A stretch of DNA of 64,000 nt from Promicromonospora iranensis (lineage in GTDB: Bacteria > Actinomycetota > Actinomycetes > Actinomycetales > Cellulomonadaceae), in NCBI RefSeq assembly GCF_028994805.1, contig NZ_JAJQQP010000001.1:1-64000 (forward strand), read 5' to 3'. The translations under genes and the position numbers were made by a program. The notes under the pieces were generated by a model. It had not been told where the DNA came from, made no database searches, and saw only the letters and a program-made list of their open reading frames with translations. Of the stretch, positions 1 to 64,000 are shown one piece after another. Positions within the stretch are counted from its first letter, which is position 1. The number at the start of each line of letters is the position of its first letter.

Positions 1-11
1 GAACGCTCACA
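1..11. promoter_or_regulatory. Possible right part of a class B LacI operator cut by the window edge
   Basis: The first 11 bases, gaacgctcaca, match the last 11 bases of the class B operator (TGTTAGCGCTCACA, seen whole at 18061 and 33472) at 9 positions. The left half lies outside the window. If real, it would serve a gene to the left. This is a weak call on a partial site. Confidence 0.25.
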
Positions 12-63
12 CGTCCGTTGGTCAAAACCGAGTCGGCTGAACTTCGCCACTGCCGACCGGTGA

Positions 64-110
64 CGGTGATCACCGTAGCGGTGGTAGAGGGGAAGTAAGG
101 AGAACTTACT
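64..110. terminator. Two small inverted repeats downstream of the first permease operon
   Basis: CGGTGATCACCG (64-75) is a perfect palindrome, and AGTAAG (94-99) pairs with CTTACT (105-110) across 5 bases. They lie just past the end of the leftward operon that stops at 176, so they may end or stabilise its transcript. Nothing else was recognised between 12 and 175. Confidence 0.35.
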
Positions 111-175
111 GGATGGTTACGGCATCGATACAGTCAACTCTTGAATCCGGGAAGCGTCGTCCTGGGTAGTCCGCG

Positions 176-1093
176 TCACCGCACGCTCCCGAGCGAGAGC
201 CCACCCTGCCAGTACTTCTGCAGCGACAGGAACGCTGCGACCAGCGGAACCACCGAGATGAACGACCCGGTGACGATGAGGTTCCAGACCTGCTCGCCGC
301 CCGCGCCGGCGTTGGAAAGGGCTTGCCAGTTGTAGACCCCGACCGTCACGGGGAGCAGGTTCGGGTCACGCAGCACCGCCAGCGGCAGGAAGAAGTTGTT
401 CCACGTGGCGACCGTGGTGAGGAGCAGCACAGTCACGATCGCGGGCCGGAGGAGCGGCAGGACCACCTGGAAGAAGAGACGAAGTTCACCCGCTCCGTCG
501 ACCCGTGCGGCGTCGAGCACCTCCTCGGGCACCGCGCCCTGGGCGTAGACCCGCACCAGGTACACGCCCACCGGGCTGAGCAGCGACGGCAGGATCACCG
601 CCCACATCGTGTTGAGCAGGCCCAGGCCGCTGAGCAGCACGAAGGTGGGGATCACGAGCGCCGTCATCGGCACCATGACGGAGCCGAGCAGCAGCGCGAA
701 GAACGCGCTGCGGCCCCGGAAGCGGTACTTGGCGAGGCCGTAGCCGGCCAGCACCGAGAGCACCGTCGCGCCGACACCGCCCGCGATCGCGTACACGAAC
801 GAGTTGCGGAACCAGATCCAGTAGATGCCGCCCTGGTGGCTGAAGAGACCGGCGATGTTGTCGAACAGGGCGAAGTCGGAGCCGAACCAGAGCGGCGCAC
901 CGCCGAACAGGCCCGCGTTGGTCTTGGTGGACGCCACCACCAGCCACCACAGCGGCACCACGAAGTAGAGCGCGAGCAGCACGAGCACCACGTGAGAGCC
1001 GATGCGGCGGCCCTGGCCCACGGGCTCCCCCGTCGTCCGCTCCGCCGCGGCCCGCTCGGCGCGTGACCTGGAAAGCACTGTCGAGTTCGCCAT
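176..1093 (-). CDS. CUT1 sugar ABC transporter permease (MalG type)
   Basis: This 305-residue inner-membrane permease is the second channel subunit of an oligosaccharide importer. A hydrophilic N-terminus leads into about six hydrophobic segments. The EAA loop, DAARVDGAGELRLFF followed by a VLPLLRP stretch, is the site that contacts the ATPase. Its ATG (1093-1091) overlaps the stop of the upstream permease by one base (TGATG), so translation is probably coupled. It is the last gene of a binding protein-permease-permease operon with no ATPase gene; a shared MsiK-type ATPase elsewhere is the usual actinobacterial solution. Cluster context suggests an arabino-oligosaccharide substrate, but the sequence does not prove it. 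Confidence 0.9.
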   Translation of the reverse strand: MANSTVLSRSRAERAAAERTTGEPVGQGRRIGSHVVLVLLALYFVVPLWWLVVASTKTNAGLFGGAPLWFGSDFALFDNIAGLFSHQGGIYWIWFRNSFVYAIAGGVGATVLSVLAGYGLAKYRFRGRSAFFALLLGSVMVPMTALVIPTFVLLSGLGLLNTMWAVILPSLLSPVGVYLVRVYAQGAVPEEVLDAARVDGAGELRLFFQVVLPLLRPAIVTVLLLTTVATWNNFFLPLAVLRDPNLLPVTVGVYNWQALSNAGAGGEQVWNLIVTGSFISVVPLVAAFLSLQKYWQGGLSLGSVR

Positions 1094-2064
1094 CACTTCA
1101 GCCCGCTCTGCTTGCGCGTCAGGAAGAGGAACAGGTACGAGCCCACGAACACGAGGAAGCCCAGCGAGAACGCCAGCGTCGACGCGTAGTTGAACTGGCT
1201 GTAGTTGAACGCCGTGGCGAACGCGTACATGTTCGGGGTGTAGTCGGTCGGGATGGCGCCCATCGCGGAGGACCGCAGCACCTGCGGCTCCGTGAAGAAC
1301 TGCAGGGTGCCGATGAGCGCGAAGACCACGATCATCACCATCGACGACGAGATCATCGGCACCTTGATCCGCAGCGCGATCTGCCGGCGGTCGGCGCCGT
1401 CGAGCACCGCGGCCTCGTAGATCGACGGGTCGATCGAGCGGAGCGCCGCGTAGATGATGATCATGTAGTAGCCCACCCACTGCCAGGTCACGATGTTGAC
1501 CAGCGACCCGAAGATGTTCGCGGAGCTGAGGAAGTTCGGCGCGGTCAGGCCCACCAGGCCGAACAGTTCCTGCGCCGGGCCGAACCGCGGGCTGTACAGG
1601 AAGCCCCACATCAGGGCACCGATCACCGCGGGGATGGCGTACGGCACGAAGATCAGCAGCCGCGAGACCCGGCTCAGCCGCGTCGCGAGCGTGTCGAGCA
1701 GGAGCGCCGCCACGAGCGCGACCAGGATCTGGACCGGCACCATCACCAGCACGAACCGGAGCACCCGCCAGAGCCCTTCCAGGAACACCGGGTCCGTAAA
1801 GGCCTTGACGTAGTTGTCGGCCCCCACGAACACGTTGCGCCCGGCGGTGGCGATGCCCTTGTTGTGCAGGCTCATCCAGAGGGCGTAGCCGAGGGGCAGC
1901 ACCAGGAACACGGCGAACACGATGGCGAACGGCGCCACGTACACGTATCCCCAGCGCTGCCGTCGGCTGGCGATCTTGCTGGTCGGGCGGGTCGTGGCAG
2001 GCGCGACGACGCTCTTGCCCGTGGTGACCTCCGAGCCCATCCCCGACCTCGTTCCCGAACTCAT
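1093..2064 (-). CDS. CUT1 sugar ABC transporter permease (MalF type)
   Basis: This 323-residue permease pairs with the one at 176-1093. After a hydrophilic N-terminal stretch it has about six membrane segments and an EAA loop (EAAVLDGADRRQIALRIKVP). Its ATG overlaps the binding-protein stop by four bases (ATGA), as expected in a translationally coupled operon. An internal Met near codon 9 (MGSEV) could be an alternative start. Substrate is inferred only from the neighbouring arabinan genes and the class A operator ahead of the operon. Confidence 0.9.
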   Translation of the reverse strand: MSSGTRSGMGSEVTTGKSVVAPATTRPTSKIASRRQRWGYVYVAPFAIVFAVFLVLPLGYALWMSLHNKGIATAGRNVFVGADNYVKAFTDPVFLEGLWRVLRFVLVMVPVQILVALVAALLLDTLATRLSRVSRLLIFVPYAIPAVIGALMWGFLYSPRFGPAQELFGLVGLTAPNFLSSANIFGSLVNIVTWQWVGYYMIIIYAALRSIDPSIYEAAVLDGADRRQIALRIKVPMISSSMVMIVVFALIGTLQFFTEPQVLRSSAMGAIPTDYTPNMYAFATAFNYSQFNYASTLAFSLGFLVFVGSYLFLFLTRKQSGLK

Positions 2065-3413
2065 TCCGTGACCGTGAAGCCCTGCTCGGTGGCGTACTGC
2101 ACCAGACCGTCCTGGACGGTGCTCAGCGCGGTCGCCGCGTCCGTGTCCTTCTCCACCATGTCGTAGAGGGCCTGCGTCTGCTGGTCATAGGCGTAGACCT
2201 GGAACGGGCTGAACGAGAAGCCCTCGTACCCGTTGGCCGCCTCGAGGAACACCTCCTCGTTGATCTTCTGGCCACCGAAGAACGGTGCCTCGCGCTCCGT
2301 GAACCAGTCCGACTCGAGCATCGGCTTCCACTGCGGCCACAGGGCCGCCTCCTCGACGCCGAGCTTCCAGGCCTCCTCGGTGTTGAACAGCTCCTTGGCC
2401 ACGGTCGCCGCGGCCTCCGGCTGCTCGGACTGCGTGGTCACGGCGAAGGTCGAGCCGCCCCAGTTCACCTGGACCGGGTTCTCCGTGTCCCACTGCGGGA
2501 GCGGCGCCGCGCGCCACTCGGCGTCGGCGTCGGCCTCCGACAGACCCTGCAGGTAGCCGGGGCCCCAGGCGGCCGCGAGGTAGACGGCGTAGGTGCCGTC
2601 GACGAGCGCCGCGTTGTAGTCGGTGGTGAACGCGTCCTCGGTGGCCACCAGGTCGTCGTCGATCAGGCCCTTCCAGTAGCCGAGGACCTCCTCGGCCTCC
2701 GGGCTGTCGACGTTGATGCCGATCTCCGTCGGCTTCGCGGTGTCGTACTGGAACGGCTCCCAGCCGTTCTGCGCGAACAGCGCGTAGTTGAGCGCGTTGC
2801 CGTTGGTCGGGAAGTCGGTGATGTGGCCCTCGAAGCCCGCATCGCGCAGGTCCTGGGCCGCCGTGGCGAACTCGTCCCAGGTGGTCGGCACGTCGACGCC
2901 GTGCTCCTCGAAGATGTCGGCGCGGTACAGCATGCCCATGGGGCCGCCGTCGACGGGGATCGCGTAGACGGCGTCGCCGTTGGAGACGTCGGACCAGGAG
3001 CCGGGGGTGTAGTCGCCCTCGAGCTCGCCGGCGCCGTACTCGGACAGGTCGACGAGCGAGTCGAGGATGGTGAAGGTCGGGATCACCTCGGCCTCGAGCA
3101 TGATCACGTCGGGCGCGCCGGTACCGGCCTCGATGGCGGTCTGGAACTTGTTGTACTCGTCGGCGCCCTGGCCCGCGTTGGTCCAGCAGACCTGCAGGTC
3201 GGTGTGGGTCTCGTTGAAGTGGTCCACGATCGTCTCGAACGACGGGTACCACGCCCACACCGTCACCTGGGTCGCGTCGGGCTGCTTGATCTCGTTGGTG
3301 CAGGTCGCCGCCTCGGCGCCGCCCCCACCACCGGAACAGGCCGCGAGGCCGACGGCGGATACTGCCATGGCGGCTGCGGCAGCCACGCCGCGGCGTCGGG
3401 CTGATGTGCGCAT
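2061..3413 (-). CDS. Extracellular sugar-binding lipoprotein of a CUT1 importer
   Basis: This 450-residue solute-binding protein delivers sugar to the permeases at 176-2064. A lipoprotein signal (Arg-rich start, hydrophobic core, lipobox LAAC with Cys26) is followed by a Gly-rich linker and a family 1 binding-protein fold. It ends in EQGFTVTE, much like the end of the binding protein at 35186-36532 (DQGFTVNG), so the two may be related copies. It is the first gene of the leftward operon. An operator-like 14-mer lies at 3481-3494, about 70 bases upstream, so LacI repression is likely. Ligand is probably an arabino-oligosaccharide by context. Confidence 0.88.
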   Translation of the reverse strand: MRTSARRRGVAAAAAMAVSAVGLAACSGGGGGAEAATCTNEIKQPDATQVTVWAWYPSFETIVDHFNETHTDLQVCWTNAGQGADEYNKFQTAIEAGTGAPDVIMLEAEVIPTFTILDSLVDLSEYGAGELEGDYTPGSWSDVSNGDAVYAIPVDGGPMGMLYRADIFEEHGVDVPTTWDEFATAAQDLRDAGFEGHITDFPTNGNALNYALFAQNGWEPFQYDTAKPTEIGINVDSPEAEEVLGYWKGLIDDDLVATEDAFTTDYNAALVDGTYAVYLAAAWGPGYLQGLSEADADAEWRAAPLPQWDTENPVQVNWGGSTFAVTTQSEQPEAAATVAKELFNTEEAWKLGVEEAALWPQWKPMLESDWFTEREAPFFGGQKINEEVFLEAANGYEGFSFSPFQVYAYDQQTQALYDMVEKDTDAATALSTVQDGLVQYATEQGFTVTE

Positions 3414-3480
3414 CCGAGTCCTCCTTGATTCGGTACCGCGGCCGAGGGGCCGGGGTGTACCCGGCGTCGTCGCCGGGCTC

Positions 3481-3494
3481 TTTCAACGTTGTAG
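3481..3494. promoter_or_regulatory. Class A LacI operator before the first CUT1 importer
   Basis: The sequence tttcaacgttgtag has the CAACGTTG core and right half of the class A consensus ctacaacgatgtag (seen complete at 27370). It lies upstream of the binding-protein gene that starts at 3413. It is the most degenerate left half of the set. Confidence 0.6.
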
Positions 3495-3574
3495 GAACGC
3501 TCGCCACCGTTCTACCCCGTAGCCGACGCCGTGGCAAGACCGGAGCAGGAGACGGTGCACCCTTCCACCCGCTC

Positions 3575-4210
3575 CTACTGCCCCGAGTGGTCGACGAACC
3601 AGAGCGGAGCGGGTCCGGACAGAATGTCGAACAGATGCTCTTCCCACAGGAATCCGTATCCCACCACAAGAATCAGCAGAACAACGACGGGAACGATTCT
3701 TCGTACCCATGCCGAACGACAGAACAATGCCAGTACGACCATGACCAGACCAGTGAGGACGAACGGTGAAGCGTTGGACCATCCCACCGCCTCGCTCGTC
3801 CAGCACTCTCCCTGGGAACAACCGTCCGCGACAAAGGGCAGGCTGGCCCGGAACATGGCGCCCACCCACGCGGAGAGAGCCACGACCACACCACACAACC
3901 CGAGACCTGCCCTCGCCACGACGGAGGACGCGCGGTCACGAACCGGGGCGATGCCCGAGGAAGCCAGGATGGTCGTGGCGAGCCAGGCGACTGCGCCTGT
4001 CACATCTCCCGAGCCATAGAAACTAGCTGTGCCGAGCGGTGTGATCACCGGGAACGTCACGGCTCCTGCGCGCGCTCCAGCACACACCGCACAAAGCACC
4101 GAAGCCGTCCCGAGGACCGCGAGAAAAGCCACCGCCGGACCAGGGTCCGGTGATTTCACCGGTTCCGGGAAAAGGGCCTCTCGGGGTGCAGAGCAGGCAT
4201 TCTCAGTCAC
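3575..4210 (-). CDS. Hypothetical membrane protein, five predicted segments
   Basis: I do not recognise a family. The 211-residue product has five hydrophobic stretches, roughly residues 26-50, 70-90, 100-122, 148-168 and 171-190, and a short Cys-containing loop (GCSQGECW) between the third and fourth. The GTG start overlaps the stop of the LacI gene by four bases (GTGA), so it appears to be the second gene of that operon. Local GC content looks a little lower than in neighbours, which may mean recent acquisition. A role in the arabinan system is possible from linkage only. Confidence 0.6.
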   Translation of the reverse strand: MTENACSAPREALFPEPVKSPDPGPAVAFLAVLGTASVLCAVCAGARAGAVTFPVITPLGTASFYGSGDVTGAVAWLATTILASSGIAPVRDRASSVVARAGLGLCGVVVALSAWVGAMFRASLPFVADGCSQGECWTSEAVGWSNASPFVLTGLVMVVLALFCRSAWVRRIVPVVVLLILVVGYGFLWEEHLFDILSGPAPLWFVDHSGQ

Positions 4211-5292
4211 CCGGAAGCGACTTCCACCGTCTCGATACCGCCCTCCTGGACGCTCACCAGCCGGCCCTCCTGACCCTGCGCGACGTCACCCGTCGACTCG
4301 CGGCCCACGATCCGCGAGTCCGGCACCACGCGGCGGAACGGCGCCGGGTCGCCGGTCGCGCCGATGCGTTCCAGCAGCAGCTCGACGGCGGTGCGCGCGA
4401 TCTGGTCGCGGCCCGGGTCCACGGAGGACAGCGCGGGGACCGAGTACTTCGCGTCGTCGACGTCGTCGAACCCGATGAGCGCCACCTGGCCCGGGACGTC
4501 GATCCCGTGGGCGTGCAGGGCGTGCAGCGCGCCGAGGGCGAGGGCGTCGTTGAGCGCGAAGACGGCGTCGATCTCCGTGCCGTCGTCAAGCATGCGGCGC
4601 ATGGCCTCCGCGCCGGTGGAGCGGTGCCAGAGGCCCGCCTCGCCGATCAGTGCCGGGTCGTGCGGCAGGCCGGCCTCCGCGAGCCCCTCCAGATAGCCGG
4701 CGGTGCGCAGTGCGGCAGACCCGACCTGCTCGCCCGCGTGCGCCCCGATCAGGGCTATGCGACGGCGGCCGAGCGACGCCAGGTGCAGCGTCGCCGCCTT
4801 GGCCGCCGCCACGTTGTTCATGGTCACGTGGTCAGCCGGCGCCCCGAAGACCCGCTCGCCGAGGATCACTATCGGGAAGTCCACGGTGAACAGGGCGATG
4901 TCGTCGGGGCCGAGCGCCAGAGGCGAGAAGATCAGCCCGTCGGTGAGATGCCTGCGCCGGCCCGAGAGCACGTCGGTCTCCCGCTCGCGGCTGGCGCTCG
5001 TCTGCTCGATGAGCACCGTCCACCCGGCGGTGTCCGCGGCCGAGATGACGGAGTCGGCGAGCTCCGCGAAGTACGGGAGCGACAGCTCGGGAACGGCCAG
5101 CGTGATCAGCCCCGTGCGGCGCGTGCGGAGGTTCCGGGCGGACATGTTCACGCGGTAGCCCAGGTCCTCGATGGCGGACTGGACCCGCTGCCGCGTCTCG
5201 GCACGGATGTACGGGTAGCCGTTCACCACGTTCGACACGGTCTTGATCGACACGCCTGCGCGCTGCGCTACGTCGTGCATGGTCACAGCCAC
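4207..5292 (-). CDS. LacI-family repressor, class A operator type (copy 1)
   Basis: This 361-residue regulator has an N-terminal helix-turn-helix (DVAQRAGVSIKTVSNVVNG) and a periplasmic-binding-protein-like sensor domain. GTG at 5292 is chosen because it has GGAGG eight bases upstream and gives the usual LacI start (MAVTMHDVAQRAG); ATG at 5280 is the alternative. It diverges from the GH51 gene at 5410 with a class A operator between them (5369-5382), so it probably represses both. A close paralogue of identical length lies at 26229-27314. The effector is probably arabinose or a short arabino-oligosaccharide. Confidence 0.9.
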   Translation of the reverse strand: MAVTMHDVAQRAGVSIKTVSNVVNGYPYIRAETRQRVQSAIEDLGYRVNMSARNLRTRRTGLITLAVPELSLPYFAELADSVISAADTAGWTVLIEQTSASRERETDVLSGRRRHLTDGLIFSPLALGPDDIALFTVDFPIVILGERVFGAPADHVTMNNVAAAKAATLHLASLGRRRIALIGAHAGEQVGSAALRTAGYLEGLAEAGLPHDPALIGEAGLWHRSTGAEAMRRMLDDGTEIDAVFALNDALALGALHALHAHGIDVPGQVALIGFDDVDDAKYSVPALSSVDPGRDQIARTAVELLLERIGATGDPAPFRRVVPDSRIVGRESTGDVAQGQEGRLVSVQEGGIETVEVASG

Positions 5293-5368
5293 GCTGCCAG
5301 CCTCCGCTCCCCGAGTTTTCCCACAGAGTAGAGGACCGCCGTGACCCCCGCGTCGTAGATCGACTAGT

Positions 5369-5382
5369 GTGCAACGATGTAA
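5369..5382. promoter_or_regulatory. Class A LacI operator between lacI copy 1 and abfA
   Basis: gtgcaacgatgtaa keeps the CAACGATGTA core of the class A consensus. It sits in the 117-base divergent gap, 28 bases before the GH51 start, so one repressor site could control both directions. Confidence 0.7.
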
Positions 5383-5409
5383 AGCCGTCGACCGATCCAG
5401 CGAGGAACA

Positions 5410-6942
5410 ATGACGACCTCCCGCACCCGCGTGCTGCTGCACCCCGACTTCACCGTCGGCACCGTCGACCGTCGCCTGTTCGGCTCCTTCGTGGAGCATC
5501 TGGGGCGTGCGGTCTACACCGGCATCCACGAACCGGGCCATCCGACGTCCGACAGCCACGGCTTCCGCCGCGACGTCGCCGACCTGACGCGCGAGCTCGG
5601 CGTCACCACCGTCCGGTACCCGGGCGGCAACTTCGTGTCGAACTACCGCTGGGAGGACGCCGTCGGGCCCGTGGAGCAGCGCAAGCCGTTCCTCGATCTC
5701 GCGTGGCGCACCGTGGAGCCCAATCTCGTGGGCACCGACGAGTTCCTCCAGTGGGCCGAGCGCGAGGGCATCGAGCCGATGATGGCCGTCAACCTCGGCA
5801 CCCGCGGTGTCGAGGAGGCAGTGGCCCTCCTCGAGTACTGCAACGGCGAGGCCGGGACCCGCTGGGCCGACCTGCGCATCGCCAACGGCCGGGAGAAGCC
5901 CTACGGGGTCAAGCTCTGGTGCCTGGGCAACGAGATGGACGGCCCCTGGCAGATCGGGCACAAGGACGCGCACGAGTACGGCAAGCTCGCCCGCAACGCC
6001 GGGCACGCGATGAAGCTCGTGGACCCGTCCATCGAGCTGGTCGCCTGCGGGTCGTCGTCGATGCAGATGCCGACGTTCGGCGAGTGGGAGCGCACGGTCC
6101 TCGAGTACACCTACGACCTGGTGGACCACATCTCCATGCACGCCTACTACGAGGAGCTGGACGACGACCGCGCGTCGTTCCTCGGGTCGGGCACGGCCAT
6201 GGACCGGTTCATCGACCGGGTGGTGGCCTCGGCGGACGCCGTGGGCGCCCAGCGCCGTTCCGACAAGCGCATCACCATCTCGTTCGACGAGTGGAACGTC
6301 TGGTACCTGCAGAGCCGGTTCCCCGGCGAGGCGAACCTGCCGATCCAGAAGGACGCGCCGCGCATCATCGAGGACGTCTACTCCGGGCTCGACGCCGTGG
6401 TCGTGGGCGACCTGCTGGTCACGCTGCTGAACCACGCCGACCGTGTCCCCGTGGCGTGCCTCGCCCAGCTCGTCAACGTGATCGCGCCGATCATGACCGA
6501 GCCCGGCGGGGAGGCCTGGCGGCAGCCGACGTTCCACCCGTTCGCGACGACGGCCCGCCTGGCGCGGGGCGAGGCGCTCGACCTGCGCGTGACCGGACCC
6601 AGCATCACCACCAAGGCCCACGGCGAGGTGCCGGCGGTCACGGCGGCGGCCACGCTGGCGGACGGCGCGTGCGCGCTGTTCCTGACCAACAGGTCCGCGG
6701 AGCCCGTCGAGGTGGAGCTGGCGCACCTGGGCGCCGCGCTCGAGGTCACCGAGGGCTGGGCCATGACCGCCGACCACGAGACCGCCGTCGTCGGGCCGGA
6801 GCATGCCGAGAAGGTGGCCGCCGAGCACTGGGGCGCGTTCGACGTCGCCGGGCGAGTCGCCCAGGGCGACGGCGCGACGACGAAGGTCACGCTGGCCCCG
6901 GAGTCGTGGACAGCACTGTCGGGCAGGCTCACCAGCCTGTAG
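5410..6942 (+). CDS. abfA: GH51 alpha-L-arabinofuranosidase, cytoplasmic
   Basis: This 510-residue enzyme removes terminal alpha-L-arabinofuranosyl units from imported oligosaccharides. The (beta/alpha)8 barrel shows the GH51 acid/base Glu175 in GNEMDG and the nucleophile Glu294 in FDEWNVWY. The N-terminal FGSFVEHLGR and VRYPGGNF motifs are typical, and a beta-sandwich domain follows. No signal peptide is seen. A GAGGA ribosome site lies just before the ATG. It diverges from a LacI gene with a class A operator between, and is followed by a palindromic repeat (6948-7034). The paralogue at 19213-20724 has the same active-site motifs. Confidence 0.95.
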   Translation: MTTSRTRVLLHPDFTVGTVDRRLFGSFVEHLGRAVYTGIHEPGHPTSDSHGFRRDVADLTRELGVTTVRYPGGNFVSNYRWEDAVGPVEQRKPFLDLAWRTVEPNLVGTDEFLQWAEREGIEPMMAVNLGTRGVEEAVALLEYCNGEAGTRWADLRIANGREKPYGVKLWCLGNEMDGPWQIGHKDAHEYGKLARNAGHAMKLVDPSIELVACGSSSMQMPTFGEWERTVLEYTYDLVDHISMHAYYEELDDDRASFLGSGTAMDRFIDRVVASADAVGAQRRSDKRITISFDEWNVWYLQSRFPGEANLPIQKDAPRIIEDVYSGLDAVVVGDLLVTLLNHADRVPVACLAQLVNVIAPIMTEPGGEAWRQPTFHPFATTARLARGEALDLRVTGPSITTKAHGEVPAVTAAATLADGACALFLTNRSAEPVEVELAHLGAALEVTEGWAMTADHETAVVGPEHAEKVAAEHWGAFDVAGRVAQGDGATTKVTLAPESWTALSGRLTSL

Positions 6943-6947
6943 ACCCT

Positions 6948-7034
6948 CTTGTTGTGGGCGTGATCGTTCTTGTTGTGGGCGTGATCGTTGCGACTACCTG
7001 CCCGTTCCAGGCGCAACGATCACGCTCACGACAA
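6948..7034. repeat. Family 1 palindromic repeat with a tandem duplication
   Basis: CTTGTTGTGGGCGTGATCGTT occurs twice in direct tandem (6948-6968, 6969-6989; the 21-base unit is quoted here with its first base dropped: TTGTTGTGGGCGTGATCGTT). The second copy extends to an arm (6970-6992) that pairs with 7012-7034 with two mismatches. Related copies are at 22283-22345 and 59135-59197. It lies between convergent abfA and the alarmone synthetase, where a bidirectional terminator is expected. Confidence 0.75.
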
Positions 7035-7040
7035 CGAAGG

Positions 7041-7820
7041 TCAGGCGTCGCTGCCGAAGCCGAATCCGCCGTCCGCCTCGGCGGCCCGCCAGAAGTCGCG
7101 CAGCATCTCCTCCGGGGTGTGGAGGTTGTGCCTGCTCGCCACAGGCTCCTCGTCGCCCGAGATCGCCTTGACCTCGTCGTGGATCCGCTCCATCGAGGTA
7201 TCGAGCGACCAGGCCACGTCGGCCGCGAGCTTGAGCGAGTCGGTGAGGGGCCGGGGCACGTCGCCGTCGTACTTGTAGTAGATCTTGTGCTCGAGGCTGG
7301 CCCAGAAGTCCATCGCGATGGTGCGCAGCTGGATCTCGACGATGACGTCCTCGACCCGGTCGGACAGGTACACCGGGATCTGCACGATGAGGTGCAGCGA
7401 CTTGTACCCGGTCGCCTTCGGGTGCTTGATGTAGTCCCGCTCCTCCAGCAGCGTCAGGTCTGCCTGCTTGAGCAGCATGTCGCGCACCAGGTAGATGTCG
7501 TTGACGAAGCTGCAGGTGATCCGCACGCCGGCGATGTCGAACATCTGCGCCCGGACGCCTTCCGGTGTCAGCGGGATGCTCTTGCGGCGGCACTTGGCGA
7601 CGATCGACTCGAACGACTTGAGCCGCGAACCCACGTGCTCGACGGGGTTGTAGTTCTGCATGTGCCGGAACTCGTCGCGCAGGATCGAGACCTTGGTCAT
7701 GACCTCGTCGATCCCGAACTTGTAGGTCAGCACCAGTCTGCGGAGCTCGCTGACGAGCTTCCGGAGCTCGGCGGGGTCAGGTATCGGGTGTTCCCGGACG
7801 TCCTGGGGCAGCTTGCTCAC
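7041..7820 (-). CDS. RelA/SpoT-domain (p)ppGpp synthetase, small alarmone synthetase type
   Basis: This 259-residue protein has a lone RelA/SpoT nucleotidyltransferase domain, which transfers pyrophosphate from ATP to GTP or GDP. Visible features are the RDEFRHMQNYNPVEHVGSR helix region, the DIAGVRITCSFVNDIY core with its conserved Arg, KATGYKSLHLIV and VEIQLRTIAMDFWASLEHK. There is no HD hydrolase, TGS or ACT domain, which fits RelQ/RelP-type enzymes. The start is uncertain: GTG at 7820 is chosen because the in-frame extension to 7937 is encoded mostly by the 16-base repeat array at 7879-7994. No strong ribosome site is seen. No arabinan connection is evident. Confidence 0.85.
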   Translation of the reverse strand: MSKLPQDVREHPIPDPAELRKLVSELRRLVLTYKFGIDEVMTKVSILRDEFRHMQNYNPVEHVGSRLKSFESIVAKCRRKSIPLTPEGVRAQMFDIAGVRITCSFVNDIYLVRDMLLKQADLTLLEERDYIKHPKATGYKSLHLIVQIPVYLSDRVEDVIVEIQLRTIAMDFWASLEHKIYYKYDGDVPRPLTDSLKLAADVAWSLDTSMERIHDEVKAISGDEEPVASRHNLHTPEEMLRDFWRAAEADGGFGFGSDA

Positions 7821-7878
7821 GGGGACCACGGTACGGGCTGAGGATGGAGCTGTGGGCTGGAACGCCACCCCTTTCGCC

Positions 7879-7994
7879 GAGGTAGTCGACTGGCGAGGTA
7901 GTCGTCTGGCGAGGTAGTCGTCTGGCGAGGTAGTCACCCAGCTCGTGCTCAGTGACTACCTCGCTGCATGACTACCTCGCCAGGTGACTACCTC
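7879..7994. repeat. Phased 16-base repeat array with opposed halves
   Basis: GAGGTAGTC occurs four times at 7879, 7895, 7911 and 7927, exactly 16 bases apart. Its reverse complement GACTACCTC occurs three times at 7954, 7970 and 7986, also 16 bases apart. The two halves can fold into a long hairpin in several registers. It lies between the stop of the GH43-GH51 gene (8004) and the start of the alarmone synthetase gene, both leftward, so it is probably a terminator or spacer. Confidence 0.85.
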
Positions 7995-8003
7995 GGCGTG
8001 AGG

Positions 8004-11000
8004 TCAGCTGCCGTTGGGCTCCTTCAGGCGGAGGAAGGTGATCGAGTGGGGCGCGAAGTCGTAGCTGAACTCCGTGCCGTCGCCCGACCGTGCCACGTCG
8101 AGCGTCGTCGTGCCCTCCACCGGCACGACCCGTTCCGGCTGCGCCTTGGTGTTCATGGCCGACGGCGCCCCGGTCATCTCGATGACCTCGGCGTCGGGCT
8201 CCACCGCGTACCCGTCGACCGTGACCGCCGTGCGCGCCACCGACTCGAAGGGGTTGACGACCTTGAGCACCAGCTCACCGGTGTCCTCGTCCCGCGTGAC
8301 CACCTGGTACAGCGACTCGGTGACCGGCTCGGTGTACGTCATCTGCAGCTCGCCGTCGAGGTACATCTTGATGGTCCGGCCCGACACCACCACCTTGACG
8401 CGGTAGTCCCGTCCGGTCTCCAGCGAGTGGCCCTCGCGCGCCGCGACCTCGCCCTGCCGGCCGCCGTCGGCCCGCTCGAGCGCCTGCCGCGAGTTGCCCC
8501 AGCCGCCCAGGTTCCACCAGTAGAACTGGTCGGCGGCACCTGCGGCGAACCCGACCAGGAAGCCCTCACCACCGCCGAGCTTCCGGGCGTCGAGCTCGAG
8601 CGTGTAGTTGTCCCAGTCCCGGCCGTAGGCGTCGGTGATGATCGACCGGGCGTCCTCGACACCCGTGCTGGACTGCACGTACTCACCGTCCTGCACCGCC
8701 CAGTCGCCGCGCTGCGCCGCCCACTGCGACGCGTCGTCGAACGCGTCGGAGAACAGCACCTCACCGGTCTCGTTGTCGGTGACGGTCACGTCGTCGTACG
8801 CCGCCTGCGTGAGCCAGGACGACAGGAACACGCCGCCGGACAGGCCCGGCGCTGCTGCCTCGGGCCCCTCGTGCGCGGACGGGACCACCTGGTCGCCGGT
8901 GTTCGTCATGAACATCTGCTGCGTGTAGTACGACGTCGAGCCCCAGGACTCGTCGTTGTCGAACCACATCATGTCCGGGGACCACTGGACGTAGTCCTCG
9001 TTGGCGAACATCGGGGCGTAGGACGCGAGCTCGACCAGGTCGGCGTTGCGCTCGATCCCGGTCATGTACGCGGCCTCGGACAGCGCGTTGGACCACGCGT
9101 TGCCGCGTGAGGCGTACTCGCCGAGGAAGACGTGCGGTCCCTCGCGGTCGTAGGAGTCGTAGCGCTCGGTGTTGCTGAGGAACCACGACGGGTCGTTGTA
9201 GTAGTGCTCGTCGACCATCGCGACGCCCTGCTCGACGTTGTAGTCCCACAGCTCGTCGAAGCGGGCGCCCGAGTCGTCGGGACCGGTGTTGGAGATCACC
9301 GTGACGTCCGGGTGGGCCGCCTCGACGGCGTCCCGGAACCGCGGGAAGTTGGCCTCGAACGTGCGGGTGTTCTCCTCGTTGCCCAGCCCGATGTACTTCA
9401 GGTCGAAGGGCTCGGGGTGGCCCAGCGCGGCGCGCTTGGCGCCCCACTCCGTGTCCACGGACCCGTTGGCGAACTCGATCAGGTCGACGGTGTCCTGCAC
9501 CCAGCGGTCGATGCGGACGTCGTCGGTCATCTCGGGGATGGTGCTGCCGCAGCCGTTGGCGCCCACCGACAGCACCGGGAGCGGCGTCGCGCCCAGGTCC
9601 TCGGCGAACTCGAAGTACTCGAGGTAGCCCAGGCCGTAGGTCTGGTTGTAGCCCCAGAAGTTCCAGTTGGTCGGGCGTTCCTCGACCGGCCCGATGGTCT
9701 CCTTCCACTGATAGGTCCGACGGCGGTCCGCGCCGTCCGACTCCAGGTACGTGTCGAACGTGCCCACGTTGGTCACGCAGCCGCCGGGGAACCGCAGGAA
9801 GGACGGCTCCAGGTCGGCGACCTTCTGCGCGAGGTCCTTGCGCAGCACCGACCGCCCGTTGACGGGGCCCTCCCACGTGTCCCGCGGGAACAGGGAGACC
9901 ATGTCGAGGCGCAGCGTGCCCGCCGCACCGCCCGTGACCACGAGACGGGCGTCGGCGGCGGTACCGCTCGCGGTGAGCTTGGCCGTGCGCTTCTTCCACC
10001 GGTCGCTGCCGTTCACCTGCACGGTGGTCGACGCGTAGGTGGTGCTGCCGTCCGGGGACTCGAGGCTCACCCGCAGGGGCTGCTTGCGCTCGGCCCGGGC
10101 GAACACCGAGAAGTCGTACTTCTTGCCCTTCTCGATGGCGAAGCCCTCGTTGTAGCTCGCGTTGCGCACGCCGACGCCCGGCCCGTCGGCCTCGACCGTC
10201 AGGTACGCCCGGTTGGCGTCGTTCAGCCACTCGGCCCGCTCGGACTCGACCTCGGCAGAGCCGCTCGACCCGCGCCGCTGCACCACGTCCCAGCCGGTCA
10301 TGCCGGTGAAGCTCTGGTTGTCCGTGGCCGCGAACTCGAAGGACCGGTTGCGGACCAGCTCGGCGTACAGGCCGCCGTCGGCCGCGTAGTTGATGTCCTC
10401 GTAGAAGACGCCGTAGAGGTCGTCGCTCATCTCCGTGCCCGCTGCCGCGGCGTCGACGTCGAGCGTGTGCTCCTGCACCGGGGCCTCGGCCGGCGGGTAC
10501 GCCGCCAGCAGCGCCGCCTGCTCCTCCGCGGTGATCGGCAGGACCGTGCCGTGCCGCGGGCTGGCGGGCAGGGTCGCGTCGAGGTTGGCGGTCCACTCAC
10601 CGCTGCTCAGGTCGTCGGTCTCGAAGAGCATGTAGCCCTGGCCGCCGTGGTAGCTCGGCTGGTCCTGGAGCAGGAACCAGCGGTCGTCGGTGAGGGACGG
10701 GAACAGCGTGGGTCCCTCACCGCCCGTGAACGTACCGCCCCAGGGGTTCGGCTGCCCGAACCCGACACGCTCGGCGATCAGGTCCCAGCCGTCGCCGTCG
10801 GACACGCCCTGGGTGCGACGCAGGTCCGTGGACGACTCCTGGCGCATCCCCATGTACGACTCGTCCTTGGTGAGGCGGTAGTAGACGCCGTCCTCCTCCT
10901 GGACCGTGGAGTCGATCATGCCGAGGCCGTCGCCCTGCGGCTCGTCGATCCACACCTGCGGCTCCGAGAACGTCTCGAAGTCCGTGGTGGTGGCGTACAT

Positions 11001-11624
11001 CATGCGCTGGTACGAGGTCCGGATGTCGCGCTCGGCGGGCGGGACGTCGGCCGGGTACAGGGCGGAGGCCCAGTAGACGACGAACTCGCCGGCCGCCTCG
11101 TCCCAGAACGCCTCGGGCGCCCACAGGTTGCCCGCGTTCTCGGGGGCCAGCTCGATCTCGCGCTGCTCACCCCAGCTCACCAGGTCGGTGGACTCCCAGA
11201 CCATGAGCTTGCGGCTGCCGGTCTCCTGGGCGTCGCCGAAGCTGCCGCCCCCGTGCATCTTCAGGTCCGTGGCGAGCAGATAGTACGTGCCGTCGCCACC
11301 ACGGATGACGAACGGGTCGCGCAGGCCCTCCGTACCGAGCTCGGAGCTGAGCACCGGCTCGCCGCCGTTCAGCGTCGTCCACTCCAGCGGGTCCGGGCCG
11401 TTCGAGACGGCGAACGAGATGGTCTCGCCGTCGGCGGTCGACTCACCGGTGAAGTAGGGGAAGAAGTAGGCGGCGTGGTCGCCGTCCGCTGCGGTGGCCG
11501 ACGCCGGACCGGCGTCACCGTCCGGCGCCGCCGCGGAGACCGCCGCGGTCGGGGCGATGAGCCCCAACGTGAGGGCGCCGGCGAGCCACAACCGCCGTGC
11601 CCGCCGTGGTGAGTGTTGATGCAT
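8004..11624 (-). CDS. Secreted GH43-GH51 fusion arabinofuranosidase/arabinanase
   Basis: This 1206-residue protein carries two catalytic units. A signal peptide (about 1-33) precedes a GH43 five-bladed propeller (about 45-375) with candidate catalytic Asp103 (LRDPFVI), Asp238 (MIDST) and Glu303 (GGEGPT). A GH51-type part follows (about 390 to the end) with a carbohydrate-binding-like segment (about 430-580), acid/base Glu750 in GLGNEEN and nucleophile Glu836 in FLGEYAS. A jelly-roll insert (about 945-1110, beginning at VTVTDNETG) splits the C-terminal sandwich. ATG at 11624 has AAGGAGA upstream. It lies 72 bases downstream of the lectin-GH43 gene and is probably cotranscribed. It should debranch arabinan or arabinoxylan outside the cell. 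Confidence 0.88.
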   Translation of the reverse strand: MHQHSPRRARRLWLAGALTLGLIAPTAAVSAAAPDGDAGPASATAADGDHAAYFFPYFTGESTADGETISFAVSNGPDPLEWTTLNGGEPVLSSELGTEGLRDPFVIRGGDGTYYLLATDLKMHGGGSFGDAQETGSRKLMVWESTDLVSWGEQREIELAPENAGNLWAPEAFWDEAAGEFVVYWASALYPADVPPAERDIRTSYQRMMYATTTDFETFSEPQVWIDEPQGDGLGMIDSTVQEEDGVYYRLTKDESYMGMRQESSTDLRRTQGVSDGDGWDLIAERVGFGQPNPWGGTFTGGEGPTLFPSLTDDRWFLLQDQPSYHGGQGYMLFETDDLSSGEWTANLDATLPASPRHGTVLPITAEEQAALLAAYPPAEAPVQEHTLDVDAAAAGTEMSDDLYGVFYEDINYAADGGLYAELVRNRSFEFAATDNQSFTGMTGWDVVQRRGSSGSAEVESERAEWLNDANRAYLTVEADGPGVGVRNASYNEGFAIEKGKKYDFSVFARAERKQPLRVSLESPDGSTTYASTTVQVNGSDRWKKRTAKLTASGTAADARLVVTGGAAGTLRLDMVSLFPRDTWEGPVNGRSVLRKDLAQKVADLEPSFLRFPGGCVTNVGTFDTYLESDGADRRRTYQWKETIGPVEERPTNWNFWGYNQTYGLGYLEYFEFAEDLGATPLPVLSVGANGCGSTIPEMTDDVRIDRWVQDTVDLIEFANGSVDTEWGAKRAALGHPEPFDLKYIGLGNEENTRTFEANFPRFRDAVEAAHPDVTVISNTGPDDSGARFDELWDYNVEQGVAMVDEHYYNDPSWFLSNTERYDSYDREGPHVFLGEYASRGNAWSNALSEAAYMTGIERNADLVELASYAPMFANEDYVQWSPDMMWFDNDESWGSTSYYTQQMFMTNTGDQVVPSAHEGPEAAAPGLSGGVFLSSWLTQAAYDDVTVTDNETGEVLFSDAFDDASQWAAQRGDWAVQDGEYVQSSTGVEDARSIITDAYGRDWDNYTLELDARKLGGGEGFLVGFAAGAADQFYWWNLGGWGNSRQALERADGGRQGEVAAREGHSLETGRDYRVKVVVSGRTIKMYLDGELQMTYTEPVTESLYQVVTRDEDTGELVLKVVNPFESVARTAVTVDGYAVEPDAEVIEMTGAPSAMNTKAQPERVVPVEGTTTLDVARSGDGTEFSYDFAPHSITFLRLKEPNGS

Positions 11625-11696
11625 CGATGTTCTCCTTCTCGTTCGGGTTGGCGTGGTCCGTGTGCTGGGAGATCTGCGCCCCACCGCCACGGGGTG

Positions 11697-13190
11697 CTAC
11701 TCGCCCGAGGGCGGGGCGATGACCTGCCCGGACCTGACCGGGCTGCCGAACACCGGCCAGCCGTCGGAGGTCCAGTCGATCTTCTGGGCGCGGGTCTGCC
11801 GGGTGGATCCACAGCCGTCCGACGCCGACGGGTTGCCGTGGTAGACGACCCACTCCTCGGTGCCGTCGGGTGAGGTGAAGAACCCGTTGTGCCCGGTCCC
11901 GTAGACGCCGTTGCCCTGGGACAGCACCGGCTGGGGGTGCTTGGTCCAGTGCGCAGGGTTCATCGGGTCGCTGCCCGTGAGCTCGGCGATCCCGAGCTTG
12001 TAGTCGGCCGTGTTGCACGACGACGCGGAGAACGTCATGAAGGTCCGCCCGCCGCGCTGCAGTATGGCGGGCGCCTCGTTGACGCGTGCCCCCTGGGTCT
12101 CCCAGGAGTGCTGCGGCGTGGTCAGGGTCGCCTGCGGTCCCGTGACGGTCCACGGGTTGGTCATCCGCTGGATCCGGACCGTCTGGTTCTGTCCTATCCA
12201 CTCGGAGAACAGCAGGTACAGGTTCCCGCCGTGCTGGAGGTACGAGCTGTCGATGTTCCACTGGTTCGGGAGCGGGGTACCCATGAACTCGTAGGGCCCC
12301 ATCGGGGTGCTGCTCGTGGACCGCAGCACACGGATCCGCTGGCCGTCGAGGTTGGTCTGCGAGTTGCCCGAGGTGTAGGTCAGGTACCAGGTGCCGCCGA
12401 TCCGGTGGAACTCCGGTGCCCAGTGGCTGCAGCAGCGGGACGTGTTCCCCGCGTCGTCCCACACCACGGTGTCGGGGGCGGTGGAGAGGCCGGCCAGGGT
12501 CGTGGCCCGCCGCATGACCACCGTCGAGTTCCACGTGGTCGTGGACAGGTAGTAGTAGCCGTCCCAGTACTCCAGCCAGGGGTCCGCACCATTGGTGCGG
12601 ATCGGGTTGGTGAGCGTGCCGCTCGAGCTGACCGGGACCAGGTTCCACCGCTGCGCGGCCAGACCGTTGTCGTCGTACTGCGAGATCCGCGACCCGGCCT
12701 CGGTGGAGAACTCCCACAGGTCCATGGCCTTGCCCGAGAACCGGTTGAGGAAGGTGACGGTCCCGTCGGAGTTCTCCCGGACCTGCCACTGCTGGTTGGT
12801 CGCGTCCAGGTCCTCCCACTGGGCGATGTCCGCGCCGTTGTCCGCGTTCCACTCGAACACGTCGAGCACGAGGCTGGAGTGCCGCGCCTGGATCCGGTAG
12901 TACCCGTTCCCGGAGTCCAGGAACCGGAACTGCTGGTGGTGGCCGTCTCCCCGGCCCCACTGGGTGAGCAGGGCGCCCGGCTCCGTGGACCGGCCCTCGA
13001 CGTCGAGCACCAGGCCGGAGTGGGCGGACTCGATCACGTACCACCGGCCGGTGTCCACGGCGGCCCTGGCCGAGGTGGGCGAGCCCACCAGACCGATCAT
13101 CGCGAGGGCGGCCACGAGCACCGCCGCCAGCACCGAACGAGCAGGGCGAGCCCTGCCGGGGGCTTCGTTCATCGTTGTAATTGGATGCAT
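11697..13190 (-). CDS. Secreted GH43 exo-arabinanase-like enzyme with N-terminal ricin-type domain
   Basis: This 497-residue protein has a signal peptide (cleavage near ARA-A, residue 43-44), a ricin-type beta-trefoil (CBM13-like, about 45-187, with repeated QW motifs) and a GH43 domain (about 192-497). Catalytic residues are probably Asp203 (GADPW), Asp314 (NIDSSY) and Glu372 (VNEAPA). The CCSHWAPEF segment and overall order resemble GH43 subfamily 26 exo-1,5-alpha-L-arabinofuranosidases; that assignment is by resemblance. ATG at 13190 has GGAGAGG five bases upstream. An operator-like site overlaps codons 4-8. The GH43-GH51 gene follows. Confidence 0.88.
   Translation of the reverse strand: MHPITTMNEAPGRARPARSVLAAVLVAALAMIGLVGSPTSARAAVDTGRWYVIESAHSGLVLDVEGRSTEPGALLTQWGRGDGHHQQFRFLDSGNGYYRIQARHSSLVLDVFEWNADNGADIAQWEDLDATNQQWQVRENSDGTVTFLNRFSGKAMDLWEFSTEAGSRISQYDDNGLAAQRWNLVPVSSSGTLTNPIRTNGADPWLEYWDGYYYLSTTTWNSTVVMRRATTLAGLSTAPDTVVWDDAGNTSRCCSHWAPEFHRIGGTWYLTYTSGNSQTNLDGQRIRVLRSTSSTPMGPYEFMGTPLPNQWNIDSSYLQHGGNLYLLFSEWIGQNQTVRIQRMTNPWTVTGPQATLTTPQHSWETQGARVNEAPAILQRGGRTFMTFSASSCNTADYKLGIAELTGSDPMNPAHWTKHPQPVLSQGNGVYGTGHNGFFTSPDGTEEWVVYHGNPSASDGCGSTRQTRAQKIDWTSDGWPVFGSPVRSGQVIAPPSGE
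13167..13180. promoter_or_regulatory. Class A LacI operator inside the 5' end of a GH43 gene
   Basis: gttcatcgttgtaa matches class A (ctacatcgttgtag) over the central CATCGTTGTA. It lies over codons 4-8 of the gene starting at 13190, so repression would be by roadblock. Chance similarity is possible because it is within coding sequence. Confidence 0.5.
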
Positions 13191-13225
13191 GTCGACCTCT
13201 CCGTCACGTCGTTGTGAATGGGGGG

Positions 13226-13280
13226 GGTACCGCGGCCCTGGCTCGACGTACCGAGTACGCCGGGTCAGGGCCGTGGTACC
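13226..13280. terminator. Inverted repeat ending the CUT2 importer operon
   Basis: GGTACCGCGGCCCTG (13226-13240) pairs with CAGGGCCGTGGTACC (13266-13280) with one mismatch. It begins three bases after the permease stop at 13283 and precedes the next leftward gene, as expected for a terminator. Confidence 0.7.
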
Positions 13281-13282
13281 GG

Positions 13283-14281
13283 TCAGGTCTTGCGGAGGCT
13301 CAGGGCCCGCTGCAGCACCACGAAGATCAGCAGCAGCACCCCGATCACGATCTTGGTCCACCAGGAGCTGAGGGTGCCCTCGAACGTGATGATGGTCTGG
13401 ATCAGACCGAGCACCAGCACACCCAGCACGGAGCCGAGCACGAAGCCGGTGCCACCCGTCAGCAGCGTTCCGCCGATGACGACCGCCGCGATCGCGTCGA
13501 GCTCCATCGCGACACCGGTCAGCGAGTAGCCCGACCGGGAGTACATGGCGAACAGCAGTCCGCCGAGTCCTGCGCACGTACCGCTCACCACGTAGGCGAG
13601 CACCTTGGTGCGGGCCACGGGCAGACCCATGAGCAGGGCGGACTGCTCGCCGCCACCGATCGCGTACACCGTGCGGCCGAACCGCGTGAAGTGCAGCACG
13701 AGGAAGCCGGCGCCCACGACGACCAGCGCGATGAGCACGCCGGACGACATCCGCCATCCGCCGAAGATCTGCACCCAGCTCGCGAGCCCGACGAACGACG
13801 CGTTGTCGATGGCGATGGACTCCGGCGCGATGACGAAGCACAGACCGCGCGCGAAGAACATGCCGGCGAGCGTCGCCACGAACGGCTGCACCTGGAAGTA
13901 GTGGACCATCACGCCGTGGGCCAGACCGATCACGGTGCCGGCGCCGACGGCGAGCGGGATGACCACGGCGGGCGGCAGGCCCGCCTGGAGCAGCGTCGCG
14001 GTGACCACCGTGGAGAGGGCCAGCACCGACCCGACCGAGAGGTCGATGCCCCCGGTGAGGATGACGAAGGTCATGCCCACCGCGAGCACGATGAGGTGCG
14101 CGTTGTTGATGAACAGGTTGGACACGACGGCCGGCGACAGGAAGTTCTCGTACCGGGAGCCGCCCAGGATCAGCATGAGCGCCAGCACGACGAACGTGCC
14201 CAGCACGGGGAGGTAGCGCCGGTCCAGCCGGGTCGGGATCTTCAGCGCGCGCGAGGCGCGTGCGGGGGCCGACGTCGTCAT
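13283..14281 (-). CDS. yjfF: CUT2 sugar ABC transporter permease (YjfF family)
   Basis: This 332-residue permease has about ten hydrophobic segments and the CUT2 signature LTGGIDLSVGSVLALS near residue 75-95, plus GGTLLTGGTGFVLGSVLG near the C-terminus. It is the last gene of a four-gene operon in the YtfQ-YtfR-YtfT-YjfF order, known in Enterobacteria for galactofuranose and in other bacteria linked to arabinose. ATG overlaps the upstream stop (ATGA). Symbol is by family. Substrate here is probably L-arabinose, given the araBDA-shared operator. Confidence 0.9.
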   Translation of the reverse strand: MTTSAPARASRALKIPTRLDRRYLPVLGTFVVLALMLILGGSRYENFLSPAVVSNLFINNAHLIVLAVGMTFVILTGGIDLSVGSVLALSTVVTATLLQAGLPPAVVIPLAVGAGTVIGLAHGVMVHYFQVQPFVATLAGMFFARGLCFVIAPESIAIDNASFVGLASWVQIFGGWRMSSGVLIALVVVGAGFLVLHFTRFGRTVYAIGGGEQSALLMGLPVARTKVLAYVVSGTCAGLGGLLFAMYSRSGYSLTGVAMELDAIAAVVIGGTLLTGGTGFVLGSVLGVLVLGLIQTIITFEGTLSSWWTKIVIGVLLLIFVVLQRALSLRKT

Positions 14282-15339
14282 CGGGCCTTCACCTCCGTCG
14301 AGTCAGGGCGCGCAGCGGGCTGCGGCTCGGATGGCGGCGTCGGTCGGCGGGTGGCCGACGCGAGCCGCTCCCGCATCCGCGGCGACTGCAGCAGCGTCAC
14401 CACGATGACGACCAGCGCCATGAACAGGGGCGTGACCAGCGGCGAGATGCCGAGCACCGTCACTGTCCGCTCCAGGGTCGCGATGACCAGCGCGCCCACC
14501 AGCGTGCCCGAGAGGTTGAACTTGCCGCCCGAGAGCGCCGTCCCACCGATCACCACCGCGAGGATCGCGTCGAGCTCGATGAACAGACCCGCGTTGTTGG
14601 CGTCGGCGGCCATGGTGTCCGCGCTGATGAGCAGGCCCGCGAGGCCGGCGAACAGGCCCGAGGCCGTGTACACGGTCCAGGTCAGGGTCTTGGACCGGAC
14701 GCCGGAGAGGCGGCTCGCCGCCGGGTTGATGCCGGTCGCCTCCAGCAGCATGCCGAGCGCGGTGCGGCGCACCACGAACGCGACCACCGCGAACACGCCG
14801 AACGCGATCACCGCGGCGACGGGCAGGCCGAGCCAGAAGCCCGAGCCCAGCGTCTTGAACGGACCGCTGTTGACGGTGGTGATCATGCCGCCGGTGATGA
14901 GCATGGCCACACCGCGGCCCGCTGTCATCAGGATCAGCGTGGCGATGATCGGCTGGATCCCGAGCACGGACACCAGGAACCCGTTCCACACGCCGAGCAC
15001 CAGGCACAGCGCCAGGGCCAGGCCCACGGCGGTGAGCACGGTGACCGGTGAGTCCGGGTTCGGCGACGACGCGAGGTGCGACAGCGCCACCGCACCCGAG
15101 ACCGCGACCACCGCGCCGACCGAGAGGTCGATGCCGCGCGTGGCGATGACGAGCGTCATGCCGAGCGCGACGAGCAGCAGCGGCGCGGTGGTCCGCAGGA
15201 TGTCGATCGGGGCGCCGAACAGGTGCCCGTCCCGGACGGTGATCGCGAGGAAGCTGGGCCGCGCGACCGTGTTGGCCACCAGCAGGACGACCAGCGCCGC
15301 TACCGGCCAGAAGAGGTGGTGCCGAAGGAGCTTCGTCAC
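14278..15339 (-). CDS. ytfT: CUT2 sugar ABC transporter permease (YtfT family)
   Basis: This 353-residue permease starts at GTG 15339, which overlaps the ATPase stop by four bases (GTGA). It shows the CUT2 motif IATRGIDLSVGAVVAVSGA after the second membrane segment and GGTALSGGKFNLSGTLVGA late in the protein. The C-terminal tail (about 330-353) is Pro/Arg-rich and probably cytoplasmic. It should form a heterodimeric channel with the YjfF-type subunit at 13283-14281. Confidence 0.9.
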   Translation of the reverse strand: MTKLLRHHLFWPVAALVVLLVANTVARPSFLAITVRDGHLFGAPIDILRTTAPLLLVALGMTLVIATRGIDLSVGAVVAVSGAVALSHLASSPNPDSPVTVLTAVGLALALCLVLGVWNGFLVSVLGIQPIIATLILMTAGRGVAMLITGGMITTVNSGPFKTLGSGFWLGLPVAAVIAFGVFAVVAFVVRRTALGMLLEATGINPAASRLSGVRSKTLTWTVYTASGLFAGLAGLLISADTMAADANNAGLFIELDAILAVVIGGTALSGGKFNLSGTLVGALVIATLERTVTVLGISPLVTPLFMALVVIVVTLLQSPRMRERLASATRRPTPPSEPQPAARPDSTEVKAR

Positions 15340-16862
15340 GCTGTCCCACCCCCGGCGATGAGGTCGACCACCTGGTCCATAGTCGCTCTTCCTCCGTCGA
15401 TCTCCGCCACCTTGCGGCGGTCCCGCATCACGGCGATGCGGTGGGATATGCGCAGCACTTCTTCGAGCTCCGCCGAGATGAAGACGACGGACATGCCCTC
15501 GGCGGCCAGGTCGGCCACGAGCTTCTGGATCTCGGCCTTGGCGCCGACGTCGATGCCGCGCGTCGGCTCGTCGAGGACGAGCAGCTGCGGCGCCGTGGCG
15601 AGCCACCGCGCGAGCAGCACCTTCTGCTGGTTGCCGCCCGAGAGGTTGCGCAGCAGCGCCTCGGGGTCGGCGGGCCGGATCCCGAGCTGCTGGATGTACG
15701 ACGCGACCAGCTCGTCGACCTGCTTGCGGGGCAGCGGCCGCATCCAGCCGCGCCGCGCCTGGAGAGCGAGCACGATGTTCTCCCGCACGGTGAGACCGTC
15801 CACGACGCCCTCGCCCTTCCGGTCCTCCGACGTGTAGGCGATGCCATGGCCCATCGCCGCACGCGGTGTCCGTAGCCGGGTCGTCTGCCCGGACACACGG
15901 GTCTGCCCGACGTCGGCCCGGTCGGCGCCCGTGAGCAGGCGCGCCAGCTCCGTACGACCCGAGCCGAGCAGGCCGGCGAGGCCGACCACCTCACCCTCGT
16001 AGAGATCGAGGTCGAAGGGCTGCACCGAGCCCTTGCGGCCGAGACCGACCACCTGCAGCAGCGGCGTCGCGGCGGCAGGTCGCTCGGCGTGCTCGACCAC
16101 CTCCTCGGCGGCCTCCAGCACCTCCATGGACCGGCCGATCATGTGCTGCACCAGCTCTGCGGCCGGCAGGTCCGCGGTGGCGTACTCCCCCACGAGGGCG
16201 CCGTTGCGCAGCACCGTCATGCGGTCGGAGACCTCATAGATCTGGTCGAGGAAGTGACTCACGAACAGGATGGCGACCCCGTCGTCGCGCAGGGCGCGCA
16301 TGACGGTGAACAGGTGCGCCACCTCGTCCGTGTCCAGGCTGGAGGTGGGCTCGTCGAGGATGAGCACCTTGCAGTCGCTCACCGTGGCGCGGCAGATCGC
16401 GACGAGCTGCTGCACCGCCAGCGAGTGCGACCCCAGGGACGAGGACGGGTCGATGCTCAGGCCCATCCGCTCCAGGTGCGACGCCGCCTGCCGACGCATC
16501 GCCGGCCAGTGCAGGCCGCCCAGCAGGCGCGGCTCCGCGCCGAGCATGATGTTCTCCGCGACCGTGAGGTTCTCGCAGAGATTGACCTCCTGGTACACGG
16601 TGCTCACCCCGTGCGCGCGCGCGTCGGCGGGGCCGGTGAACCGGCGCTCGACGCCGTCGACCAGGATCGTCCCCGCCGTCGGCGAGTGGATGCCCGTGAG
16701 GGCCTTGATCAGGGTGGACTTGCCAGCGCCGTTCTCACCCATGAGGGCGTGGATCTCGCCGGGGCGGAGGCGGAAGTCGACGCCGTCCAGGGCTCTCACC
16801 GGGGGGAACTCGACGCTGATGCCGGTCATCTCGACGACGGCTGGTGCTGTCTGCTGGGTCAT
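15336..16862 (-). CDS. ytfR: CUT2 sugar ABC transporter ATPase, two nucleotide-binding domains (YtfR family)
   Basis: This 508-residue tandem ATPase powers the importer. The first half has an intact Walker A (GENGAGKST, about 43-51) and Walker B (VLILDEPTSSLD), but its signature is degenerate (SHSLAVQQ). The second half has a degenerate P-loop (GLLGSGRTEL) and a normal signature LSGGNQQK with LLVLDEPTRGID. This asymmetry is normal for CUT2 ATPases such as RbsA and AraG. It is the only sugar-importer ATPase in the window, so the three CUT1 systems must borrow another. Confidence 0.93.
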   Translation of the reverse strand: MTQQTAPAVVEMTGISVEFPPVRALDGVDFRLRPGEIHALMGENGAGKSTLIKALTGIHSPTAGTILVDGVERRFTGPADARAHGVSTVYQEVNLCENLTVAENIMLGAEPRLLGGLHWPAMRRQAASHLERMGLSIDPSSSLGSHSLAVQQLVAICRATVSDCKVLILDEPTSSLDTDEVAHLFTVMRALRDDGVAILFVSHFLDQIYEVSDRMTVLRNGALVGEYATADLPAAELVQHMIGRSMEVLEAAEEVVEHAERPAAATPLLQVVGLGRKGSVQPFDLDLYEGEVVGLAGLLGSGRTELARLLTGADRADVGQTRVSGQTTRLRTPRAAMGHGIAYTSEDRKGEGVVDGLTVRENIVLALQARRGWMRPLPRKQVDELVASYIQQLGIRPADPEALLRNLSGGNQQKVLLARWLATAPQLLVLDEPTRGIDVGAKAEIQKLVADLAAEGMSVVFISAELEEVLRISHRIAVMRDRRKVAEIDGGRATMDQVVDLIAGGGTA

Positions 16863-16902
16863 CCTCGACCTTCTAACGTGCGTGGCCCTGGTTGTGGCCT
16901 GT

Positions 16903-16950
16903 CGTCGGTCGAGCTTGCCGGGACCTGGGCCCCGGCAAGCTCGACCGACG
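16903..16950. repeat. Perfect 20-bp-arm inverted repeat between ytfQ and ytfR
   Basis: CGTCGGTCGAGCTTGCCGGG (16903-16922) pairs perfectly with 16931-16950 across an 8-base loop. It lies between the binding-protein stop (16986) and the ATPase start (16862). In that place it may protect the abundant binding-protein mRNA and reduce downstream expression, as in malEFG-type operons. Confidence 0.8.
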
Positions 16951-16985
16951 AGCGCCCACAGCCGGACGGGCCGGCGGCAGGGGCG

Positions 16986-17996
16986 TCAGTACTCGCGCGT
17001 GGGGAGCGCTTCCTTGGCCGACTCCTGGTCGAACGCCAGGTCCTCGACGACGATGCGCTTCTCGACCTCTTCGCCGGCGACGACCTTCTGGGCGATCTCC
17101 GCCAGGTCCGGCCCGAGCAGCGGGTTGCACTCGACGATGTAGTTGATCTTGCCGTCGGCGAGCGCCTGCATGCCGTCCTTGACGGCGTCGATCGTGACGA
17201 TCTTGATGTCCTCGCCCGGCGTCATGCCGGCCGCCTCGATGGCCTCGATCGCGCCGAGCCCCATGTCGTCGTTGTGCGCGAACACGAGGTCGATGTCGTC
17301 GTGCTTGTTGAGGAAGCCCTCCATCACGGTCTTGCCCTCGGCACGCGTGAAGTTGCCGGTCTGGCTGTCGATGATCTCCAGGTCCGAGCCCGCGACGGCC
17401 GACTCGAAGCCTTCCTTGCGGTCGATCGCCGGGGCGGCTCCCGTGGTGCCCTGCAGCTCGACGGCCTTGTACCCCTCGCCGTCGTACTGCTCGACGACCC
17501 ACTCGCCGGCCATCTCGCCCTCCTTGACGAAGTCGGAGCCGATGAACGACTCGTAGAGGGTCTCGTCGCTCGAGTCGACGGCGCGGTCGGTGAGGATCAC
17601 GGGGATCCCTGCCGCCTTGGCCTCCTGGAGCACCGGGTCCCATCCGGTCTCGACCACCGGGGAGAACGCGATGACGTCCACGCCCTGGGTGATGTAGGAC
17701 CGGATCGCCTGGATCTGGTTCTCCTGCTTCTGCTGCGCGTCGGAGAACTTGAGGTCGAAGCCGTTCTCCGCGGTGAGCGTGTCCTGGATGGACTTGGTGT
17801 TGGCGGCTCGCCACCCGGACTCGGCGCCCACCTGCGAGAAGCCGAGGGTGATGACGCCGTCGTCGGTGGTGGCGGCGTCGGTCTCGCCTCCACCGGCCGG
17901 CTCACCACCGGCATCCGAGGCGCAGGCGCCCAGCGTGAACAGCGAGGCTACGGACACCGCGGCCAGAATGGTGCGGGTCAGGGTCGTGCGTGCCAT
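16986..17996 (-). CDS. ytfQ: CUT2 sugar-binding lipoprotein (YtfQ family)
   Basis: This 336-residue periplasmic-binding-like lipoprotein has a signal with lipobox LGAC (Cys25), then a family 4 fold. ITLGFSQVGAESGWR, AFSPVVETGWDPVL, VILTDRAVDSSD and VFAHNDDMGLGAIEAIEAAG match the furanose-binding YtfQ group. ATG has an AAGGAGGAGA ribosome site. A near-perfect class B operator lies at 18061-18074. That operator is shared with araBDA, which argues that the ligand is L-arabinose, perhaps the furanose form. It is the first gene of the importer operon. Confidence 0.9.
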   Translation of the reverse strand: MARTTLTRTILAAVSVASLFTLGACASDAGGEPAGGGETDAATTDDGVITLGFSQVGAESGWRAANTKSIQDTLTAENGFDLKFSDAQQKQENQIQAIRSYITQGVDVIAFSPVVETGWDPVLQEAKAAGIPVILTDRAVDSSDETLYESFIGSDFVKEGEMAGEWVVEQYDGEGYKAVELQGTTGAAPAIDRKEGFESAVAGSDLEIIDSQTGNFTRAEGKTVMEGFLNKHDDIDLVFAHNDDMGLGAIEAIEAAGMTPGEDIKIVTIDAVKDGMQALADGKINYIVECNPLLGPDLAEIAQKVVAGEEVEKRIVVEDLAFDQESAKEALPTREY

Positions 17997-18060
17997 GTCT
18001 CCTCCTTGAGATCCTGCACGGCATCGTGCGAGGACGAGCGGGGTATGTGCCCGCCTCGAA

Positions 18061-18074
18061 TGTTAGCGCTCACA
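18061..18074. promoter_or_regulatory. Class B LacI operator before the CUT2 importer
   Basis: TGTTAGCGCTCACA (reverse complement TGTGAGCGCTAACA) is nearly palindromic and identical to the site at 33472-33485 before araB. On the minus strand, TAACAT overlapping the site end could be the -10 box. It is 65 bases upstream of the ytfQ start. Confidence 0.8.
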
Positions 18075-18128
18075 TGGCACCTTTCATAGAGCGTCACGTC
18101 ACGGTCCAGTAACGAGTCCGCCAACGAG

Positions 18129-18163
18129 TCCGGCCCGTTCTCACCCTCCGGAGAACGGCCGGA
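18129..18163. terminator. Hairpin after the anchored GH43 gene
   Basis: TCCGGCCCGTTCTC (18129-18142) pairs with GAGAACGGCCGGA (18151-18163) with one bulged C. It lies 22 bases past the stop of the leftward gene at 18185. Confidence 0.6.
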
Positions 18164-18184
18164 CCCACCCTTCGATACGGCCTG

Positions 18185-19216
18185 TCAGCGCACCCCGGCA
18201 GCCACCGGCCAGCCGTCGTCCGACCACGCCAGCTCCTGGATCGCCAGCCGGAAGTCGCCGTCCGACGCGCCGTCGTAGTAGTGGAAGGCGAGGTGCCCGC
18301 GGGAGACCGACTGCCCGCCCGGCCCGACCATCGCGCCCTCGGTGCCGAGCACCGGCGTACCGCCGCCCAGCACGAGATCCTTCCCGTCGGCGTCCACGTA
18401 CGGGCCGGCGACCTCCCGCGACCGCCCGACCGCGATGTTGTAGGTCGACTCGGCGCCGCGGCAGCAGAGGTCCCGGGAGAAGAACAGGTAGTACCAGCCG
18501 TCCCGCTCGACGACGTAGGGCGCCTCGATGGGGTTGTCGGGCACGCCGATCCGGCTCGCGACCGTGACGGGCTCGGCGCCCGCCACCGGCTTGCCGCCGG
18601 GCCACTCCAGCGGGAGCACCTGGAGCCCGCCCCAGAACGACCCGAAGAACAGCCAGGGGTCACCTTCGGCGTCCTCGACGATGCCGGGGTCGATCGCGTT
18701 GAAGTTGTCCCTCCCCGGTACCGACTCGACGACCATGCCCTGGTCCGTCCAGCCGTAGCCGGGGGCGTCCGGATCCGGTGTCGTACCCGTGCGCAGACCG
18801 ATCGCCGAGCGGTTCGAACCGAACGTCGACGCCGAGTAGTAGAGGTACCAGGTGCCGTCGTGCTCGTAGAGCTCGGGCGCCCAGAGGTTCTCGACGCCGT
18901 CGACGGTGTCGCGGACCCACTGCGGGTCGGAGCTCGCGTCCCAGGCGGTGCCGGCCTCCGCCCAGGTACGCCCGCCGTCGTCGGAACGGCGTACCTGCGG
19001 TGCGCCGGCCCCGACGTGCGCGTCGCCGGTCGAGTACACGAACCACGGCTCGCCGTCGGCCCCGGCGACCAGGGCGGGGTCGTGCACCCGGAGGTCCCCC
19101 GCCAGGTCGAGCACCCGAGGACGGGGCTCCCACGGCCTGGTGAGGACCAGTGCCGCCACCGCGACGGCGACACAGACCGCCGCCACCGCGACGACGGCGG
19201 TCCGACGCCGGATCAC
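18185..19216 (-). CDS. Membrane-anchored or secreted GH43 arabinanase
   Basis: This 343-residue protein has a single N-terminal hydrophobic segment (about 7-27) with no clear cleavage site, so it is probably anchored outside the membrane. The GH43 propeller shows Asp46 (RVHDPAL), Asp176 (NAIDPGI) and Glu231 (IEAPYV) as catalytic candidates, with LWAPELYEHDGTWYLYYSAS typical of endo-1,5-alpha-arabinanases of the GH43 subfamily 4/5 type. GTG start overlaps the stop of the GH51 gene (GTGA), so the two are coupled. The secreted paralogue at 27416-28492 shares the same motif order. Confidence 0.9.
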   Translation of the reverse strand: MIRRRTAVVAVAAVCVAVAVAALVLTRPWEPRPRVLDLAGDLRVHDPALVAGADGEPWFVYSTGDAHVGAGAPQVRRSDDGGRTWAEAGTAWDASSDPQWVRDTVDGVENLWAPELYEHDGTWYLYYSASTFGSNRSAIGLRTGTTPDPDAPGYGWTDQGMVVESVPGRDNFNAIDPGIVEDAEGDPWLFFGSFWGGLQVLPLEWPGGKPVAGAEPVTVASRIGVPDNPIEAPYVVERDGWYYLFFSRDLCCRGAESTYNIAVGRSREVAGPYVDADGKDLVLGGGTPVLGTEGAMVGPGGQSVSRGHLAFHYYDGASDGDFRLAIQELAWSDDGWPVAAGVR

Positions 19217-20724
19217 TCGCGCTCCAGGCGCAGCATCGACCAGGAGACCGGGGGCAGCTCGGCCCGCACGCGGTCGTCGGCCACCTTCGCCGACGTGTTG
19301 GGCTGCGGCAGCACGCTGGTGTCGTCGTCAGCGGTGGCCTGCCAGGTGTGGTCGGGGTTCGACAGCGTGACCGCCTCGGCCACGCGCATGCCCGGGAAGC
19401 CGCGGAGGTCGACGTCGAGGACGACCGGCTCGGTCAGCGACCGGTTCACGGCGAACACCACCACGTCGCCGGACTCGGCGTCGTGCGTGGCGACGGCGTC
19501 GAGCACGGCGACGTCGCCGAACTTGGCGGTCTCGTGCACGGGCGAGTCGATCGCCAGGCGCAGCACCTCGCCGGCCGCGTGGCGGGCGGTCAGGGCGAAC
19601 GGGTGGAAGATCGTCTGCTTCCAGATACGCCCGCCCGGCTCGGTCATGATCGGCGCGATCACGTTGACGAGCTGGGCCATCGACGCCGAGTGCACGCGGT
19701 CGGTGTTCCGCAGCAGGGAGATGAGCATGTTGCCCACCACGACGGCGTCGGCCACGTTGTAGCGGTCCTCGAGCAGCACGGGCGCCACCGGCCAGTCGTC
19801 GCCCGACGGCGGCCGCGACTCGGCGCGCTTCTGGTACCAGACGTTCCACTCGTCGAACGAGATGTGCACGCGCTTGGTCTGCTTGCGGGCCGCGCGCACG
19901 GCGTCGGCGGTGGCGGCGACCGACTCCACGAAGTGGTCCATGTCCACGACCGAGGCCAGGAACGACGCCAGGTCGCCGTCCTCCTCCCAGTAGTAGGCGT
20001 GCGCGGAGATGTAGTCCACGTGCTCGTACGCCTCGGTCAGGACCACCCGCTCCCACTCGCCGAACGTGGGCATCTGCGACCCCGACGACCCGCACACGAC
20101 GAGCTCGAGGCCGGGGTCGATCATCCGCATGGCCCGGGCCGTCTCCGCGGCCAGGCGCCCGTACTCCTGCGGGGTCTTGCTGCCGATCTGCCAGGGGCCG
20201 TCCATCTCGTTGCCCAGGCACCACATCGTGATCCGGTACGGCTCCTCGGCACCGTTGGCCCGGCGCTGGTCCGCCCAGTACGAGCCACCCGGGACGTTGC
20301 AGTACTCGAGCAGGTCGAGCGCCTCCTGGACACCGCGGGTGCCCAGGTTGACGGCCATCATCGGCTCGACGCCGGCCTTGGCCGCCCAGCGCATGAACTC
20401 GTCGACGCCGACGAGGTTCGGCTCGGTCGAGTGCCAGGCCAGGTCCAGCCGCGGCGTGCGCTGCTCGACCGGCCCCACGGCGTCCTCCCACCGGTAGCCG
20501 GAGACGAAGTTGCCGCCCGGGTAGCGGACCGTCGAGACGCCGAGCTCTCGCGTGAGCTCGATGACGTCACCACGGAAGCCGTCGGCATCGGCGGTGGGGT
20601 GCCCCGGGTCGTGGATCCCGGTGTACACGCAGCGCCCGAGGTGCTCGACGAACGAGCCGAAGGTGCGGCGACGCACGGGTCCGACGACAAAAGCAGGGTC
20701 GAGGGAGACGGTGGCGGAGTGCAT
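19213..20724 (-). CDS. abfA: GH51 alpha-L-arabinofuranosidase, cytoplasmic (copy 2)
   Basis: This 503-residue enzyme has acid/base Glu173 (GNEMDG) and nucleophile Glu292 (FDEWNVWY), no signal peptide and the N-terminal FGSFVEHLGR motif. It is clearly paralogous to the enzyme at 5410-6942. GAGAGGA precedes the ATG. It diverges from the importer at 20922 across a gap holding two class A operators. Its coupled partner is an anchored GH43, so one transcript supplies extracellular cutting and intracellular hydrolysis. Confidence 0.95.
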   Translation of the reverse strand: MHSATVSLDPAFVVGPVRRRTFGSFVEHLGRCVYTGIHDPGHPTADADGFRGDVIELTRELGVSTVRYPGGNFVSGYRWEDAVGPVEQRTPRLDLAWHSTEPNLVGVDEFMRWAAKAGVEPMMAVNLGTRGVQEALDLLEYCNVPGGSYWADQRRANGAEEPYRITMWCLGNEMDGPWQIGSKTPQEYGRLAAETARAMRMIDPGLELVVCGSSGSQMPTFGEWERVVLTEAYEHVDYISAHAYYWEEDGDLASFLASVVDMDHFVESVAATADAVRAARKQTKRVHISFDEWNVWYQKRAESRPPSGDDWPVAPVLLEDRYNVADAVVVGNMLISLLRNTDRVHSASMAQLVNVIAPIMTEPGGRIWKQTIFHPFALTARHAAGEVLRLAIDSPVHETAKFGDVAVLDAVATHDAESGDVVVFAVNRSLTEPVVLDVDLRGFPGMRVAEAVTLSNPDHTWQATADDDTSVLPQPNTSAKVADDRVRAELPPVSWSMLRLERE

Positions 20725-20759
20725 GAAGGTCCTCTCGTGACGGCAGCGATGCCGCGGGT

Positions 20760-20773
20760 ATACATCGTTGTAG
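20760..20773. promoter_or_regulatory. Class A LacI operator, GH51 side of the divergent gap
   Basis: atacatcgttgtag is within one base of the full site at 27370 (ctacatcgttgtag). It is 36 bases before the GH51 start at 20724, suited to block that leftward promoter. Confidence 0.75.
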
Positions 20774-20802
20774 AAGTGATGCTAGCGTGTGGCTCATCGA
20801 TT

Positions 20803-20816
20803 TTCCATCGATGTAA
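20803..20816. promoter_or_regulatory. Class A LacI operator, importer side of the divergent gap
   Basis: ttccatcgatgtaa has a perfectly palindromic CATCGATG core. Its centre is 43 bases from that of the site at 20760, about four helical turns, so a repressor pair could act cooperatively. It is 106 bases before the binding-protein start. Confidence 0.65.
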
Positions 20817-20921
20817 CTTCAAGGTCGAAGAGACAAACCGGCACGCTCCGCGACACGTTGTGCCCGCCACTTCCGGCGGCACCGCCCGCACCCAGCAGCC
20901 CGGCTCACGAGAGGAACCGTG

Positions 20922-22271
20922 ATGAAGAAGTCACGCCTGACCACCGGCATCGTCGCTGGCCTGGTCCTGGCCTCCACCGCTGCGTGCAGCGCTGGTTCGG
21001 GAACTGACGACGACGGCAAGCTCACCTTCATGTTCCGTGGGGGCGAGGACGAGAAGGCCGCCTACCAGGAGGCCATCGACAGGTTCTCCGAGGAGAGCGG
21101 CGTCGAGGTCGAGGTCATCGTCACCGACGCCGACCAGTACGCCACCAAGCTCCAGGCCGCGATCTCGGGCAACAACGTGCCCGACGTGTTCTACATCGAG
21201 CAGGCCAACCTGCAGTCCTACGTGACGTCGGGCGTGCTGCTCGACATCACCGACCACGTCGAGGCCTCCGGCGTCGACCTGGACAATCTGTGGGAGTACG
21301 GCGTCGACTCCTACCGCTACGACGGCACGATCCAGGGCACGCCCGAGGGCGCGCTCTACGGCCTGCCGAAGGACGTCGGCCCGTTCGCCATGGGCTACAA
21401 CAAGACGATGCTCGAGGCCGAGGGCATCGAGCTGCCGAGCCCCGACGAGCCCTACACCTGGGACGACTGGCTCGAGGTGCTGAAGAAGGTCACCAAGGAC
21501 ACCGACGGTGACAAGAAGATCGACCAGTGGGGCACCGGCCTCAACGTCCAGTGGAACATGCAGGGCTTCGCCTGGAGCAACGGCGCCGACTGGACCAACG
21601 AGGACCGCACCGAGGTCACCGTGGACACCCCCGAGATGGCCGAGGCGATGCAGTACATCGCCGACATGACCACCGTGGACGAGGTCACCCCGAACGCCGA
21701 GCAGGCGGCCACGCTGGACACGTACCAGCGCTGGATGGAGGGCCAGATCGCCTTCTTCCCCGTGGGCCCCTGGGACGTGAGCACGTACAACGAGCTCGAC
21801 TTCGACTACGACCTCATCCCGTTCCCCGCCGGTTCCACCGGTGAGCCCGCGACGTGGATCGGCTCGCTCGGCATCGGCGTCTCGGCGACGACCGCCATGC
21901 CGGAGGAGGCCGCCGAGCTGGTGACCTACCTGTCCGCCGACGAGACGGCGCAGCAGACCCTGGTCGACGCGGGCATCCAGGTGCCCAACCTCAAGGACAT
22001 GGCCGCCGAGTGGGCGGCCGAGGAGGGCGCGAGCCCGGCCAACCGCCAGGAGTTCCTCGACATCGTCGAGGACTACGGGCGCCCGATGCCTGCCGCCATG
22101 ACCTACGGTGCCGCCTGGTACGACGAGATGTGGACCAACATCCAGCCCGTCATCGACGGTCAGCAGGACGCCGCGGAGTACCTCGCCGAGGTGGAGCCGC
22201 GCATGCAGGCCCTGCTCGACGAGTCCAACGCCCAGGCCGAGCAGGCCGCGGCCGCGAGCGCCGGCAACTAG
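20922..22271 (+). CDS. Extracellular sugar-binding lipoprotein of the second CUT1 importer
   Basis: This 449-residue lipoprotein (lipobox STAAC, Cys22) has a family 1 binding-protein fold. ATG at 20922 is preferred to the adjacent GTG because the AGAGGA ribosome site is better spaced. It starts an operon with two permeases, a cytoplasmic GH43 and a DUF624 membrane protein. Oligosaccharides trimmed by the anchored GH43 encoded across the divergent gap are the likely cargo. Confidence 0.9.
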   Translation: MKKSRLTTGIVAGLVLASTAACSAGSGTDDDGKLTFMFRGGEDEKAAYQEAIDRFSEESGVEVEVIVTDADQYATKLQAAISGNNVPDVFYIEQANLQSYVTSGVLLDITDHVEASGVDLDNLWEYGVDSYRYDGTIQGTPEGALYGLPKDVGPFAMGYNKTMLEAEGIELPSPDEPYTWDDWLEVLKKVTKDTDGDKKIDQWGTGLNVQWNMQGFAWSNGADWTNEDRTEVTVDTPEMAEAMQYIADMTTVDEVTPNAEQAATLDTYQRWMEGQIAFFPVGPWDVSTYNELDFDYDLIPFPAGSTGEPATWIGSLGIGVSATTAMPEEAAELVTYLSADETAQQTLVDAGIQVPNLKDMAAEWAAEEGASPANRQEFLDIVEDYGRPMPAAMTYGAAWYDEMWTNIQPVIDGQQDAAEYLAEVEPRMQALLDESNAQAEQAAAASAGN

Positions 22272-22282
22272 CCCTCGTCCTT

Positions 22283-22345
22283 GGTTGTGGGCGTGATCGT
22301 TGCGCCTCTCGCGGTCAGGAAGTCGCAACGATCGCGCCCACAACC
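22283..22345. repeat. Family 1 palindromic repeat inside the importer operon
   Basis: GGTTGTGGGCGTGATCGTTG and two more bases (22283-22304) pair with 22324-22345, one mismatch. It lies between the binding-protein and first permease genes, the usual place for a stabilising hairpin that keeps binding protein in excess. Confidence 0.8.
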
Positions 22346-22369
22346 CGGGCCACTGCAGAGAGGAACGTC

Positions 22370-23263
22370 ATGGCTGGCTCGACTTCGCGCCTGCACCGGT
22401 CCGAGCACCGCTGGGCTCTCGCCTTCGTCGCGGCCCCGGTGATCGGCTACCTGCTGTTCACGCTGTACCCCGTGGGCTTCGCGGTCTACGCCTCCTTGAC
22501 GAACTGGAACGGCCTCGGGGTCATGCGGTTCGTCGGTCTCGAGAACTACGTCCGGCTCGTCAGCGACAAGAACTTTCTCGAGTCGCTCTACAACACGTTC
22601 TTCTACATGATCGGCATCCCGATCGGCCTGGCCGTGTCGCTGGCCCTGGCCGTCGCGATGAACCGCAAGATCGTGGGCCTCACCGCGTTCCGCACCATCT
22701 ACTACGTGCCGGTCATCTCGTCCCTCGCGGCGATCGCCATCCTGTGGCAGTGGGCGTACAACGGCGACTTCGGCCTGGTCAACCAGGCGCTGGCTCTCGT
22801 CGGCATCGACGGGCCCAACTGGCTGGCGAGCACGTTCTGGGCCAAGCCGGCGATCATCCTCATGGCCATCTGGAAGGGCCTCGGGTTCTCGATGATCCTG
22901 TACCTGGCCGCCATCCAGTCGGTGCCGCGCTCGCTCTACGAGGCCGCGCAGCTCGACGGCGCGAACGGCTGGCAGCGGTTCCGCACCATCACGCTGCCCA
23001 TGGTCCGCCCGGTGACGTTCTTCCTGGTCGTGACCAACGTGATCGCCGGTGCGCAGCTGTTCACCGAGATCAACATCATGACGCCGACCGGTGGGCCGGA
23101 GTACAGCACCGCGTCCGCCGTCTGGCACATCTGGCGACAGGCGTTCAAGTACCAGCAGATGGGGTACGCGACGGCCATGGCGATCGTGCTCGGCCTGCTC
23201 ATCCTCGTCGTCACCCTGATCCAGTTCCGCCTGAACCGGCGCAACAGCTTCGTCATCGACTGA
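22370..23263 (+). CDS. CUT1 sugar ABC transporter permease (MalF type)
   Basis: This 297-residue permease has about six membrane segments and the EAA loop YEAAQLDGANGWQRFRTITLP. ATG follows GAGAGGA by five bases. The preceding 98-base gap is unusual for this operon and holds a palindromic repeat. It pairs with the permease at 23276. No ATPase gene is near. Confidence 0.92.
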   Translation: MAGSTSRLHRSEHRWALAFVAAPVIGYLLFTLYPVGFAVYASLTNWNGLGVMRFVGLENYVRLVSDKNFLESLYNTFFYMIGIPIGLAVSLALAVAMNRKIVGLTAFRTIYYVPVISSLAAIAILWQWAYNGDFGLVNQALALVGIDGPNWLASTFWAKPAIILMAIWKGLGFSMILYLAAIQSVPRSLYEAAQLDGANGWQRFRTITLPMVRPVTFFLVVTNVIAGAQLFTEINIMTPTGGPEYSTASAVWHIWRQAFKYQQMGYATAMAIVLGLLILVVTLIQFRLNRRNSFVID

Positions 23264-23275
23264 GCCGGAGGAATC

Positions 23276-24211
23276 ATGAGTCTTACGACGGCCCAGAGCC
23301 GCGAGCCCCTGAACCGCACCCCTCTCGGCGGCGTCCCGCTCGGCCGCAAAGCCCCCGGCCGCGCCCCGATGAGCCGCACCACGAGCACCCGGATCGGCGA
23401 CTGGCTGGTCTTCGTCCTGCTCTCCGCCGGGGCGGTCGTGATGATCGCCCCGCTGGTCTGGATGTTCTCGACGTCCTTGAAGACCAAGAACGAGGTCTTC
23501 GCCCTACCGCCCGTGTGGATCCCCGAGGTGCCCCAGTGGGACACCTACGTGCGGATGTGGCAGGACTCCAACATCCTGACCGGGTTCCAGAACAGCTTCA
23601 TCGTGGCGGCGTCCGTCACGCTGCTGGGCATGGTCACGTGCTCGATGGCGGCGTTCGCCATCGCGAAGATGCGCCTGCCGTTCCGCAACCTCATCTTCAT
23701 CGGCATGCTGACCGGGATCATGATCCCGTACCCGACGCTGATGATCCCGCAGTTCGTGATGTTCTCGCGGATCGGCTGGGTGGACACGCTCCTGCCGCTG
23801 ATCGTCCCGGCGATCTTCGGCAACATCCTCGTGATCTTCTTCCTGCGGCAGTACCTCGAGAACGTGCCGAACTCGATCATCGAGGCGGCCAAGATCGACG
23901 GCGCGAACTTCTGGCAGGTCTTCTGGCGGCTGATCTTCCCGATCATCCGGCCGGCGGTGGCCGCCCAGTTCATCCTCTGGTTCATGATGGTCTGGAACGA
24001 CTACCTGGCACCGATCCTGTACCTGAACACGCCGGAGCGGCAGACGCTCCAGGTGGTCATCGCCAACATGAACGTGCAGTACGCGACCCAGCGGGACTAC
24101 CCGCTGATCATGGCCGCGTCGTTCGTCGCGCTGCTGCCGATCCTCGCGGTCTTCCTGATCTTCCAGCGGCAGATCATCGAGTCCGTCGCCCTCACCGGGA
24201 CCAAGGGCTGA
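23276..24211 (+). CDS. CUT1 sugar ABC transporter permease (MalG type)
   Basis: This 311-residue permease has a 40-residue hydrophilic N-terminus, six membrane segments and the EAA loop IEAAKIDGANFWQVFWRLIFP. A CCGGAGGAATC ribosome site precedes ATG. It is followed after one base by the GH43 gene, so import and hydrolysis are coupled at translation. Confidence 0.92.
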   Translation: MSLTTAQSREPLNRTPLGGVPLGRKAPGRAPMSRTTSTRIGDWLVFVLLSAGAVVMIAPLVWMFSTSLKTKNEVFALPPVWIPEVPQWDTYVRMWQDSNILTGFQNSFIVAASVTLLGMVTCSMAAFAIAKMRLPFRNLIFIGMLTGIMIPYPTLMIPQFVMFSRIGWVDTLLPLIVPAIFGNILVIFFLRQYLENVPNSIIEAAKIDGANFWQVFWRLIFPIIRPAVAAQFILWFMMVWNDYLAPILYLNTPERQTLQVVIANMNVQYATQRDYPLIMAASFVALLPILAVFLIFQRQIIESVALTGTKG

Positions 24212-24212
24212 C

Positions 24213-25586
24213 ATGGACACCTCCACCTGGGGCGGACGGCACGTCCACGACCCCACCGTCGTCCGCGACGACGACGGCACCTACTGGATGTTCTCCACGG
24301 ACGCGCGGTCGGACGGGCCGGTGCGCGCCGGCGTGCAGGTGCGTACCTCGCGCGACCTGGTGAGCTGGACGTTCCACGGCTGGGCGCTCGACGGCGTTCC
24401 CGGTCCGGCTGCCGACTGGTCCGGGGCGCCGGGCCTGTGGGCGCCCGACGTCGTCCGGGCGGGTGAGCCGGGCGCCGAGTGGCGCATGTACTACTCCGCG
24501 TCGACGTTCGGGTCGCGCCGGTCGGCGATCGGCCTCGCGGTCGCCCCGCACCCGTCGGGCCCGTGGACCGACCGCGGCATCGTCGTCGCGAGCGACCACG
24601 TGGACGGCCCGCCCGGGTTCGGACATCCCAACGCGATCGACGCGAACCTCGTCACCGAGCGACCCGGTGGGCGCCAGTGGCTGGTCTACGGGTCGTTCTT
24701 CGGCGGCATCTACGCCCTGCCCGTCGACCCGGCCACCGGGTTCGTCGTCGACCCACCCGCACCCGGCGCGCTGCGTGACGCTCCGGGAACGCTGCTGGCC
24801 CGCCGCTCGCGGCGCGCCGACGGCGCGGTCGAGGGCGCGTTCGTCCTCCCCCGGCCTGACGGCGGCTGGGCGCTGCTGGTCTCGTACGACTCGCTGGCCG
24901 GGCCGTACCACCTGCGTGCGGCCGTGGGGGACGACGTCGCGGGGCCGTTCCGGGACCGGGCCGGGCAGCTGATGACCGACGGTGCGGCCGGGACCGAGGG
25001 CGCGGCGTCCGGCGTCGACCCGTGGCGGATCGGCGTGCCAGTCCTGGCGAGCCACCGCCTGGCCGGCGGTCCGGGCCTCCTCGCGCCGGGCCACGCGTCG
25101 GTCCTCACCGAGCCCGGGCGGCAGCTCCTGGTCCACCACGTGCGCGACGCCGACGCCCCGACCGAGCACCGTGTCCAGGTCCGCCGGCTCGTGTGGACCC
25201 ACGACGGCTGGCCCGTGATCTCACCGCAGCCCTGGGCCGGCCCGGACCGGGAGGACGACGACACGGGTGGCTGGCCCGCCGACCCCGGCGCGCTCGACGG
25301 CACCTGGGAGGTGCTCGACGTCGGCGCCATGCCCGCGAAGGTCGCCGACGGCGAGACCGGGACCCTCGGCGAGGTGCTCGACGGCGCCCTCGCCGGCGTC
25401 GGCGCGGCGCGCCCGCTCGGCGCGGGCCGCTTCACCTGGGGGCCGGACGACGAGGCGGCCGCCACCGGCTGGACGGCGGTCGTCTTCCCCGCCTGGGACG
25501 CCGTGCGCGACCGTGCGACCCTGTGCCTGGCGGCGACGGACCACGCCGGTCGAACGGTGACCGGTACGAGAGTGGACGACCGGTGA
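24213..25586 (+). CDS. Cytoplasmic GH43 arabinan-oligosaccharide hydrolase with C-terminal extension
   Basis: This 457-residue protein lacks a signal peptide. The GH43 propeller (about 5-345) has catalytic candidates Asp13 (HVHDPTV), Asp143 (NAIDANL) and Glu207 (VEGAFV). A C-terminal part (about 360-457) with TWEVLDVGAMPAK looks like the small beta-barrel found behind some arabinanases. It starts one base after the permease stop and overlaps the next gene by four bases (GTGA). It probably cuts imported arabino-oligosaccharides. The exact GH43 subfamily is unsettled. Confidence 0.85.
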   Translation: MDTSTWGGRHVHDPTVVRDDDGTYWMFSTDARSDGPVRAGVQVRTSRDLVSWTFHGWALDGVPGPAADWSGAPGLWAPDVVRAGEPGAEWRMYYSASTFGSRRSAIGLAVAPHPSGPWTDRGIVVASDHVDGPPGFGHPNAIDANLVTERPGGRQWLVYGSFFGGIYALPVDPATGFVVDPPAPGALRDAPGTLLARRSRRADGAVEGAFVLPRPDGGWALLVSYDSLAGPYHLRAAVGDDVAGPFRDRAGQLMTDGAAGTEGAASGVDPWRIGVPVLASHRLAGGPGLLAPGHASVLTEPGRQLLVHHVRDADAPTEHRVQVRRLVWTHDGWPVISPQPWAGPDREDDDTGGWPADPGALDGTWEVLDVGAMPAKVADGETGTLGEVLDGALAGVGAARPLGAGRFTWGPDDEAAATGWTAVVFPAWDAVRDRATLCLAATDHAGRTVTGTRVDDR

Positions 25587-26251
25587 CCGAGCTCAGGCCG
25601 GACAAGCCGGTGCGCGACACCTCGGCCGAGGACGAGCTCGGCTGGACCGGCGGGGTGATGCGGGTGCTCCGCCGCGTCACCCGCCTGGTCGAGGTCAACG
25701 TCCTGGTCCTGCTGGGTGCGCTCGCCGGCGGCGTCGTGCTGGGACTGTGGCCCGCGGTGCGGGCGGCCAGCGCCCTGCTGCTCGACGCCGACGCGACCGA
25801 GTCACCCTGGCGGCCGTTCTGGCGGGCGTGGCGGGACGACTGGCGCCGGACCAACCTGCTCGGTGCTCCGCTGACCGTGGTGGGCGCGGCGCTGGCCCTC
25901 GACTTCCTCGTCCTCGGGCAGCTGGACGGTCCGGCGCGGGCGGCCCTGCAGGCGGGGCTCGTCCTGGTCGGGGTGTGGACCGCCGTCGCGCTGGCCTACT
26001 GGCCGCGCGTGGTGCTGCGCTACGACCGGTCCGCGTTCGACACGTGGCGCTTCCTGCTGCTGAGCCCCCCGCTGGGCCCCGGCACGGCGGCGGGCGCGGT
26101 GGTGGTGCTCGGCGTGTGCGGCCTGGTGGCGTACGTGGTGCCGTTGCTCGGGCTGCTCGCCGGGATCGCGGTGCCGCTGTGGCTCAGCGGGCTGATGGTC
26201 GACGAGCGCCTGAACCGGATCGACGAGGTCAGCCGGCCGGCAGAGGGCTGA
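25583..26251 (+). CDS. DUF624/YesL-family membrane protein
   Basis: This 222-residue protein with about five hydrophobic segments resembles DUF624 (YesL) proteins, which often accompany CUT1 importers. Visible marks are an LVEVNVLVLLG first segment, GLWPAVRAA and PWRPFWRAWRDDWRR. Function is unknown; a chaperone or regulatory role for the importer has been suggested by linkage. The GTG start overlaps the GH43 stop. Its last 23 bases overlap the end of the convergent LacI gene. Confidence 0.75.
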   Translation: MTELRPDKPVRDTSAEDELGWTGGVMRVLRRVTRLVEVNVLVLLGALAGGVVLGLWPAVRAASALLLDADATESPWRPFWRAWRDDWRRTNLLGAPLTVVGAALALDFLVLGQLDGPARAALQAGLVLVGVWTAVALAYWPRVVLRYDRSAFDTWRFLLLSPPLGPGTAAGAVVVLGVCGLVAYVVPLLGLLAGIAVPLWLSGLMVDERLNRIDEVSRPAEG

Positions 26252-27314
26252 CGTCGGTGTCCTCGACCCGGCCCGGCATCACCGCCACCACCCGTTCGCC
26301 GTCCCCCCGCACGTCGCCCGTCGACTCACGGCCGACGACCCGCGCGTCGGGCACGATGCGCCGGATCGGCTCGGTGGTGCCGCCGATCCGTGCCACCAGC
26401 AGGTCCACGGCGGTGCGCGCGATCTCGTCGCGGCCCGGGTCGACCGACGAGATGGTCGGCACGGTGTAGCGCACGTCGTCGACGTCGTCGAACCCGATGA
26501 GGGCGATGTCGCCGGGGATGTCGATGCGCCGCTCGTGCAGCGCGTGCAGCGCGCCGAGCGCCATCGCGTCGTTCAGGGCGAACACGGCGTCGATACCGGT
26601 CCCGGAGTCGAGCAGGCGGCCCATCGTCTCCGCGCCGGTGGCGCGGTGCCAGAGGCCCGCCTCCCCCACGAGCGCCGGGTCGAACGGGATGCCCGCGTCG
26701 GCGAGCGCCCGCTCGTAGCCGGCGAGCCGCAGCGCCGCCGAGCCGATGACCTCGCCGGCGTGCGCGCCGACCACCGCGATGCGTCGCCGGCCCGTGGTGA
26801 TGAGGTGCGCGGTAGCGGCCCGTGCGGCCTCCACGTTGTTCATGGTCACGTGGTCGGCCCGCGCCCCGAACACCCGCTCGCCGAGGACCACGAGCGGGAA
26901 GTCGACGTCGAAGTGGTCGAGGTCGTCCTGCCCGAGCGCGAGGGGCGAGAAGAGCACACCGTCGGTCAAGTGGCGACGGCGGCCTGCGAGCACCTCGAGC
27001 TCCCGCTGCCGCTCGGCCCCGGTCTGCTCGATGAGCACCGACCAGCCCTGCTCGTCGGCGGCACGGATCACCGAGTCGGCGAGCTCCGCGAAGTACGGCA
27101 GCGACAGCTCCGGCACGTTGAGGGTGATCATGCCGGTGCGTCGCGTGCGCAGGTTGCGGGCCGAGACGTTCATCCGGTAGCCGAGGTGGTCGATCGCCTC
27201 CTCGACGCGTCGGCGGGTGGACTCACGGACGTGCGGGTACCCGTTCACGACGTTCGAGACGGTCTTGACCGAGACACCGGCGCGCTGCGCGACGTCCTGC
27301 ATCCTCACCGGCAT
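26229..27314 (-). CDS. LacI-family repressor, class A operator type (copy 2)
   Basis: This 361-residue regulator has the helix-turn-helix DVAQRAGVSVKTVSNVVNG, whose recognition helix (KTVSNV) is identical to that of copy 1 at 4207-5292. Sensor-domain segments such as ELSLPYFAELADSVI, RRRHLTDG and ALIGFDDVDD are also shared. It diverges from the GH43 gene at 27416 with a full class A operator in the gap. Both repressors probably read the same operators; they may differ in effector. ATG at 27314 has only a weak ribosome site. Confidence 0.9.
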   Translation of the reverse strand: MPVRMQDVAQRAGVSVKTVSNVVNGYPHVRESTRRRVEEAIDHLGYRMNVSARNLRTRRTGMITLNVPELSLPYFAELADSVIRAADEQGWSVLIEQTGAERQRELEVLAGRRRHLTDGVLFSPLALGQDDLDHFDVDFPLVVLGERVFGARADHVTMNNVEAARAATAHLITTGRRRIAVVGAHAGEVIGSAALRLAGYERALADAGIPFDPALVGEAGLWHRATGAETMGRLLDSGTGIDAVFALNDAMALGALHALHERRIDIPGDIALIGFDDVDDVRYTVPTISSVDPGRDEIARTAVDLLVARIGGTTEPIRRIVPDARVVGRESTGDVRGDGERVVAVMPGRVEDTDVSPLPAG

Positions 27315-27363
27315 GGGTGCGCGCCCTTTCGACGGATGGGTGGCTCGGCGCGAGCGCTCCCGA

Positions 27364-27383
27364 TATACTCTACATCGTTGTAG
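27364..27383 (+). promoter_or_regulatory. Promoter -10 box abutting a full class A operator
   Basis: TATACT (27364-27369) is a good -10 box for the GH43 gene. It directly abuts CTACATCGTTGTAG (27370-27383), the best class A site in the window, with CTACA/TGTAG arms. The transcription start would fall inside the operator. A clear -35 box is not seen. Confidence 0.75.
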
Positions 27384-27415
27384 AAGTACGTTCGGACCAA
27401 CTTCGGAGGACAAAG

Positions 27416-28492
27416 ATGTCACCACGCAGACCACTCGCGGCGCTCGGTGCGCTCGCCATCACGGCGGCCCTCGCGATCGGCGCTCCGGCGTCGGGCGCGG
27501 CGGCCGGCAGCTCGTCCGGTGCAAAGGGCGGCCCGCCCGGGGCGATCGACGTCGCCGGCGACGTCGCCCCGATCCACGACCCCGCCCTCACCGTGGACGA
27601 CGACGGCACCTGGTGGGTCTACTCGACCGGCCTCGTGAACCGCGAGAACGGCGGGACGGTGCAGATCTGGTCGTCGCACGACAAGGGCGCCACCTGGGCC
27701 TACGAGGGCACCGTCTGGGACGAGATCCCCGCCTGGATCGACGAGCACTTCTCGGACGGCGCCCTGCCGGACAACCTGTGGGCGCCCGAGATCTACGAGC
27801 ACGACGGCACCTACTACCTGTACTACTCGGCGTCCCGTTTCGAGACCAACAACTCGGTCACGGCGCTCGCCACGAACACCACCCTCGACCCGGACGACCC
27901 GGACTACGAGTGGGTGGACCAGGGGCCGGTCATCAGCTCCCCGGGCCCGATCGAGGACGGCAAGGAGTTCAACGCGATCGACGCCGGCATCGTCACCGGC
28001 AAGGACGGCACGCCGTACATGGCGATCGGCTCGCACTGGTACGGCATCTTCCTGGTCGAGATCTCCTGGCCCAGCGGCAAGCCCGTGGACGGCGCCCTGG
28101 AGAACGCCGTCCACCTGGTCGACCGGTTCGCCCCCGGCAACCGGGTCGAGGCCCCGTACATCGAGAAGCGGGGCGGCTGGTACTACCTGTACGTCTCGTT
28201 CGACGCCTGCTGCGCCGGGGCGGACAGCACCTACAAGGTGGTCGTCGGGCGGTCCCGCACGGTGACCGGTCCGTACCTCGACAAGGAGGGTCGCGACATG
28301 GTCGGCGGCGGGGGCACGGTGCTCCTGGAGTCGAACGGCCCGATGGTCGGCCCGGGCGGTCAGTCCGTGCACGACGGCGTCCTCGCTTACCACTACTACG
28401 ACGGCGCCAACGCCGAGAACCCGTACTTCCCCACGCTCGGCCTGTACCGCCTCGGCTGGTCGAAGGGCTGGCCGGTGGTCAACACTCGCTGA
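27416..28492 (+). CDS. Secreted GH43 endo-arabinanase
   Basis: This 358-residue enzyme has a signal peptide (about 1-30) and a GH43 propeller with Asp55 (PIHDPAL), Asp189 (NAIDAGI) and Glu245 (VEAPYI), plus LWAPEIYEHDGTYYLYYSAS. The pattern fits extracellular endo-1,5-alpha-L-arabinanases. A CGGAGGA ribosome site precedes the ATG. Control by the adjacent LacI is likely. Its stop codon is the first base triplet of an inverted repeat. Confidence 0.92.
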   Translation: MSPRRPLAALGALAITAALAIGAPASGAAAGSSSGAKGGPPGAIDVAGDVAPIHDPALTVDDDGTWWVYSTGLVNRENGGTVQIWSSHDKGATWAYEGTVWDEIPAWIDEHFSDGALPDNLWAPEIYEHDGTYYLYYSASRFETNNSVTALATNTTLDPDDPDYEWVDQGPVISSPGPIEDGKEFNAIDAGIVTGKDGTPYMAIGSHWYGIFLVEISWPSGKPVDGALENAVHLVDRFAPGNRVEAPYIEKRGGWYYLYVSFDACCAGADSTYKVVVGRSRTVTGPYLDKEGRDMVGGGGTVLLESNGPMVGPGGQSVHDGVLAYHYYDGANAENPYFPTLGLYRLGWSKGWPVVNTR

Positions 28493-28546
28493 GTGCGGGC
28501 TATTTGCGGCCTGGAGGGCCTCCAGGCCGCAAATTTCCCGCACTCA
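28490..28546. repeat. Family 2 palindromic repeat and terminator
   Basis: A 27-base arm (28490-28516, beginning TGAGTGCGGG) pairs with 28520-28546 with two mismatches and a 3-base loop. It includes the GH43 stop codon. The outer arm and the TTTGCGGCC core are shared with 29349-29413. The gap 28547-28654 shows nothing else but the ribosome site of the next gene. Confidence 0.85.
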
Positions 28547-28654
28547 ACGAAAGAGGGGGCGGGATGGGGGCGAATCCGTCTTGGGGTGGATCTGCTCGGC
28601 GGGGTGGTCGTGGTCTGCTGGTCCCGGCATCGCAACCGACCTTGAGGAGCCGAC

Positions 28655-29344
28655 ATGGAACTCAGCCTCGCCGAGGAGTACCTGCTCCTCGCGCTCGACG
28701 ACACCTCGGGCCGGCCGCTGATCAGCGGACAGCACCTGCAGTTCGCCCTGGCCGGGGCATCGGTCGCCGACCTCACCCTGCGCGGTGCGCTCGAGGTGTC
28801 CGACGGCGCGGACGGCGGCCGCGCGGGCCGGTTCCGCGTGACCGGCCGGGCGACGCCGTCGGACCCGATGCAGCGCGAGATCCTCGAGCTGATGCACGAG
28901 CGCAGGCCCAAGGACTCGATCCGGAAGGTGGGGCAGGGCAGCTTCGCCAAGCGGCTCCGCGACGCGCTGCAGCAAGGGCTGGCTGCCCGGGGCGTCCTGC
29001 GGGAGGAGGAGGTCAAGATCCTGGGGCTGTTCCCCAGCTCCACCTGGACACCGCACGACCCGACCCTGGAGACCGCCGTCCGCGGGCGGGTGCTGGCAGC
29101 CCTGACCGGGCGCGCCGACGCGGACGAGCGGACGGCGGCCCTGGTCTCGCTGCTGCTCGCGACCGACCTCAACCGCAAGGTCTTCCCCGACCAGGACCGG
29201 CGCGCGCTCAAGCGCCGGGCGAAGGAGATCGCCGAGTCGGAGTGGTCCGGCGCCGCGGTGAAGCGTTCGATCGACGAGGTCACCGCGGTGATGATCGCGA
29301 CGACGGTGGCTGCGACGAGCGCAGCCACGGCGGGCAGCAGCTAA
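28655..29344 (+). CDS. GPP34/GOLPH3-like family protein
   Basis: This 229-residue cytoplasmic protein resembles the GPP34 family, bacterial relatives of a Golgi phosphoinositide-binding protein. Typical parts are LSLAEEYLLLALDD at the start, a FALAGASVADLTLRGAL helix and a LVSLLLATDLNRKVFPDQDRRALKRRAKEI stretch near the end, which is only partly quoted here (LLLATDLNRKVF). Biochemical role in actinobacteria is unclear. A GAGGAG ribosome site precedes the ATG. It sits alone between two family 2 palindromes, and no arabinan link is evident. Confidence 0.8.
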   Translation: MELSLAEEYLLLALDDTSGRPLISGQHLQFALAGASVADLTLRGALEVSDGADGGRAGRFRVTGRATPSDPMQREILELMHERRPKDSIRKVGQGSFAKRLRDALQQGLAARGVLREEEVKILGLFPSSTWTPHDPTLETAVRGRVLAALTGRADADERTAALVSLLLATDLNRKVFPDQDRRALKRRAKEIAESEWSGAAVKRSIDEVTAVMIATTVAATSAATAGSS

Positions 29345-29348
29345 CCCC

Positions 29349-29413
29349 TCGTTGAGTGCGGGCTATTTGCGGCCAGGATGGCCTTCAGGCCGCAAATAGC
29401 CCGCACTCAACGA
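29349..29413. terminator. Family 2 palindromic repeat, convergent terminator
   Basis: A perfect 26-base arm (29349-29374, beginning TCGTTGAGTGCGGG) pairs with 29388-29413 over a 13-base loop. It lies between the convergent GPP34 and araA stops, so it can terminate in both directions. The arm core is that of 28490-28546. Confidence 0.88.
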
Positions 29414-29424
29414 ATCAGGGTGGG

Positions 29425-30939
29425 TCAGAGGCCCTGGGCCACGCGGTAGTAGACCTGGTTCCAGCGGACCTGGTCGGCGAAACCGCGACGGGTCGTGTCC
29501 TCGTCGATGACGAGCAGCTCGGTGCGCGCGATGTTCGCGAACACCTCGAACGCCTCGATGCCCGCCGCGGTCGACATGACCGTGTGGTGCGCGCCGCCCG
29601 CCGTCAGCCACGACTCGGCGGAGACCTCGAACGACGGCCGCGGCGCCCACATCGCGCGGGCGACCGGCAGCTTCGGCAGGTCGTGCGGCGGGGTGACGAC
29701 GTCGACCACGTTGGCCGTGAGCCGGAACCGGTCGCGCATGTCGGCGAGCGAGACCACCACAGCACCGTCGACGGCGTCCGCGGAGAACACCATGCGGACC
29801 GGGTCCTCCTTGCCGCCGATGCCGAGCGGGTGGACCTCGATGCGCGGCGTCGAGGTGGTCAGCGACGGGCAGACCTCGAGCATGTGCGCGCCGAGGATCA
29901 GCTCGGAGCCGGGGGTGAGGTCGTAGGTGTAGTCCTCCATCAGGGAGGCGCCGCCCGGCAGCCCCTCGCCCATGACCTTGGCCGCGCGCACGAGGACCGC
30001 CGTCTTCCAGTCGCCCTCGGCGCCGAAGCCGTAGCCCTTTTCCATGAGGCGCTGGACCGCCAGGCCGGGGAGCTGGCGCAGGGCGCCCAGGTCCTCGAAG
30101 TTGGTGGTGAACGCCTTGGCGCCGACCGCCTCGAGGAAGCCCTCCAGCGCGATCTCCTGGCGCGCCGCATAGCGCAGGGAGTCGTGCCGCTCGCCACCGG
30201 CCCGGAGCCCGGGGGCGACGTCGTACTTCTCCTCGTACTGGGCCACCAGCGTGTCGATGGCGGGCTCCTCGACGGCGTCGACGGCCGCGACCAGGTCGTT
30301 CACGCCCCAGGTGTTCACCGAGACGCCGAACCGCAGCTCGGCCTCGGTCTTGTCGCCTTCGGTGACCGCCACGTTGCGCATGTTGTCGCCGAAGCGGACC
30401 AGCTTGAGCTCGTGCGTCGCCGCCCAGCCGGCCGCGCCGCGCACCCAGGTGCCCACGCGGCGTGTGACCGCCGGGTTCGAGACGTGCCCCACCACCGTGG
30501 TCCGCGCGACGCCGAGGCGCGTGGCGATGTACGCGTACTCACGGTCGCCGTGCGCGGCCTGGTTGAGGTTCATGAAGTCCATGTCGATGTCGTCCCAGGG
30601 GAGCTCGACATTGGCCTGCGTGTGCAGGTGCAGCAGCGGCTTGCGCAGCGCGTCCAGGCCCGCGATCCACATCTTGGCAGGGCTGAAGGTGTGCATCCAG
30701 GTGACGACGCCCAGCACCTTGTCGTCGCTGTTCGCGTCCAGCATCGCGCGGCGGATCGCCACCGAGTCCTTGAGGACGGGCTTCCACACCACCTTGACCG
30801 GCACGTCCGACGACGCGTCCAGCGCGCGGGCGACCTCCTGGGACTGCTCCGCGACCTGGGCAAGGGTCTCCTCGCCGTAGAGGTCCTGGCTCCCCGTGAG
30901 GAACCAGACCTCACGGTCCGCGTAGGGCTTGGTGCTCAT
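29425..30939 (-). CDS. araA: L-arabinose isomerase
   Basis: This 504-residue enzyme converts L-arabinose to L-ribulose. The metal-binding residues correspond to Glu308 (GAEGDWK), Glu335 (LMEDYTY), His352 (GAHMLEV) and the His451-His452 pair (GGAHHTV). Length and the N-terminal [11 protein letters not shown] motif are standard for AraA. ATG overlaps the araD stop (ATGA). It is the last gene of araB-araD-araA, controlled by the class B operator at 33472. Confidence 0.98.
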
Positions 30940-31709
30940 GCCTGTCCTTCCGTGTTCTGGGCGTCGGCCGCGGCGGTGCCCGACGGCGTCGTCGCGGGCT
31001 GGCCGTAGACGTTCTGGTACCGGTCGTAGAGGGAGTCGATGTGCTGCTGCTCGATCGGGACGGGCTCGCCGAGCTGGCGGGAGATGTGCACCGTGCGTGC
31101 GACCTCCTCGACCATCACCGCCGCCTTCACGGCGCCGCGCGCGTCCTTGCCGATGGTGAACGGGCCGTGGTTGCGCATCAGCACGGCGGGGCTGCGGTGA
31201 CCGCTCAGGGTCTCCACGATGCCCCGGCCGATCGAGTCGTCACCGATGATCGCGAAGGGACCCACGGGGACGGGCCCGCCGAACTCGTCGGCCATCATCG
31301 TGAGCACGCAGGGCACCTCCTCGCCGCGTGCGGCCCAGGCCGTCGCGTAGGTGGAGTGCGTGTGCACCACGCCGCCCACCTCGGGCATGTGCTGGTACAC
31401 GTACGCGTGCGCCGCGGTGTCCGACGACGGCGAGCGCGTGCCGTCCAGGAGGTTGCCGTCCAGGTCGCAGACGACCATGCCCTCGGGGGTCAGGTCGTCG
31501 TACGAGACGCCCGACGGCTTGATGACGAAGAGGTCGGCGCTGCCGTCCGGCACGTCGGGGTTCGGCACGCGCTGCGAGACGTTGCCCGCCGTCCAGACCA
31601 CCAGGTCCCAGCGCGGCAGCTCGGCGTGCAGGTCCGAGACGACGACGCGGACGCGCGCCACCTCGTCCTGGACCGCCTGCGAGTAGTCGGTCAAGGCTCT
31701 CGTGGTCAT
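30936..31709 (-). CDS. araD: L-ribulose-5-phosphate 4-epimerase
   Basis: This 257-residue class II aldolase-type enzyme makes D-xylulose 5-phosphate from L-ribulose 5-phosphate. Zinc ligands are His116 and His118 (VVHTHST) and His181 (MRNHGPF); the phosphate-binding GNVSQR and [10 protein letters not shown] motifs are present. An AGGAGG ribosome site lies in the end of araB, and ATG overlaps the araB stop by four bases. The tail after about residue 235 is a variable Thr/Ala-rich extension. Confidence 0.96.
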
Positions 31710-33373
31710 CGTGCTGCCTCCTGCGTCGTGTCTCGGGTCGGGAGCGTCTCGACGGCGGCGCGCTCGATCGCGAGCCCCGCGCTGTAGCGCTCCAGGAAGG
31801 CGGAGAATCCCGCCACGTCCTCGGCGTCCGGCTCGACGACGTCGAGCGCGGCGTCGGAGAACACCTCGGCACCCAGGTAGGACCCCAGGCCCTGCTCGGG
31901 GGCCGCCGCGCCGCGCGCGGACGCCCGGTAGGCGGCGAGCACCGCGATGCCCCAGGCACCGCCCTCCCCCGCCGTCCGGCCCACTGCGACCGGTGCGCCG
32001 AGCGCGGCGGCCAGCAGGCGCTGGGCCACACCCTCGGTCTTGAACAGGCCGCCGTGCGCGAACATGGTGTCCAGCTCGACCTGCTCCTCCGCCAGGACCC
32101 GCATACCGAGGCTCAGCGTGCCGAACACGCTGTAGACCTGGGTCCGGGCGAAGTTGCCCAGGGTGAGCCGGCTGTCGGGCGTGCGGGTGAACAGCGGGCG
32201 CCCGGCCTCGAGGCCGGTGATGGGCTCGCCGGACAGGTAGTTGTAGGCGAGCAGGCCACCGCCGTCGGCGTCGCCGTCCAGGGCGGACCGCAGGAGTGCC
32301 TCGAAGACCGCGCCCGGCTCGGCGGGCCGGCCCAGTGCCGCGGCGAACTGGCCGAACAGCTCGGCCCAGGCGCCCAGCTCGCTGGCCCCGTTGTTGCAGT
32401 GCACCATCGCGACGAGGTCGCCGGCCGGGGTCGTGACGAGGTCCAGCTCCTCGTGCACGCGCTCCAGCGGCTTCTCCAGGACGACCATCGCGAAGATGCT
32501 GGTCCCCGCGCTGACGTTGCCGGTGCGGGGCGCCACGGAGTTCGTGGCGACCATGCCGGTCCCGGCGTCGCCCTCGGGCGGGCACAGCGGGATGCCCGGG
32601 AGCAGCGTGCCGGTCGGGTCCAGCAGAGCCGCTCCGTCCGCGGTCAGCGCACCGGCGTCGGCGCCGGCCGGAAGGACACGCGGCAGCAGGTCCGCGACGC
32701 CCCGGCCAGGACCACGGCCGCCCACCAGCTCGTCGAGCTGGGCCAGCATCCGCTGGTCGTAGTCCTTCGTCGCCGGGTCGATCGGGAACATGCCGGAGGC
32801 GTCGCCGACGCCGAGCACCTGCTGCCCGGTCAGGCGCCAGTGCACGTAGCCGGCCAGCGTGGTGAAGTGCCGCACCTGGGCCACGTGGGGCTCGTCGTCG
32901 AGGATCGCCTGGTACAGGTGGGCGACCGACCAGCGCAGCGGGATGTTGTGCCCGAGCAGGCCGGTCAGCTCGGTCGCGGCGCGCTCGGTGCTGGTGTTGC
33001 GCCAGGTGCGGAAGGGCACGAGCAGCTCGTCCGCCTCGTCGAACGCCAGGTAGCCGTGCATCATCGCCGAGACGCCGATCGCGCCGACGGTGCTGGGCCG
33101 CACGCCGTACTGCCGCTCGACGTCGGCCAACAGCGCTGTCACCGAGGCCTGCAGACCGCTCCAGACGGCGTCCAGCGAGTAGGTCCACACGCCGTCGACG
33201 AGCTGGTTCTCCCAGTCGTGGCTGCCGCTCGCCAGCGGCGCGTTGTCCGGCCCGACAAGACACGCCTTGATCCGGGTGGAGCCGAGCTCGATACCGAGAG
33301 CGGTCCGTCCCTGCTCGATCGCCTCGCGGAGGCCCGTGAGCCGTCCCGCTCCTTCGTCCTGCCGCTCCACCAT
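31706..33373 (-). CDS. araB: L-ribulokinase, FGGY family
   Basis: This 555-residue kinase phosphorylates L-ribulose. Features are the N-terminal ATP-fold LGIELGSTRIKACLVG, GVSAMMHGYLAFD, PPEGDAGTGMVATNSV and the FGGY second-domain region GNVSAGTSIFAMVV. It is the first gene of araBDA. ATG at 33373 is chosen because a longer reading frame runs through the class B operator at 33472; a GGAG lies nine bases upstream. The order B-D-A is common in Gram-positive bacteria. Confidence 0.93.
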   Translation of the reverse strand: MVERQDEGAGRLTGLREAIEQGRTALGIELGSTRIKACLVGPDNAPLASGSHDWENQLVDGVWTYSLDAVWSGLQASVTALLADVERQYGVRPSTVGAIGVSAMMHGYLAFDEADELLVPFRTWRNTSTERAATELTGLLGHNIPLRWSVAHLYQAILDDEPHVAQVRHFTTLAGYVHWRLTGQQVLGVGDASGMFPIDPATKDYDQRMLAQLDELVGGRGPGRGVADLLPRVLPAGADAGALTADGAALLDPTGTLLPGIPLCPPEGDAGTGMVATNSVAPRTGNVSAGTSIFAMVVLEKPLERVHEELDLVTTPAGDLVAMVHCNNGASELGAWAELFGQFAAALGRPAEPGAVFEALLRSALDGDADGGGLLAYNYLSGEPITGLEAGRPLFTRTPDSRLTLGNFARTQVYSVFGTLSLGMRVLAEEQVELDTMFAHGGLFKTEGVAQRLLAAALGAPVAVGRTAGEGGAWGIAVLAAYRASARGAAAPEQGLGSYLGAEVFSDAALDVVEPDAEDVAGFSAFLERYSAGLAIERAAVETLPTRDTTQEAAR

Positions 33374-33471
33374 CGTGGGCCGCTCCGTCCTGCCCGCATC
33401 GTCGCGAGGCGTCGTTCGTGTCACCGTCGGTCGCTGGTCACGGTAAGCCGTCGGCTGACGGCCCACGGCGA

Positions 33472-33485
33472 TGTTAGCGCTCACA
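33472..33485. promoter_or_regulatory. Class B LacI operator before araBDA
   Basis: TGTTAGCGCTCACA, identical to the site at 18061. On the minus strand TAACAT at the site edge can serve as the araB -10 box, so binding would cover the promoter. It is 99 bases before the araB start. Confidence 0.82.
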
Positions 33486-33543
33486 CGATACGTTACGACA
33501 GCCCGCTTCCCCAACCCCCGCCGGCAGGGAAAAGGTCCGCCCC

Positions 33544-33597
33544 GATCCCGCCGTCGGGCATGGTTCCGGACCTGGAACCATGCCCGACGGCGGGATC
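33544..33597. terminator. Perfect 24-bp-arm hairpin after the galactanase gene
   Basis: The arm 33544-33567 (GATCCCGCCGTCGGGCATGG and four more bases) pairs perfectly with 33574-33597 across 6 bases; partial GGTCCGC/GCGGACC pairing extends it. It is 20 bases past the leftward galactanase stop at 33617. Its TGCCCGACGGCGGGA core recurs at 63947. Confidence 0.88.
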
Positions 33598-33616
33598 AGA
33601 GCGGACCAGCAGCACC

Positions 33617-35020
33617 TCAGCCGCGCGTCCACTGCTGGTTGGCTGCGCCGTTGCAGGCGTAGGTGATCAGTGCCGCCCCGTTGGCGGTCGACCCGCCGTT
33701 GACGTCCAGGCACTCGCCGGTCGCCCGCGACCGGATCGTCACGAAGCTGCCCGATGCCGCGACCACCGACCACTGCTGGTTCGATCCCGTGCCGCAGCCC
33801 TGCTGGGTCACCGTCGTGGCGTTCTCCTGCACGCAGAGCGCGCTGTGCCGGGCCACGAGGTTGTAGTAGCCGCTCCCCGTGCTGCGGAACCAGAAGCGCT
33901 GGTTGCCACCGCCGTTGCAGTCGTACTGCTTGATCTGGGCGCCCGCGGCGGAGGACTGGCTGGTCACGTCCGCGCACCTGCCGGAGTGTCGTGCGGTGAG
34001 CGACTCGAACGGCCCGCCCTGCCCGGTGATCGTGCCCGCCGCGGCGTCGATCGAGAGCTCCGGGTAGTAGTCGAACGACATCGAGGTCGACGTCGGGAAC
34101 GTGATCGGCGCCCACACGTAGCGCGAGCCGTTGACGTTCGTGCCGATGGAGTTGCCCCAGCGGTCGCCCATGTACAGGTACGACGTGCCGGACGTGCCCT
34201 GCACGGGCAGCACGAAGGTGGTCTGCGAGCCGTACCCGGTGGCGTCGCCGACGTTCCGCATGGCCGACCAGCCCGACGCCAGGTTGCTCGACGTCGCGTA
34301 CTTCTGCTGGTTCGGGCTCCAGCCCGATGCGCCGGACGTGAGCATGAAGTACGTGCCGCCCCGCTTGAACAGTGCGGGCGCCTCGCGGTGACCGCCCGGC
34401 CAGGGGTTGGCGACCAGGGCGGCCACGTCCGTGTAGCTGCTGGTGAGCCGGTAGATGTGCAGGTCGTAGTTCTCCCGGGCGGACGAGTACATGTACCCGG
34501 TGCCGTCCGTGTCGACGAACACGCCGATGTCCCGCGACATGTGGCCGAGCGGACGGAAGCTGCGCTGGTACGTGTAGTCACCGTCCACGGTGTCGCTCAC
34601 GGCCACCGCGGCACGCGCCTCGGAGTAGTCGCTGCCGTTCTCCTTGTGCATCCACATCACGAACTTGCCGGTGGCCTGGTTGTACATGACCTTGGGCCGC
34701 TCGATGTTGGCCACGCCGAGCTCCGGGTGGCTGGCCTCGGTGAGCACGTGGTTGCGGAACTCCCAGTGCACGAGGTCGGTGGACCGATAGGCCGACACGT
34801 AGCGGAACGTGTTGTCCGCGTTCCGGTTCTCGCCGAACCAGTAGTAGTACTGACCGACCTTGAGCACACCGCCGCCGTGGGCGTGCAGCGGGTTGCCCGA
34901 CGTGTCGGTGAACTGGGTGGCGTTGACCACCGTCTCGGGCTGGGCCTGAGCGGAGACCGCGCCGACGGCGGTCGCCAGTACGCAGGCCAGGGCAGCGAGG
35001 GCAGCAGGAAGACGCCTCAC
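33617..35020 (-). CDS. Secreted GH43 exo-beta-1,3-galactanase-like enzyme with C-terminal ricin-type domain
   Basis: This 467-residue protein has a signal peptide (about 1-27), a GH43 propeller (about 30-335) and a ricin-type trefoil (CBM13-like, about 340-467, QQW repeats). HAHGGGVLKVGQYYYWFGE, Glu107 (IERPKV), Glu213 (REAPAL) and Gln266 (GSQTTF) match subfamily 24 galactanases, where Gln replaces the usual Asp base. GTG at 35020 is preferred over ATG at 35038 because AAGGAG sits nine bases before it. It would trim the beta-1,3-galactan backbone of arabinogalactan. Confidence 0.87.
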   Translation of the reverse strand: MRRLPAALAALACVLATAVGAVSAQAQPETVVNATQFTDTSGNPLHAHGGGVLKVGQYYYWFGENRNADNTFRYVSAYRSTDLVHWEFRNHVLTEASHPELGVANIERPKVMYNQATGKFVMWMHKENGSDYSEARAAVAVSDTVDGDYTYQRSFRPLGHMSRDIGVFVDTDGTGYMYSSARENYDLHIYRLTSSYTDVAALVANPWPGGHREAPALFKRGGTYFMLTSGASGWSPNQQKYATSSNLASGWSAMRNVGDATGYGSQTTFVLPVQGTSGTSYLYMGDRWGNSIGTNVNGSRYVWAPITFPTSTSMSFDYYPELSIDAAAGTITGQGGPFESLTARHSGRCADVTSQSSAAGAQIKQYDCNGGGNQRFWFRSTGSGYYNLVARHSALCVQENATTVTQQGCGTGSNQQWSVVAASGSFVTIRSRATGECLDVNGGSTANGAALITYACNGAANQQWTRG

Positions 35021-35073
35021 GGGACCACACTCCTTCATCGCAGTGCAGGGTTGGGGGCAGGGCAGTGCAGGGC

Positions 35074-35114
35074 GGTGCGGTGGTGCAGGTGGTGCAGGTG
35101 GTGCGGTGGTGCGG
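35074..35114. repeat. Short GGTGC/AGGTGGTGC low-complexity tract
   Basis: The tract repeats ggtgc with ggt spacers (ggtgcaggt, ggtgcggt). On the transcribed strand it gives a C/A-rich, G-poor leader just upstream of the galactanase start. Function unknown; slippage-prone sequence is possible. Confidence 0.6.
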
Positions 35115-35115
35115 A

Positions 35116-35153
35116 GCGAGCGGGGATCCCCGTTCCTCGGGGCCCCCGCTCGC
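35116..35153. terminator. Hairpin between binding-protein and galactanase genes
   Basis: GCGAGCGGGGATCCCCG (35116-35132) pairs with CGGGGCCCCCGCTCGC (35138-35153) with a small bulge. It lies between two leftward genes, so it may reduce read-through into the galactanase or stabilise the binding-protein mRNA. Confidence 0.65.
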
Positions 35154-35185
35154 CCAGACCGTCGGTGAGCCGACGCCGGGGGGCG

Positions 35186-36532
35186 TCAGCCGTTCACCGT
35201 GAAGCCCTGATCGGTGCCGTAGGAGACGTTCTCCTCCTGCCACGCGGCGAGGCCGTCGAGGAGCGACGACTTGTCGAGCCAGGCCTGGCCCGCCGTGTCG
35301 GAGAAGATGCTGTTCGCGTACGACTGCCAGGGCAGGTACTGCCAGCCCTCGTTGACGTCCGCGGCCGCCGCGCCCAGCACCTCGTTGATCTTCTGCCCGC
35401 CGAAGTACTCGGACTCGTAGCCCAGGAACTCCTCGGACTCCAGGTGCTCGACGGTCGCCGGGAACCCACCGGTCTCCATGAACGCCTGGATCGACTCGTC
35501 GCTCGAGTTGAGCCACTTCAGGAAGCCTGCTGCGAGGAGCTTGTTCTCCGCCGCCTCAGGGATGGACTCCGTGCTGCCACCGTTCTCGGCGTTCGTCGGG
35601 GTGCCGTCGTAGGTCGGCATCGGAGCCACGCGCCACGTGCCCATGCCGTCCGGCACGCCGTCCTCGAGGATGCCGGGCATCCATGCGCCGAGCGCGACCG
35701 ACGCGATGGTGCCGTCGCCGAGCGCCTGGTACCACTCGTCGCTCCATCCCGGCAGCTGGCAGATCAGCTCCTCGTCGATGAGCGGCTGGTACATCTCGGC
35801 GAACCGCGAGGTGCCCTCGTCGGCGAGGTCGATGGTGACCGTCTCGCCGTCGTTCTGGAAGGGGGTGCCGCCCGCCTGCCAGATCATGCTGGTCGTGAAG
35901 CCCGGGTCACCCGAGTCGTTGGCGAGGCATCTGTCGGGGTCGTCCTCCTTGATCGCACGCGCGACCTGGATGTACTCGTCCCACGTCGTCGGCACCTCGA
36001 CACCGACCTCGTCGAACACCTCCTGGTTGTAGAACAACGCCATCGGGCCCGAGTCCTGCGGCAGGCCCCAGATGCCGCCGTTCTGTGACACCGAGCCCCA
36101 GGTCGACGCCGTGTACAGGCTCTCCAGCTCGTCGAACCCGTACGCGGTGAGGTCGGTCAGCTGACCCTGGAGCTGGAACTGCGGGATGGACTGGTACTCG
36201 ATCTGCACGACGTCGGGCACACCGTCGCCCGCCGCGATGGCGTTCTGCAGCTTGGTGTTGCCCTCGCCGGCGCCGACGGTGTCCACGAGCGACACGTCGA
36301 CGTTCGGGTACGCCTTCTCGAACTCCTCGATCTGCTTCTCGGCCTGCGGCGTCCACGTCCAGTAGGTGATGCTGCCGCCCTCCTCGAGCGCGGCCTCGAT
36401 CTCCTCGGCGCTCGCGCCCTCGGAGCCGCCACCACCGCCGCCCCCGTCGCCGCCCGTGCAGGCGGTGAGAGAGGCGGCCAGCAGCGTGGCCATGGCCCCG
36501 AGCGCTACGCGTCGGTTGCGGGTGATGGTCAT
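35186..36532 (-). CDS. Extracellular sugar-binding lipoprotein of the third CUT1 importer
   Basis: This 448-residue lipoprotein (lipobox LTAC, Cys25, then a Gly-rich linker) is a family 1 binding protein. It follows its two permeases rather than preceding them. AAGGA precedes ATG. The downstream galactanase suggests galacto- or arabinogalacto-oligosaccharides as ligand. The C-terminus (GTDQGFTVNG) resembles that of the binding protein at 2061-3413. Confidence 0.88.
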   Translation of the reverse strand: MTITRNRRVALGAMATLLAASLTACTGGDGGGGGGGSEGASAEEIEAALEEGGSITYWTWTPQAEKQIEEFEKAYPNVDVSLVDTVGAGEGNTKLQNAIAAGDGVPDVVQIEYQSIPQFQLQGQLTDLTAYGFDELESLYTASTWGSVSQNGGIWGLPQDSGPMALFYNQEVFDEVGVEVPTTWDEYIQVARAIKEDDPDRCLANDSGDPGFTTSMIWQAGGTPFQNDGETVTIDLADEGTSRFAEMYQPLIDEELICQLPGWSDEWYQALGDGTIASVALGAWMPGILEDGVPDGMGTWRVAPMPTYDGTPTNAENGGSTESIPEAAENKLLAAGFLKWLNSSDESIQAFMETGGFPATVEHLESEEFLGYESEYFGGQKINEVLGAAAADVNEGWQYLPWQSYANSIFSDTAGQAWLDKSSLLDGLAAWQEENVSYGTDQGFTVNG

Positions 36533-36590
36533 GGTCGTCCTTCTTCCACGTCGTCGTAGTTCAGGTCTCTCGGTGCTCGTGCTACGTCGG

Positions 36591-37454
36591 TCATGCCTTG
36601 ACGCCGCCCGCGCTCAGGCCCGACTGCCAGTACCGCTGGAGCAGCAGGAACGCGATGACGATCGGCACGATCGTCAGGAACGAACCGGTGATCACCAGGT
36701 TGAACACCGGCTGCGCTCCGATGCCGGACGCGTCCGCCAACCACTGGTACAGACCCAGGGTGAGCGGGTACAGGTTCGGGTCGTTGAGCATGATCAGCGG
36801 CAGGAAGTAGTTGTTCCACGTGGCGACGATCGCGAACAGCGCCACGGTCACGATGCCGGGCGCCAGGAGGCGCAGCGAGATCGTGAAGAAGGTGCGCCAC
36901 TCCCCCGCGCCGTCGACCCGCGCCGCCTCCAGGATCTCCGTGGGGACGGCCTCCGCGGAGAACACCCACATGAGGTACAGGCCGAACGGCGACACCAGCG
37001 ACGGCAGGATGATCGCCCAGATCGTGTTGGTGAGGCCCACCTGGCTGAACAGCAGGAACGTGGGCACGGCCAGCGCCGTACCGGGTACGGCGATCGCTCC
37101 GAGGATGGTCGCGAACACCGCGTTGCGGCCCCGGAACCGGTACTTGGCCAGCCCGTAGCCGGCGGCGGTCGCGAGGATCGTGGCGCCTCCGGCGCCCACC
37201 ACCACGTAGAGCATCGTGTTGGCGAACCAGCGCACGAAGATGCCGTCGTCGTGCGTCACCACCTGCTGCAGGTTCTCGAACAGCGCGAACGGACCCGAGA
37301 ACCACAGGCCGAACGAGCTGAGCAGCTCGCTCTGCGTCTTGGTGATGCTGAAGAGCATCCAGGTCAGGGGCAGGATCGAGTAGACGATCAGGGCGCCCAG
37401 GAGGACGGTCAGCGTGATCGACTTGCGTGGCCTGAGGTACGAGTAGCCCGCCAT
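36591..37454 (-). CDS. CUT1 sugar ABC transporter permease (MalG type)
   Basis: This 287-residue permease has six membrane segments and the EAA loop LEAARVDGAGEWRTFFTISLR. ATG at 37454 overlaps the upstream stop by one base (TGATG) and has GGAGGGA six bases upstream; the adjacent GTG at 37457 is less well spaced. It resembles the permease at 176-1093, as do the paired subunits. Confidence 0.9.
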   Translation of the reverse strand: MAGYSYLRPRKSITLTVLLGALIVYSILPLTWMLFSITKTQSELLSSFGLWFSGPFALFENLQQVVTHDDGIFVRWFANTMLYVVVGAGGATILATAAGYGLAKYRFRGRNAVFATILGAIAVPGTALAVPTFLLFSQVGLTNTIWAIILPSLVSPFGLYLMWVFSAEAVPTEILEAARVDGAGEWRTFFTISLRLLAPGIVTVALFAIVATWNNYFLPLIMLNDPNLYPLTLGLYQWLADASGIGAQPVFNLVITGSFLTIVPIVIAFLLLQRYWQSGLSAGGVKA

Positions 37455-38341
37455 CACGCGTCCCTCCGGGTTCCACGAAGCTGCACCACGTAGGCGAGGA
37501 CAGCGGTGATCAGACCCATCACGATCGCGACGGTGGCCGCGTAGCTCACCTGGTTGCCCACGAACGTCAGGTTGTAGGCGTAGATGTTGGGTGTGTAGTA
37601 CGACGAGATCAGGGCCGGCTGGATCTCCTTGAGGATGTTCGGCTCGTTGAAGAGCTGGAAGCTACCCAGGATCGAGAAGATCGTCGCGATCACCAGTGCC
37701 CCGCGGACGGCGGGCAGCTTGATGGACCGCACGATCCGGAACTGGTTGGCGCCGTCGATGGCCGCTGCCTCGTAGATCTCGTTCGGCACCGTCTTCAGCG
37801 CCGAGTAGAGGATCAGCATGTTGTAGCCCACGAACTCCCAGGTCACGATGTTGCCGATCGCCGTGAGGATCCATTTCTTCGTGTACGGGTCGACGAGCGC
37901 GAACCCCACCAGGTCGTTGAGGCTCGCGGTGAGGCCCAGCCGGTCGTCGTACATGAAGCCCCACATGAGGACCGCTACGACGCCGGGCACCGCGTACGGC
38001 AGGAACAGCGCCACGCGGAAGAAGCTCTTGCCGTGCAGCCGTCCGCTGTCGATGGCGAGCGCGGCGATCAGCGCCAGGCTCAGCATGATCGGCACCTGCA
38101 CCAGCAGGAACAGACCGACGCGACCGGCACCGTCCCAGAGCTTGGGGTCGCTGAAGGCGGTCACGTAGTTGGCGAACCCGGCGAAGGTGGTCCCGCCCAT
38201 GAGCTGGTTGCGGAACAGGCTCAGGTACATCGAGTAGACCAGCGGAGTGATGATCATCAGCGTGAACACCACGAGGAACGGTGTCACGAAGCTCCAGCCC
38301 GCCGCGGAGACGCGGAGGCTCGGTGGGCGGCGGCCTGGCAC
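37454..38341 (-). CDS. CUT1 sugar ABC transporter permease (MalF type)
   Basis: This 295-residue permease has about six segments and the EAA loop YEAAAIDGANQFRIVRSIKLP. GTG at 38341 is chosen because GGAAAGGGG lies about eight bases upstream; an ATG at 38407 would add 22 residues without a good ribosome site. It is the first gene of the leftward operon permease-permease-binding protein-galactanase. A class B operator is at 38437. Confidence 0.87.
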   Translation of the reverse strand: MPGRRPPSLRVSAAGWSFVTPFLVVFTLMIITPLVYSMYLSLFRNQLMGGTTFAGFANYVTAFSDPKLWDGAGRVGLFLLVQVPIMLSLALIAALAIDSGRLHGKSFFRVALFLPYAVPGVVAVLMWGFMYDDRLGLTASLNDLVGFALVDPYTKKWILTAIGNIVTWEFVGYNMLILYSALKTVPNEIYEAAAIDGANQFRIVRSIKLPAVRGALVIATIFSILGSFQLFNEPNILKEIQPALISSYYTPNIYAYNLTFVGNQVSYAATVAIVMGLITAVLAYVVQLRGTRRDA

Positions 38342-38436
38342 GGGCGGCACCCCTTTCCCCGGACGTCGTCGTCCGGACTCATCAGGACCTCGGTGTCCTG
38401 GGAACACGAGCGGACAACGCTTCCCGAAAATGGGAG

Positions 38437-38450
38437 TGTGAACGTCAACA
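38437..38450. promoter_or_regulatory. Class B LacI operator before the galactanase importer operon
   Basis: tgtgaacgtcaaca matches TGTGAGCGCTAACA at 11 of 14 positions with both outer arms intact. It is 96 bases before the permease start. The rest of the 212-base gap (38342-38553) shows no gene. Confidence 0.6.
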
Positions 38451-38553
38451 TCCCCGTGCGCGGTGACTCTGCCACCCCTTCAGAAGGCTGTCAACGCTCC
38501 TCACCCCGGGCGCGGGGACGGTCAGCTCGGGAGGCTCGATGCCGCCCGGACGC

Positions 38554-39447
38554 TCAGCCCAGCGGCACGTTCCCGCCCAGCACCGCCCACGTCATCACGC
38601 CGACGTCCTGACCCAGCTCGATCGCGCAGTGCCCCGCGTACGCGAGCCAGACCGACCCGCTGCGGAGCCGCACCCAGCCCAGCAACAGACCGACGAGCCC
38701 GGTGCTCAGGATCGCCACGGGTTCGACGACGAACCCGTCGGCGTCGAGCACGAGCCCGTGCCACAGGCCGAACCACAGTGACGTCAGCACGAGCCCCCAG
38801 CCGACGTCCGCGCCGAGGAACCGCCAGGGTGTTCCACAGGCCCGGTCGAGCACGGCAAGCATCGCTCCGTGCACGAGCAGCTCCTCGACGAGGTTGGGAT
38901 GCCCGAGGTCGAACAGGAGGCGTTCCGTGTCCATCGGGTCGGGAGGCGCACCGGCGTCTGCCAGGTTCCACAGGAAGAGGAGGGCGAACCCGGCGAACAG
39001 CCCCACCACCACCCAGCCCGCCGGCCGCCAGCCAGGCTTCAGCCGCAGGCCGAGACCCGCTTCCTCACGCGCCCACGGCCAGAGAGCCAGGAACAGCGCG
39101 ACGAGCCAGAGCAGCTCGACCGTCTTGCCCTGCCAGTTGTACTCGAGCTCGGCGCCGAAGACCCTGGGCAGGCCGTGCGCCCACCGGCTGCACGCGATCA
39201 GGACGGCCAGGACCGCCACGACCCGCAGTGCGCCCGGTCGGCGCCACAGCGCCACGGCGAGCAGCGGGCCGACGACCACGACCGTGAGCGCGGAGTCGGC
39301 CAGGCCGAACCCGAGCGACCGCAGCACGGCCACCGGGCCGGCGAGCACCCCCACCAGCACCGTGGCCGCGGCCAGGACCAGCAGGACCGGTCCGAGCCAG
39401 CGCCAGGTGTCGACGGGACCGATCCGGACGGAGGTGTTCCGCGGCAA
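38554..39447 (-). CDS. CPBP-family intramembrane protease-like protein
   Basis: This roughly 297-residue membrane protein has about eight hydrophobic segments and the CPBP (CAAX protease/bacteriocin-processing) motifs: a paired Glu in [17 protein letters not shown], and a final AGHCAIE. Substrate is unknown. The start is uncertain: no ATG or GTG lies in the expected place, and TTG at 39447 is a guess. It follows the LacI gene at 39474 by 26 bases and may be cotranscribed. Confidence 0.7.
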
Positions 39448-39473
39448 GCTCCCGATGACCTGGCTCCTTCTCG

Positions 39474-40514
39474 TCAGCGGCGTGGGGCGGCAGCGCTCCT
39501 GCGCACGACCAGCTCGGGTGCGATCAGCTCCGCGGCGGGCTTGCCGCCGTCGACCGCCGCGAGCAGCAGCGCGACGCTCCGCCGGCCCAGGTCGACGAAC
39601 GGCTGGCGGACCGTCGTCAGCGGCGGGATGAAGTGGCCGGAGCCGTCGACGTCGTCGAAGCCCACCACCGAGACGTCGTCGGGCACGGAGACGCCGCACT
39701 CCCAGAACGCCCGCAGCAGGCCGAGGGCGAGCTGGTCGTTGGCAGCGAAGACCGCCGTGGGGCCGGAGCCGGTCTTGATCCGCTGCGCCAGGTCCAGGCC
39801 CACCATGTAGCCCCGGTCCGCGCTCCAGCCGGCGACCACCGGTTCGGGCACCGGCAGGCCGTGCTCGACGAGGACGGCGCGCCATGCCTCCTCGCGCTCG
39901 ACGGCGTCCAGCCAGTCCGGCGGGCCCGCAACGTGCAGGATCCGCTGGTGCCCCAGCTCGATCAGGTGCTCGACGGCCATCCGTGCACCGGCACGCTGGT
40001 CCACCGCGAGGGGGATGGTCGGCACGTCGGGGTGCAGCTCCCGGGCCGCGATGATGACCACCGGCACCGGGGCCCGGAACGACTCCACGGCGTCGGCGAC
40101 GTCGGTGTGCGGCGCGATGACGACGATGCCCTCGACCGCCTGGTCCATGAAGTGCTCCATGGCGTTGTGCATGGTGGCGGCGTCGTACCGGCGGAGCGTC
40201 GCGACACTGACGTACCAGCCCTGCTCGCGTGCGGCCTCCTCGACGGCGATCAGCGTGCTCGACGGGCCGAACAGAGGGGACCCGGTGGTCACGACACCGA
40301 CGGTGTCCGACCGCGCGGTCACCAGGGCACGCGCCGCGCTGTTGCGGCGGTACCCGAGCTCGGCGATCGCCGCCAGCACCTTCTCCCGGGTCGCCGGGCG
40401 CACGCTCCGGTGCCCGTTGAGCACACGGGACACGGTCTGGTGGGATACGCCGGCGAGCGCGGCGACGTCGGCCATGGCCGGCGGCCGCACCGTCGCGGGT
40501 CGAGAGATGGTCAC
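39474..40514 (-). CDS. LacI-family repressor with LacI-like HQTVSR recognition helix
   Basis: This 346-residue regulator has the helix-turn-helix [21 protein letters not shown], preceded by a 13-residue extension if GTG at 40514 is used; ATG at the MADVAALAG position is the alternative. The QTVSR recognition helix resembles that of E. coli LacI, which reads TTGTGAGC-type half sites. That makes it the natural candidate for the class B operators at 18061, 33472 and 38437. It follows proC by 7 bases. The effector is probably L-arabinose or a derivative. Confidence 0.85.
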
Positions 40515-40521
40515 GGGAGGA

Positions 40522-41325
40522 TCATCCACCCAGCTCGTGCGCCCGGTCACGCGCCGCGGCCGCCGCGGCCAGGAACGAGGCACGCACACCGCCGTCGTCG
40601 AGGGCCCGCAGGGCCGCAGCCGTGGTGCCGCCCGGCGAGGTGACCTTCTCGCGCAGGAGCACCGGGTGCTCCCCCGACTCGTCCATGAGGCGCGACGCGC
40701 CGAGCAGGGTCTGGACCGCGAGGCGGCGTGCCACGTCACGTGTCAGGCCGAGCAGGACCCCCGCCTCGGCCAGAGCGTCGGCGACGTAGAAGACGTACGC
40801 GGGGCCGGAGCCCGAGATCGCCGAGACGGCGTTCAGGTCCTTCTCCGCGGCGCGCACCACGGCGCCCGTGCCCGCGAGCAGGTGCTCGACCGCCTCCAGA
40901 TGGGCGTCCGTGGCGGCCGCACCCGGCGCGATCGCCGTGATGCCGGCGCCGATCGCGGCGGGCGTGTTGGGCACCGTCCGGACGACGGCCGTACCTGCGG
41001 GCAGCCGCTGCTCGTAGAACGAGGTCGGATGGCCGGCCGCTACCGTCACCACCACGGCGCCCGGCTCGATCCCGGGCGCTATCTCGTCGAGCAGGGCACC
41101 GACGTCCTTGGGCTTCACCCCCACGAGGACCAGGCCCGCACCGCGGACCGCCGCCACGTTGTCGCTGGTGGTGGCCACCTGGTAGGCCTCGCGGAGGTGC
41201 TGGGCCTTGGCCTCGGTCCGCACGGTGGCCACGACGTCGGACGCCCGCCAGCCCGCTGAGAGCGCGCCCGCGAGCACCGCCTCGCCCATGTTCCCGGCCC
41301 CGAGCACTGCAAGTCGCTGGTTCAC
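40522..41325 (-). CDS. proC: Pyrroline-5-carboxylate reductase
   Basis: This 267-residue cytoplasmic enzyme makes L-proline from pyrroline-5-carboxylate. It has the Rossmann start LAVLGAGNMGEAVLAG, VKPKDV, RTVPNTPA and the C-terminal dimer/active-site stretch SGSGPAYVFY with VTSPGGTTAAAL. GTG at 41325 is preceded by GGGAGAG. Gene order proC then LacI suggests read-through only. Confidence 0.96.
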   Translation of the reverse strand: MNQRLAVLGAGNMGEAVLAGALSAGWRASDVVATVRTEAKAQHLREAYQVATTSDNVAAVRGAGLVLVGVKPKDVGALLDEIAPGIEPGAVVVTVAAGHPTSFYEQRLPAGTAVVRTVPNTPAAIGAGITAIAPGAAATDAHLEAVEHLLAGTGAVVRAAEKDLNAVSAISGSGPAYVFYVADALAEAGVLLGLTRDVARRLAVQTLLGASRLMDESGEHPVLLREKVTSPGGTTAAALRALDDGGVRASFLAAAAAARDRAHELGG

Positions 41326-41347
41326 GGTGCCATTCTCTCCCGTGAGC

Positions 41348-42001
41348 TCACAGGGGGAACGCCGCGTAGAAGTCCTCCATCGTGTCGGCCGGGCCGGTCG
41401 CCCGCATCACCGCGGTCCCGTTCTGCCAGACGACGACGGCCTTGCCGCCCTTGGCGGGGACTATCGCGTACTGCCCCACCACCTTCTTGCCGACCTTCAC
41501 GTCGCCCTCGCGATCCGCCTCGCCGGCGGAGCTGGTCCAGGCCGCGGCCGCGGTGGCTGCCTCGTCGGACGTCGCCCACTGGCCGGCCAGGAGCGTCACC
41601 TCACCGGAACCGCCGTCGGAGTACTCGGCGTTCCACGCCTCCAGCGCACCGTCGCCCTGGGGCTCCTTGGCCTCGGCGAGCGAGCCGAGCGCGAACTGCA
41701 GCACCGAGGACGGGAGGGCCTTCTGAAAGGCGGTCTCGTCACCGGCACGCTCCATCGCCTTGACCGTGGGCGTCGGCACCGGGGCGGTGACCGTCACCGT
41801 GGGGGCGGGCTGCGGGGTCGCCTCGCTGCGCCAGAAGCCCGGCCAGACGAAGCCGGTCACGAGCACCAGGGCGAGCACGATGACGAGCAGGCCGACGAAC
41901 ACCGCGAGCCGTCGCCGGCGGTACACGGCGGGCGATGCCTTGTTCGCTGCTACCGACGCGGTCGCGCCGGTGCGCGGTGAGTTCACGCGCTGGTCGGTCA
42001 T
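41348..42001 (-). CDS. Hypothetical single-pass membrane protein with extracytoplasmic domain
   Basis: I do not recognise the family. The 217-residue protein has a 30-residue basic cytoplasmic start, one membrane segment (about 31-52), a Thr/Pro/Val-rich linker and an alpha/beta-looking domain of about 135 residues. No catalytic motif is evident. It ends 22 bases before the proC start. ATG at 42001 follows GGGGGAGCC and AGGAC. Confidence 0.65.
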   Translation of the reverse strand: MTDQRVNSPRTGATASVAANKASPAVYRRRRLAVFVGLLVIVLALVLVTGFVWPGFWRSEATPQPAPTVTVTAPVPTPTVKAMERAGDETAFQKALPSSVLQFALGSLAEAKEPQGDGALEAWNAEYSDGGSGEVTLLAGQWATSDEAATAAAAWTSSAGEADREGDVKVGKKVVGQYAIVPAKGGKAVVVWQNGTAVMRATGPADTMEDFYAAFPL

Positions 42002-42058
42002 GTCCTGGCTCCCCCGTGCTCTGTCCACCGGATGCGTCACGGTGGCTCGCTCAAGACC

Positions 42059-43072
42059 TTATGTCGGAGCACTGACATTCGACGGGAGGCACGCCCGGTG
42101 CTGGACAAGCGTCCGACCCGTTCGGGCGGTCGCCTGGGAGACCGCGAGCAGCACCGCGAACGCCGCCGCCGAGATCGCGCACACGGCGAGGAGACCCCCC
42201 GCGTAGGCCGTCAGCCCGCCGGCCCACGGCAGCACCGCCCAGGCATGCCCCTCGCTCGCGGCGGCGGCCAGGACGGAGAGCACCGCCGCCGGCACGGCCA
42301 CCACCCCGAGCGACACCCCGACCGGTCGTGTCCCGACGTCGCCGCGCCCAGCCGGGCCGACGTCGTCCGGGCCTGCCCACCCGGCCGGGGCGAGGGCGCA
42401 GACCAGTGCCGTCCACGACACGACGACGAGCACCGCCGCGACGACGTCGGAGGGGCGGTGCCAGCGGTCCGCGACCGTCGCGAGGCCCATGGCGCAGGTC
42501 GCGGCGGCGCCCGCGAGCGCCGTCGCCGGCCGCCGGCTCCGCGGGGTGACGAGGAGGAGCGCCGCCCAGGCCGCAGCCACCACCGTGACGTGGCCGCTCG
42601 GGAGGGTGTTGATGTCCCGGTTCCACTCGCCGACCAGGCCCGTGCGGTGGAACACCCCGTCCTTGATCACCTGGGTGGTCAGGTTCGATCCCAGGATCAC
42701 GGCGGCGGCCAGGGCCGCGGCCGCCCGTCTCCGGCGCAGCAGCCCGATCCCGCACACTGCCAGGAACCCAGCGGCGAGCCAGGGCGGCGAGCCGAGGAGC
42801 AGCACCGGCTCGACCAGGTGGTTCACGACGTCCTGGAACCGGTCGGCCGTCTCGAAGACACGTTCCTCGACGCGCTGTCCGGGCCATGTCGTGACCATCG
42901 CCCACCAGACGAGCCAGGTGCCCAGCGCTGCCGCGAGGGCGACGGTCAGGCCGGCGAGGCGCGCCGTCGAGGTGCGCGGACGGGACCTTCGCGGACGGGG
43001 CCCAGGGGTCGAGCGGTCGGGGCCGGGGCGCGATCCGTCGTGGCGCGCCGAGCGCCCTGCGGAAGCCGGCAT
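42059..43072 (-). CDS. PAP2-family membrane phosphatase
   Basis: This 337-residue membrane protein shows the PAP2 phosphatase signature in three parts: KDGVFHRTG, then PSGHVT, then the WHRPSDVVAA motif with catalytic His. Such enzymes act on undecaprenyl pyrophosphate or lipid phosphates. About eight hydrophobic segments are seen, three of them after the catalytic motifs. A basic 35-residue N-terminus precedes the first. It diverges from radA. Confidence 0.85.
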   Translation of the reverse strand: MPASAGRSARHDGSRPGPDRSTPGPRPRRSRPRTSTARLAGLTVALAAALGTWLVWWAMVTTWPGQRVEERVFETADRFQDVVNHLVEPVLLLGSPPWLAAGFLAVCGIGLLRRRRAAAALAAAVILGSNLTTQVIKDGVFHRTGLVGEWNRDINTLPSGHVTVVAAAWAALLLVTPRSRRPATALAGAAATCAMGLATVADRWHRPSDVVAAVLVVVSWTALVCALAPAGWAGPDDVGPAGRGDVGTRPVGVSLGVVAVPAAVLSVLAAAASEGHAWAVLPWAGGLTAYAGGLLAVCAISAAAFAVLLAVSQATARTGRTLVQHRACLPSNVSAPT

Positions 43073-43174
43073 GGTCGCAAAATACCTGGTCCGGGATGCG
43101 CGGGCGGACCGCAGCGGGACCCGGTGCGGGTGATCTTCGGGTCCGTGTCGGTGGCGGCACGTACGGTGGCGCTC

Positions 43175-44608
43175 GTGACCTCATCGACCTCCAAGCGGGC
43201 CCGGCCCGCATACCGCTGTGCCGAGTGCGGCTGGACCACCGTCAAGTGGGTCGGCCGCTGTGGGGAGTGCCAGGCGTGGGGCACGGTGAGCGAGGACGGG
43301 CCGACGGCTTCCGGGCCACGTACGGCGACCGTGTCGCCGGCGCGTGAGCCCGCACGGCCCATCGCCGACATCGACGTCGAGTCGGCACGCGCCAACCCGA
43401 CCGGTGTGGGCGAGTTCGACCGGGTGCTCGGCGGCGGGCTGGTCCCGGGCGCGGTGATCCTGCTCGCCGGTGAGCCGGGCGTGGGCAAGTCGACCCTGCT
43501 GCTCGCTGTCGCGAGCAACGTGGCCGACGGCGCCCTGGGGCCCGACGGGTTCGAGTCGCCCCGCACCGTGCTCTACGTGACGGGCGAGGAGTCCGCCGGC
43601 CAGGTCCGGCTGCGGGCCGAGCGCATCGGGGCGCTGTCGCCGACCCTGCTGCTCGCCGCGGAGACCGACCTCGGGACGGTGCTCGGCCACCTGGAGGTGA
43701 CCCAGCCGGACATGCTGATCGTGGACTCGGTGCAGACCGTCGCGTCCGGTCAGGTGGACGGCGCCCCGGGCGGCGTCTCGCAGGTGCGGGAGGTCGCGGC
43801 CGCGCTGATCGCCGTCGCCAAGGAGCGGCAGATCCCCACGATCCTCGTGGGTCACGTCACCAAGGACGGCTCCGTCGCCGGCCCGCGCACGCTGGAGCAC
43901 CTGGTCGACGTGGTGTGCCAGTTCGAGGGTGACCGGCACTCGCGTCTGCGCATGATCCGCGCGGTCAAGAACCGGTACGGCCCCACGGACGAGGTGGGCT
44001 GCTTCGACCTGTCCGAGAACGGGATCATCGGGCTGCCGGACCCGTCCGGCCTGTTCCTGTCGCACGCCGGCGCGGGGGTCGCCGGGTCGTGCATCACGGT
44101 CACGCTGGAGGGGCGGCGTCCGCTCGCCGTCGAGGTGCAGGGGCTCGTGGCGCCGAGCCCGCTGAACAACCCGCGCCGCGCCACCAGCGGTGTCGACTCC
44201 AGCAGGCTCGCCATGATCCTCGCCGTGCTGCAGCGGCACGGCGGCCTGCGCCTCGCCGACCAGGACGTCTACGCCTCGACCGTGGGCGGCGCCCGGATCA
44301 CCGAGCCGGCCTCGGATCTCGCGGCCGCCCTCGCGCTCGTGTCCGCACGCGGCGGCCGGCCGCTCCCCGGAGCCACCGTGGCCATCGGCGAGGTGGGCCT
44401 GGCCGGAGACATCCGTCCTGTGGCGGGCCTGGACCGCCGCCTGGGCGAGGCCGCACGCCTGGGCTTCGAGCACGCCGTGGTGCCGCACGGGACGGGCGTC
44501 AAGGCGCCCGAGGGGCTGCGGCTGGTGGAGGCCGCGCACATCCGGGACGCCGTCGAATGGGCCCAGTCCGCGGGCGGCAGACCGCTCCGTGCGGTGGACG
44601 ACGAATGA
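43175..44608 (+). CDS. radA: DNA repair protein RadA
   Basis: This 477-residue RecA-like protein promotes branch migration in recombination. It has a C4 zinc finger (CAECG and CGECQ, about 13-30), Walker A GEPGVGKST, the KNRYG motif and a C-terminal Lon-protease-like domain. GTG at 43175 has a weak ribosome site. It lies 53 bases before disA, a conserved actinobacterial pair; RadA has been shown to interact with DisA in mycobacteria. Confidence 0.96.
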   Translation: MTSSTSKRARPAYRCAECGWTTVKWVGRCGECQAWGTVSEDGPTASGPRTATVSPAREPARPIADIDVESARANPTGVGEFDRVLGGGLVPGAVILLAGEPGVGKSTLLLAVASNVADGALGPDGFESPRTVLYVTGEESAGQVRLRAERIGALSPTLLLAAETDLGTVLGHLEVTQPDMLIVDSVQTVASGQVDGAPGGVSQVREVAAALIAVAKERQIPTILVGHVTKDGSVAGPRTLEHLVDVVCQFEGDRHSRLRMIRAVKNRYGPTDEVGCFDLSENGIIGLPDPSGLFLSHAGAGVAGSCITVTLEGRRPLAVEVQGLVAPSPLNNPRRATSGVDSSRLAMILAVLQRHGGLRLADQDVYASTVGGARITEPASDLAAALALVSARGGRPLPGATVAIGEVGLAGDIRPVAGLDRRLGEAARLGFEHAVVPHGTGVKAPEGLRLVEAAHIRDAVEWAQSAGGRPLRAVDDE

Positions 44609-44661
44609 CCGCTTCGTGAAACGAACTGCTTGTGACCCAGCGCACAGCGTAGGATTTCTTC

Positions 44662-45744
44662 GTGGCCACGACCTCCTCGCACCCTGACGAGCTGCTCCGG
44701 GAGACCCTGGCCGCTGTCGCGCCCGGGACCGAACTCCGCGACGGACTCGAGCGCATCCTCCGCGGCCGTACCGGCGCGCTCATCGTGCTCGGCCTCGACC
44801 CGATCGTCGAACAGATCTGCTCGGGTGGGTTCTCGCTCGACGTCGACTTCTCCGCCACGCGCCTGCGCGAGCTGTCCAAGATGGACGGTGCCGTCGTGCT
44901 CGACCGGGCTGCCACCCGCATCCGGAAGGCAGCGGTGCAGCTGCTGCCCGACCCGACCATCGAGACCACCGAGTCCGGCACCCGGCACCGCACGGCCGAG
45001 CGGGTCGCCAAGCAGACCGGGTTCCCCATCATCTCCGTGAGCCAGTCCATGCGGATCGTCGCTCTCTACGTGGGCGGGCAGCGGCACGTGCTGGAGGACT
45101 CGGACACGATCCTCGGTCGCGCCAACCAGGCCCTCGCAACGCTCGAGCGGTACCGCGCCCGCCTCGACGAGGTGTCGGGCACGCTGTCCGCGCTGGAGAT
45201 CGAGGACCTGGTCACGGTGCGCGACGTGTGCTCGGTGGTGCAGCGCCTCGAGATGGTCGGCCGCATCTCCGACGAGATCGCCGGCTACGTGATCGAGCTC
45301 GGGGTCGACGGTCGCCTGCTCGCGCTGCAGCTCGACGAGCTGATCGGCGACGTCGGCTCGGACCGCGAGTTCGTGATCCGCGACTACGTGCTGGGCCGCA
45401 AGGACCGCACGCTCGCCGACGTCCAGGCCGAGCTCTCCGCGCTCACGTCGCAGGAGCTGCTCGACATGAGCCAGATCGGCCGGATCCTGGACCTGCCCGG
45501 CGGTGGCGATGCGCTCGACGCGGCCGTCGCGCCGCACGGCTACCGGCTCCTGTCCAAGGTGCCGCGCCTGCCGAACACCACCATCGAGCAGCTCGTGGGC
45601 CACTTCAGCAGCCTGCAGAAGCTCCTCGCCGCGAGCGTGGACGACCTCATGTCGGTCGACGGTGTCGGTGAGCAGCGCGCCCGGACCATCCGCGAGGGCC
45701 TGTCCCGCCTGGCGGAGTCCAGCATCCTCGAGCGGTACGTCTGA
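44662..45744 (+). CDS. disA: DNA integrity scanning diadenylate cyclase
   Basis: This 360-residue enzyme makes c-di-AMP from two ATP. The DAC domain (about 1-145) has the active-site DGA at 75-77 (KMDGAVV) and RHR at 108-110 (GTRHRTAE). A helical linker and C-terminal HhH DNA-binding domain ([14 protein letters not shown]) follow. GTG start. It forms a cluster with radA just upstream. Confidence 0.97.
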
Positions 45745-45754
45745 CTCGGCGGTG

Positions 45755-45780
45755 CGGCTGACGTAGCGGTACGTCAGCCG
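45755..45780. terminator. Terminator hairpin after disA
   Basis: CGGCTGACGTA (45755-45765) pairs perfectly with TACGTCAGCCG (45770-45780) around GCGG. It is 11 bases past the disA stop and convergent with the gene at 45844. The CGGCTGACG core recurs after pckG at 61302. Confidence 0.85.
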
Positions 45781-45843
45781 CCACCCGCCGGACACTCGGC
45801 TCGCCCGGGCGATCCGCCGCCTCCCGCACGGCACCGCACCCGT

Positions 45844-46692
45844 TCAGGGCTTCGTGCTCCCGTCGTCCGAGGCGTCAGCCGGCTCGTCGGCCGAGGCGTC
45901 GTCCGAACCGCCGTCCGAGGCGCTCGGGTCGGCGGACGGGCTCGCGGACGGATCCTTGCCCGGGCCTTCGGACGATTCACCCGACGGGCTGCCCGACGGC
46001 GACGGCGAACCGCTCGGCTCCGGCACCGTGTAGGTCAGCCGCACCACGTCGCTGGCCACGCCCTCGACGTCCGCGAGCGTGACCTGTGCCGTGTACTCGC
46101 CGGCGGAGAGCCTGGGCTGGTCCGGTTCGCAGCCGGGCACCGACCGCGAGTCCGACCAGGTCGCCTTCGTGACGTCGACGTCACCGGACCCGAGGAGGAG
46201 CAGCCGCTCCTCGTCCTCGTCCTCGTCGACGCAGTCCGCCGACGACCACGCCCGTTCCGCCCCCGGCTCGCCCACCTCGCCCTCGTACACGGTCACGGCG
46301 AGGCTGCGCCGGGGAGCGTCGACGAGGCACTGCACGTCACCCTCGTTCCGCAGCGAGACAGTGAACCCGACAGGCACGCCGGGTGTCACGGAGACACGGT
46401 CCGCAGCAAGAGCGAGGTCGAGGTCCTCGGGCGCGCACGGCGACGCGGCGGCGTTCGGGTCGACGGGAACCGGTGGCTCCACCTTGGCCGACGCGATCGG
46501 CGGGTCGGCCCGGGGCCACGTCACAGCCACTCCCACGCCGCTGACGGCCAGGACGGTCAGCACCGCGATCGCGCGCCCGAACCGACGTGGGCGCCTGGCG
46601 ACGGGCGTCTCCTGCTCGTCCCGCGCGTGGGGCCGCTCGCCTCTCTCCGGCGCACTGACCACCTGCTGAACCCCCTGCTGAACTCCGGACAT
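45844..46692 (-). CDS. Hypothetical membrane-anchored protein with Ser/Asp/Pro-rich tail
   Basis: The family is not recognised. The 282-residue product has a basic cytoplasmic part, one membrane segment (about 40-60), an extracytoplasmic beta-rich domain (about 75-215, four Cys) and a low-complexity SPSGSPSGESS tail. The domain has an immunoglobulin-like look (FTVSLRNEGDVQC). ATG at 46692 is a guess; a TTG at 46725 would extend it. The tail may span the cell wall. Confidence 0.65.
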   Translation of the reverse strand: MSGVQQGVQQVVSAPERGERPHARDEQETPVARRPRRFGRAIAVLTVLAVSGVGVAVTWPRADPPIASAKVEPPVPVDPNAAASPCAPEDLDLALAADRVSVTPGVPVGFTVSLRNEGDVQCLVDAPRRSLAVTVYEGEVGEPGAERAWSSADCVDEDEDEERLLLLGSGDVDVTKATWSDSRSVPGCEPDQPRLSAGEYTAQVTLADVEGVASDVVRLTYTVPEPSGSPSPSGSPSGESSEGPGKDPSASPSADPSASDGGSDDASADEPADASDDGSTKP

Positions 46693-46879
46693 GGTCTGAC
46701 GTGCGGTGACACCCCGCACCACCAAAATACGACGCCGTGCAGCACCACGGTGGCAGCCGCGCCGCCGAGTCGGTCACGTGTCCTAGTTCACGGGTCGTGC
46801 GTGGTCCGGCAGGTCGCGTGCGCCGCCTCGTCCGCGCCGGCTACGGCAGAGCCGCGTCGGTGCGGCAGGATGGGTCCCC

Positions 46880-47776
46880 GTGACAGCAGGGGAAGCGATC
46901 CGACGCGCCGAGGTACGCACCGGCGTGGTGCGGTGGTTCGACGGCGCCGCGCGCGACCTGCCCTGGCGCGCACCCGACCGGACGCCGTGGGGGGTGCTCG
47001 TCAGCGAGGTCATGCTGCAGCAGACCCCCGTCGTACGCGTGGAGCCGGCCTGGCACGCCTGGCTGGAGCAGTGGCCCACGCCTGCCGATCTCGCGCAGGC
47101 ACCCACGGCGGACGTGCTGCGCGCCTGGGGCCGGCTCGGGTACCCGCGCCGCGCGCTGCGGCTGCAGGAGTGCGCCAGGGCGATCGTCGACCGGCACGAC
47201 GGCGTCGTGCCGCGCACCGAGGAGGAGCTGCGCGCCCTGCCCGGCGTCGGCGAGTACACGGCCGCCGCGGTGCTGGCGTTCGCCTACGGGAAGCGGTCGG
47301 TGGTGGTCGACACCAACGTGCGCCGGGTGCTGGCGCGGGCCGTCGGCGGGACGGCGCTCCCTGCGCCGTCGTACACGGCGGCCGAACGTGCCCTGGCGAC
47401 CGCTCTCGCCCCGGCCGGCGACAGCGAGGCCGCACGCTGGGCCGCCGCGTCGATGGAGCTGGGCGCGCTGGTCTGCACCGCGAAGGCGCCGAAGTGCGGC
47501 GCCTGCCCGGTCGCCGGGCTGTGCGCGTGGCGGCGGGCCGGCTCGCCGCCGGACGCCCACGCCGACCGTCGCCGCACCCAGGCCTGGGCGGGCACCGACC
47601 GGCAGGCGCGCGGCCGGGTCATGGCGGAGCTCCGGCAGGCGACCGAGCCCGTGGACCGCGCCCTGTTCGCGAGCCTGTGGCACGACCCACAGCAGCTCGA
47701 CCGCGCCATCGCCGGCCTGGTCGAGGACGGCCTGGCCGAGCAGGACGAAGCGAACCGCCTCCACCTGCCGAAGTAG
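46880..47776 (+). CDS. mutY: A/G-specific adenine glycosylase, short form
   Basis: This 298-residue enzyme removes adenine opposite 8-oxoguanine. It has catalytic Glu43 (SEVMLQQT), HhH LPGVGEYTAAAV, Asp144 (VVDTNVRRVL) and the 4Fe-4S Cys set 199, 206, 209 and 215. The C-terminal NUDIX-like domain of E. coli MutY, which reads 8-oxoG, appears absent or reduced to about 60 residues. GTG start. The 187-base upstream gap shows no other gene. Confidence 0.93.
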   Translation: MTAGEAIRRAEVRTGVVRWFDGAARDLPWRAPDRTPWGVLVSEVMLQQTPVVRVEPAWHAWLEQWPTPADLAQAPTADVLRAWGRLGYPRRALRLQECARAIVDRHDGVVPRTEEELRALPGVGEYTAAAVLAFAYGKRSVVVDTNVRRVLARAVGGTALPAPSYTAAERALATALAPAGDSEAARWAAASMELGALVCTAKAPKCGACPVAGLCAWRRAGSPPDAHADRRRTQAWAGTDRQARGRVMAELRQATEPVDRALFASLWHDPQQLDRAIAGLVEDGLAEQDEANRLHLPK

Positions 47777-47819
47777 TCACCTGGTGACGACCTCGGCCGG
47801 GAAGGGTGGCGGGTGGGGG

Positions 47820-48353
47820 TCAGAGCTCTAGGAGCATGCGGGAGTTGCCGAGGGTGTTGGGCTTCACCCGCGCCAGGTCGAGGAACTCGGCCACGCCCTC
47901 GTCGTAGGAGCGCAGCAGCTCCGCGTACACCTCGGGCGTCACGGGCGTGCCATCGATCTCCCGGAACCCGTGCGCGGCGAAGAAGTCGACCTCGAAGGTC
48001 AGGCAGAAGACGCGCCGCAGGCCGAGCGCGCGGGCCCGTTCGATCAGCGCCTCCAGCAGGGCGTGCCCCACCCTGCGGCCGCGCCAGTCGTGGTGCACGG
48101 CCAGGGTGCGCACCTCGGCGAGGTCGTCCCACATCACGTGGAGCGCCCCGCAGCCGATGGCGGTGTCGTCCGCCGCGCCGGCCGGGTCGGTCGCCACCAG
48201 GAACTCCTGGACCGCCTCGAAGTACCCCACCATCTCGTACGGCCGGAGGATGCGCTCCTGGCTGAGCGGCTCGACGAGGTCGCGGATGGTGCGCACGTCG
48301 GAGGGGAGGGCGGGGCGGATCACGGGCGCCGGCCGCGCCTCGGGTGTCGTCAC
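47820..48353 (-). CDS. argA: N-acetylglutamate synthase, short GNAT type
   Basis: This 177-residue GNAT acetyltransferase has IRPALPSDVRTI, the acetyl-CoA loop DWRGRRVGHALL and FEVDFFAAHGFREID, as in short actinobacterial ArgA proteins such as Rv2747. It would start arginine synthesis. GTG start without a strong ribosome site. The 195-base gap to glpD (48354-48548) holds no recognised element. Confidence 0.85.
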   Translation of the reverse strand: MTTPEARPAPVIRPALPSDVRTIRDLVEPLSQERILRPYEMVGYFEAVQEFLVATDPAGAADDTAIGCGALHVMWDDLAEVRTLAVHHDWRGRRVGHALLEALIERARALGLRRVFCLTFEVDFFAAHGFREIDGTPVTPEVYAELLRSYDEGVAEFLDLARVKPNTLGNSRMLLEL

Positions 48354-48548
48354 GCCGACACACTACGGCCGGGCCCGGAACCACGCCCGGAGCGCACACC
48401 GGACGGGCATACCAGGCACGGACTCCAGCCGGGCAGAGCAGACGAATCGAGGGGCGAATCGGAATGTGAGCAAGAGAACCTCCCAACACACCCCGGCCAA
48501 CAGGGCAAAGGTCTTGCCAAGTGACGGAATGCGTGGTGAGTTTGGCGC

Positions 48549-50294
48549 ATGGCATCCACTCGCCTGACCGCAGACGCGAGGACGCAAGCACTGGCTGCTC
48601 TCGAAGCCAGTGTCAGCCCCTCGGCCGAGCTCGACGTACTGGTGATCGGGGGCGGCGTCACCGGCGCCGGCATAGCGCTGGACGCGGTCACGCGCGGGTT
48701 GTCCACCGCCGTGGTCGAGGCGCAGGACTGGGCACAAGGGACCTCCAGCCGCAGCAGCAAGCTGGTCCACGGCGGACTCCGCTACCTGCAGATGCTCGAC
48801 TTCGAGCTGGTCCACGAGGCCCTCACCGAACGGGACCTGCTGCTACGGGACCTCGCACCGCACCTGGTGCGACCGGTCCCGTTCTTGTATCCGCTGGAGC
48901 ACCGGGTCTGGGAGCGCGCCTACGTGGGCGCGGGCATCGCCATGTACGACGTGCTCGCGACGCTCACGCCGGGCCGCCGCCCCATGCCGTTCCACCGGCA
49001 CCTGAGCAAGAACCAGATGGAGGCCAAGTTCCCCGACCTGGCGCACGACGCCGCCGTCGGCGCGGTCCAGTACTGGGACGCGTCGGTCGACGACGCCCGC
49101 CTGGTCGCGACCCTGATCCGCACCGCGGCGAGCTACGGGGCGCACACCGCGAGCCGCACCCAGGTGGTGGACCTGACGCAGGGCGCGACGGGTGCGGTGA
49201 ACGGCGCGGTGGTCGTCGACCTGGAGACCGGCAAGGAGATCACCGTCCGGGCCCGCTCGGTCATCAACGCGACCGGCGTGTGGACCGAGGACACCGAGGC
49301 ACTGGCCGGTTCCGAGGGCGGGCTGCGGGTGCTCGCCAGCAAGGGCGTGCACCTCGTCGTCCCGCGGGAACGCATCCGCGGCCACGCCGGGCTGATCCTC
49401 CAGACCGAGAAGTCCGTGCTGTTCGTCATCCCGTGGAGCAGGTACTGGATCATCGGGACGACCGACACCCCGTGGAACCTCGACCCGACCCATCCCGTCG
49501 CCACGAGCACCGACATCGACTACGTGCTCGATCACGCCAACGCCGTCCTGGCACATCCCCTGACGAGGGAAGACGTCATCGGCACCTACGCGGGCCTGCG
49601 CCCGCTGCTCCAGCCCGGCACCAAGGCGGGCACGAGCAGCGCGAAGGTCAGCCGGGAGCACACCGTGGCCTCGCCGACGCCGGGCCTCACCGTGATCGCG
49701 GGCGGCAAGCTGACGACGTACCGGGTCATGGCCAAGGACGCCGTCGACTTCGCGATCGGGCAGCGCTCGGCCGCCCTGCCCTCCATCACGCACCAGATCC
49801 CGCTCACGGGCGCGGTCGGGCTACGGGCGGTGCAGCGCCAGGCACGCACGTGGGGCAAGCGGTTCGGCTGGACTCCCCCGATGCTGGACCACCTGCTGCA
49901 CCGGTACGGTGCCAACCTCGCCGAGATCGTCGAGCTGTGCGACGCCGATCCCACGCTCGCCCAGCCGCTCGAGCACGCCCCCGCCTACCTCCGCGCCGAG
50001 GTGCACTACGCCGTCAGCCACGAGGGCGCCCTCCACCTGGAGGACGTGCTGGCCCACCGCACACGACTCGTCTACGAGGTCGCGGACAGAGGCACGGAGA
50101 CGGCGGAGGAGGTCGCGTCCGTCGTCGGGCCGCTGCTCGGCTGGGACGCTGCCGACACGGAGCGCGAGGTCCGCGCCTGGCAGGCGCGGATCGAGGCCGA
50201 ACGCCATGCCGAGGAATCACCCGACGACGAGGCCGCCGAGCGGGCGCGCCTGACCACGCCCGACGTCGCGGCCATGCAGCCGCTCCGCAGCTGA
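48549..50294 (+). CDS. glpD: Glycerol-3-phosphate dehydrogenase, FAD type
   Basis: This 581-residue membrane-associated enzyme oxidises glycerol 3-phosphate to DHAP. FAD-binding VIGGGVTGAGIALDAVTRG is near residue 32, with SSRSSKLVHGGLRYL, GTYAGLRPLL and VIAGGKLTTYR. It leads glpD-glpF-glpK. The promoter is not clear by eye. Ribosome site is weak (GGTGAG). Confidence 0.97.
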   Translation: MASTRLTADARTQALAALEASVSPSAELDVLVIGGGVTGAGIALDAVTRGLSTAVVEAQDWAQGTSSRSSKLVHGGLRYLQMLDFELVHEALTERDLLLRDLAPHLVRPVPFLYPLEHRVWERAYVGAGIAMYDVLATLTPGRRPMPFHRHLSKNQMEAKFPDLAHDAAVGAVQYWDASVDDARLVATLIRTAASYGAHTASRTQVVDLTQGATGAVNGAVVVDLETGKEITVRARSVINATGVWTEDTEALAGSEGGLRVLASKGVHLVVPRERIRGHAGLILQTEKSVLFVIPWSRYWIIGTTDTPWNLDPTHPVATSTDIDYVLDHANAVLAHPLTREDVIGTYAGLRPLLQPGTKAGTSSAKVSREHTVASPTPGLTVIAGGKLTTYRVMAKDAVDFAIGQRSAALPSITHQIPLTGAVGLRAVQRQARTWGKRFGWTPPMLDHLLHRYGANLAEIVELCDADPTLAQPLEHAPAYLRAEVHYAVSHEGALHLEDVLAHRTRLVYEVADRGTETAEEVASVVGPLLGWDAADTEREVRAWQARIEAERHAEESPDDEAAERARLTTPDVAAMQPLRS

Positions 50295-50402
50295 GGAACC
50301 CGAGATAACGACTACGACGAGACCACCGGCGGGCTGCCCCAGCGGAGCCGCCGGGTACACCCCCGTACGCCGACAGAGTGGTCGACAGAAAGCGAGTCAG
50401 TG

Positions 50403-51134
50403 ATGAACGCATTCACGGACATCATGGTGCCGGAGTTCCTGGGCACGATGATCCTGATCCTCGGCGGAGCCGGCGTCGTGGCGAACGTCATCCTTCCCAG
50501 GACCAAGGGTTTCGGCGGCGGCTGGCTGCTCATCAACTTCGGCTGGGGCCTCGCGGTCTTCGCCGGTGTGTTCGTCGCGTTCAGCTCCGGCGGGCACATC
50601 AACCCCGCGGTGACGCTCGGCATCCTGGCCAGCGGGGCCGAGGAGTTCGCCGAGGGCGTCCCGGCCAACTTCGTCAACATGCTCCTCTACTGGGTAGCGC
50701 AGCTGGCCGGTGCCTTCGTGGGCGCCGTCCTCGCGTACCTGGCGCACAAGCAGCACTTCGACCAGGAGGCGGAGCCGGCCGTCAAGCTCGGCGTCTTCTC
50801 CACCGGCCCGGAGATCCGTTCGTACACGTGGAACCTCGTCACCGAGGTCATCGCCACGTTCATGCTGGTCTTCGTGGTCCTGTCGTTCGCCAACTGGCCG
50901 GGCGACCTGGGCCCGCTGGCCGCGGCCCTCCTCGTTGTCGGTATCGGCGCGAGCCTCGGTGGCCCCACGGGGTACGCCATCAACCCGGCGCGTGACTTCG
51001 GTCCGCGCATCGCGCACTTCGTCCTGCCCATCCCGGGCAAGGGGTCCAGCGACTGGGCGTACTCGTGGGTGCCGGTGGTCGGGCCGCTGGTGGGCGGCGC
51101 GCTGGGTGGTCTTCTGGCCGCGGCCGTCGCCTGA
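50403..51134 (+). CDS. glpF: Glycerol uptake facilitator
   Basis: This 243-residue major intrinsic protein has about six membrane segments and two NPA motifs: GHINPAVTLG and AINPARDFGPR, where Asp after the second NPA marks aquaglyceroporins. ATG at 50403 is taken; GTG three bases upstream is also possible. It feeds glycerol to GlpK. Confidence 0.96.
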   Translation: MNAFTDIMVPEFLGTMILILGGAGVVANVILPRTKGFGGGWLLINFGWGLAVFAGVFVAFSSGGHINPAVTLGILASGAEEFAEGVPANFVNMLLYWVAQLAGAFVGAVLAYLAHKQHFDQEAEPAVKLGVFSTGPEIRSYTWNLVTEVIATFMLVFVVLSFANWPGDLGPLAAALLVVGIGASLGGPTGYAINPARDFGPRIAHFVLPIPGKGSSDWAYSWVPVVGPLVGGALGGLLAAAVA

Positions 51135-51191
51135 GCCCGAGGCTCCGGCGACCACACAAGCACAGTGACACAGACAAGGGAGTCAACACCG

Positions 51192-52706
51192 ATGGCTGAC
51201 TACGTACTCGCGATCGACCAGGGCACCACGAGCACCAGGGCGATCGTCTTCGACCACGCCGGGACCATCGTGTCCACCGGCCAGCTCGAGCACGACCAGA
51301 TCTTCCCGAAGGCCGGCTGGGTGGAGCACAAGCCCGACCAGATCTGGGACAACACCCGCCAGGTCGTCGGGCTCGCGCTGACCAGGGCGAACCTCAACCA
51401 CAGCGACCTCGCCGCGGTCGGCATCACCAACCAGCGCGAGACCACCGTCGTCTGGGACAAGACGACGGGCAAGCCGGTCTACAACGCCATCGTCTGGCAG
51501 GACACCCGCACGCAGGCCATCGTCGACGAGCTGGGCGGGTCCGAGGGCGCGGACAAGTACAAGTCGATCGTCGGTCTGCCGCTCGCCACCTACTTCTCCG
51601 GCCCCAAGGTGAAGTGGATCCTCGACAACGTCGAGGGTGCGCGCGAGGCGGCCGAGCGCGGCGACCTGCTGTTCGGCAACACGGACGCCTGGGTCCTGTG
51701 GAACATGACGGGCGGCCCCGACGGCGGCGTGCACGTCACCGACGTGACCAACGCGTCGCGCACCATGCTCATGGACCTGGACACGCTGTCCTGGCGCGAG
51801 GACATCGCGGCGGACATGGGCATCCCGCTCTCGATGCTGCCCGAGATCCGCTCCTCGTCCGAGGTGTACGGCAAGGGCCGCCCGCGCGGGATGGTGCCCG
51901 GCGTGCCGATCGCCGGCATCCTCGGCGACCAGCAGGCAGCCACGTTCGGGCAGGCGTGCTTCGAGGTCGGCACCGCGAAGAACACCTACGGCACCGGCAA
52001 CTTCATGCTGCTCAACACGGGCACCGAGAAGGTACCGTCCGAGAACGGCCTGCTCACCACCGTCTGCTACAAGATCGGTGAAGCAGCTCCGATCTATGCG
52101 CTCGAGGGCTCCATCGCCGTCACGGGATCACTGGTCCAGTGGCTCCGCGACAACCTGGGCCTGTTCCACGACGCGCCCGACGTCGAGTGGCTCGCCCGCA
52201 AGGTCGACGACAACGGCGGCGCCTACTTCGTGCCGGCGTTCTCCGGCCTGTTCGCGCCGTACTGGCGGCCCGACGCCCGCGGCGCGCTCGTCGGCCTCAC
52301 CCGGTACGTCAACCGGAACCACATCGCGCGGGCCGCGCTGGAGGCCACGGCGTTCCAGACCCGCGAGGTCATGGACGCCATGAACGCCGACTCCGGCGTG
52401 GACCTCACCGAGCTCAAGGTCGACGGCGGCATGGTCGCCAACGAACTGCTCATGCAGTTCCAGGCCGACCAGCTCGGGGTCCCCGTCATCCGGCCCGTCG
52501 TCGCCGAGACCACCGCGCTGGGTGCGGCGTACGCGGCGGGCATCGCCGTCGGCTTCTGGAACGGCGAGGCGGACGTCACCGCGAACTGGGCCGAGGACCG
52601 GCGGTGGGAGCCCTCGATGGAGGAGGGCGAGCGCGACCGCCAGTACCGGAGCTGGAAGAAGGCAGTGACGAAGACGTTCGACTGGGTGGACTCGGACGTG
52701 TCGTAG
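51192..52706 (+). CDS. glpK: Glycerol kinase
   Basis: This 504-residue FGGY kinase has [16 protein letters not shown] at the start, [12 protein letters not shown], the NTDAW and [13 protein letters not shown] region and [23 protein letters not shown] precedes the ATG by nine bases; an in-frame ATG at 51165 is less likely. It is last in the glp operon and is followed by a large inverted repeat. Confidence 0.98.
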
Positions 52707-52738
52707 TTCTTCTGGACCGGCTCTTCTGGGCCGGGTCC

Positions 52739-52841
52739 GCGGAGGGCGAGGAAGGCCTTGTCCGGCAGCGTTCACGCGCCCCAGGGGGCGCTCCACTTCG
52801 GGAACGTCCTACTGCCGGACAAGGCCTTCCTCGCCCTCCGC
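52739..52841. repeat. Perfect 30-bp-arm inverted repeat between glpK and tetR
   Basis: Bases 52739-52768 (GCGGAGGGCGAGGAAGGCCT and ten more) pair perfectly with 52812-52841 across a 43-base loop that itself has CGTTC/GAACG pairing. It lies between convergent genes. The arms are the longest in the window. Nothing was recognised between 52842 and 52944. Confidence 0.88.
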
Positions 52842-52944
52842 TCGTCTGTCGCGTCGCCTTTGCTCGTGGGGCGTCTCCACCAGTTCTTGGGGTGGGGTTG
52901 GCTGGGCGGTTGGCGGGCGTGGGTTGGCGGCGGGACCGCGGGGG

Positions 52945-53538
52945 TCAGGGGGTCAGGAAGCGGCGGGCCGTGTCGATCAGGGTCGCCTTCTCCTCCTGGG
53001 CCGTGAAGTCCTCCTCGGTCGCGATGCGGCCGAGGAAGCCGTCGGTCAGCAGGTAGAGCCACGAGGTGATCCGGGCCGGGGTGAGGTCGGTCCTGATCTC
53101 GCCCGATCGCTGGCCCCTCCGCACCCAGGGCAGGAGCACGTCACGCTGCGCCCGGGTGTCCTCGTCGAGGGCCGCGGCGACCTCGGGCAGGTGCATGACG
53201 CCGGCCACCGCTTGGACGAAGCCGGGCATCCGGGGCTCAGCCGCTTCGTCGGCGCCGTTCGCCACCATGTCGAGCAGGACGCCGAGGGCGTCCGTGCGCC
53301 CCGCGTACCGCTCCGCCTGCTCGCGCGTCTCGTCCGTGCCGAGTCGCAGGATCGCGAGCAGCAGCTCCAGCTTGGTCGGGAAGTAGTGGAAGAACGTGCC
53401 CGACCCGATGCGCGCCCGCCGGCAGATCTCGGCCGTCGTGGCGCCGTCGTACCCACGCTCGGCGAAGACGGTGAGGGCGGCGTCGATGATGACGAGCCGG
53501 CGCGCCTCGTGGCGCGCAGGGTCAACGGTCCGTGCCAC
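52945..53538 (-). CDS. TetR-family regulator
   Basis: This 197-residue repressor has an N-terminal helix-turn-helix (GATTAEICRRARIGSGTFFHYFPTK) quoted here in part (ICRRARIGSGTFFHYF) and a ligand domain. GTG at 53538 has GAAGG five bases upstream and overlaps the end of the YqeB-like gene by 17 bases. Ligand unknown. An imperfect palindrome at 54241-54264 before that gene could be its operator. Confidence 0.85.
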   Translation of the reverse strand: MARTVDPARHEARRLVIIDAALTVFAERGYDGATTAEICRRARIGSGTFFHYFPTKLELLLAILRLGTDETREQAERYAGRTDALGVLLDMVANGADEAAEPRMPGFVQAVAGVMHLPEVAAALDEDTRAQRDVLLPWVRRGQRSGEIRTDLTPARITSWLYLLTDGFLGRIATEEDFTAQEEKATLIDTARRFLTP

Positions 53539-54232
53539 GCGAGCCTTCACCGGCCGACGTCGTCCGGCGCACCTGGATCCGGTCGTCCCGGACACGTGCC
53601 ACCAGTCCGAGCGCGGCCAGGTCCTCGTCGGCCTTGCGGGAGGCGGCGACGTCCTTGCGCTCCTCGAGCCGACGGCGGAGCGCCTCGTGCTCGGCGGCGG
53701 TGAAGCCCGGGCGGCCGTCGAGCCAGCGCTCGAACTGCTCCTCGTAGGGATCCGTGTCCCGCCACGGCCAGCGGTGCTGCTCCAGGGCGCCCTTGACCTC
53801 GGCCCCGGACAGGGAGTCGGCGTCGAGCCGGGTACGGAGGCTACCGTCCGGCCGCAGGAGCATCAGCTCGTCGCCGTCCCGGAACACGACACCGACGTCG
53901 GATCGCTCGATCCACACCTCGCGCTCCTCCTGCCGATGCTCGAGGTGGTCGTCCGCGACGGTGAGGGCGGGCGCCTCGCCCACGATCGTGAAGGCGATGA
54001 ACGCGCCGCCGAGGAACCCGAGCCCGCCCAGGATGCCGAGGGTCCAGGCCGGCGGCAACGTCTCGACCAGCTGGAGCAGCCCGGGCACGGGCAGCGGTGA
54101 CGCCTCGATCAGACCGGCCAGGCCGCTGGCCAGCGGGGCGGCGAACCAGCCGAGCACGAGGCCGATCGCGAGCACGCCCAGACCGAACACGACGGGTAGC
54201 GCCGGGGGCTGCCGCACCTCAGTTGTCGTCAT
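53522..54232 (-). CDS. YqeB-like membrane protein
   Basis: This 236-residue protein has two hydrophobic segments (about 12-38 and 62-82), a beta-rich domain resembling the YqeB PH-like domain (VWIERSDVGVVFRDGDELMLL) and a charged helical tail. Function unknown. No ribosome site precedes ATG; TAATAA seven bases upstream could be a -10 box of a leaderless transcript. Confidence 0.7.
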   Translation of the reverse strand: MTTTEVRQPPALPVVFGLGVLAIGLVLGWFAAPLASGLAGLIEASPLPVPGLLQLVETLPPAWTLGILGGLGFLGGAFIAFTIVGEAPALTVADDHLEHRQEEREVWIERSDVGVVFRDGDELMLLRPDGSLRTRLDADSLSGAEVKGALEQHRWPWRDTDPYEEQFERWLDGRPGFTAAEHEALRRRLEERKDVAASRKADEDLAALGLVARVRDDRIQVRRTTSAGEGSRGTDR

Positions 54233-54240
54233 GCGTCAAT

Positions 54241-54264
54241 TATTAGAGCGGTGACTCTACTAAT
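54241..54264. promoter_or_regulatory. Imperfect palindrome overlapping the yqeB-like promoter
   Basis: TTAGAG (54243-54248) is mirrored by CTCTA-C-TAA (54255-54263), with nested ATTAG/CTAAT. It overlaps the hepT stop and the likely -10 box of the yqeB-like gene. TetR autoregulation is a possibility. Confidence 0.4.
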
Positions 54265-54658
54265 GCAACGAGTTTCGCTCCGAATCGACCAGCTGAGCGA
54301 CCATCCGGGGCACGCGGTTCTCCAGCGCTCGCCACACGAGCTCGTCGTCCACACCGTCGTACACATGGGCGATCAGGTTCCGCATGCCTTTGAGCGCCGG
54401 CCAGCCGACATCGGGGTGCCGCTCCTTGAACCACTCCGGGAGGCGTTCGGCGACCGTCGCGATGTTCAGGACGATGTGCTCACCGAAGCCCCTGCTCCGC
54501 TCCCCGTCGAACGTCCGCGCCATATAGGCCTCCCGCCCTTCGGAGACCAGCTGACGCGCTTGCTCGCCGAACCGGGACAGGTCCGCGAGGTATCTGGCGA
54601 CCTTCTCCCGGTCGGCGGCGCCCTCACCGGCAACGGGCGTGGCAACGCCGCCCGTCAC
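54260..54658 (-). CDS. hepT: HEPN-domain toxin HepT (DUF86)
   Basis: This 132-residue protein is the toxin of an MNT-HEPN (type VII) toxin-antitoxin pair. It has the R-x4-H-x-Y motif in RNLIAHVY (Arg93, His98, Tyr100), where MntA AMPylates the Tyr in the characterised Shewanella system. GTG overlaps the antitoxin stop by four bases (GTGA). HEPN proteins are often ribonucleases. Confidence 0.9.
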   Translation of the reverse strand: MTGGVATPVAGEGAADREKVARYLADLSRFGEQARQLVSEGREAYMARTFDGERSRGFGEHIVLNIATVAERLPEWFKERHPDVGWPALKGMRNLIAHVYDGVDDELVWRALENRVPRMVAQLVDSERNSLH

Positions 54659-55110
54659 AACGGCACCGCTTCGGCCACCGCCCGCGCGACGGTGGGTCCC
54701 TGCGCGTCGTCCGGAACCACGTCCACGTGCACGCCGAGCGTTTCCTCAAGCGCCTCCATGAGCATCACCTTGTCGAAGATGTCGAAGTCTGGAGGCGTCG
54801 TGACCAGCAGGTCGACATCTGACTCCTCCGTGTCCTCGCCGCGGGCCACGGAACCGAAGACGCGCGGGTTCGTGACCTGGTAGCGGCCGAGCACTTCCCG
54901 GACCTGCTCGAGCGCGCTCTCCAGCAGGATCGAAGGCCGCACCCGGAGAGCAGCGTCGAGTCGAGCACGCGTCTCCAGCGCAGGGCTGCGGATGCCTTTC
55001 TCGATCGCGGCTATCGCCGGCTGCGAGGTTCCGGATCTCGCCGCCAGCTCGCGCTGTGTCAGCCCGGCACGCAAGCGCCGGGCACGCAGATCCCTCCCGT
55101 AGCCGCCCAT
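54655..55110 (-). CDS. mntA: MNT-domain antitoxin fused to XRE helix-turn-helix
   Basis: This 151-residue protein has an XRE helix-turn-helix (about 6-58, RAGLTQRELAARSGTSQPAI) followed by a minimal nucleotidyltransferase domain with the GS-x10-D-x-D active site (Gly86-Ser87, Asp98, Asp100). The fused HTH suggests the antitoxin also represses its own promoter. It lies directly upstream of hepT. Confidence 0.9.
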   Translation of the reverse strand: MGGYGRDLRARRLRAGLTQRELAARSGTSQPAIAAIEKGIRSPALETRARLDAALRVRPSILLESALEQVREVLGRYQVTNPRVFGSVARGEDTEESDVDLLVTTPPDFDIFDKVMLMEALEETLGVHVDVVPDDAQGPTVARAVAEAVPL

Positions 55111-55168
55111 GACGACAAGTATATCGACCTGTGATCAGCGCACCCCGGGCAGCGCCGTCCGGCGCCAT

Positions 55169-55201
55169 AGCCTTCAACAAGGACACTTCTTGCTGAAGGC
55201 T
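55169..55201. repeat. Inverted repeat in the mntA-pip divergent gap
   Basis: AGCCTTCAACAAG (55169-55181) pairs with CTTGCTGAAGGCT (55189-55201), one mismatch, 7-base loop. Both flanking genes point away, so it is not a terminator for either. It could be an operator or a REP-like unit. Confidence 0.6.
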
Positions 55202-55226
55202 TGGCGAGCACCGATAGCGTGAGCCC

Positions 55227-56522
55227 GTGCCCATCAGCTACACTCTTCCCGGCGTCCACATCACCGACCACTCCGTCGACGTCCCCCTGGACTGGTCCCA
55301 GCCCGACGGCTCTCCCACCCTCTCCGTGTTCGCCCGCGAGCTCGTGGATCCTGCCCGTCGCACCGAGGACCTGCCGCTCCTGGTGTTCCTGCAGGGCGGC
55401 CCCGGCGGCAAGGGCCCGCGACCGACCGGTCCGGACGGCTGGGTCGGCACCGCGCTCAAGCGCTTCCGCGTGGTGCTGCTGGACCAGCGTGGCACCGGGC
55501 GCTCCACCGCGGTCCGGGCGGCCTCGCTCCGTGCGATCGGCACCGCGGAGGAGCAGGCGGAGTACCTCAGCCACTTCCGCGCGGACAACATCGTGCGCGA
55601 CGCCGAGCACGTCCGGAAGACACTGTTCGGCGGTCGCCGCTGGACCTCCCTGGGCCAGTCGTACGGCGGGTTCATCACGATGACGTACCTGTCGTTCGCG
55701 CCCGAGGGCCTGAACGCGAGCCTGGTCACCGGCGGCCTGCCCGGCCTCACGGCGTCGGCCCGCGAGGTCTACGAGCGCACCCAGCCGCGCGTGGTCGCCA
55801 AGAACGAGCGGTTCCGTGGGCGCTACCCGCACGCGGTCAAGACGCTCGGCCGCATCGCCGACCGCCTCTCCACCGGCGCCGTGACCGCGCCCGACGGCGA
55901 CACGCTCACCACTCGCCGGTTCCAGACGCTCGGCATGGACTTCGGCATGCAGCCCGGGTTCGAACGGGTGCACTGGGCCGTCGACGAGGCGTTCGACTCC
56001 CCGCACGGCGGAGCGCTGAGCGACACGTTCCTCGCCACCGTCGCGGCCGAGACGTCGTTCGCGACCAACCCGCTGTACGCGGTGCTGCACGAGTCGATCT
56101 ACGCCCAGTCCCACACCGGCCCGACCGCGTGGGCCGCCCAGTCCGTGCGCGACGCCGATCCGGCCTTCGCCGAGGACGCCCGCCCGCTGCTGATGACCGG
56201 CGAGATGATCTACCCCTGGATGTTCGCCGAGATCAACGCCCTACGCCCGTTCGAGGCGGCCGCGCACGCCCTCGCGGAACGGCAGCACTGGCGCGACCTG
56301 TACGACCTGCGCCGCCTTGCCGAGAACGAGGTGCCCGTGGAGGCCGCGGTGTACTTCGACGACATGTTCGTGGACTCGGCCCTCTCGCTCGAGACCGCGG
56401 CGCACGTGGGCAGCGTCGAACCCTGGGTCACCAACGAGTTCGAGCACGACGGCCTGCGCCTGGGCGACGTGCTGTCACGGCTGCTGGACCGCCTGGACGC
56501 CCGGGGCGGCCCGCTCCGCTGA
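55227..56522 (+). CDS. pip: Proline iminopeptidase-family alpha/beta hydrolase
   Basis: This 431-residue S33 peptidase-like enzyme removes N-terminal proline. It shows the oxyanion QGGPGG, DQRGTGRS, nucleophile Ser145 in GQSYGG, and late Asp (YFDDMFVD) and His (FEHDGLR) candidates. GTG start. Length suits the monomeric family of about 430 residues. Confidence 0.88.
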   Translation: MPISYTLPGVHITDHSVDVPLDWSQPDGSPTLSVFARELVDPARRTEDLPLLVFLQGGPGGKGPRPTGPDGWVGTALKRFRVVLLDQRGTGRSTAVRAASLRAIGTAEEQAEYLSHFRADNIVRDAEHVRKTLFGGRRWTSLGQSYGGFITMTYLSFAPEGLNASLVTGGLPGLTASAREVYERTQPRVVAKNERFRGRYPHAVKTLGRIADRLSTGAVTAPDGDTLTTRRFQTLGMDFGMQPGFERVHWAVDEAFDSPHGGALSDTFLATVAAETSFATNPLYAVLHESIYAQSHTGPTAWAAQSVRDADPAFAEDARPLLMTGEMIYPWMFAEINALRPFEAAAHALAERQHWRDLYDLRRLAENEVPVEAAVYFDDMFVDSALSLETAAHVGSVEPWVTNEFEHDGLRLGDVLSRLLDRLDARGGPLR

Positions 56523-56569
56523 GCAGACGCCGCCCGCCGACACCGGATCCAACCCGAACAAGGGAAGCC

Positions 56570-56860
56570 ATGACCAACGACCCGACCCCAGAGGGTGTCG
56601 ACACCAAGACCTCGGCGAGCGACCGGAGCACCCCGGTCACCGTCATCACCAGCATCGCCCTCGCCATCCTGGTGGCAGGGTCGCTCATCGACCACTTCGC
56701 GGGAGTCGACGGTGCCTACCTGGTCTCGCGCGTCGTCGCCGCGCCGGTCCTCGTCGTCGCGCTCGTCATCGGCATCCGGCGACGCACGGGGCGCGCACTG
56801 ATCTGGCCGGCGATCCTGCTGGCGGTCGCCGTGGCAGCCTCCGTCTCCGAACTGAGCTGA
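56570..56860 (+). CDS. Small membrane protein
   Basis: This 96-residue protein has three hydrophobic stretches (about 23-42, 48-66, 75-92). AAGGGAAG precedes the ATG. It is 47 bases after pip and probably cotranscribed. The family is not recognised. Confidence 0.65.
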   Translation: MTNDPTPEGVDTKTSASDRSTPVTVITSIALAILVAGSLIDHFAGVDGAYLVSRVVAAPVLVVALVIGIRRRTGRALIWPAILLAVAVAASVSELS

Positions 56861-56912
56861 ACCCACCGGCCCTCGCGGACGGCGCTCCTACGCTCGGCCT
56901 CGTCGACGGCGG

Positions 56913-57590
56913 TCAGCCGCGCAGGGCCGGGATCGACGCGACGACGTAGCCGGTCACGTCGAGGATGTCGCCCGTCGACAGCGCCGGCTTGCCCGCCGGG
57001 ACGCAGAGGGTGACCTGGAACCCGTCGGTCTGCACGCGCGCGGCGGTGAAGCCCTGACCGGTGCGGCTGACCGTGCGTTGCTCGATCGCGAGCACCACCC
57101 CGGTCAGGTGTGCCACGGCATCGGTCGAGAGGGCGTACGCCCCGGTGGGCTCGAAGACGAGCTCCGGCACGTGGGTGTCGGCGCGGCCGAGCACCTGGAC
57201 CGAGTTGCCCAGCACGACGATGGACACCGGGCCCTCGACGGGTGGCGCGGCCGAGCCGAGCAGGGCGAGCTCCTCGAGCTGGCAGGCGATCTCGGTGATG
57301 ACCTCGTCGTCCTGGTTCACGAGCTCGGCGAGCACCAGCCCGCCGTCGACGGCCTGCGGCTCGGAGATGATGGCGCCGGGCGCCGCGTAGAACGTGGGCG
57401 TCACCACTCGGACCAGGTCGCCCTCGGTGGTGATGATCAGGCGGGCACCGGACACGTCGGTCCAGATGTGGACCCCGACCTCGCCGTCCTTGGCGATGGT
57501 CTCCGCCTCGGAGCGGGCCGCCGCCACCATGTCGCGGAAGTCGCTACGTCGCCAGCCGTCCAGTCCGATGCAAGCCAGATTCGATGCCAC
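56913..57590 (-). CDS. Hypothetical cytoplasmic protein
   Basis: The 225-residue protein has no membrane segment or recognised motif; it looks alternating alpha/beta with hydrophobic beta-strands. GTG at 57590. Convergent with the small membrane protein. Its right neighbour, ramB, ends 55 bases away in the same orientation, so cotranscription is possible. Confidence 0.6.
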   Translation of the reverse strand: MASNLACIGLDGWRRSDFRDMVAAARSEAETIAKDGEVGVHIWTDVSGARLIITTEGDLVRVVTPTFYAAPGAIISEPQAVDGGLVLAELVNQDDEVITEIACQLEELALLGSAAPPVEGPVSIVVLGNSVQVLGRADTHVPELVFEPTGAYALSTDAVAHLTGVVLAIEQRTVSRTGQGFTAARVQTDGFQVTLCVPAGKPALSTGDILDVTGYVVASIPALRG

Positions 57591-57645
57591 GGTTGCCTAC
57601 GCTAACCCGGCGGCCGCCCGGAACGCGCGATACACCGTGAAACCG

Positions 57646-59115
57646 TCATTCGGGCGCGTGCTTGTCCAGGAACGCGTACACCTCGGCGTCGTCGACGCCG
57701 GGGAACGCACCCCGCGGCAGAGCGGCGAGGATCTGCTGGTGCATGCGCCCGGACGGCCAGGCCTCGCCCGACCAGCGCGCGGTGAGCTCCGGCGCCGGAC
57801 GCTGGCAGCACGCCGGGTCCGGGCACGTGGAGCTGCGCCGCACCTGGGTGTCGCGCCCGCGGAACCACTTGGCGTGGGCGTAGGGCACGCCCACGGTGAT
57901 GGAGAACGCACCGGACCCGCCGTCCGGCCCGCCCGACGGCGACATGGAGCCGGTCTGGGTGGAGCACCAGAAGGTCCCGGCGGGCGTGTCCGTGTACTGG
58001 TAGAACTCGGTGGCCCGGTCGCGCCGCTCGAACGCCTCGCGCGCTGCCCAGCGCCGGCAGATCAGCTGGCCCTCGATCGCACCTGTGACGTCCTGCGGGA
58101 AGGGCAGGCCGTCGTTCGCGTAGCCACGGAAGAGCGCGCCGTCGGCCCCGACCCGCAGGAAGTGCAGCGGGATGCCGAGGTGGTGCGTCGCGAGGTTGGT
58201 GAGCCGCATCGCGGCGGCCTCGTGCGTGATGCCGAAGGCGTCGCGGAAGTCCTCGACGGCGAGGTCACGCTCCCGCTTGTGCGCCTCCAGGAACGGCACC
58301 GCCACGAACTGCGGCGCGAGGCACGCCGCGGCGAAGTAGGTGATCTCGACGCGCTGGCGCAGGAACTCGCCGTAGGAGCGCGGCCGGTCGTGCTCGAGCA
58401 CGCGGTGCGCGAGCGCCTGCAGGGCGAGCGACCGCAGCCCGTGACCACCGGGAGTCGACGCGGGAGGCAGGTAGATCCGCCCGTTGCGCAGGTCGGTCAC
58501 GGAGCGGGCCGACCGCGGCAGGTCGTCCACGTGCAGCAGCGTGAAGCCCATCTGTTCCGCCATCCGCGCCACCGTGCGGTGCGTCAGGGCACCCCCGGTG
58601 TACCCGGCCGCCTTGACCAGCTGTTCCGCCACCGCCTCGAACTGCGGGTAGTGGTTGTCGCGGGCCTCCCGCTCGAGGCGCAGCTCGGTGTTGGCACGGC
58701 GCGCCTCCTCGGGTGTCGCGATAGCCATCTGCTCGCGGCGGGCCAGCTCGTCGTGCAGGCCTACGAGCTGCTCGAGCACGGGCATCGGCAGCTTCTGGCT
58801 GGGTTTGACGGCGGGCACGCCGAGGGTGGTGAACAGCGGACCACGCTGCGCCCGGTCGAGCGCGATCTCCAGGGCCGCGCGGCGGGACGGCGGCTCCGCG
58901 CTGAGCAGCTCGCTCATCGGCACGCCGAGCGCTTCCGCGATCGACCTCAGGAGCCCGAGGCGCGGTTCGCGCCGCCCGTTCTCCACGAGCGACAGGAGGC
59001 TGGGCGCCGAGCCCACCTTCTCGCCGAGCGCGTCGAGGGTGAGCCCTTGCGCCGTGCGCAGGTGCCGGATACGGCGCCCCAGCGTGATCAGATCCGTCTC
59101 CGCTCCGCTCCCCAT
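57646..59115 (-). CDS. ramB: RamB-type regulator of acetate/carbon metabolism
   Basis: This 489-residue regulator has an N-terminal XRE helix-turn-helix (about 12-70), an IrrE-like metallopeptidase-related middle part and a Cys-rich C-terminal domain typical of short-chain fatty acyl regulators (CQRP, CPDP). RamB in Corynebacterium controls acetate and glyoxylate genes. GGAGGAGGGG precedes ATG. It diverges from pckG across a gap with palindromes. Confidence 0.85.
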   Translation of the reverse strand: MGSGAETDLITLGRRIRHLRTAQGLTLDALGEKVGSAPSLLSLVENGRREPRLGLLRSIAEALGVPMSELLSAEPPSRRAALEIALDRAQRGPLFTTLGVPAVKPSQKLPMPVLEQLVGLHDELARREQMAIATPEEARRANTELRLEREARDNHYPQFEAVAEQLVKAAGYTGGALTHRTVARMAEQMGFTLLHVDDLPRSARSVTDLRNGRIYLPPASTPGGHGLRSLALQALAHRVLEHDRPRSYGEFLRQRVEITYFAAACLAPQFVAVPFLEAHKRERDLAVEDFRDAFGITHEAAAMRLTNLATHHLGIPLHFLRVGADGALFRGYANDGLPFPQDVTGAIEGQLICRRWAAREAFERRDRATEFYQYTDTPAGTFWCSTQTGSMSPSGGPDGGSGAFSITVGVPYAHAKWFRGRDTQVRRSSTCPDPACCQRPAPELTARWSGEAWPSGRMHQQILAALPRGAFPGVDDAEVYAFLDKHAPE

Positions 59116-59134
59116 CACCCCTCCTCCAGCTCTT

Positions 59135-59197
59135 GCTCGTGGGCGCGATCGTCGCGCCTCGGACGGACAGGTCGTCGCAACGATCACGCCCACAACC
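59135..59197. repeat. Family 1 palindromic repeat in the ramB-pckG gap
   Basis: GCTCGTGGGCGCGATCGTCGCG less its last two bases (59135-59154) and the next pairs align with CGCAACGATCACGCCCACAA (59176-59195) with several G-U-type differences. It is the most diverged copy and sits near the ramB start, upstream of both genes. Confidence 0.75.
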
Positions 59198-59237
59198 GCG
59201 TCGTGGGTGGGTGTGACCCGGCAACAGGAACCCTGTC

Positions 59238-59267
59238 CTTCACGATACGTGAAGATTCGCGATTCTT
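59238..59267. promoter_or_regulatory. Twin palindromes before pckG
   Basis: CTTCACG-ATA-CGTGAAG (59238-59254) is perfect. It overlaps AAGATTCGCGATTCTT (59252-59267; one arm mismatch). A TTGACA at 59266-59271 could be the pckG -35 box. Candidates for RamB or another carbon regulator. Confidence 0.55.
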
Positions 59268-59359
59268 GACAACCCGAGGACTGGAATTTGGACGGATCAA
59301 CACACAAGAGTGGAAACAAGCCCGCCACCGTGGCCAGCCGTACGACGATCGGAGCGCAC

Positions 59360-61294
<1,935 letters not shown>

Positions 61295-61301
61295 TTTCGG
61301 G

Positions 61302-61354
61302 CGGCTGACGGCGCGACGACTTCCTCGGGTGGCTACCCGTAGCGCCGTCAGCCG
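61302..61354. terminator. Terminator hairpin after pckG
   Basis: CGGCTGACGGCGC (61302-61314) pairs perfectly with GCGCCGTCAGCCG (61342-61354). It starts 7 bases past the pckG stop. Downstream, CCCGGCCGGG occurs twice within 61365-61410. Confidence 0.82.
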
Positions 61355-61425
61355 TTCGAGCCGGTTCCCGGCCGGGTTATTGAGGCATCCCGGCCGGGTT
61401 TCTGCGCCCTCACGTCCATCTCACC

Positions 61426-61485
61426 TTCGAGGTCTAAGTTTCTCCGTTCTGAAACAGTTCAGAGGGGAGAAACTTAGACCTCGAA
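61426..61485. terminator. Perfect 20-bp-arm hairpin between pckG and trpS
   Basis: TTCGAGGTCTAAGTTTCTCC (61426-61445) pairs with 61466-61485. It is notably richer in A/T than its surroundings. The loop contains CTGAA/TTCAG. Convergent gap between pckG and trpS (stop at 61535). Confidence 0.85.
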
Positions 61486-61534
61486 GATGTGGGGCGCGTG
61501 GGCACCGGAAGCGCGAGGGGTCGCCGGCGCCGGG

Positions 61535-62680
61535 TCAGTAGCGCATGTTCATCAGGGTCCTGACGTCGTCCAGGGTGCGGTCCGCTATCGCGTTCGCCCG
61601 GGCGTTGCCCTGGGCGAGCACCTCGGCGAGGTGCCGGGGCCCCGCCGAGGCGAGCTCGCGGCGTCGGGCCCGGAGGGGGCGCAGGCCCTCCACCACCGCC
61701 TCGGTGACCACCGTCTTGAGCCGGCCCGCGCCGGCCGAGCCGACCTCGTCCGCGAGCACCTCCGGCGACGTCCCGGTGAAGTACGCGCCGACCTGGAGCA
61801 GGTTCGCGATCTCCGGCCGCCGCTCCGGCTCGTAGGTGATCACGCGGTCGGCGTCCGTCCTGGCGCGCCGGAAGTACGCCACGGTCTCGTCCTCGGTCGC
61901 GCGCAGCTCGAGCGCGTTCCCGCGCGACTTCGACATCCGGCGCCCGTCGCTGCCGAGCACGGTGGTCGACGGCGCGATGAGCGCGTCCGGCTCGGGGAAG
62001 TACGGCCGGGCCGCCGCGTACCGCTGGTTGAACCGCCGCGCGATGGTGCGCGTCATCTCGAGGTGCGGCAGCTGGTCGACACCGACGGGCACGAGGTTGC
62101 CGTGGCAGAACAGGATGTCGGCGGCCTGGTGCACCGGATAGGTGAGGAGCAGCCCGGAGATGCCGCGCTTCTGACGCAGCAGGGCGGCCTCCGCCTCGGC
62201 CTTGACGGTGGGATTCCGCTCCAGCTCCGCGACGGTGACCAGCGACAGGAACGGCAGCAGCAGCTGGTTCAGGGCGGGCACAGCCGAGTGCGTGAAGACC
62301 GTGCTGCGCTCGGGGTCGAGGCCGGCCGCGAGATAGTCGAGCAGCACCTCGCGGACGGTCGCGGGCAGGTCTCCGGCGTCGTCCCGGTCGGTGATGACCT
62401 GGTAGTCCGCGACGATCAGGAACACCTCGACGCCCAGGTTCTGCAGGCGTACGCGGTTGCCGACGGTGCCGAGCAGGTGCCCGAGGTGCAGCGCGCCGGT
62501 CGGGCGGTCCCCGGTCAGGACGCGGTACTCCCCCGGGTTCCGGGCGATCAGGTCCTCCAGGACCGCGGTGCGCTCGCGCGCGGCTGCGGCGGAGCGGGTG
62601 GTGCTACCCGGGACGGGGGTGCTCGGCTCGTGCGGGGTGGCCGACGTCGGCATGGTCGCCTCGGGCGTGGCGGTGGACAT
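61535..62680 (-). CDS. trpS: Tryptophan-tRNA ligase
   Basis: This 381-residue class I synthetase charges tRNA-Trp. It has the HIGH-like GALHLGHLLGT, the KMSKS-like RMSKSRG and a GVDQLPHLEMTR segment. A 35-residue low-complexity N-terminus precedes the catalytic domain; an internal start is possible. CGAGGAGATCCC precedes the ATG. Transcription is probably attenuated by the leader peptide and terminator upstream. Confidence 0.95.
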   Translation of the reverse strand: MSTATPEATMPTSATPHEPSTPVPGSTTRSAAAARERTAVLEDLIARNPGEYRVLTGDRPTGALHLGHLLGTVGNRVRLQNLGVEVFLIVADYQVITDRDDAGDLPATVREVLLDYLAAGLDPERSTVFTHSAVPALNQLLLPFLSLVTVAELERNPTVKAEAEAALLRQKRGISGLLLTYPVHQAADILFCHGNLVPVGVDQLPHLEMTRTIARRFNQRYAAARPYFPEPDALIAPSTTVLGSDGRRMSKSRGNALELRATEDETVAYFRRARTDADRVITYEPERRPEIANLLQVGAYFTGTSPEVLADEVGSAGAGRLKTVVTEAVVEGLRPLRARRRELASAGPRHLAEVLAQGNARANAIADRTLDDVRTLMNMRY

Positions 62681-62729
62681 GGGATCTCCTCGGTCAGGGA
62701 GCTGCCCACGGACGGCGTCGGGCGCAGAA

Positions 62730-62762
62730 AAGTCCCGGGCTGCGGTGAGCAGCTCGGGACTT
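62730..62762 (-). promoter_or_regulatory. trpS attenuator: terminator hairpin
   Basis: In transcript sense, AAGTCCCGAGCTGC (62762-62749) pairs with GCAGCCCGGGACTT (62743-62730), one mismatch, loop TCACC, followed by TTCT. The GCTGC of the first arm can alternatively pair with GCAGC at the end of the leader peptide, giving an antiterminator. Confidence 0.82.
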
Positions 62763-62784
62763 CTGTGCGGGTGGGCGCGTCAGG

Positions 62785-62829
62785 TCACGGCTGCGGGTGC
62801 AGCCGCCACCAGTTGAGCCCGTGCGTCAT
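62785..62829 (-). CDS. trpS leader peptide with tandem Trp codons
   Basis: A 14-codon frame encodes MTHGLNWWRLHPQP. Two adjacent TGG codons precede CGGCTGC-ACCC-GCAGCCG, a perfect hairpin over codons 9-14, then the terminator at 62730-62762. TATCCT six bases before the ATG fits a leaderless start. The NWW...HP pattern resembles known actinobacterial Trp leaders. Confidence 0.85.
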   Translation of the reverse strand: MTHGLNWWRLHPQP

Positions 62830-62868
62830 GCGGCCAGGATAGCGGGACCGGGTCTGCGCGCACAGGCC

Positions 62869-62899
62869 TTGACCTCAATCAAAGTTGAGGTCTTAGCGT
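62869..62899 (+). promoter_or_regulatory. MerR-type promoter of the oxidoreductase gene
   Basis: TTGACC (62869-62874) and TAGCGT (62894-62899) are 19 bases apart. GACCTCAA-6-TTGAGGTC (62871-62892) is a perfect palindrome between and over them. Long spacing with a palindrome is the hallmark of MerR-activated promoters. No merR gene is in the window. Confidence 0.75.
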
Positions 62900-62947
62900 G
62901 GCTGCACGACGTCGGCCGCACGGGCCGGCCGTGACGAAGGAGGCCGT

Positions 62948-63919
62948 ATGCGGGCTGTTCAGGTGCAGGAGTTCGGTGGGCCCGAGGTGCTGGTCCAGCG
63001 CGAGATCCCCGATCCGGTAGCAGGTCCGGGGCAGGTGGTGGTCCGGCTGGCTGCTGCAGACGTGATCTTCCTGGACACCCTGCTGCGTGGCGGGTGGGGA
63101 GGCGAGATGTTCCCGCTGGACCCGCCGTACGTGCCCGGATTCGGCGGCGCCGGGACCGTGGACTCCGTGGGCAGCGACGTGGACCCTGGTTGGGTCGGAC
63201 GCCGGGTCGTCGTGAGCGGGCCGGCCTACGCCGAGCTGGTGGCAGCGGAGCTCGGTGACGTCATGCCGGTGCCCGACGGGCTGGGTCTGCCCGAGGCCGC
63301 GGCCCTCCTCAGCGACGGCGTGACGGCGCTGCGGCTGGCCCGGCACGCGCCGGCGGACGTCGTGGAGGGCGCCTGGGTCCTGGTGGCCGCCGCGGCCGGT
63401 GGCGCCGGGTCCCTCGCGGTCCAGCTCCTGCGCGACGCCGGTGCTCGGGTCGTGGCCGCGGCCCGCGGCGAACGGAAGCTGAACCTGACCCGCGAGCTCG
63501 GCGCCGAGGTGGCCGTGGACTACTCCGAGGCCGGCTGGATCGACCGGGTCCGCGCGGCGACCGGCGGGTCCGGCGTCGCCCTCGCACTCGACGGCGCAGG
63601 CGCCGCGCTCGGGGAGCAGGTCTTCGAGACGGTGGCCGACGGCGGCCGTTTCGTCACCTACGGCACCTCGGGCGGGCGGTTCGCGGAGGTCGACCCGCTC
63701 CTGGCTCAGAAGCGGGAGATCGAGGTGATCAACGAGCTCGCGGGCGGCACTCCGGACCCGGAGCTCGTCCGCACCCTGCTGACGCAGGTCCTGGAGCTCG
63801 CCGCCGCGGGCCGGATACGCCCCACGATCGGCGCGACGTTCCCCCTGGCCGACGCCGCGGCGGCGCACACCTCGCTCGCGGAGCGGGCCACGCTCGGGAA
63901 GTCGCTGCTGCTGATGTGA
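62948..63919 (+). CDS. Quinone oxidoreductase-like MDR-family dehydrogenase
   Basis: This 323-residue NADPH-dependent oxidoreductase of the medium-chain family lacks the zinc-binding Cys/His set of alcohol dehydrogenases. FGGPEVLVQREIPDP and the nucleotide-binding VAAAAGGAGSLAVQLL mark the QOR branch. GAAGGAGG precedes the ATG. Probably responds to redox-active or electrophilic compounds through its MerR-type promoter. Confidence 0.9.
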   Translation: MRAVQVQEFGGPEVLVQREIPDPVAGPGQVVVRLAAADVIFLDTLLRGGWGGEMFPLDPPYVPGFGGAGTVDSVGSDVDPGWVGRRVVVSGPAYAELVAAELGDVMPVPDGLGLPEAAALLSDGVTALRLARHAPADVVEGAWVLVAAAAGGAGSLAVQLLRDAGARVVAAARGERKLNLTRELGAEVAVDYSEAGWIDRVRAATGGSGVALALDGAGAALGEQVFETVADGGRFVTYGTSGGRFAEVDPLLAQKREIEVINELAGGTPDPELVRTLLTQVLELAAAGRIRPTIGATFPLADAAAAHTSLAERATLGKSLLLM

Positions 63920-63946
63920 CCGGCGGCCGCGCAGGCACCGAGCACA

Positions 63947-63981
63947 TGCCCGACGGCGGGACGACGTCCCGCCGTCGGGCA
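63947..63981. terminator. Perfect 16-bp-arm terminator hairpin
   Basis: TGCCCGACGGCGGGAC (63947-63962) pairs perfectly with 63966-63981 over 3 bases, 27 bases past the oxidoreductase stop. Its core is that of the hairpin at 33544. A further gene may begin at the right edge. Confidence 0.88.
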
Positions 63982-64000
63982 GCGAGAATGGACCCGTGCC

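Follow-up and report, generated by a model that had tools for sequence, protein, structure and literature searches.

The short reading frame that precedes a tryptophanyl-tRNA synthetase (TrpRS) gene, trpS, in Promicromonospora iranensis raises the question of whether this gene is controlled through translation of its leader, and if so, by what mechanism. The window (i.e. the whole stretch of DNA analysed, 64,000 nucleotides) had been given a preliminary description, in which the locus was read as a tryptophan attenuator with a 14-codon leader containing two Trp codons upstream of trpS. Such a leader is indeed present: the ORF MTHGLNWWRLHPQP is read on the minus strand over 14 codons (62829-62785; ATG at 62829, stop codon TGA at 62787-62785), and its Trp codons UGG UGG (62811-62806) were invariant in 47/47 aligned close leaders. 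The -10-like box TATCCT, described as lying six bases before the ATG, was found there on the same strand (62841-62836). A TANNNT box occurred 6-7 nt before the leader start in 18/18 close leaders; the leaderless-type distance between box and start is conserved in related actinobacteria. No -35-like hexamer with at least 4/6 matches was detected at 15-20 nt spacing from TATCCT, and a generic scan of 62600-63000 returned 0 canonical promoters and 0 canonical terminators. From the box spacing it can be inferred that the trpS leader transcript starts at or adjoining the leader ATG, i.e. as a leaderless mRNA. Certain relatives have a leader that lacks just one codon and stays in frame, which supports leader translation.

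The gene downstream (61535-62680, minus strand) encodes an accessory-type TrpRS of 381 aa (TIGR00233, 221.3 bits, cut-off 176.75) and is preceded by the Shine-Dalgarno sequence (SD) AGGAG at 62686-62690. Its nearest named relatives come from Promicromonospora (85%). Since another trpS is located elsewhere in the same genome (G000:C4:101671-102741, 35% identity), the leader-bearing gene is a second, accessory TrpRS. Of the 56 family genomes having the window-type trpS, 53 contained one or more additional trpS matches. Three genomes (G010, G070 and G091, the last a single contig) contained the window-type gene only, the trpS family model giving one match in each; the leader with two adjacent Trp codons (WW leader) was kept in G070 (C1:836285-837331) and G091 (C1:1392272-1393363), and none was found in G010. 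In two other genomes the accessory gene was matched in two pieces (G036:C13:35065-36127) or with one internal stop codon (G013:C2:1748461-1749573), and both of these, perhaps decaying copies, keep the leader.

Among 48 more distant genomes, two or more trpS genes were present in 15/17 with a WW leader versus 5/31 without it (Fisher p 1.4e-6), and two of the latter five exceptions carry a leader with one Trp codon. After correction for the tree, the test gave no support for an association going further than common ancestry (median p 0.5 over 5 independent pairs). In the TrpRS tree, which contains neither the S. coelicolor nor the S. lividans gene, the window TrpRS grouped with leader-bearing genes of Streptomyces, Kitasatospora and Actinomadura (SH-aLRT 93, not starred; 58 for the fork above). 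The leader was strongly clustered on the tree of 80 TrpRS proteins, requiring 8 changes versus 27 in shuffles (0/500 as low). Two records occupied unexpected places in this tree, L016 (labelled Sphaerisporangium) among Cellulosimicrobium and L045 (labelled Xylanimonas) among Actinomyces, and their labels may be wrong.

Alignment of trpS upstream regions in related actinobacteria, which had been proposed as a check of the attenuator, was then informative about both components, as WW codons and hairpins turned out to be conserved. A WW leader with C-terminal QP was present in 17/17 of the nearest trpS relatives (the first 17 of 80 loci). When the 300 nt upstream of these 17 loci were dinucleotide-shuffled (50 runs), ATG-started WW leaders appeared on average in 0.02 loci per run versus the 17/17 observed; requiring in addition a TANNNT box at a distance of 5-8 nt from the ATG gave 0.00 versus 17. 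Of the other 63 loci, 62 had enough upstream sequence, and in 17 of these a WW leader starting with ATG lay in the 300 nt upstream (mean of 0.14 in shuffles), the box being present in 16 of the 17. Within the family, 57 window-type trpS genes (at least 59% identity; hand-counted, one gene being in two pieces) were found in 56/120 genomes. A WW leader located 6-7 nt after TANNNT preceded 53/57 of them, the window included, or 52/56 other than the window's. The four remaining loci comprised one W-x-W leader and one one-Trp leader, both with the same spacing, and two loci without a Trp leader. No WW leader preceded any of 20 housekeeping-type trpS genes sampled in the same family, one of which had a W-x-W frame upstream, without the box. 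While N-terminal leader codons vary, the reading frame, the Trp codons, the stop codon and the box spacing are conserved. A covariance model built from the 47 close leaders matched, in the 120 genomes, only those 47 trpS upstream loci; as these are the model's training set, only the absence of further matches is informative, and more divergent leaders are missed by the model. The occurrence of WW leader and hairpins before trpS is not due to chance. A separate case is L042 (Nocardioides sp. CER19), with a WWW leader MTRNAQWWWLTE at -117 from the trpS match, no box spacing and no simple 1:2 hairpin by scan, which is possibly a variant design.

Four RNA segments, all on the minus strand, can be delimited between the Trp codons and the gene. 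Segment 1 (62810-62799), the 5' arm of hairpin 1:2 in local folding, holds the Trp codons and GGCUGC. Segment 2, GCAGCCGUGACC (62794-62783), contains the leader stop codon and has two alternative partners, segment 1 and segment 3, GUCCCGAGCUGC (62760-62749); the latter is also the 5' arm of a terminator-like hairpin whose 3' arm is segment 4, GCAGCCCGGGAC (62743-62732). Segments 2 and 3 are supported by folding, alignment and a swap test (see below), and segment 4 by folding and alignment. Segment 2 starts 8-11 nt past the last Trp codon, an offset that matches the usual ribosome footprint. The mutually exclusive hairpins claimed in the preliminary description were recovered, with two alternative hairpins (62810-62799 with 62794-62783, and arms 62769-62749 with 62743-62723) and local fold energies of -21.3, -17.1 and -27.0 kcal/mol for 1:2, 2:3 and 3:4, respectively. 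The 153-nt region from leader to trpS folded better than 200/200 shuffles (z -4.66).

As for conservation, segments 1-4 were nearly invariant among the 47 close leaders, and their letters differ between divergent clades. Standard pairs made up 98.3% (1:2 and 3:4) and 99.0% (2:3) over 44 distinct rows, versus 18-52% when the partner was slid. No two-sided pair changes were found within the close leader set for 1:2, 3:4 or 2:3, so that covariation is silent there.

The pairing of segments 2 and 3 was compared across clades by exchanging partners between leaders, in three successive forms of the swap test. In the first form (29 leaders), the median fraction of foreign partners that were equal or better was 0.29, several of the picked hairpins being wrong by eye. 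The second form, which covered 22/24 leaders because no 1:2 hairpin was obtained for L042 or L076, yielded 405/10000; here, ties in the choice of hairpin trimmed some arms, the window's included. For the third form, which covered 23/24 leaders (L042 dropped), we corrected the tie-break and allowed a slightly wider loop range and slightly wider segment windows. Own 2:3 partners were then better than those permuted across clades (-15.95 versus -12.83, 0/10000), a result to be read with the fact that the correction was made after the weaker second-form result was known. The near relatives L067, L069, L071, L079 and L081 were included in the first form and absent from the second and third.

We consider it highly likely, judging from these sequence features, that the element is a ribosome-mediated (leader-peptide) transcription attenuator of the accessory trpS. 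The tryptophan attenuation originally suggested for this locus is supported by the conserved WW leader, the hairpins and the leaderless spacing. According to this model, transcription would begin on the leader AUG or immediately beside it, and a ribosome would load on the leaderless mRNA. When charged tRNA-Trp is ample, the ribosome would get to the stop codon within segment 2 and mask this segment, allowing 3:4 to form and transcription to stop before trpS. When charged tRNA-Trp is scarce, the ribosome would stall at UGG UGG and mask segment 1; segment 2 would then pair with segment 3, no terminator would form and trpS would be transcribed. If the leader were not translated at all, 1:2 would form and 3:4 would terminate. 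Stalling, termination at 3:4 and the response to tryptophan are thus predicted features of the model.

The least secure part of the model is the terminator. The preliminary description placed one after the leader, and this stood only in part: a strong 3:4 hairpin is followed by UUUU (62731-62728), yet no terminator was called in the generic scan, and the short U-run is missing from many relatives outside the window's genus. Within the genus, the window and most of the aligned members have a U-run, but it is mostly lacking in Cellulosimicrobium, Isoptericola and Oerskovia; in the window, some outer pairs of the terminator hairpin use U-run bases. These observations would agree with another output of the same leader sensor, in which 3:4 is no intrinsic terminator and Rho-dependent termination or opening of the trpS SD takes its place. 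The region of S. lividans trpL2 is likewise described, in the accessible part of that report, as having no uridine-rich stretch (PMC8079986). Moreover, CUCC was found 4-22 nt before the SD in 39/54 SD-bearing loci (e.g. window 62686-62709) and the SD was closed in the local fold in 26/54, so that an SD-closing hairpin is possible according to the folds. However, this comparison is without a good control, an SD having been found in just 5/20 housekeeping trpS genes. Furthermore, the window's own 3:4 hairpin is strong (-27.0 kcal/mol) and followed by UUUU, and segments 2-3-4 are laid out as in classical attenuators. A different output is unlikely; the conserved set of Trp codons, stop codon and four competing segments is that of classical ribosome-mediated attenuation.

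It is far less probable still that the peptide is unimportant and the leader RNA is a structured element recognised by a small molecule, a protein or, as in a T-box, a tRNA. Strong conservation of RNA structure in the leader region would fit such a scheme, but frame, Trp codons and box spacing are kept while N-terminal codons vary, and no T-box or riboswitch matched at E up to 1 in 60000-64000. Finally, a chance ORF with chance hairpins in GC-rich DNA, where short ORFs and hairpins are generally known to be common, is hardly conceivable given the shuffle controls, the absence before 20 housekeeping trpS genes and, above all, the conservation that already refutes it.

Among Rfam models, T-box and other families were rejected as candidates, because the seven matches with E no higher than 1 were all to animal miRNA models and fell short of the respective gathering scores. 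The Rfam Trp leader family likewise gave no match in 60000-64000.

A further sequence, segment 5, GUGGGCAGCUC (62709-62699, minus strand), is complementary to segment 3 plus loop (62755-62745) and overlaps the anti-Shine-Dalgarno; its role is hypothetical. The 3:5 pairing had at least 10/11 positions in 32/47 loci and 11/11 in 20, and segment 5 was located 7-12 nt upstream of the trpS SD in the 41 measurable loci. Own 3:5 partners beat permuted ones (0/2000, in a permutation that ignores clades), and the own best 3:5 score had a chance below 0.05 in mononucleotide shuffles for 31/47 loci. Modelled SD openness averaged 0.40 with 3:5, 0.15 with 3:4 and 0.14 with 2:3 over the 41 loci, the SD being more open with 3:5 than with 3:4 in 38/41; this effect partly follows from the anti-SD within segment 5. 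On this modelled basis, one could conceive of a five-segment, two-level attenuator, in which 3:5 would preclude the terminator hairpin and at the same time free the trpS SD, although we regard it as doubtful. The stability of 3:5 falls on average about 8 kcal/mol short of that of 3:4, and together with the blindness of the permutation to clades this keeps 3:5 at the level of a hypothesis. With the SD shut in the 2:3 state, the starved state would also need passage to 3:5. In Oerskovia, the matching change may instead serve a local hairpin (by eye). If true, closure of the SD under both 3:4 and 2:3 would mean that leaky transcripts are silenced in translation as well. The TRAP system of Bacillus has an SD-blocking back-up, of which the 3:5 scheme would be the leader-peptide counterpart.

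How does the element relate to known systems? The attenuator of the E. coli trp operon has a 14-codon leader with two adjacent Trp codons and four segments pairing as 1:2, 2:3 and 3:4. The window shares the 14 codons, the WW and the four-segment pairing with it, but differs in its target (trpS), its apparently leaderless start and its short U-run. In Streptomyces, Vecchione and Sello (2010) reportedly described an auxiliary, antibiotic-resistant TrpRS whose gene is controlled by ribosome-mediated transcriptional attenuation, and S. coelicolor is said to have two TrpRS (Kitabatake 2002).

Attenuators with Trp codons were predicted by Seliverstov et al. (2005) before trp operons of Streptomyces and Corynebacterium and before trpS2 of S. 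avermitilis (PMC1262725). As far as the available parts of that paper go, the window resembles these in its repeated UGG and in a terminator and antiterminator sharing a complementary triple, while Promicromonospora, Cellulomonas and Xylanimonas are unmentioned there. Unlike the trp-operon members of that set, as they appear in the same parts of the paper, no two-Trp leader precedes the best trpE match of the window's genome (511.5 bits, just below the family cut-off of 517.7): no short ORF with at least two Trp codons was found in the 500 nt upstream. The accessible sections of a 2021 study on S. lividans (PMC8079986) describe a leaderless trpL2 located before trpS, which has two hairpins and lacks a uridine-rich stretch. 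The Streptomyces auxiliary TrpRS and the trpL2-trpS pair, as far as these sections describe the latter, share with the window a short Trp-bearing leader before trpS, hairpins in between and a second TrpRS in the genome. Judged on the same sections, i) a leaderless start is reported for trpL2 and suggested by the box spacing in the window, ii) the window peptide follows WW.L..QP while trpL2, MMTRTCTQLWRAA, has one Trp, iii) the segments differ, and iv) the window has a stop codon inside segment 2 and a U-run.

The idea that a synthetase gene is an unusual target of attenuation has to be withdrawn, as such targets were already described in Streptomyces in what could be consulted of both papers (PMC1262725, PMC8079986). 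Attenuation of trpS is thus not new in itself, and the window element is very probably a further case of the Streptomyces-type arrangement. Among the titles listed in searches of the open-access literature, none describes a trpS leader from the window's family.

An attenuated spare TrpRS of Streptomyces type would be common in the family that includes Promicromonospora, Cellulosimicrobium, Isoptericola and Oerskovia, where the element has a fixed leaderless spacing and its strongly conserved core can be detected with a covariance model. Expression of the window trpS is expected to be inducible by a shortage of charged tRNA-Trp; very probably, to judge from the leader, more TrpRS is made only when charged tRNA-Trp runs short. 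The two genomes in which the attenuated TrpRS is the sole one (G070 and G091) bear on how an essential synthetase might be placed under the control of such a switch.

Some neighbouring features of the window were also recorded. Divergent from the trpS leader lies a quinone-oxidoreductase-like gene (62948-63919, plus strand; best model TIGR02824, 177 bits, below cut-off). It is preceded on the plus strand by a perfect 8-nt inverted repeat, GACCTCAA-N6-TTGAGGTC (62870-62892), which resembles a SoxR operator. At the other end of trpS, a long inverted repeat (61411-61500; 43-nt arms, 81% complementary, 4-nt loop) is located between the gene and a convergent phosphoenolpyruvate carboxykinase gene. 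This repeat is probably a two-way terminator, and it was the source of the weak miRNA-model matches.
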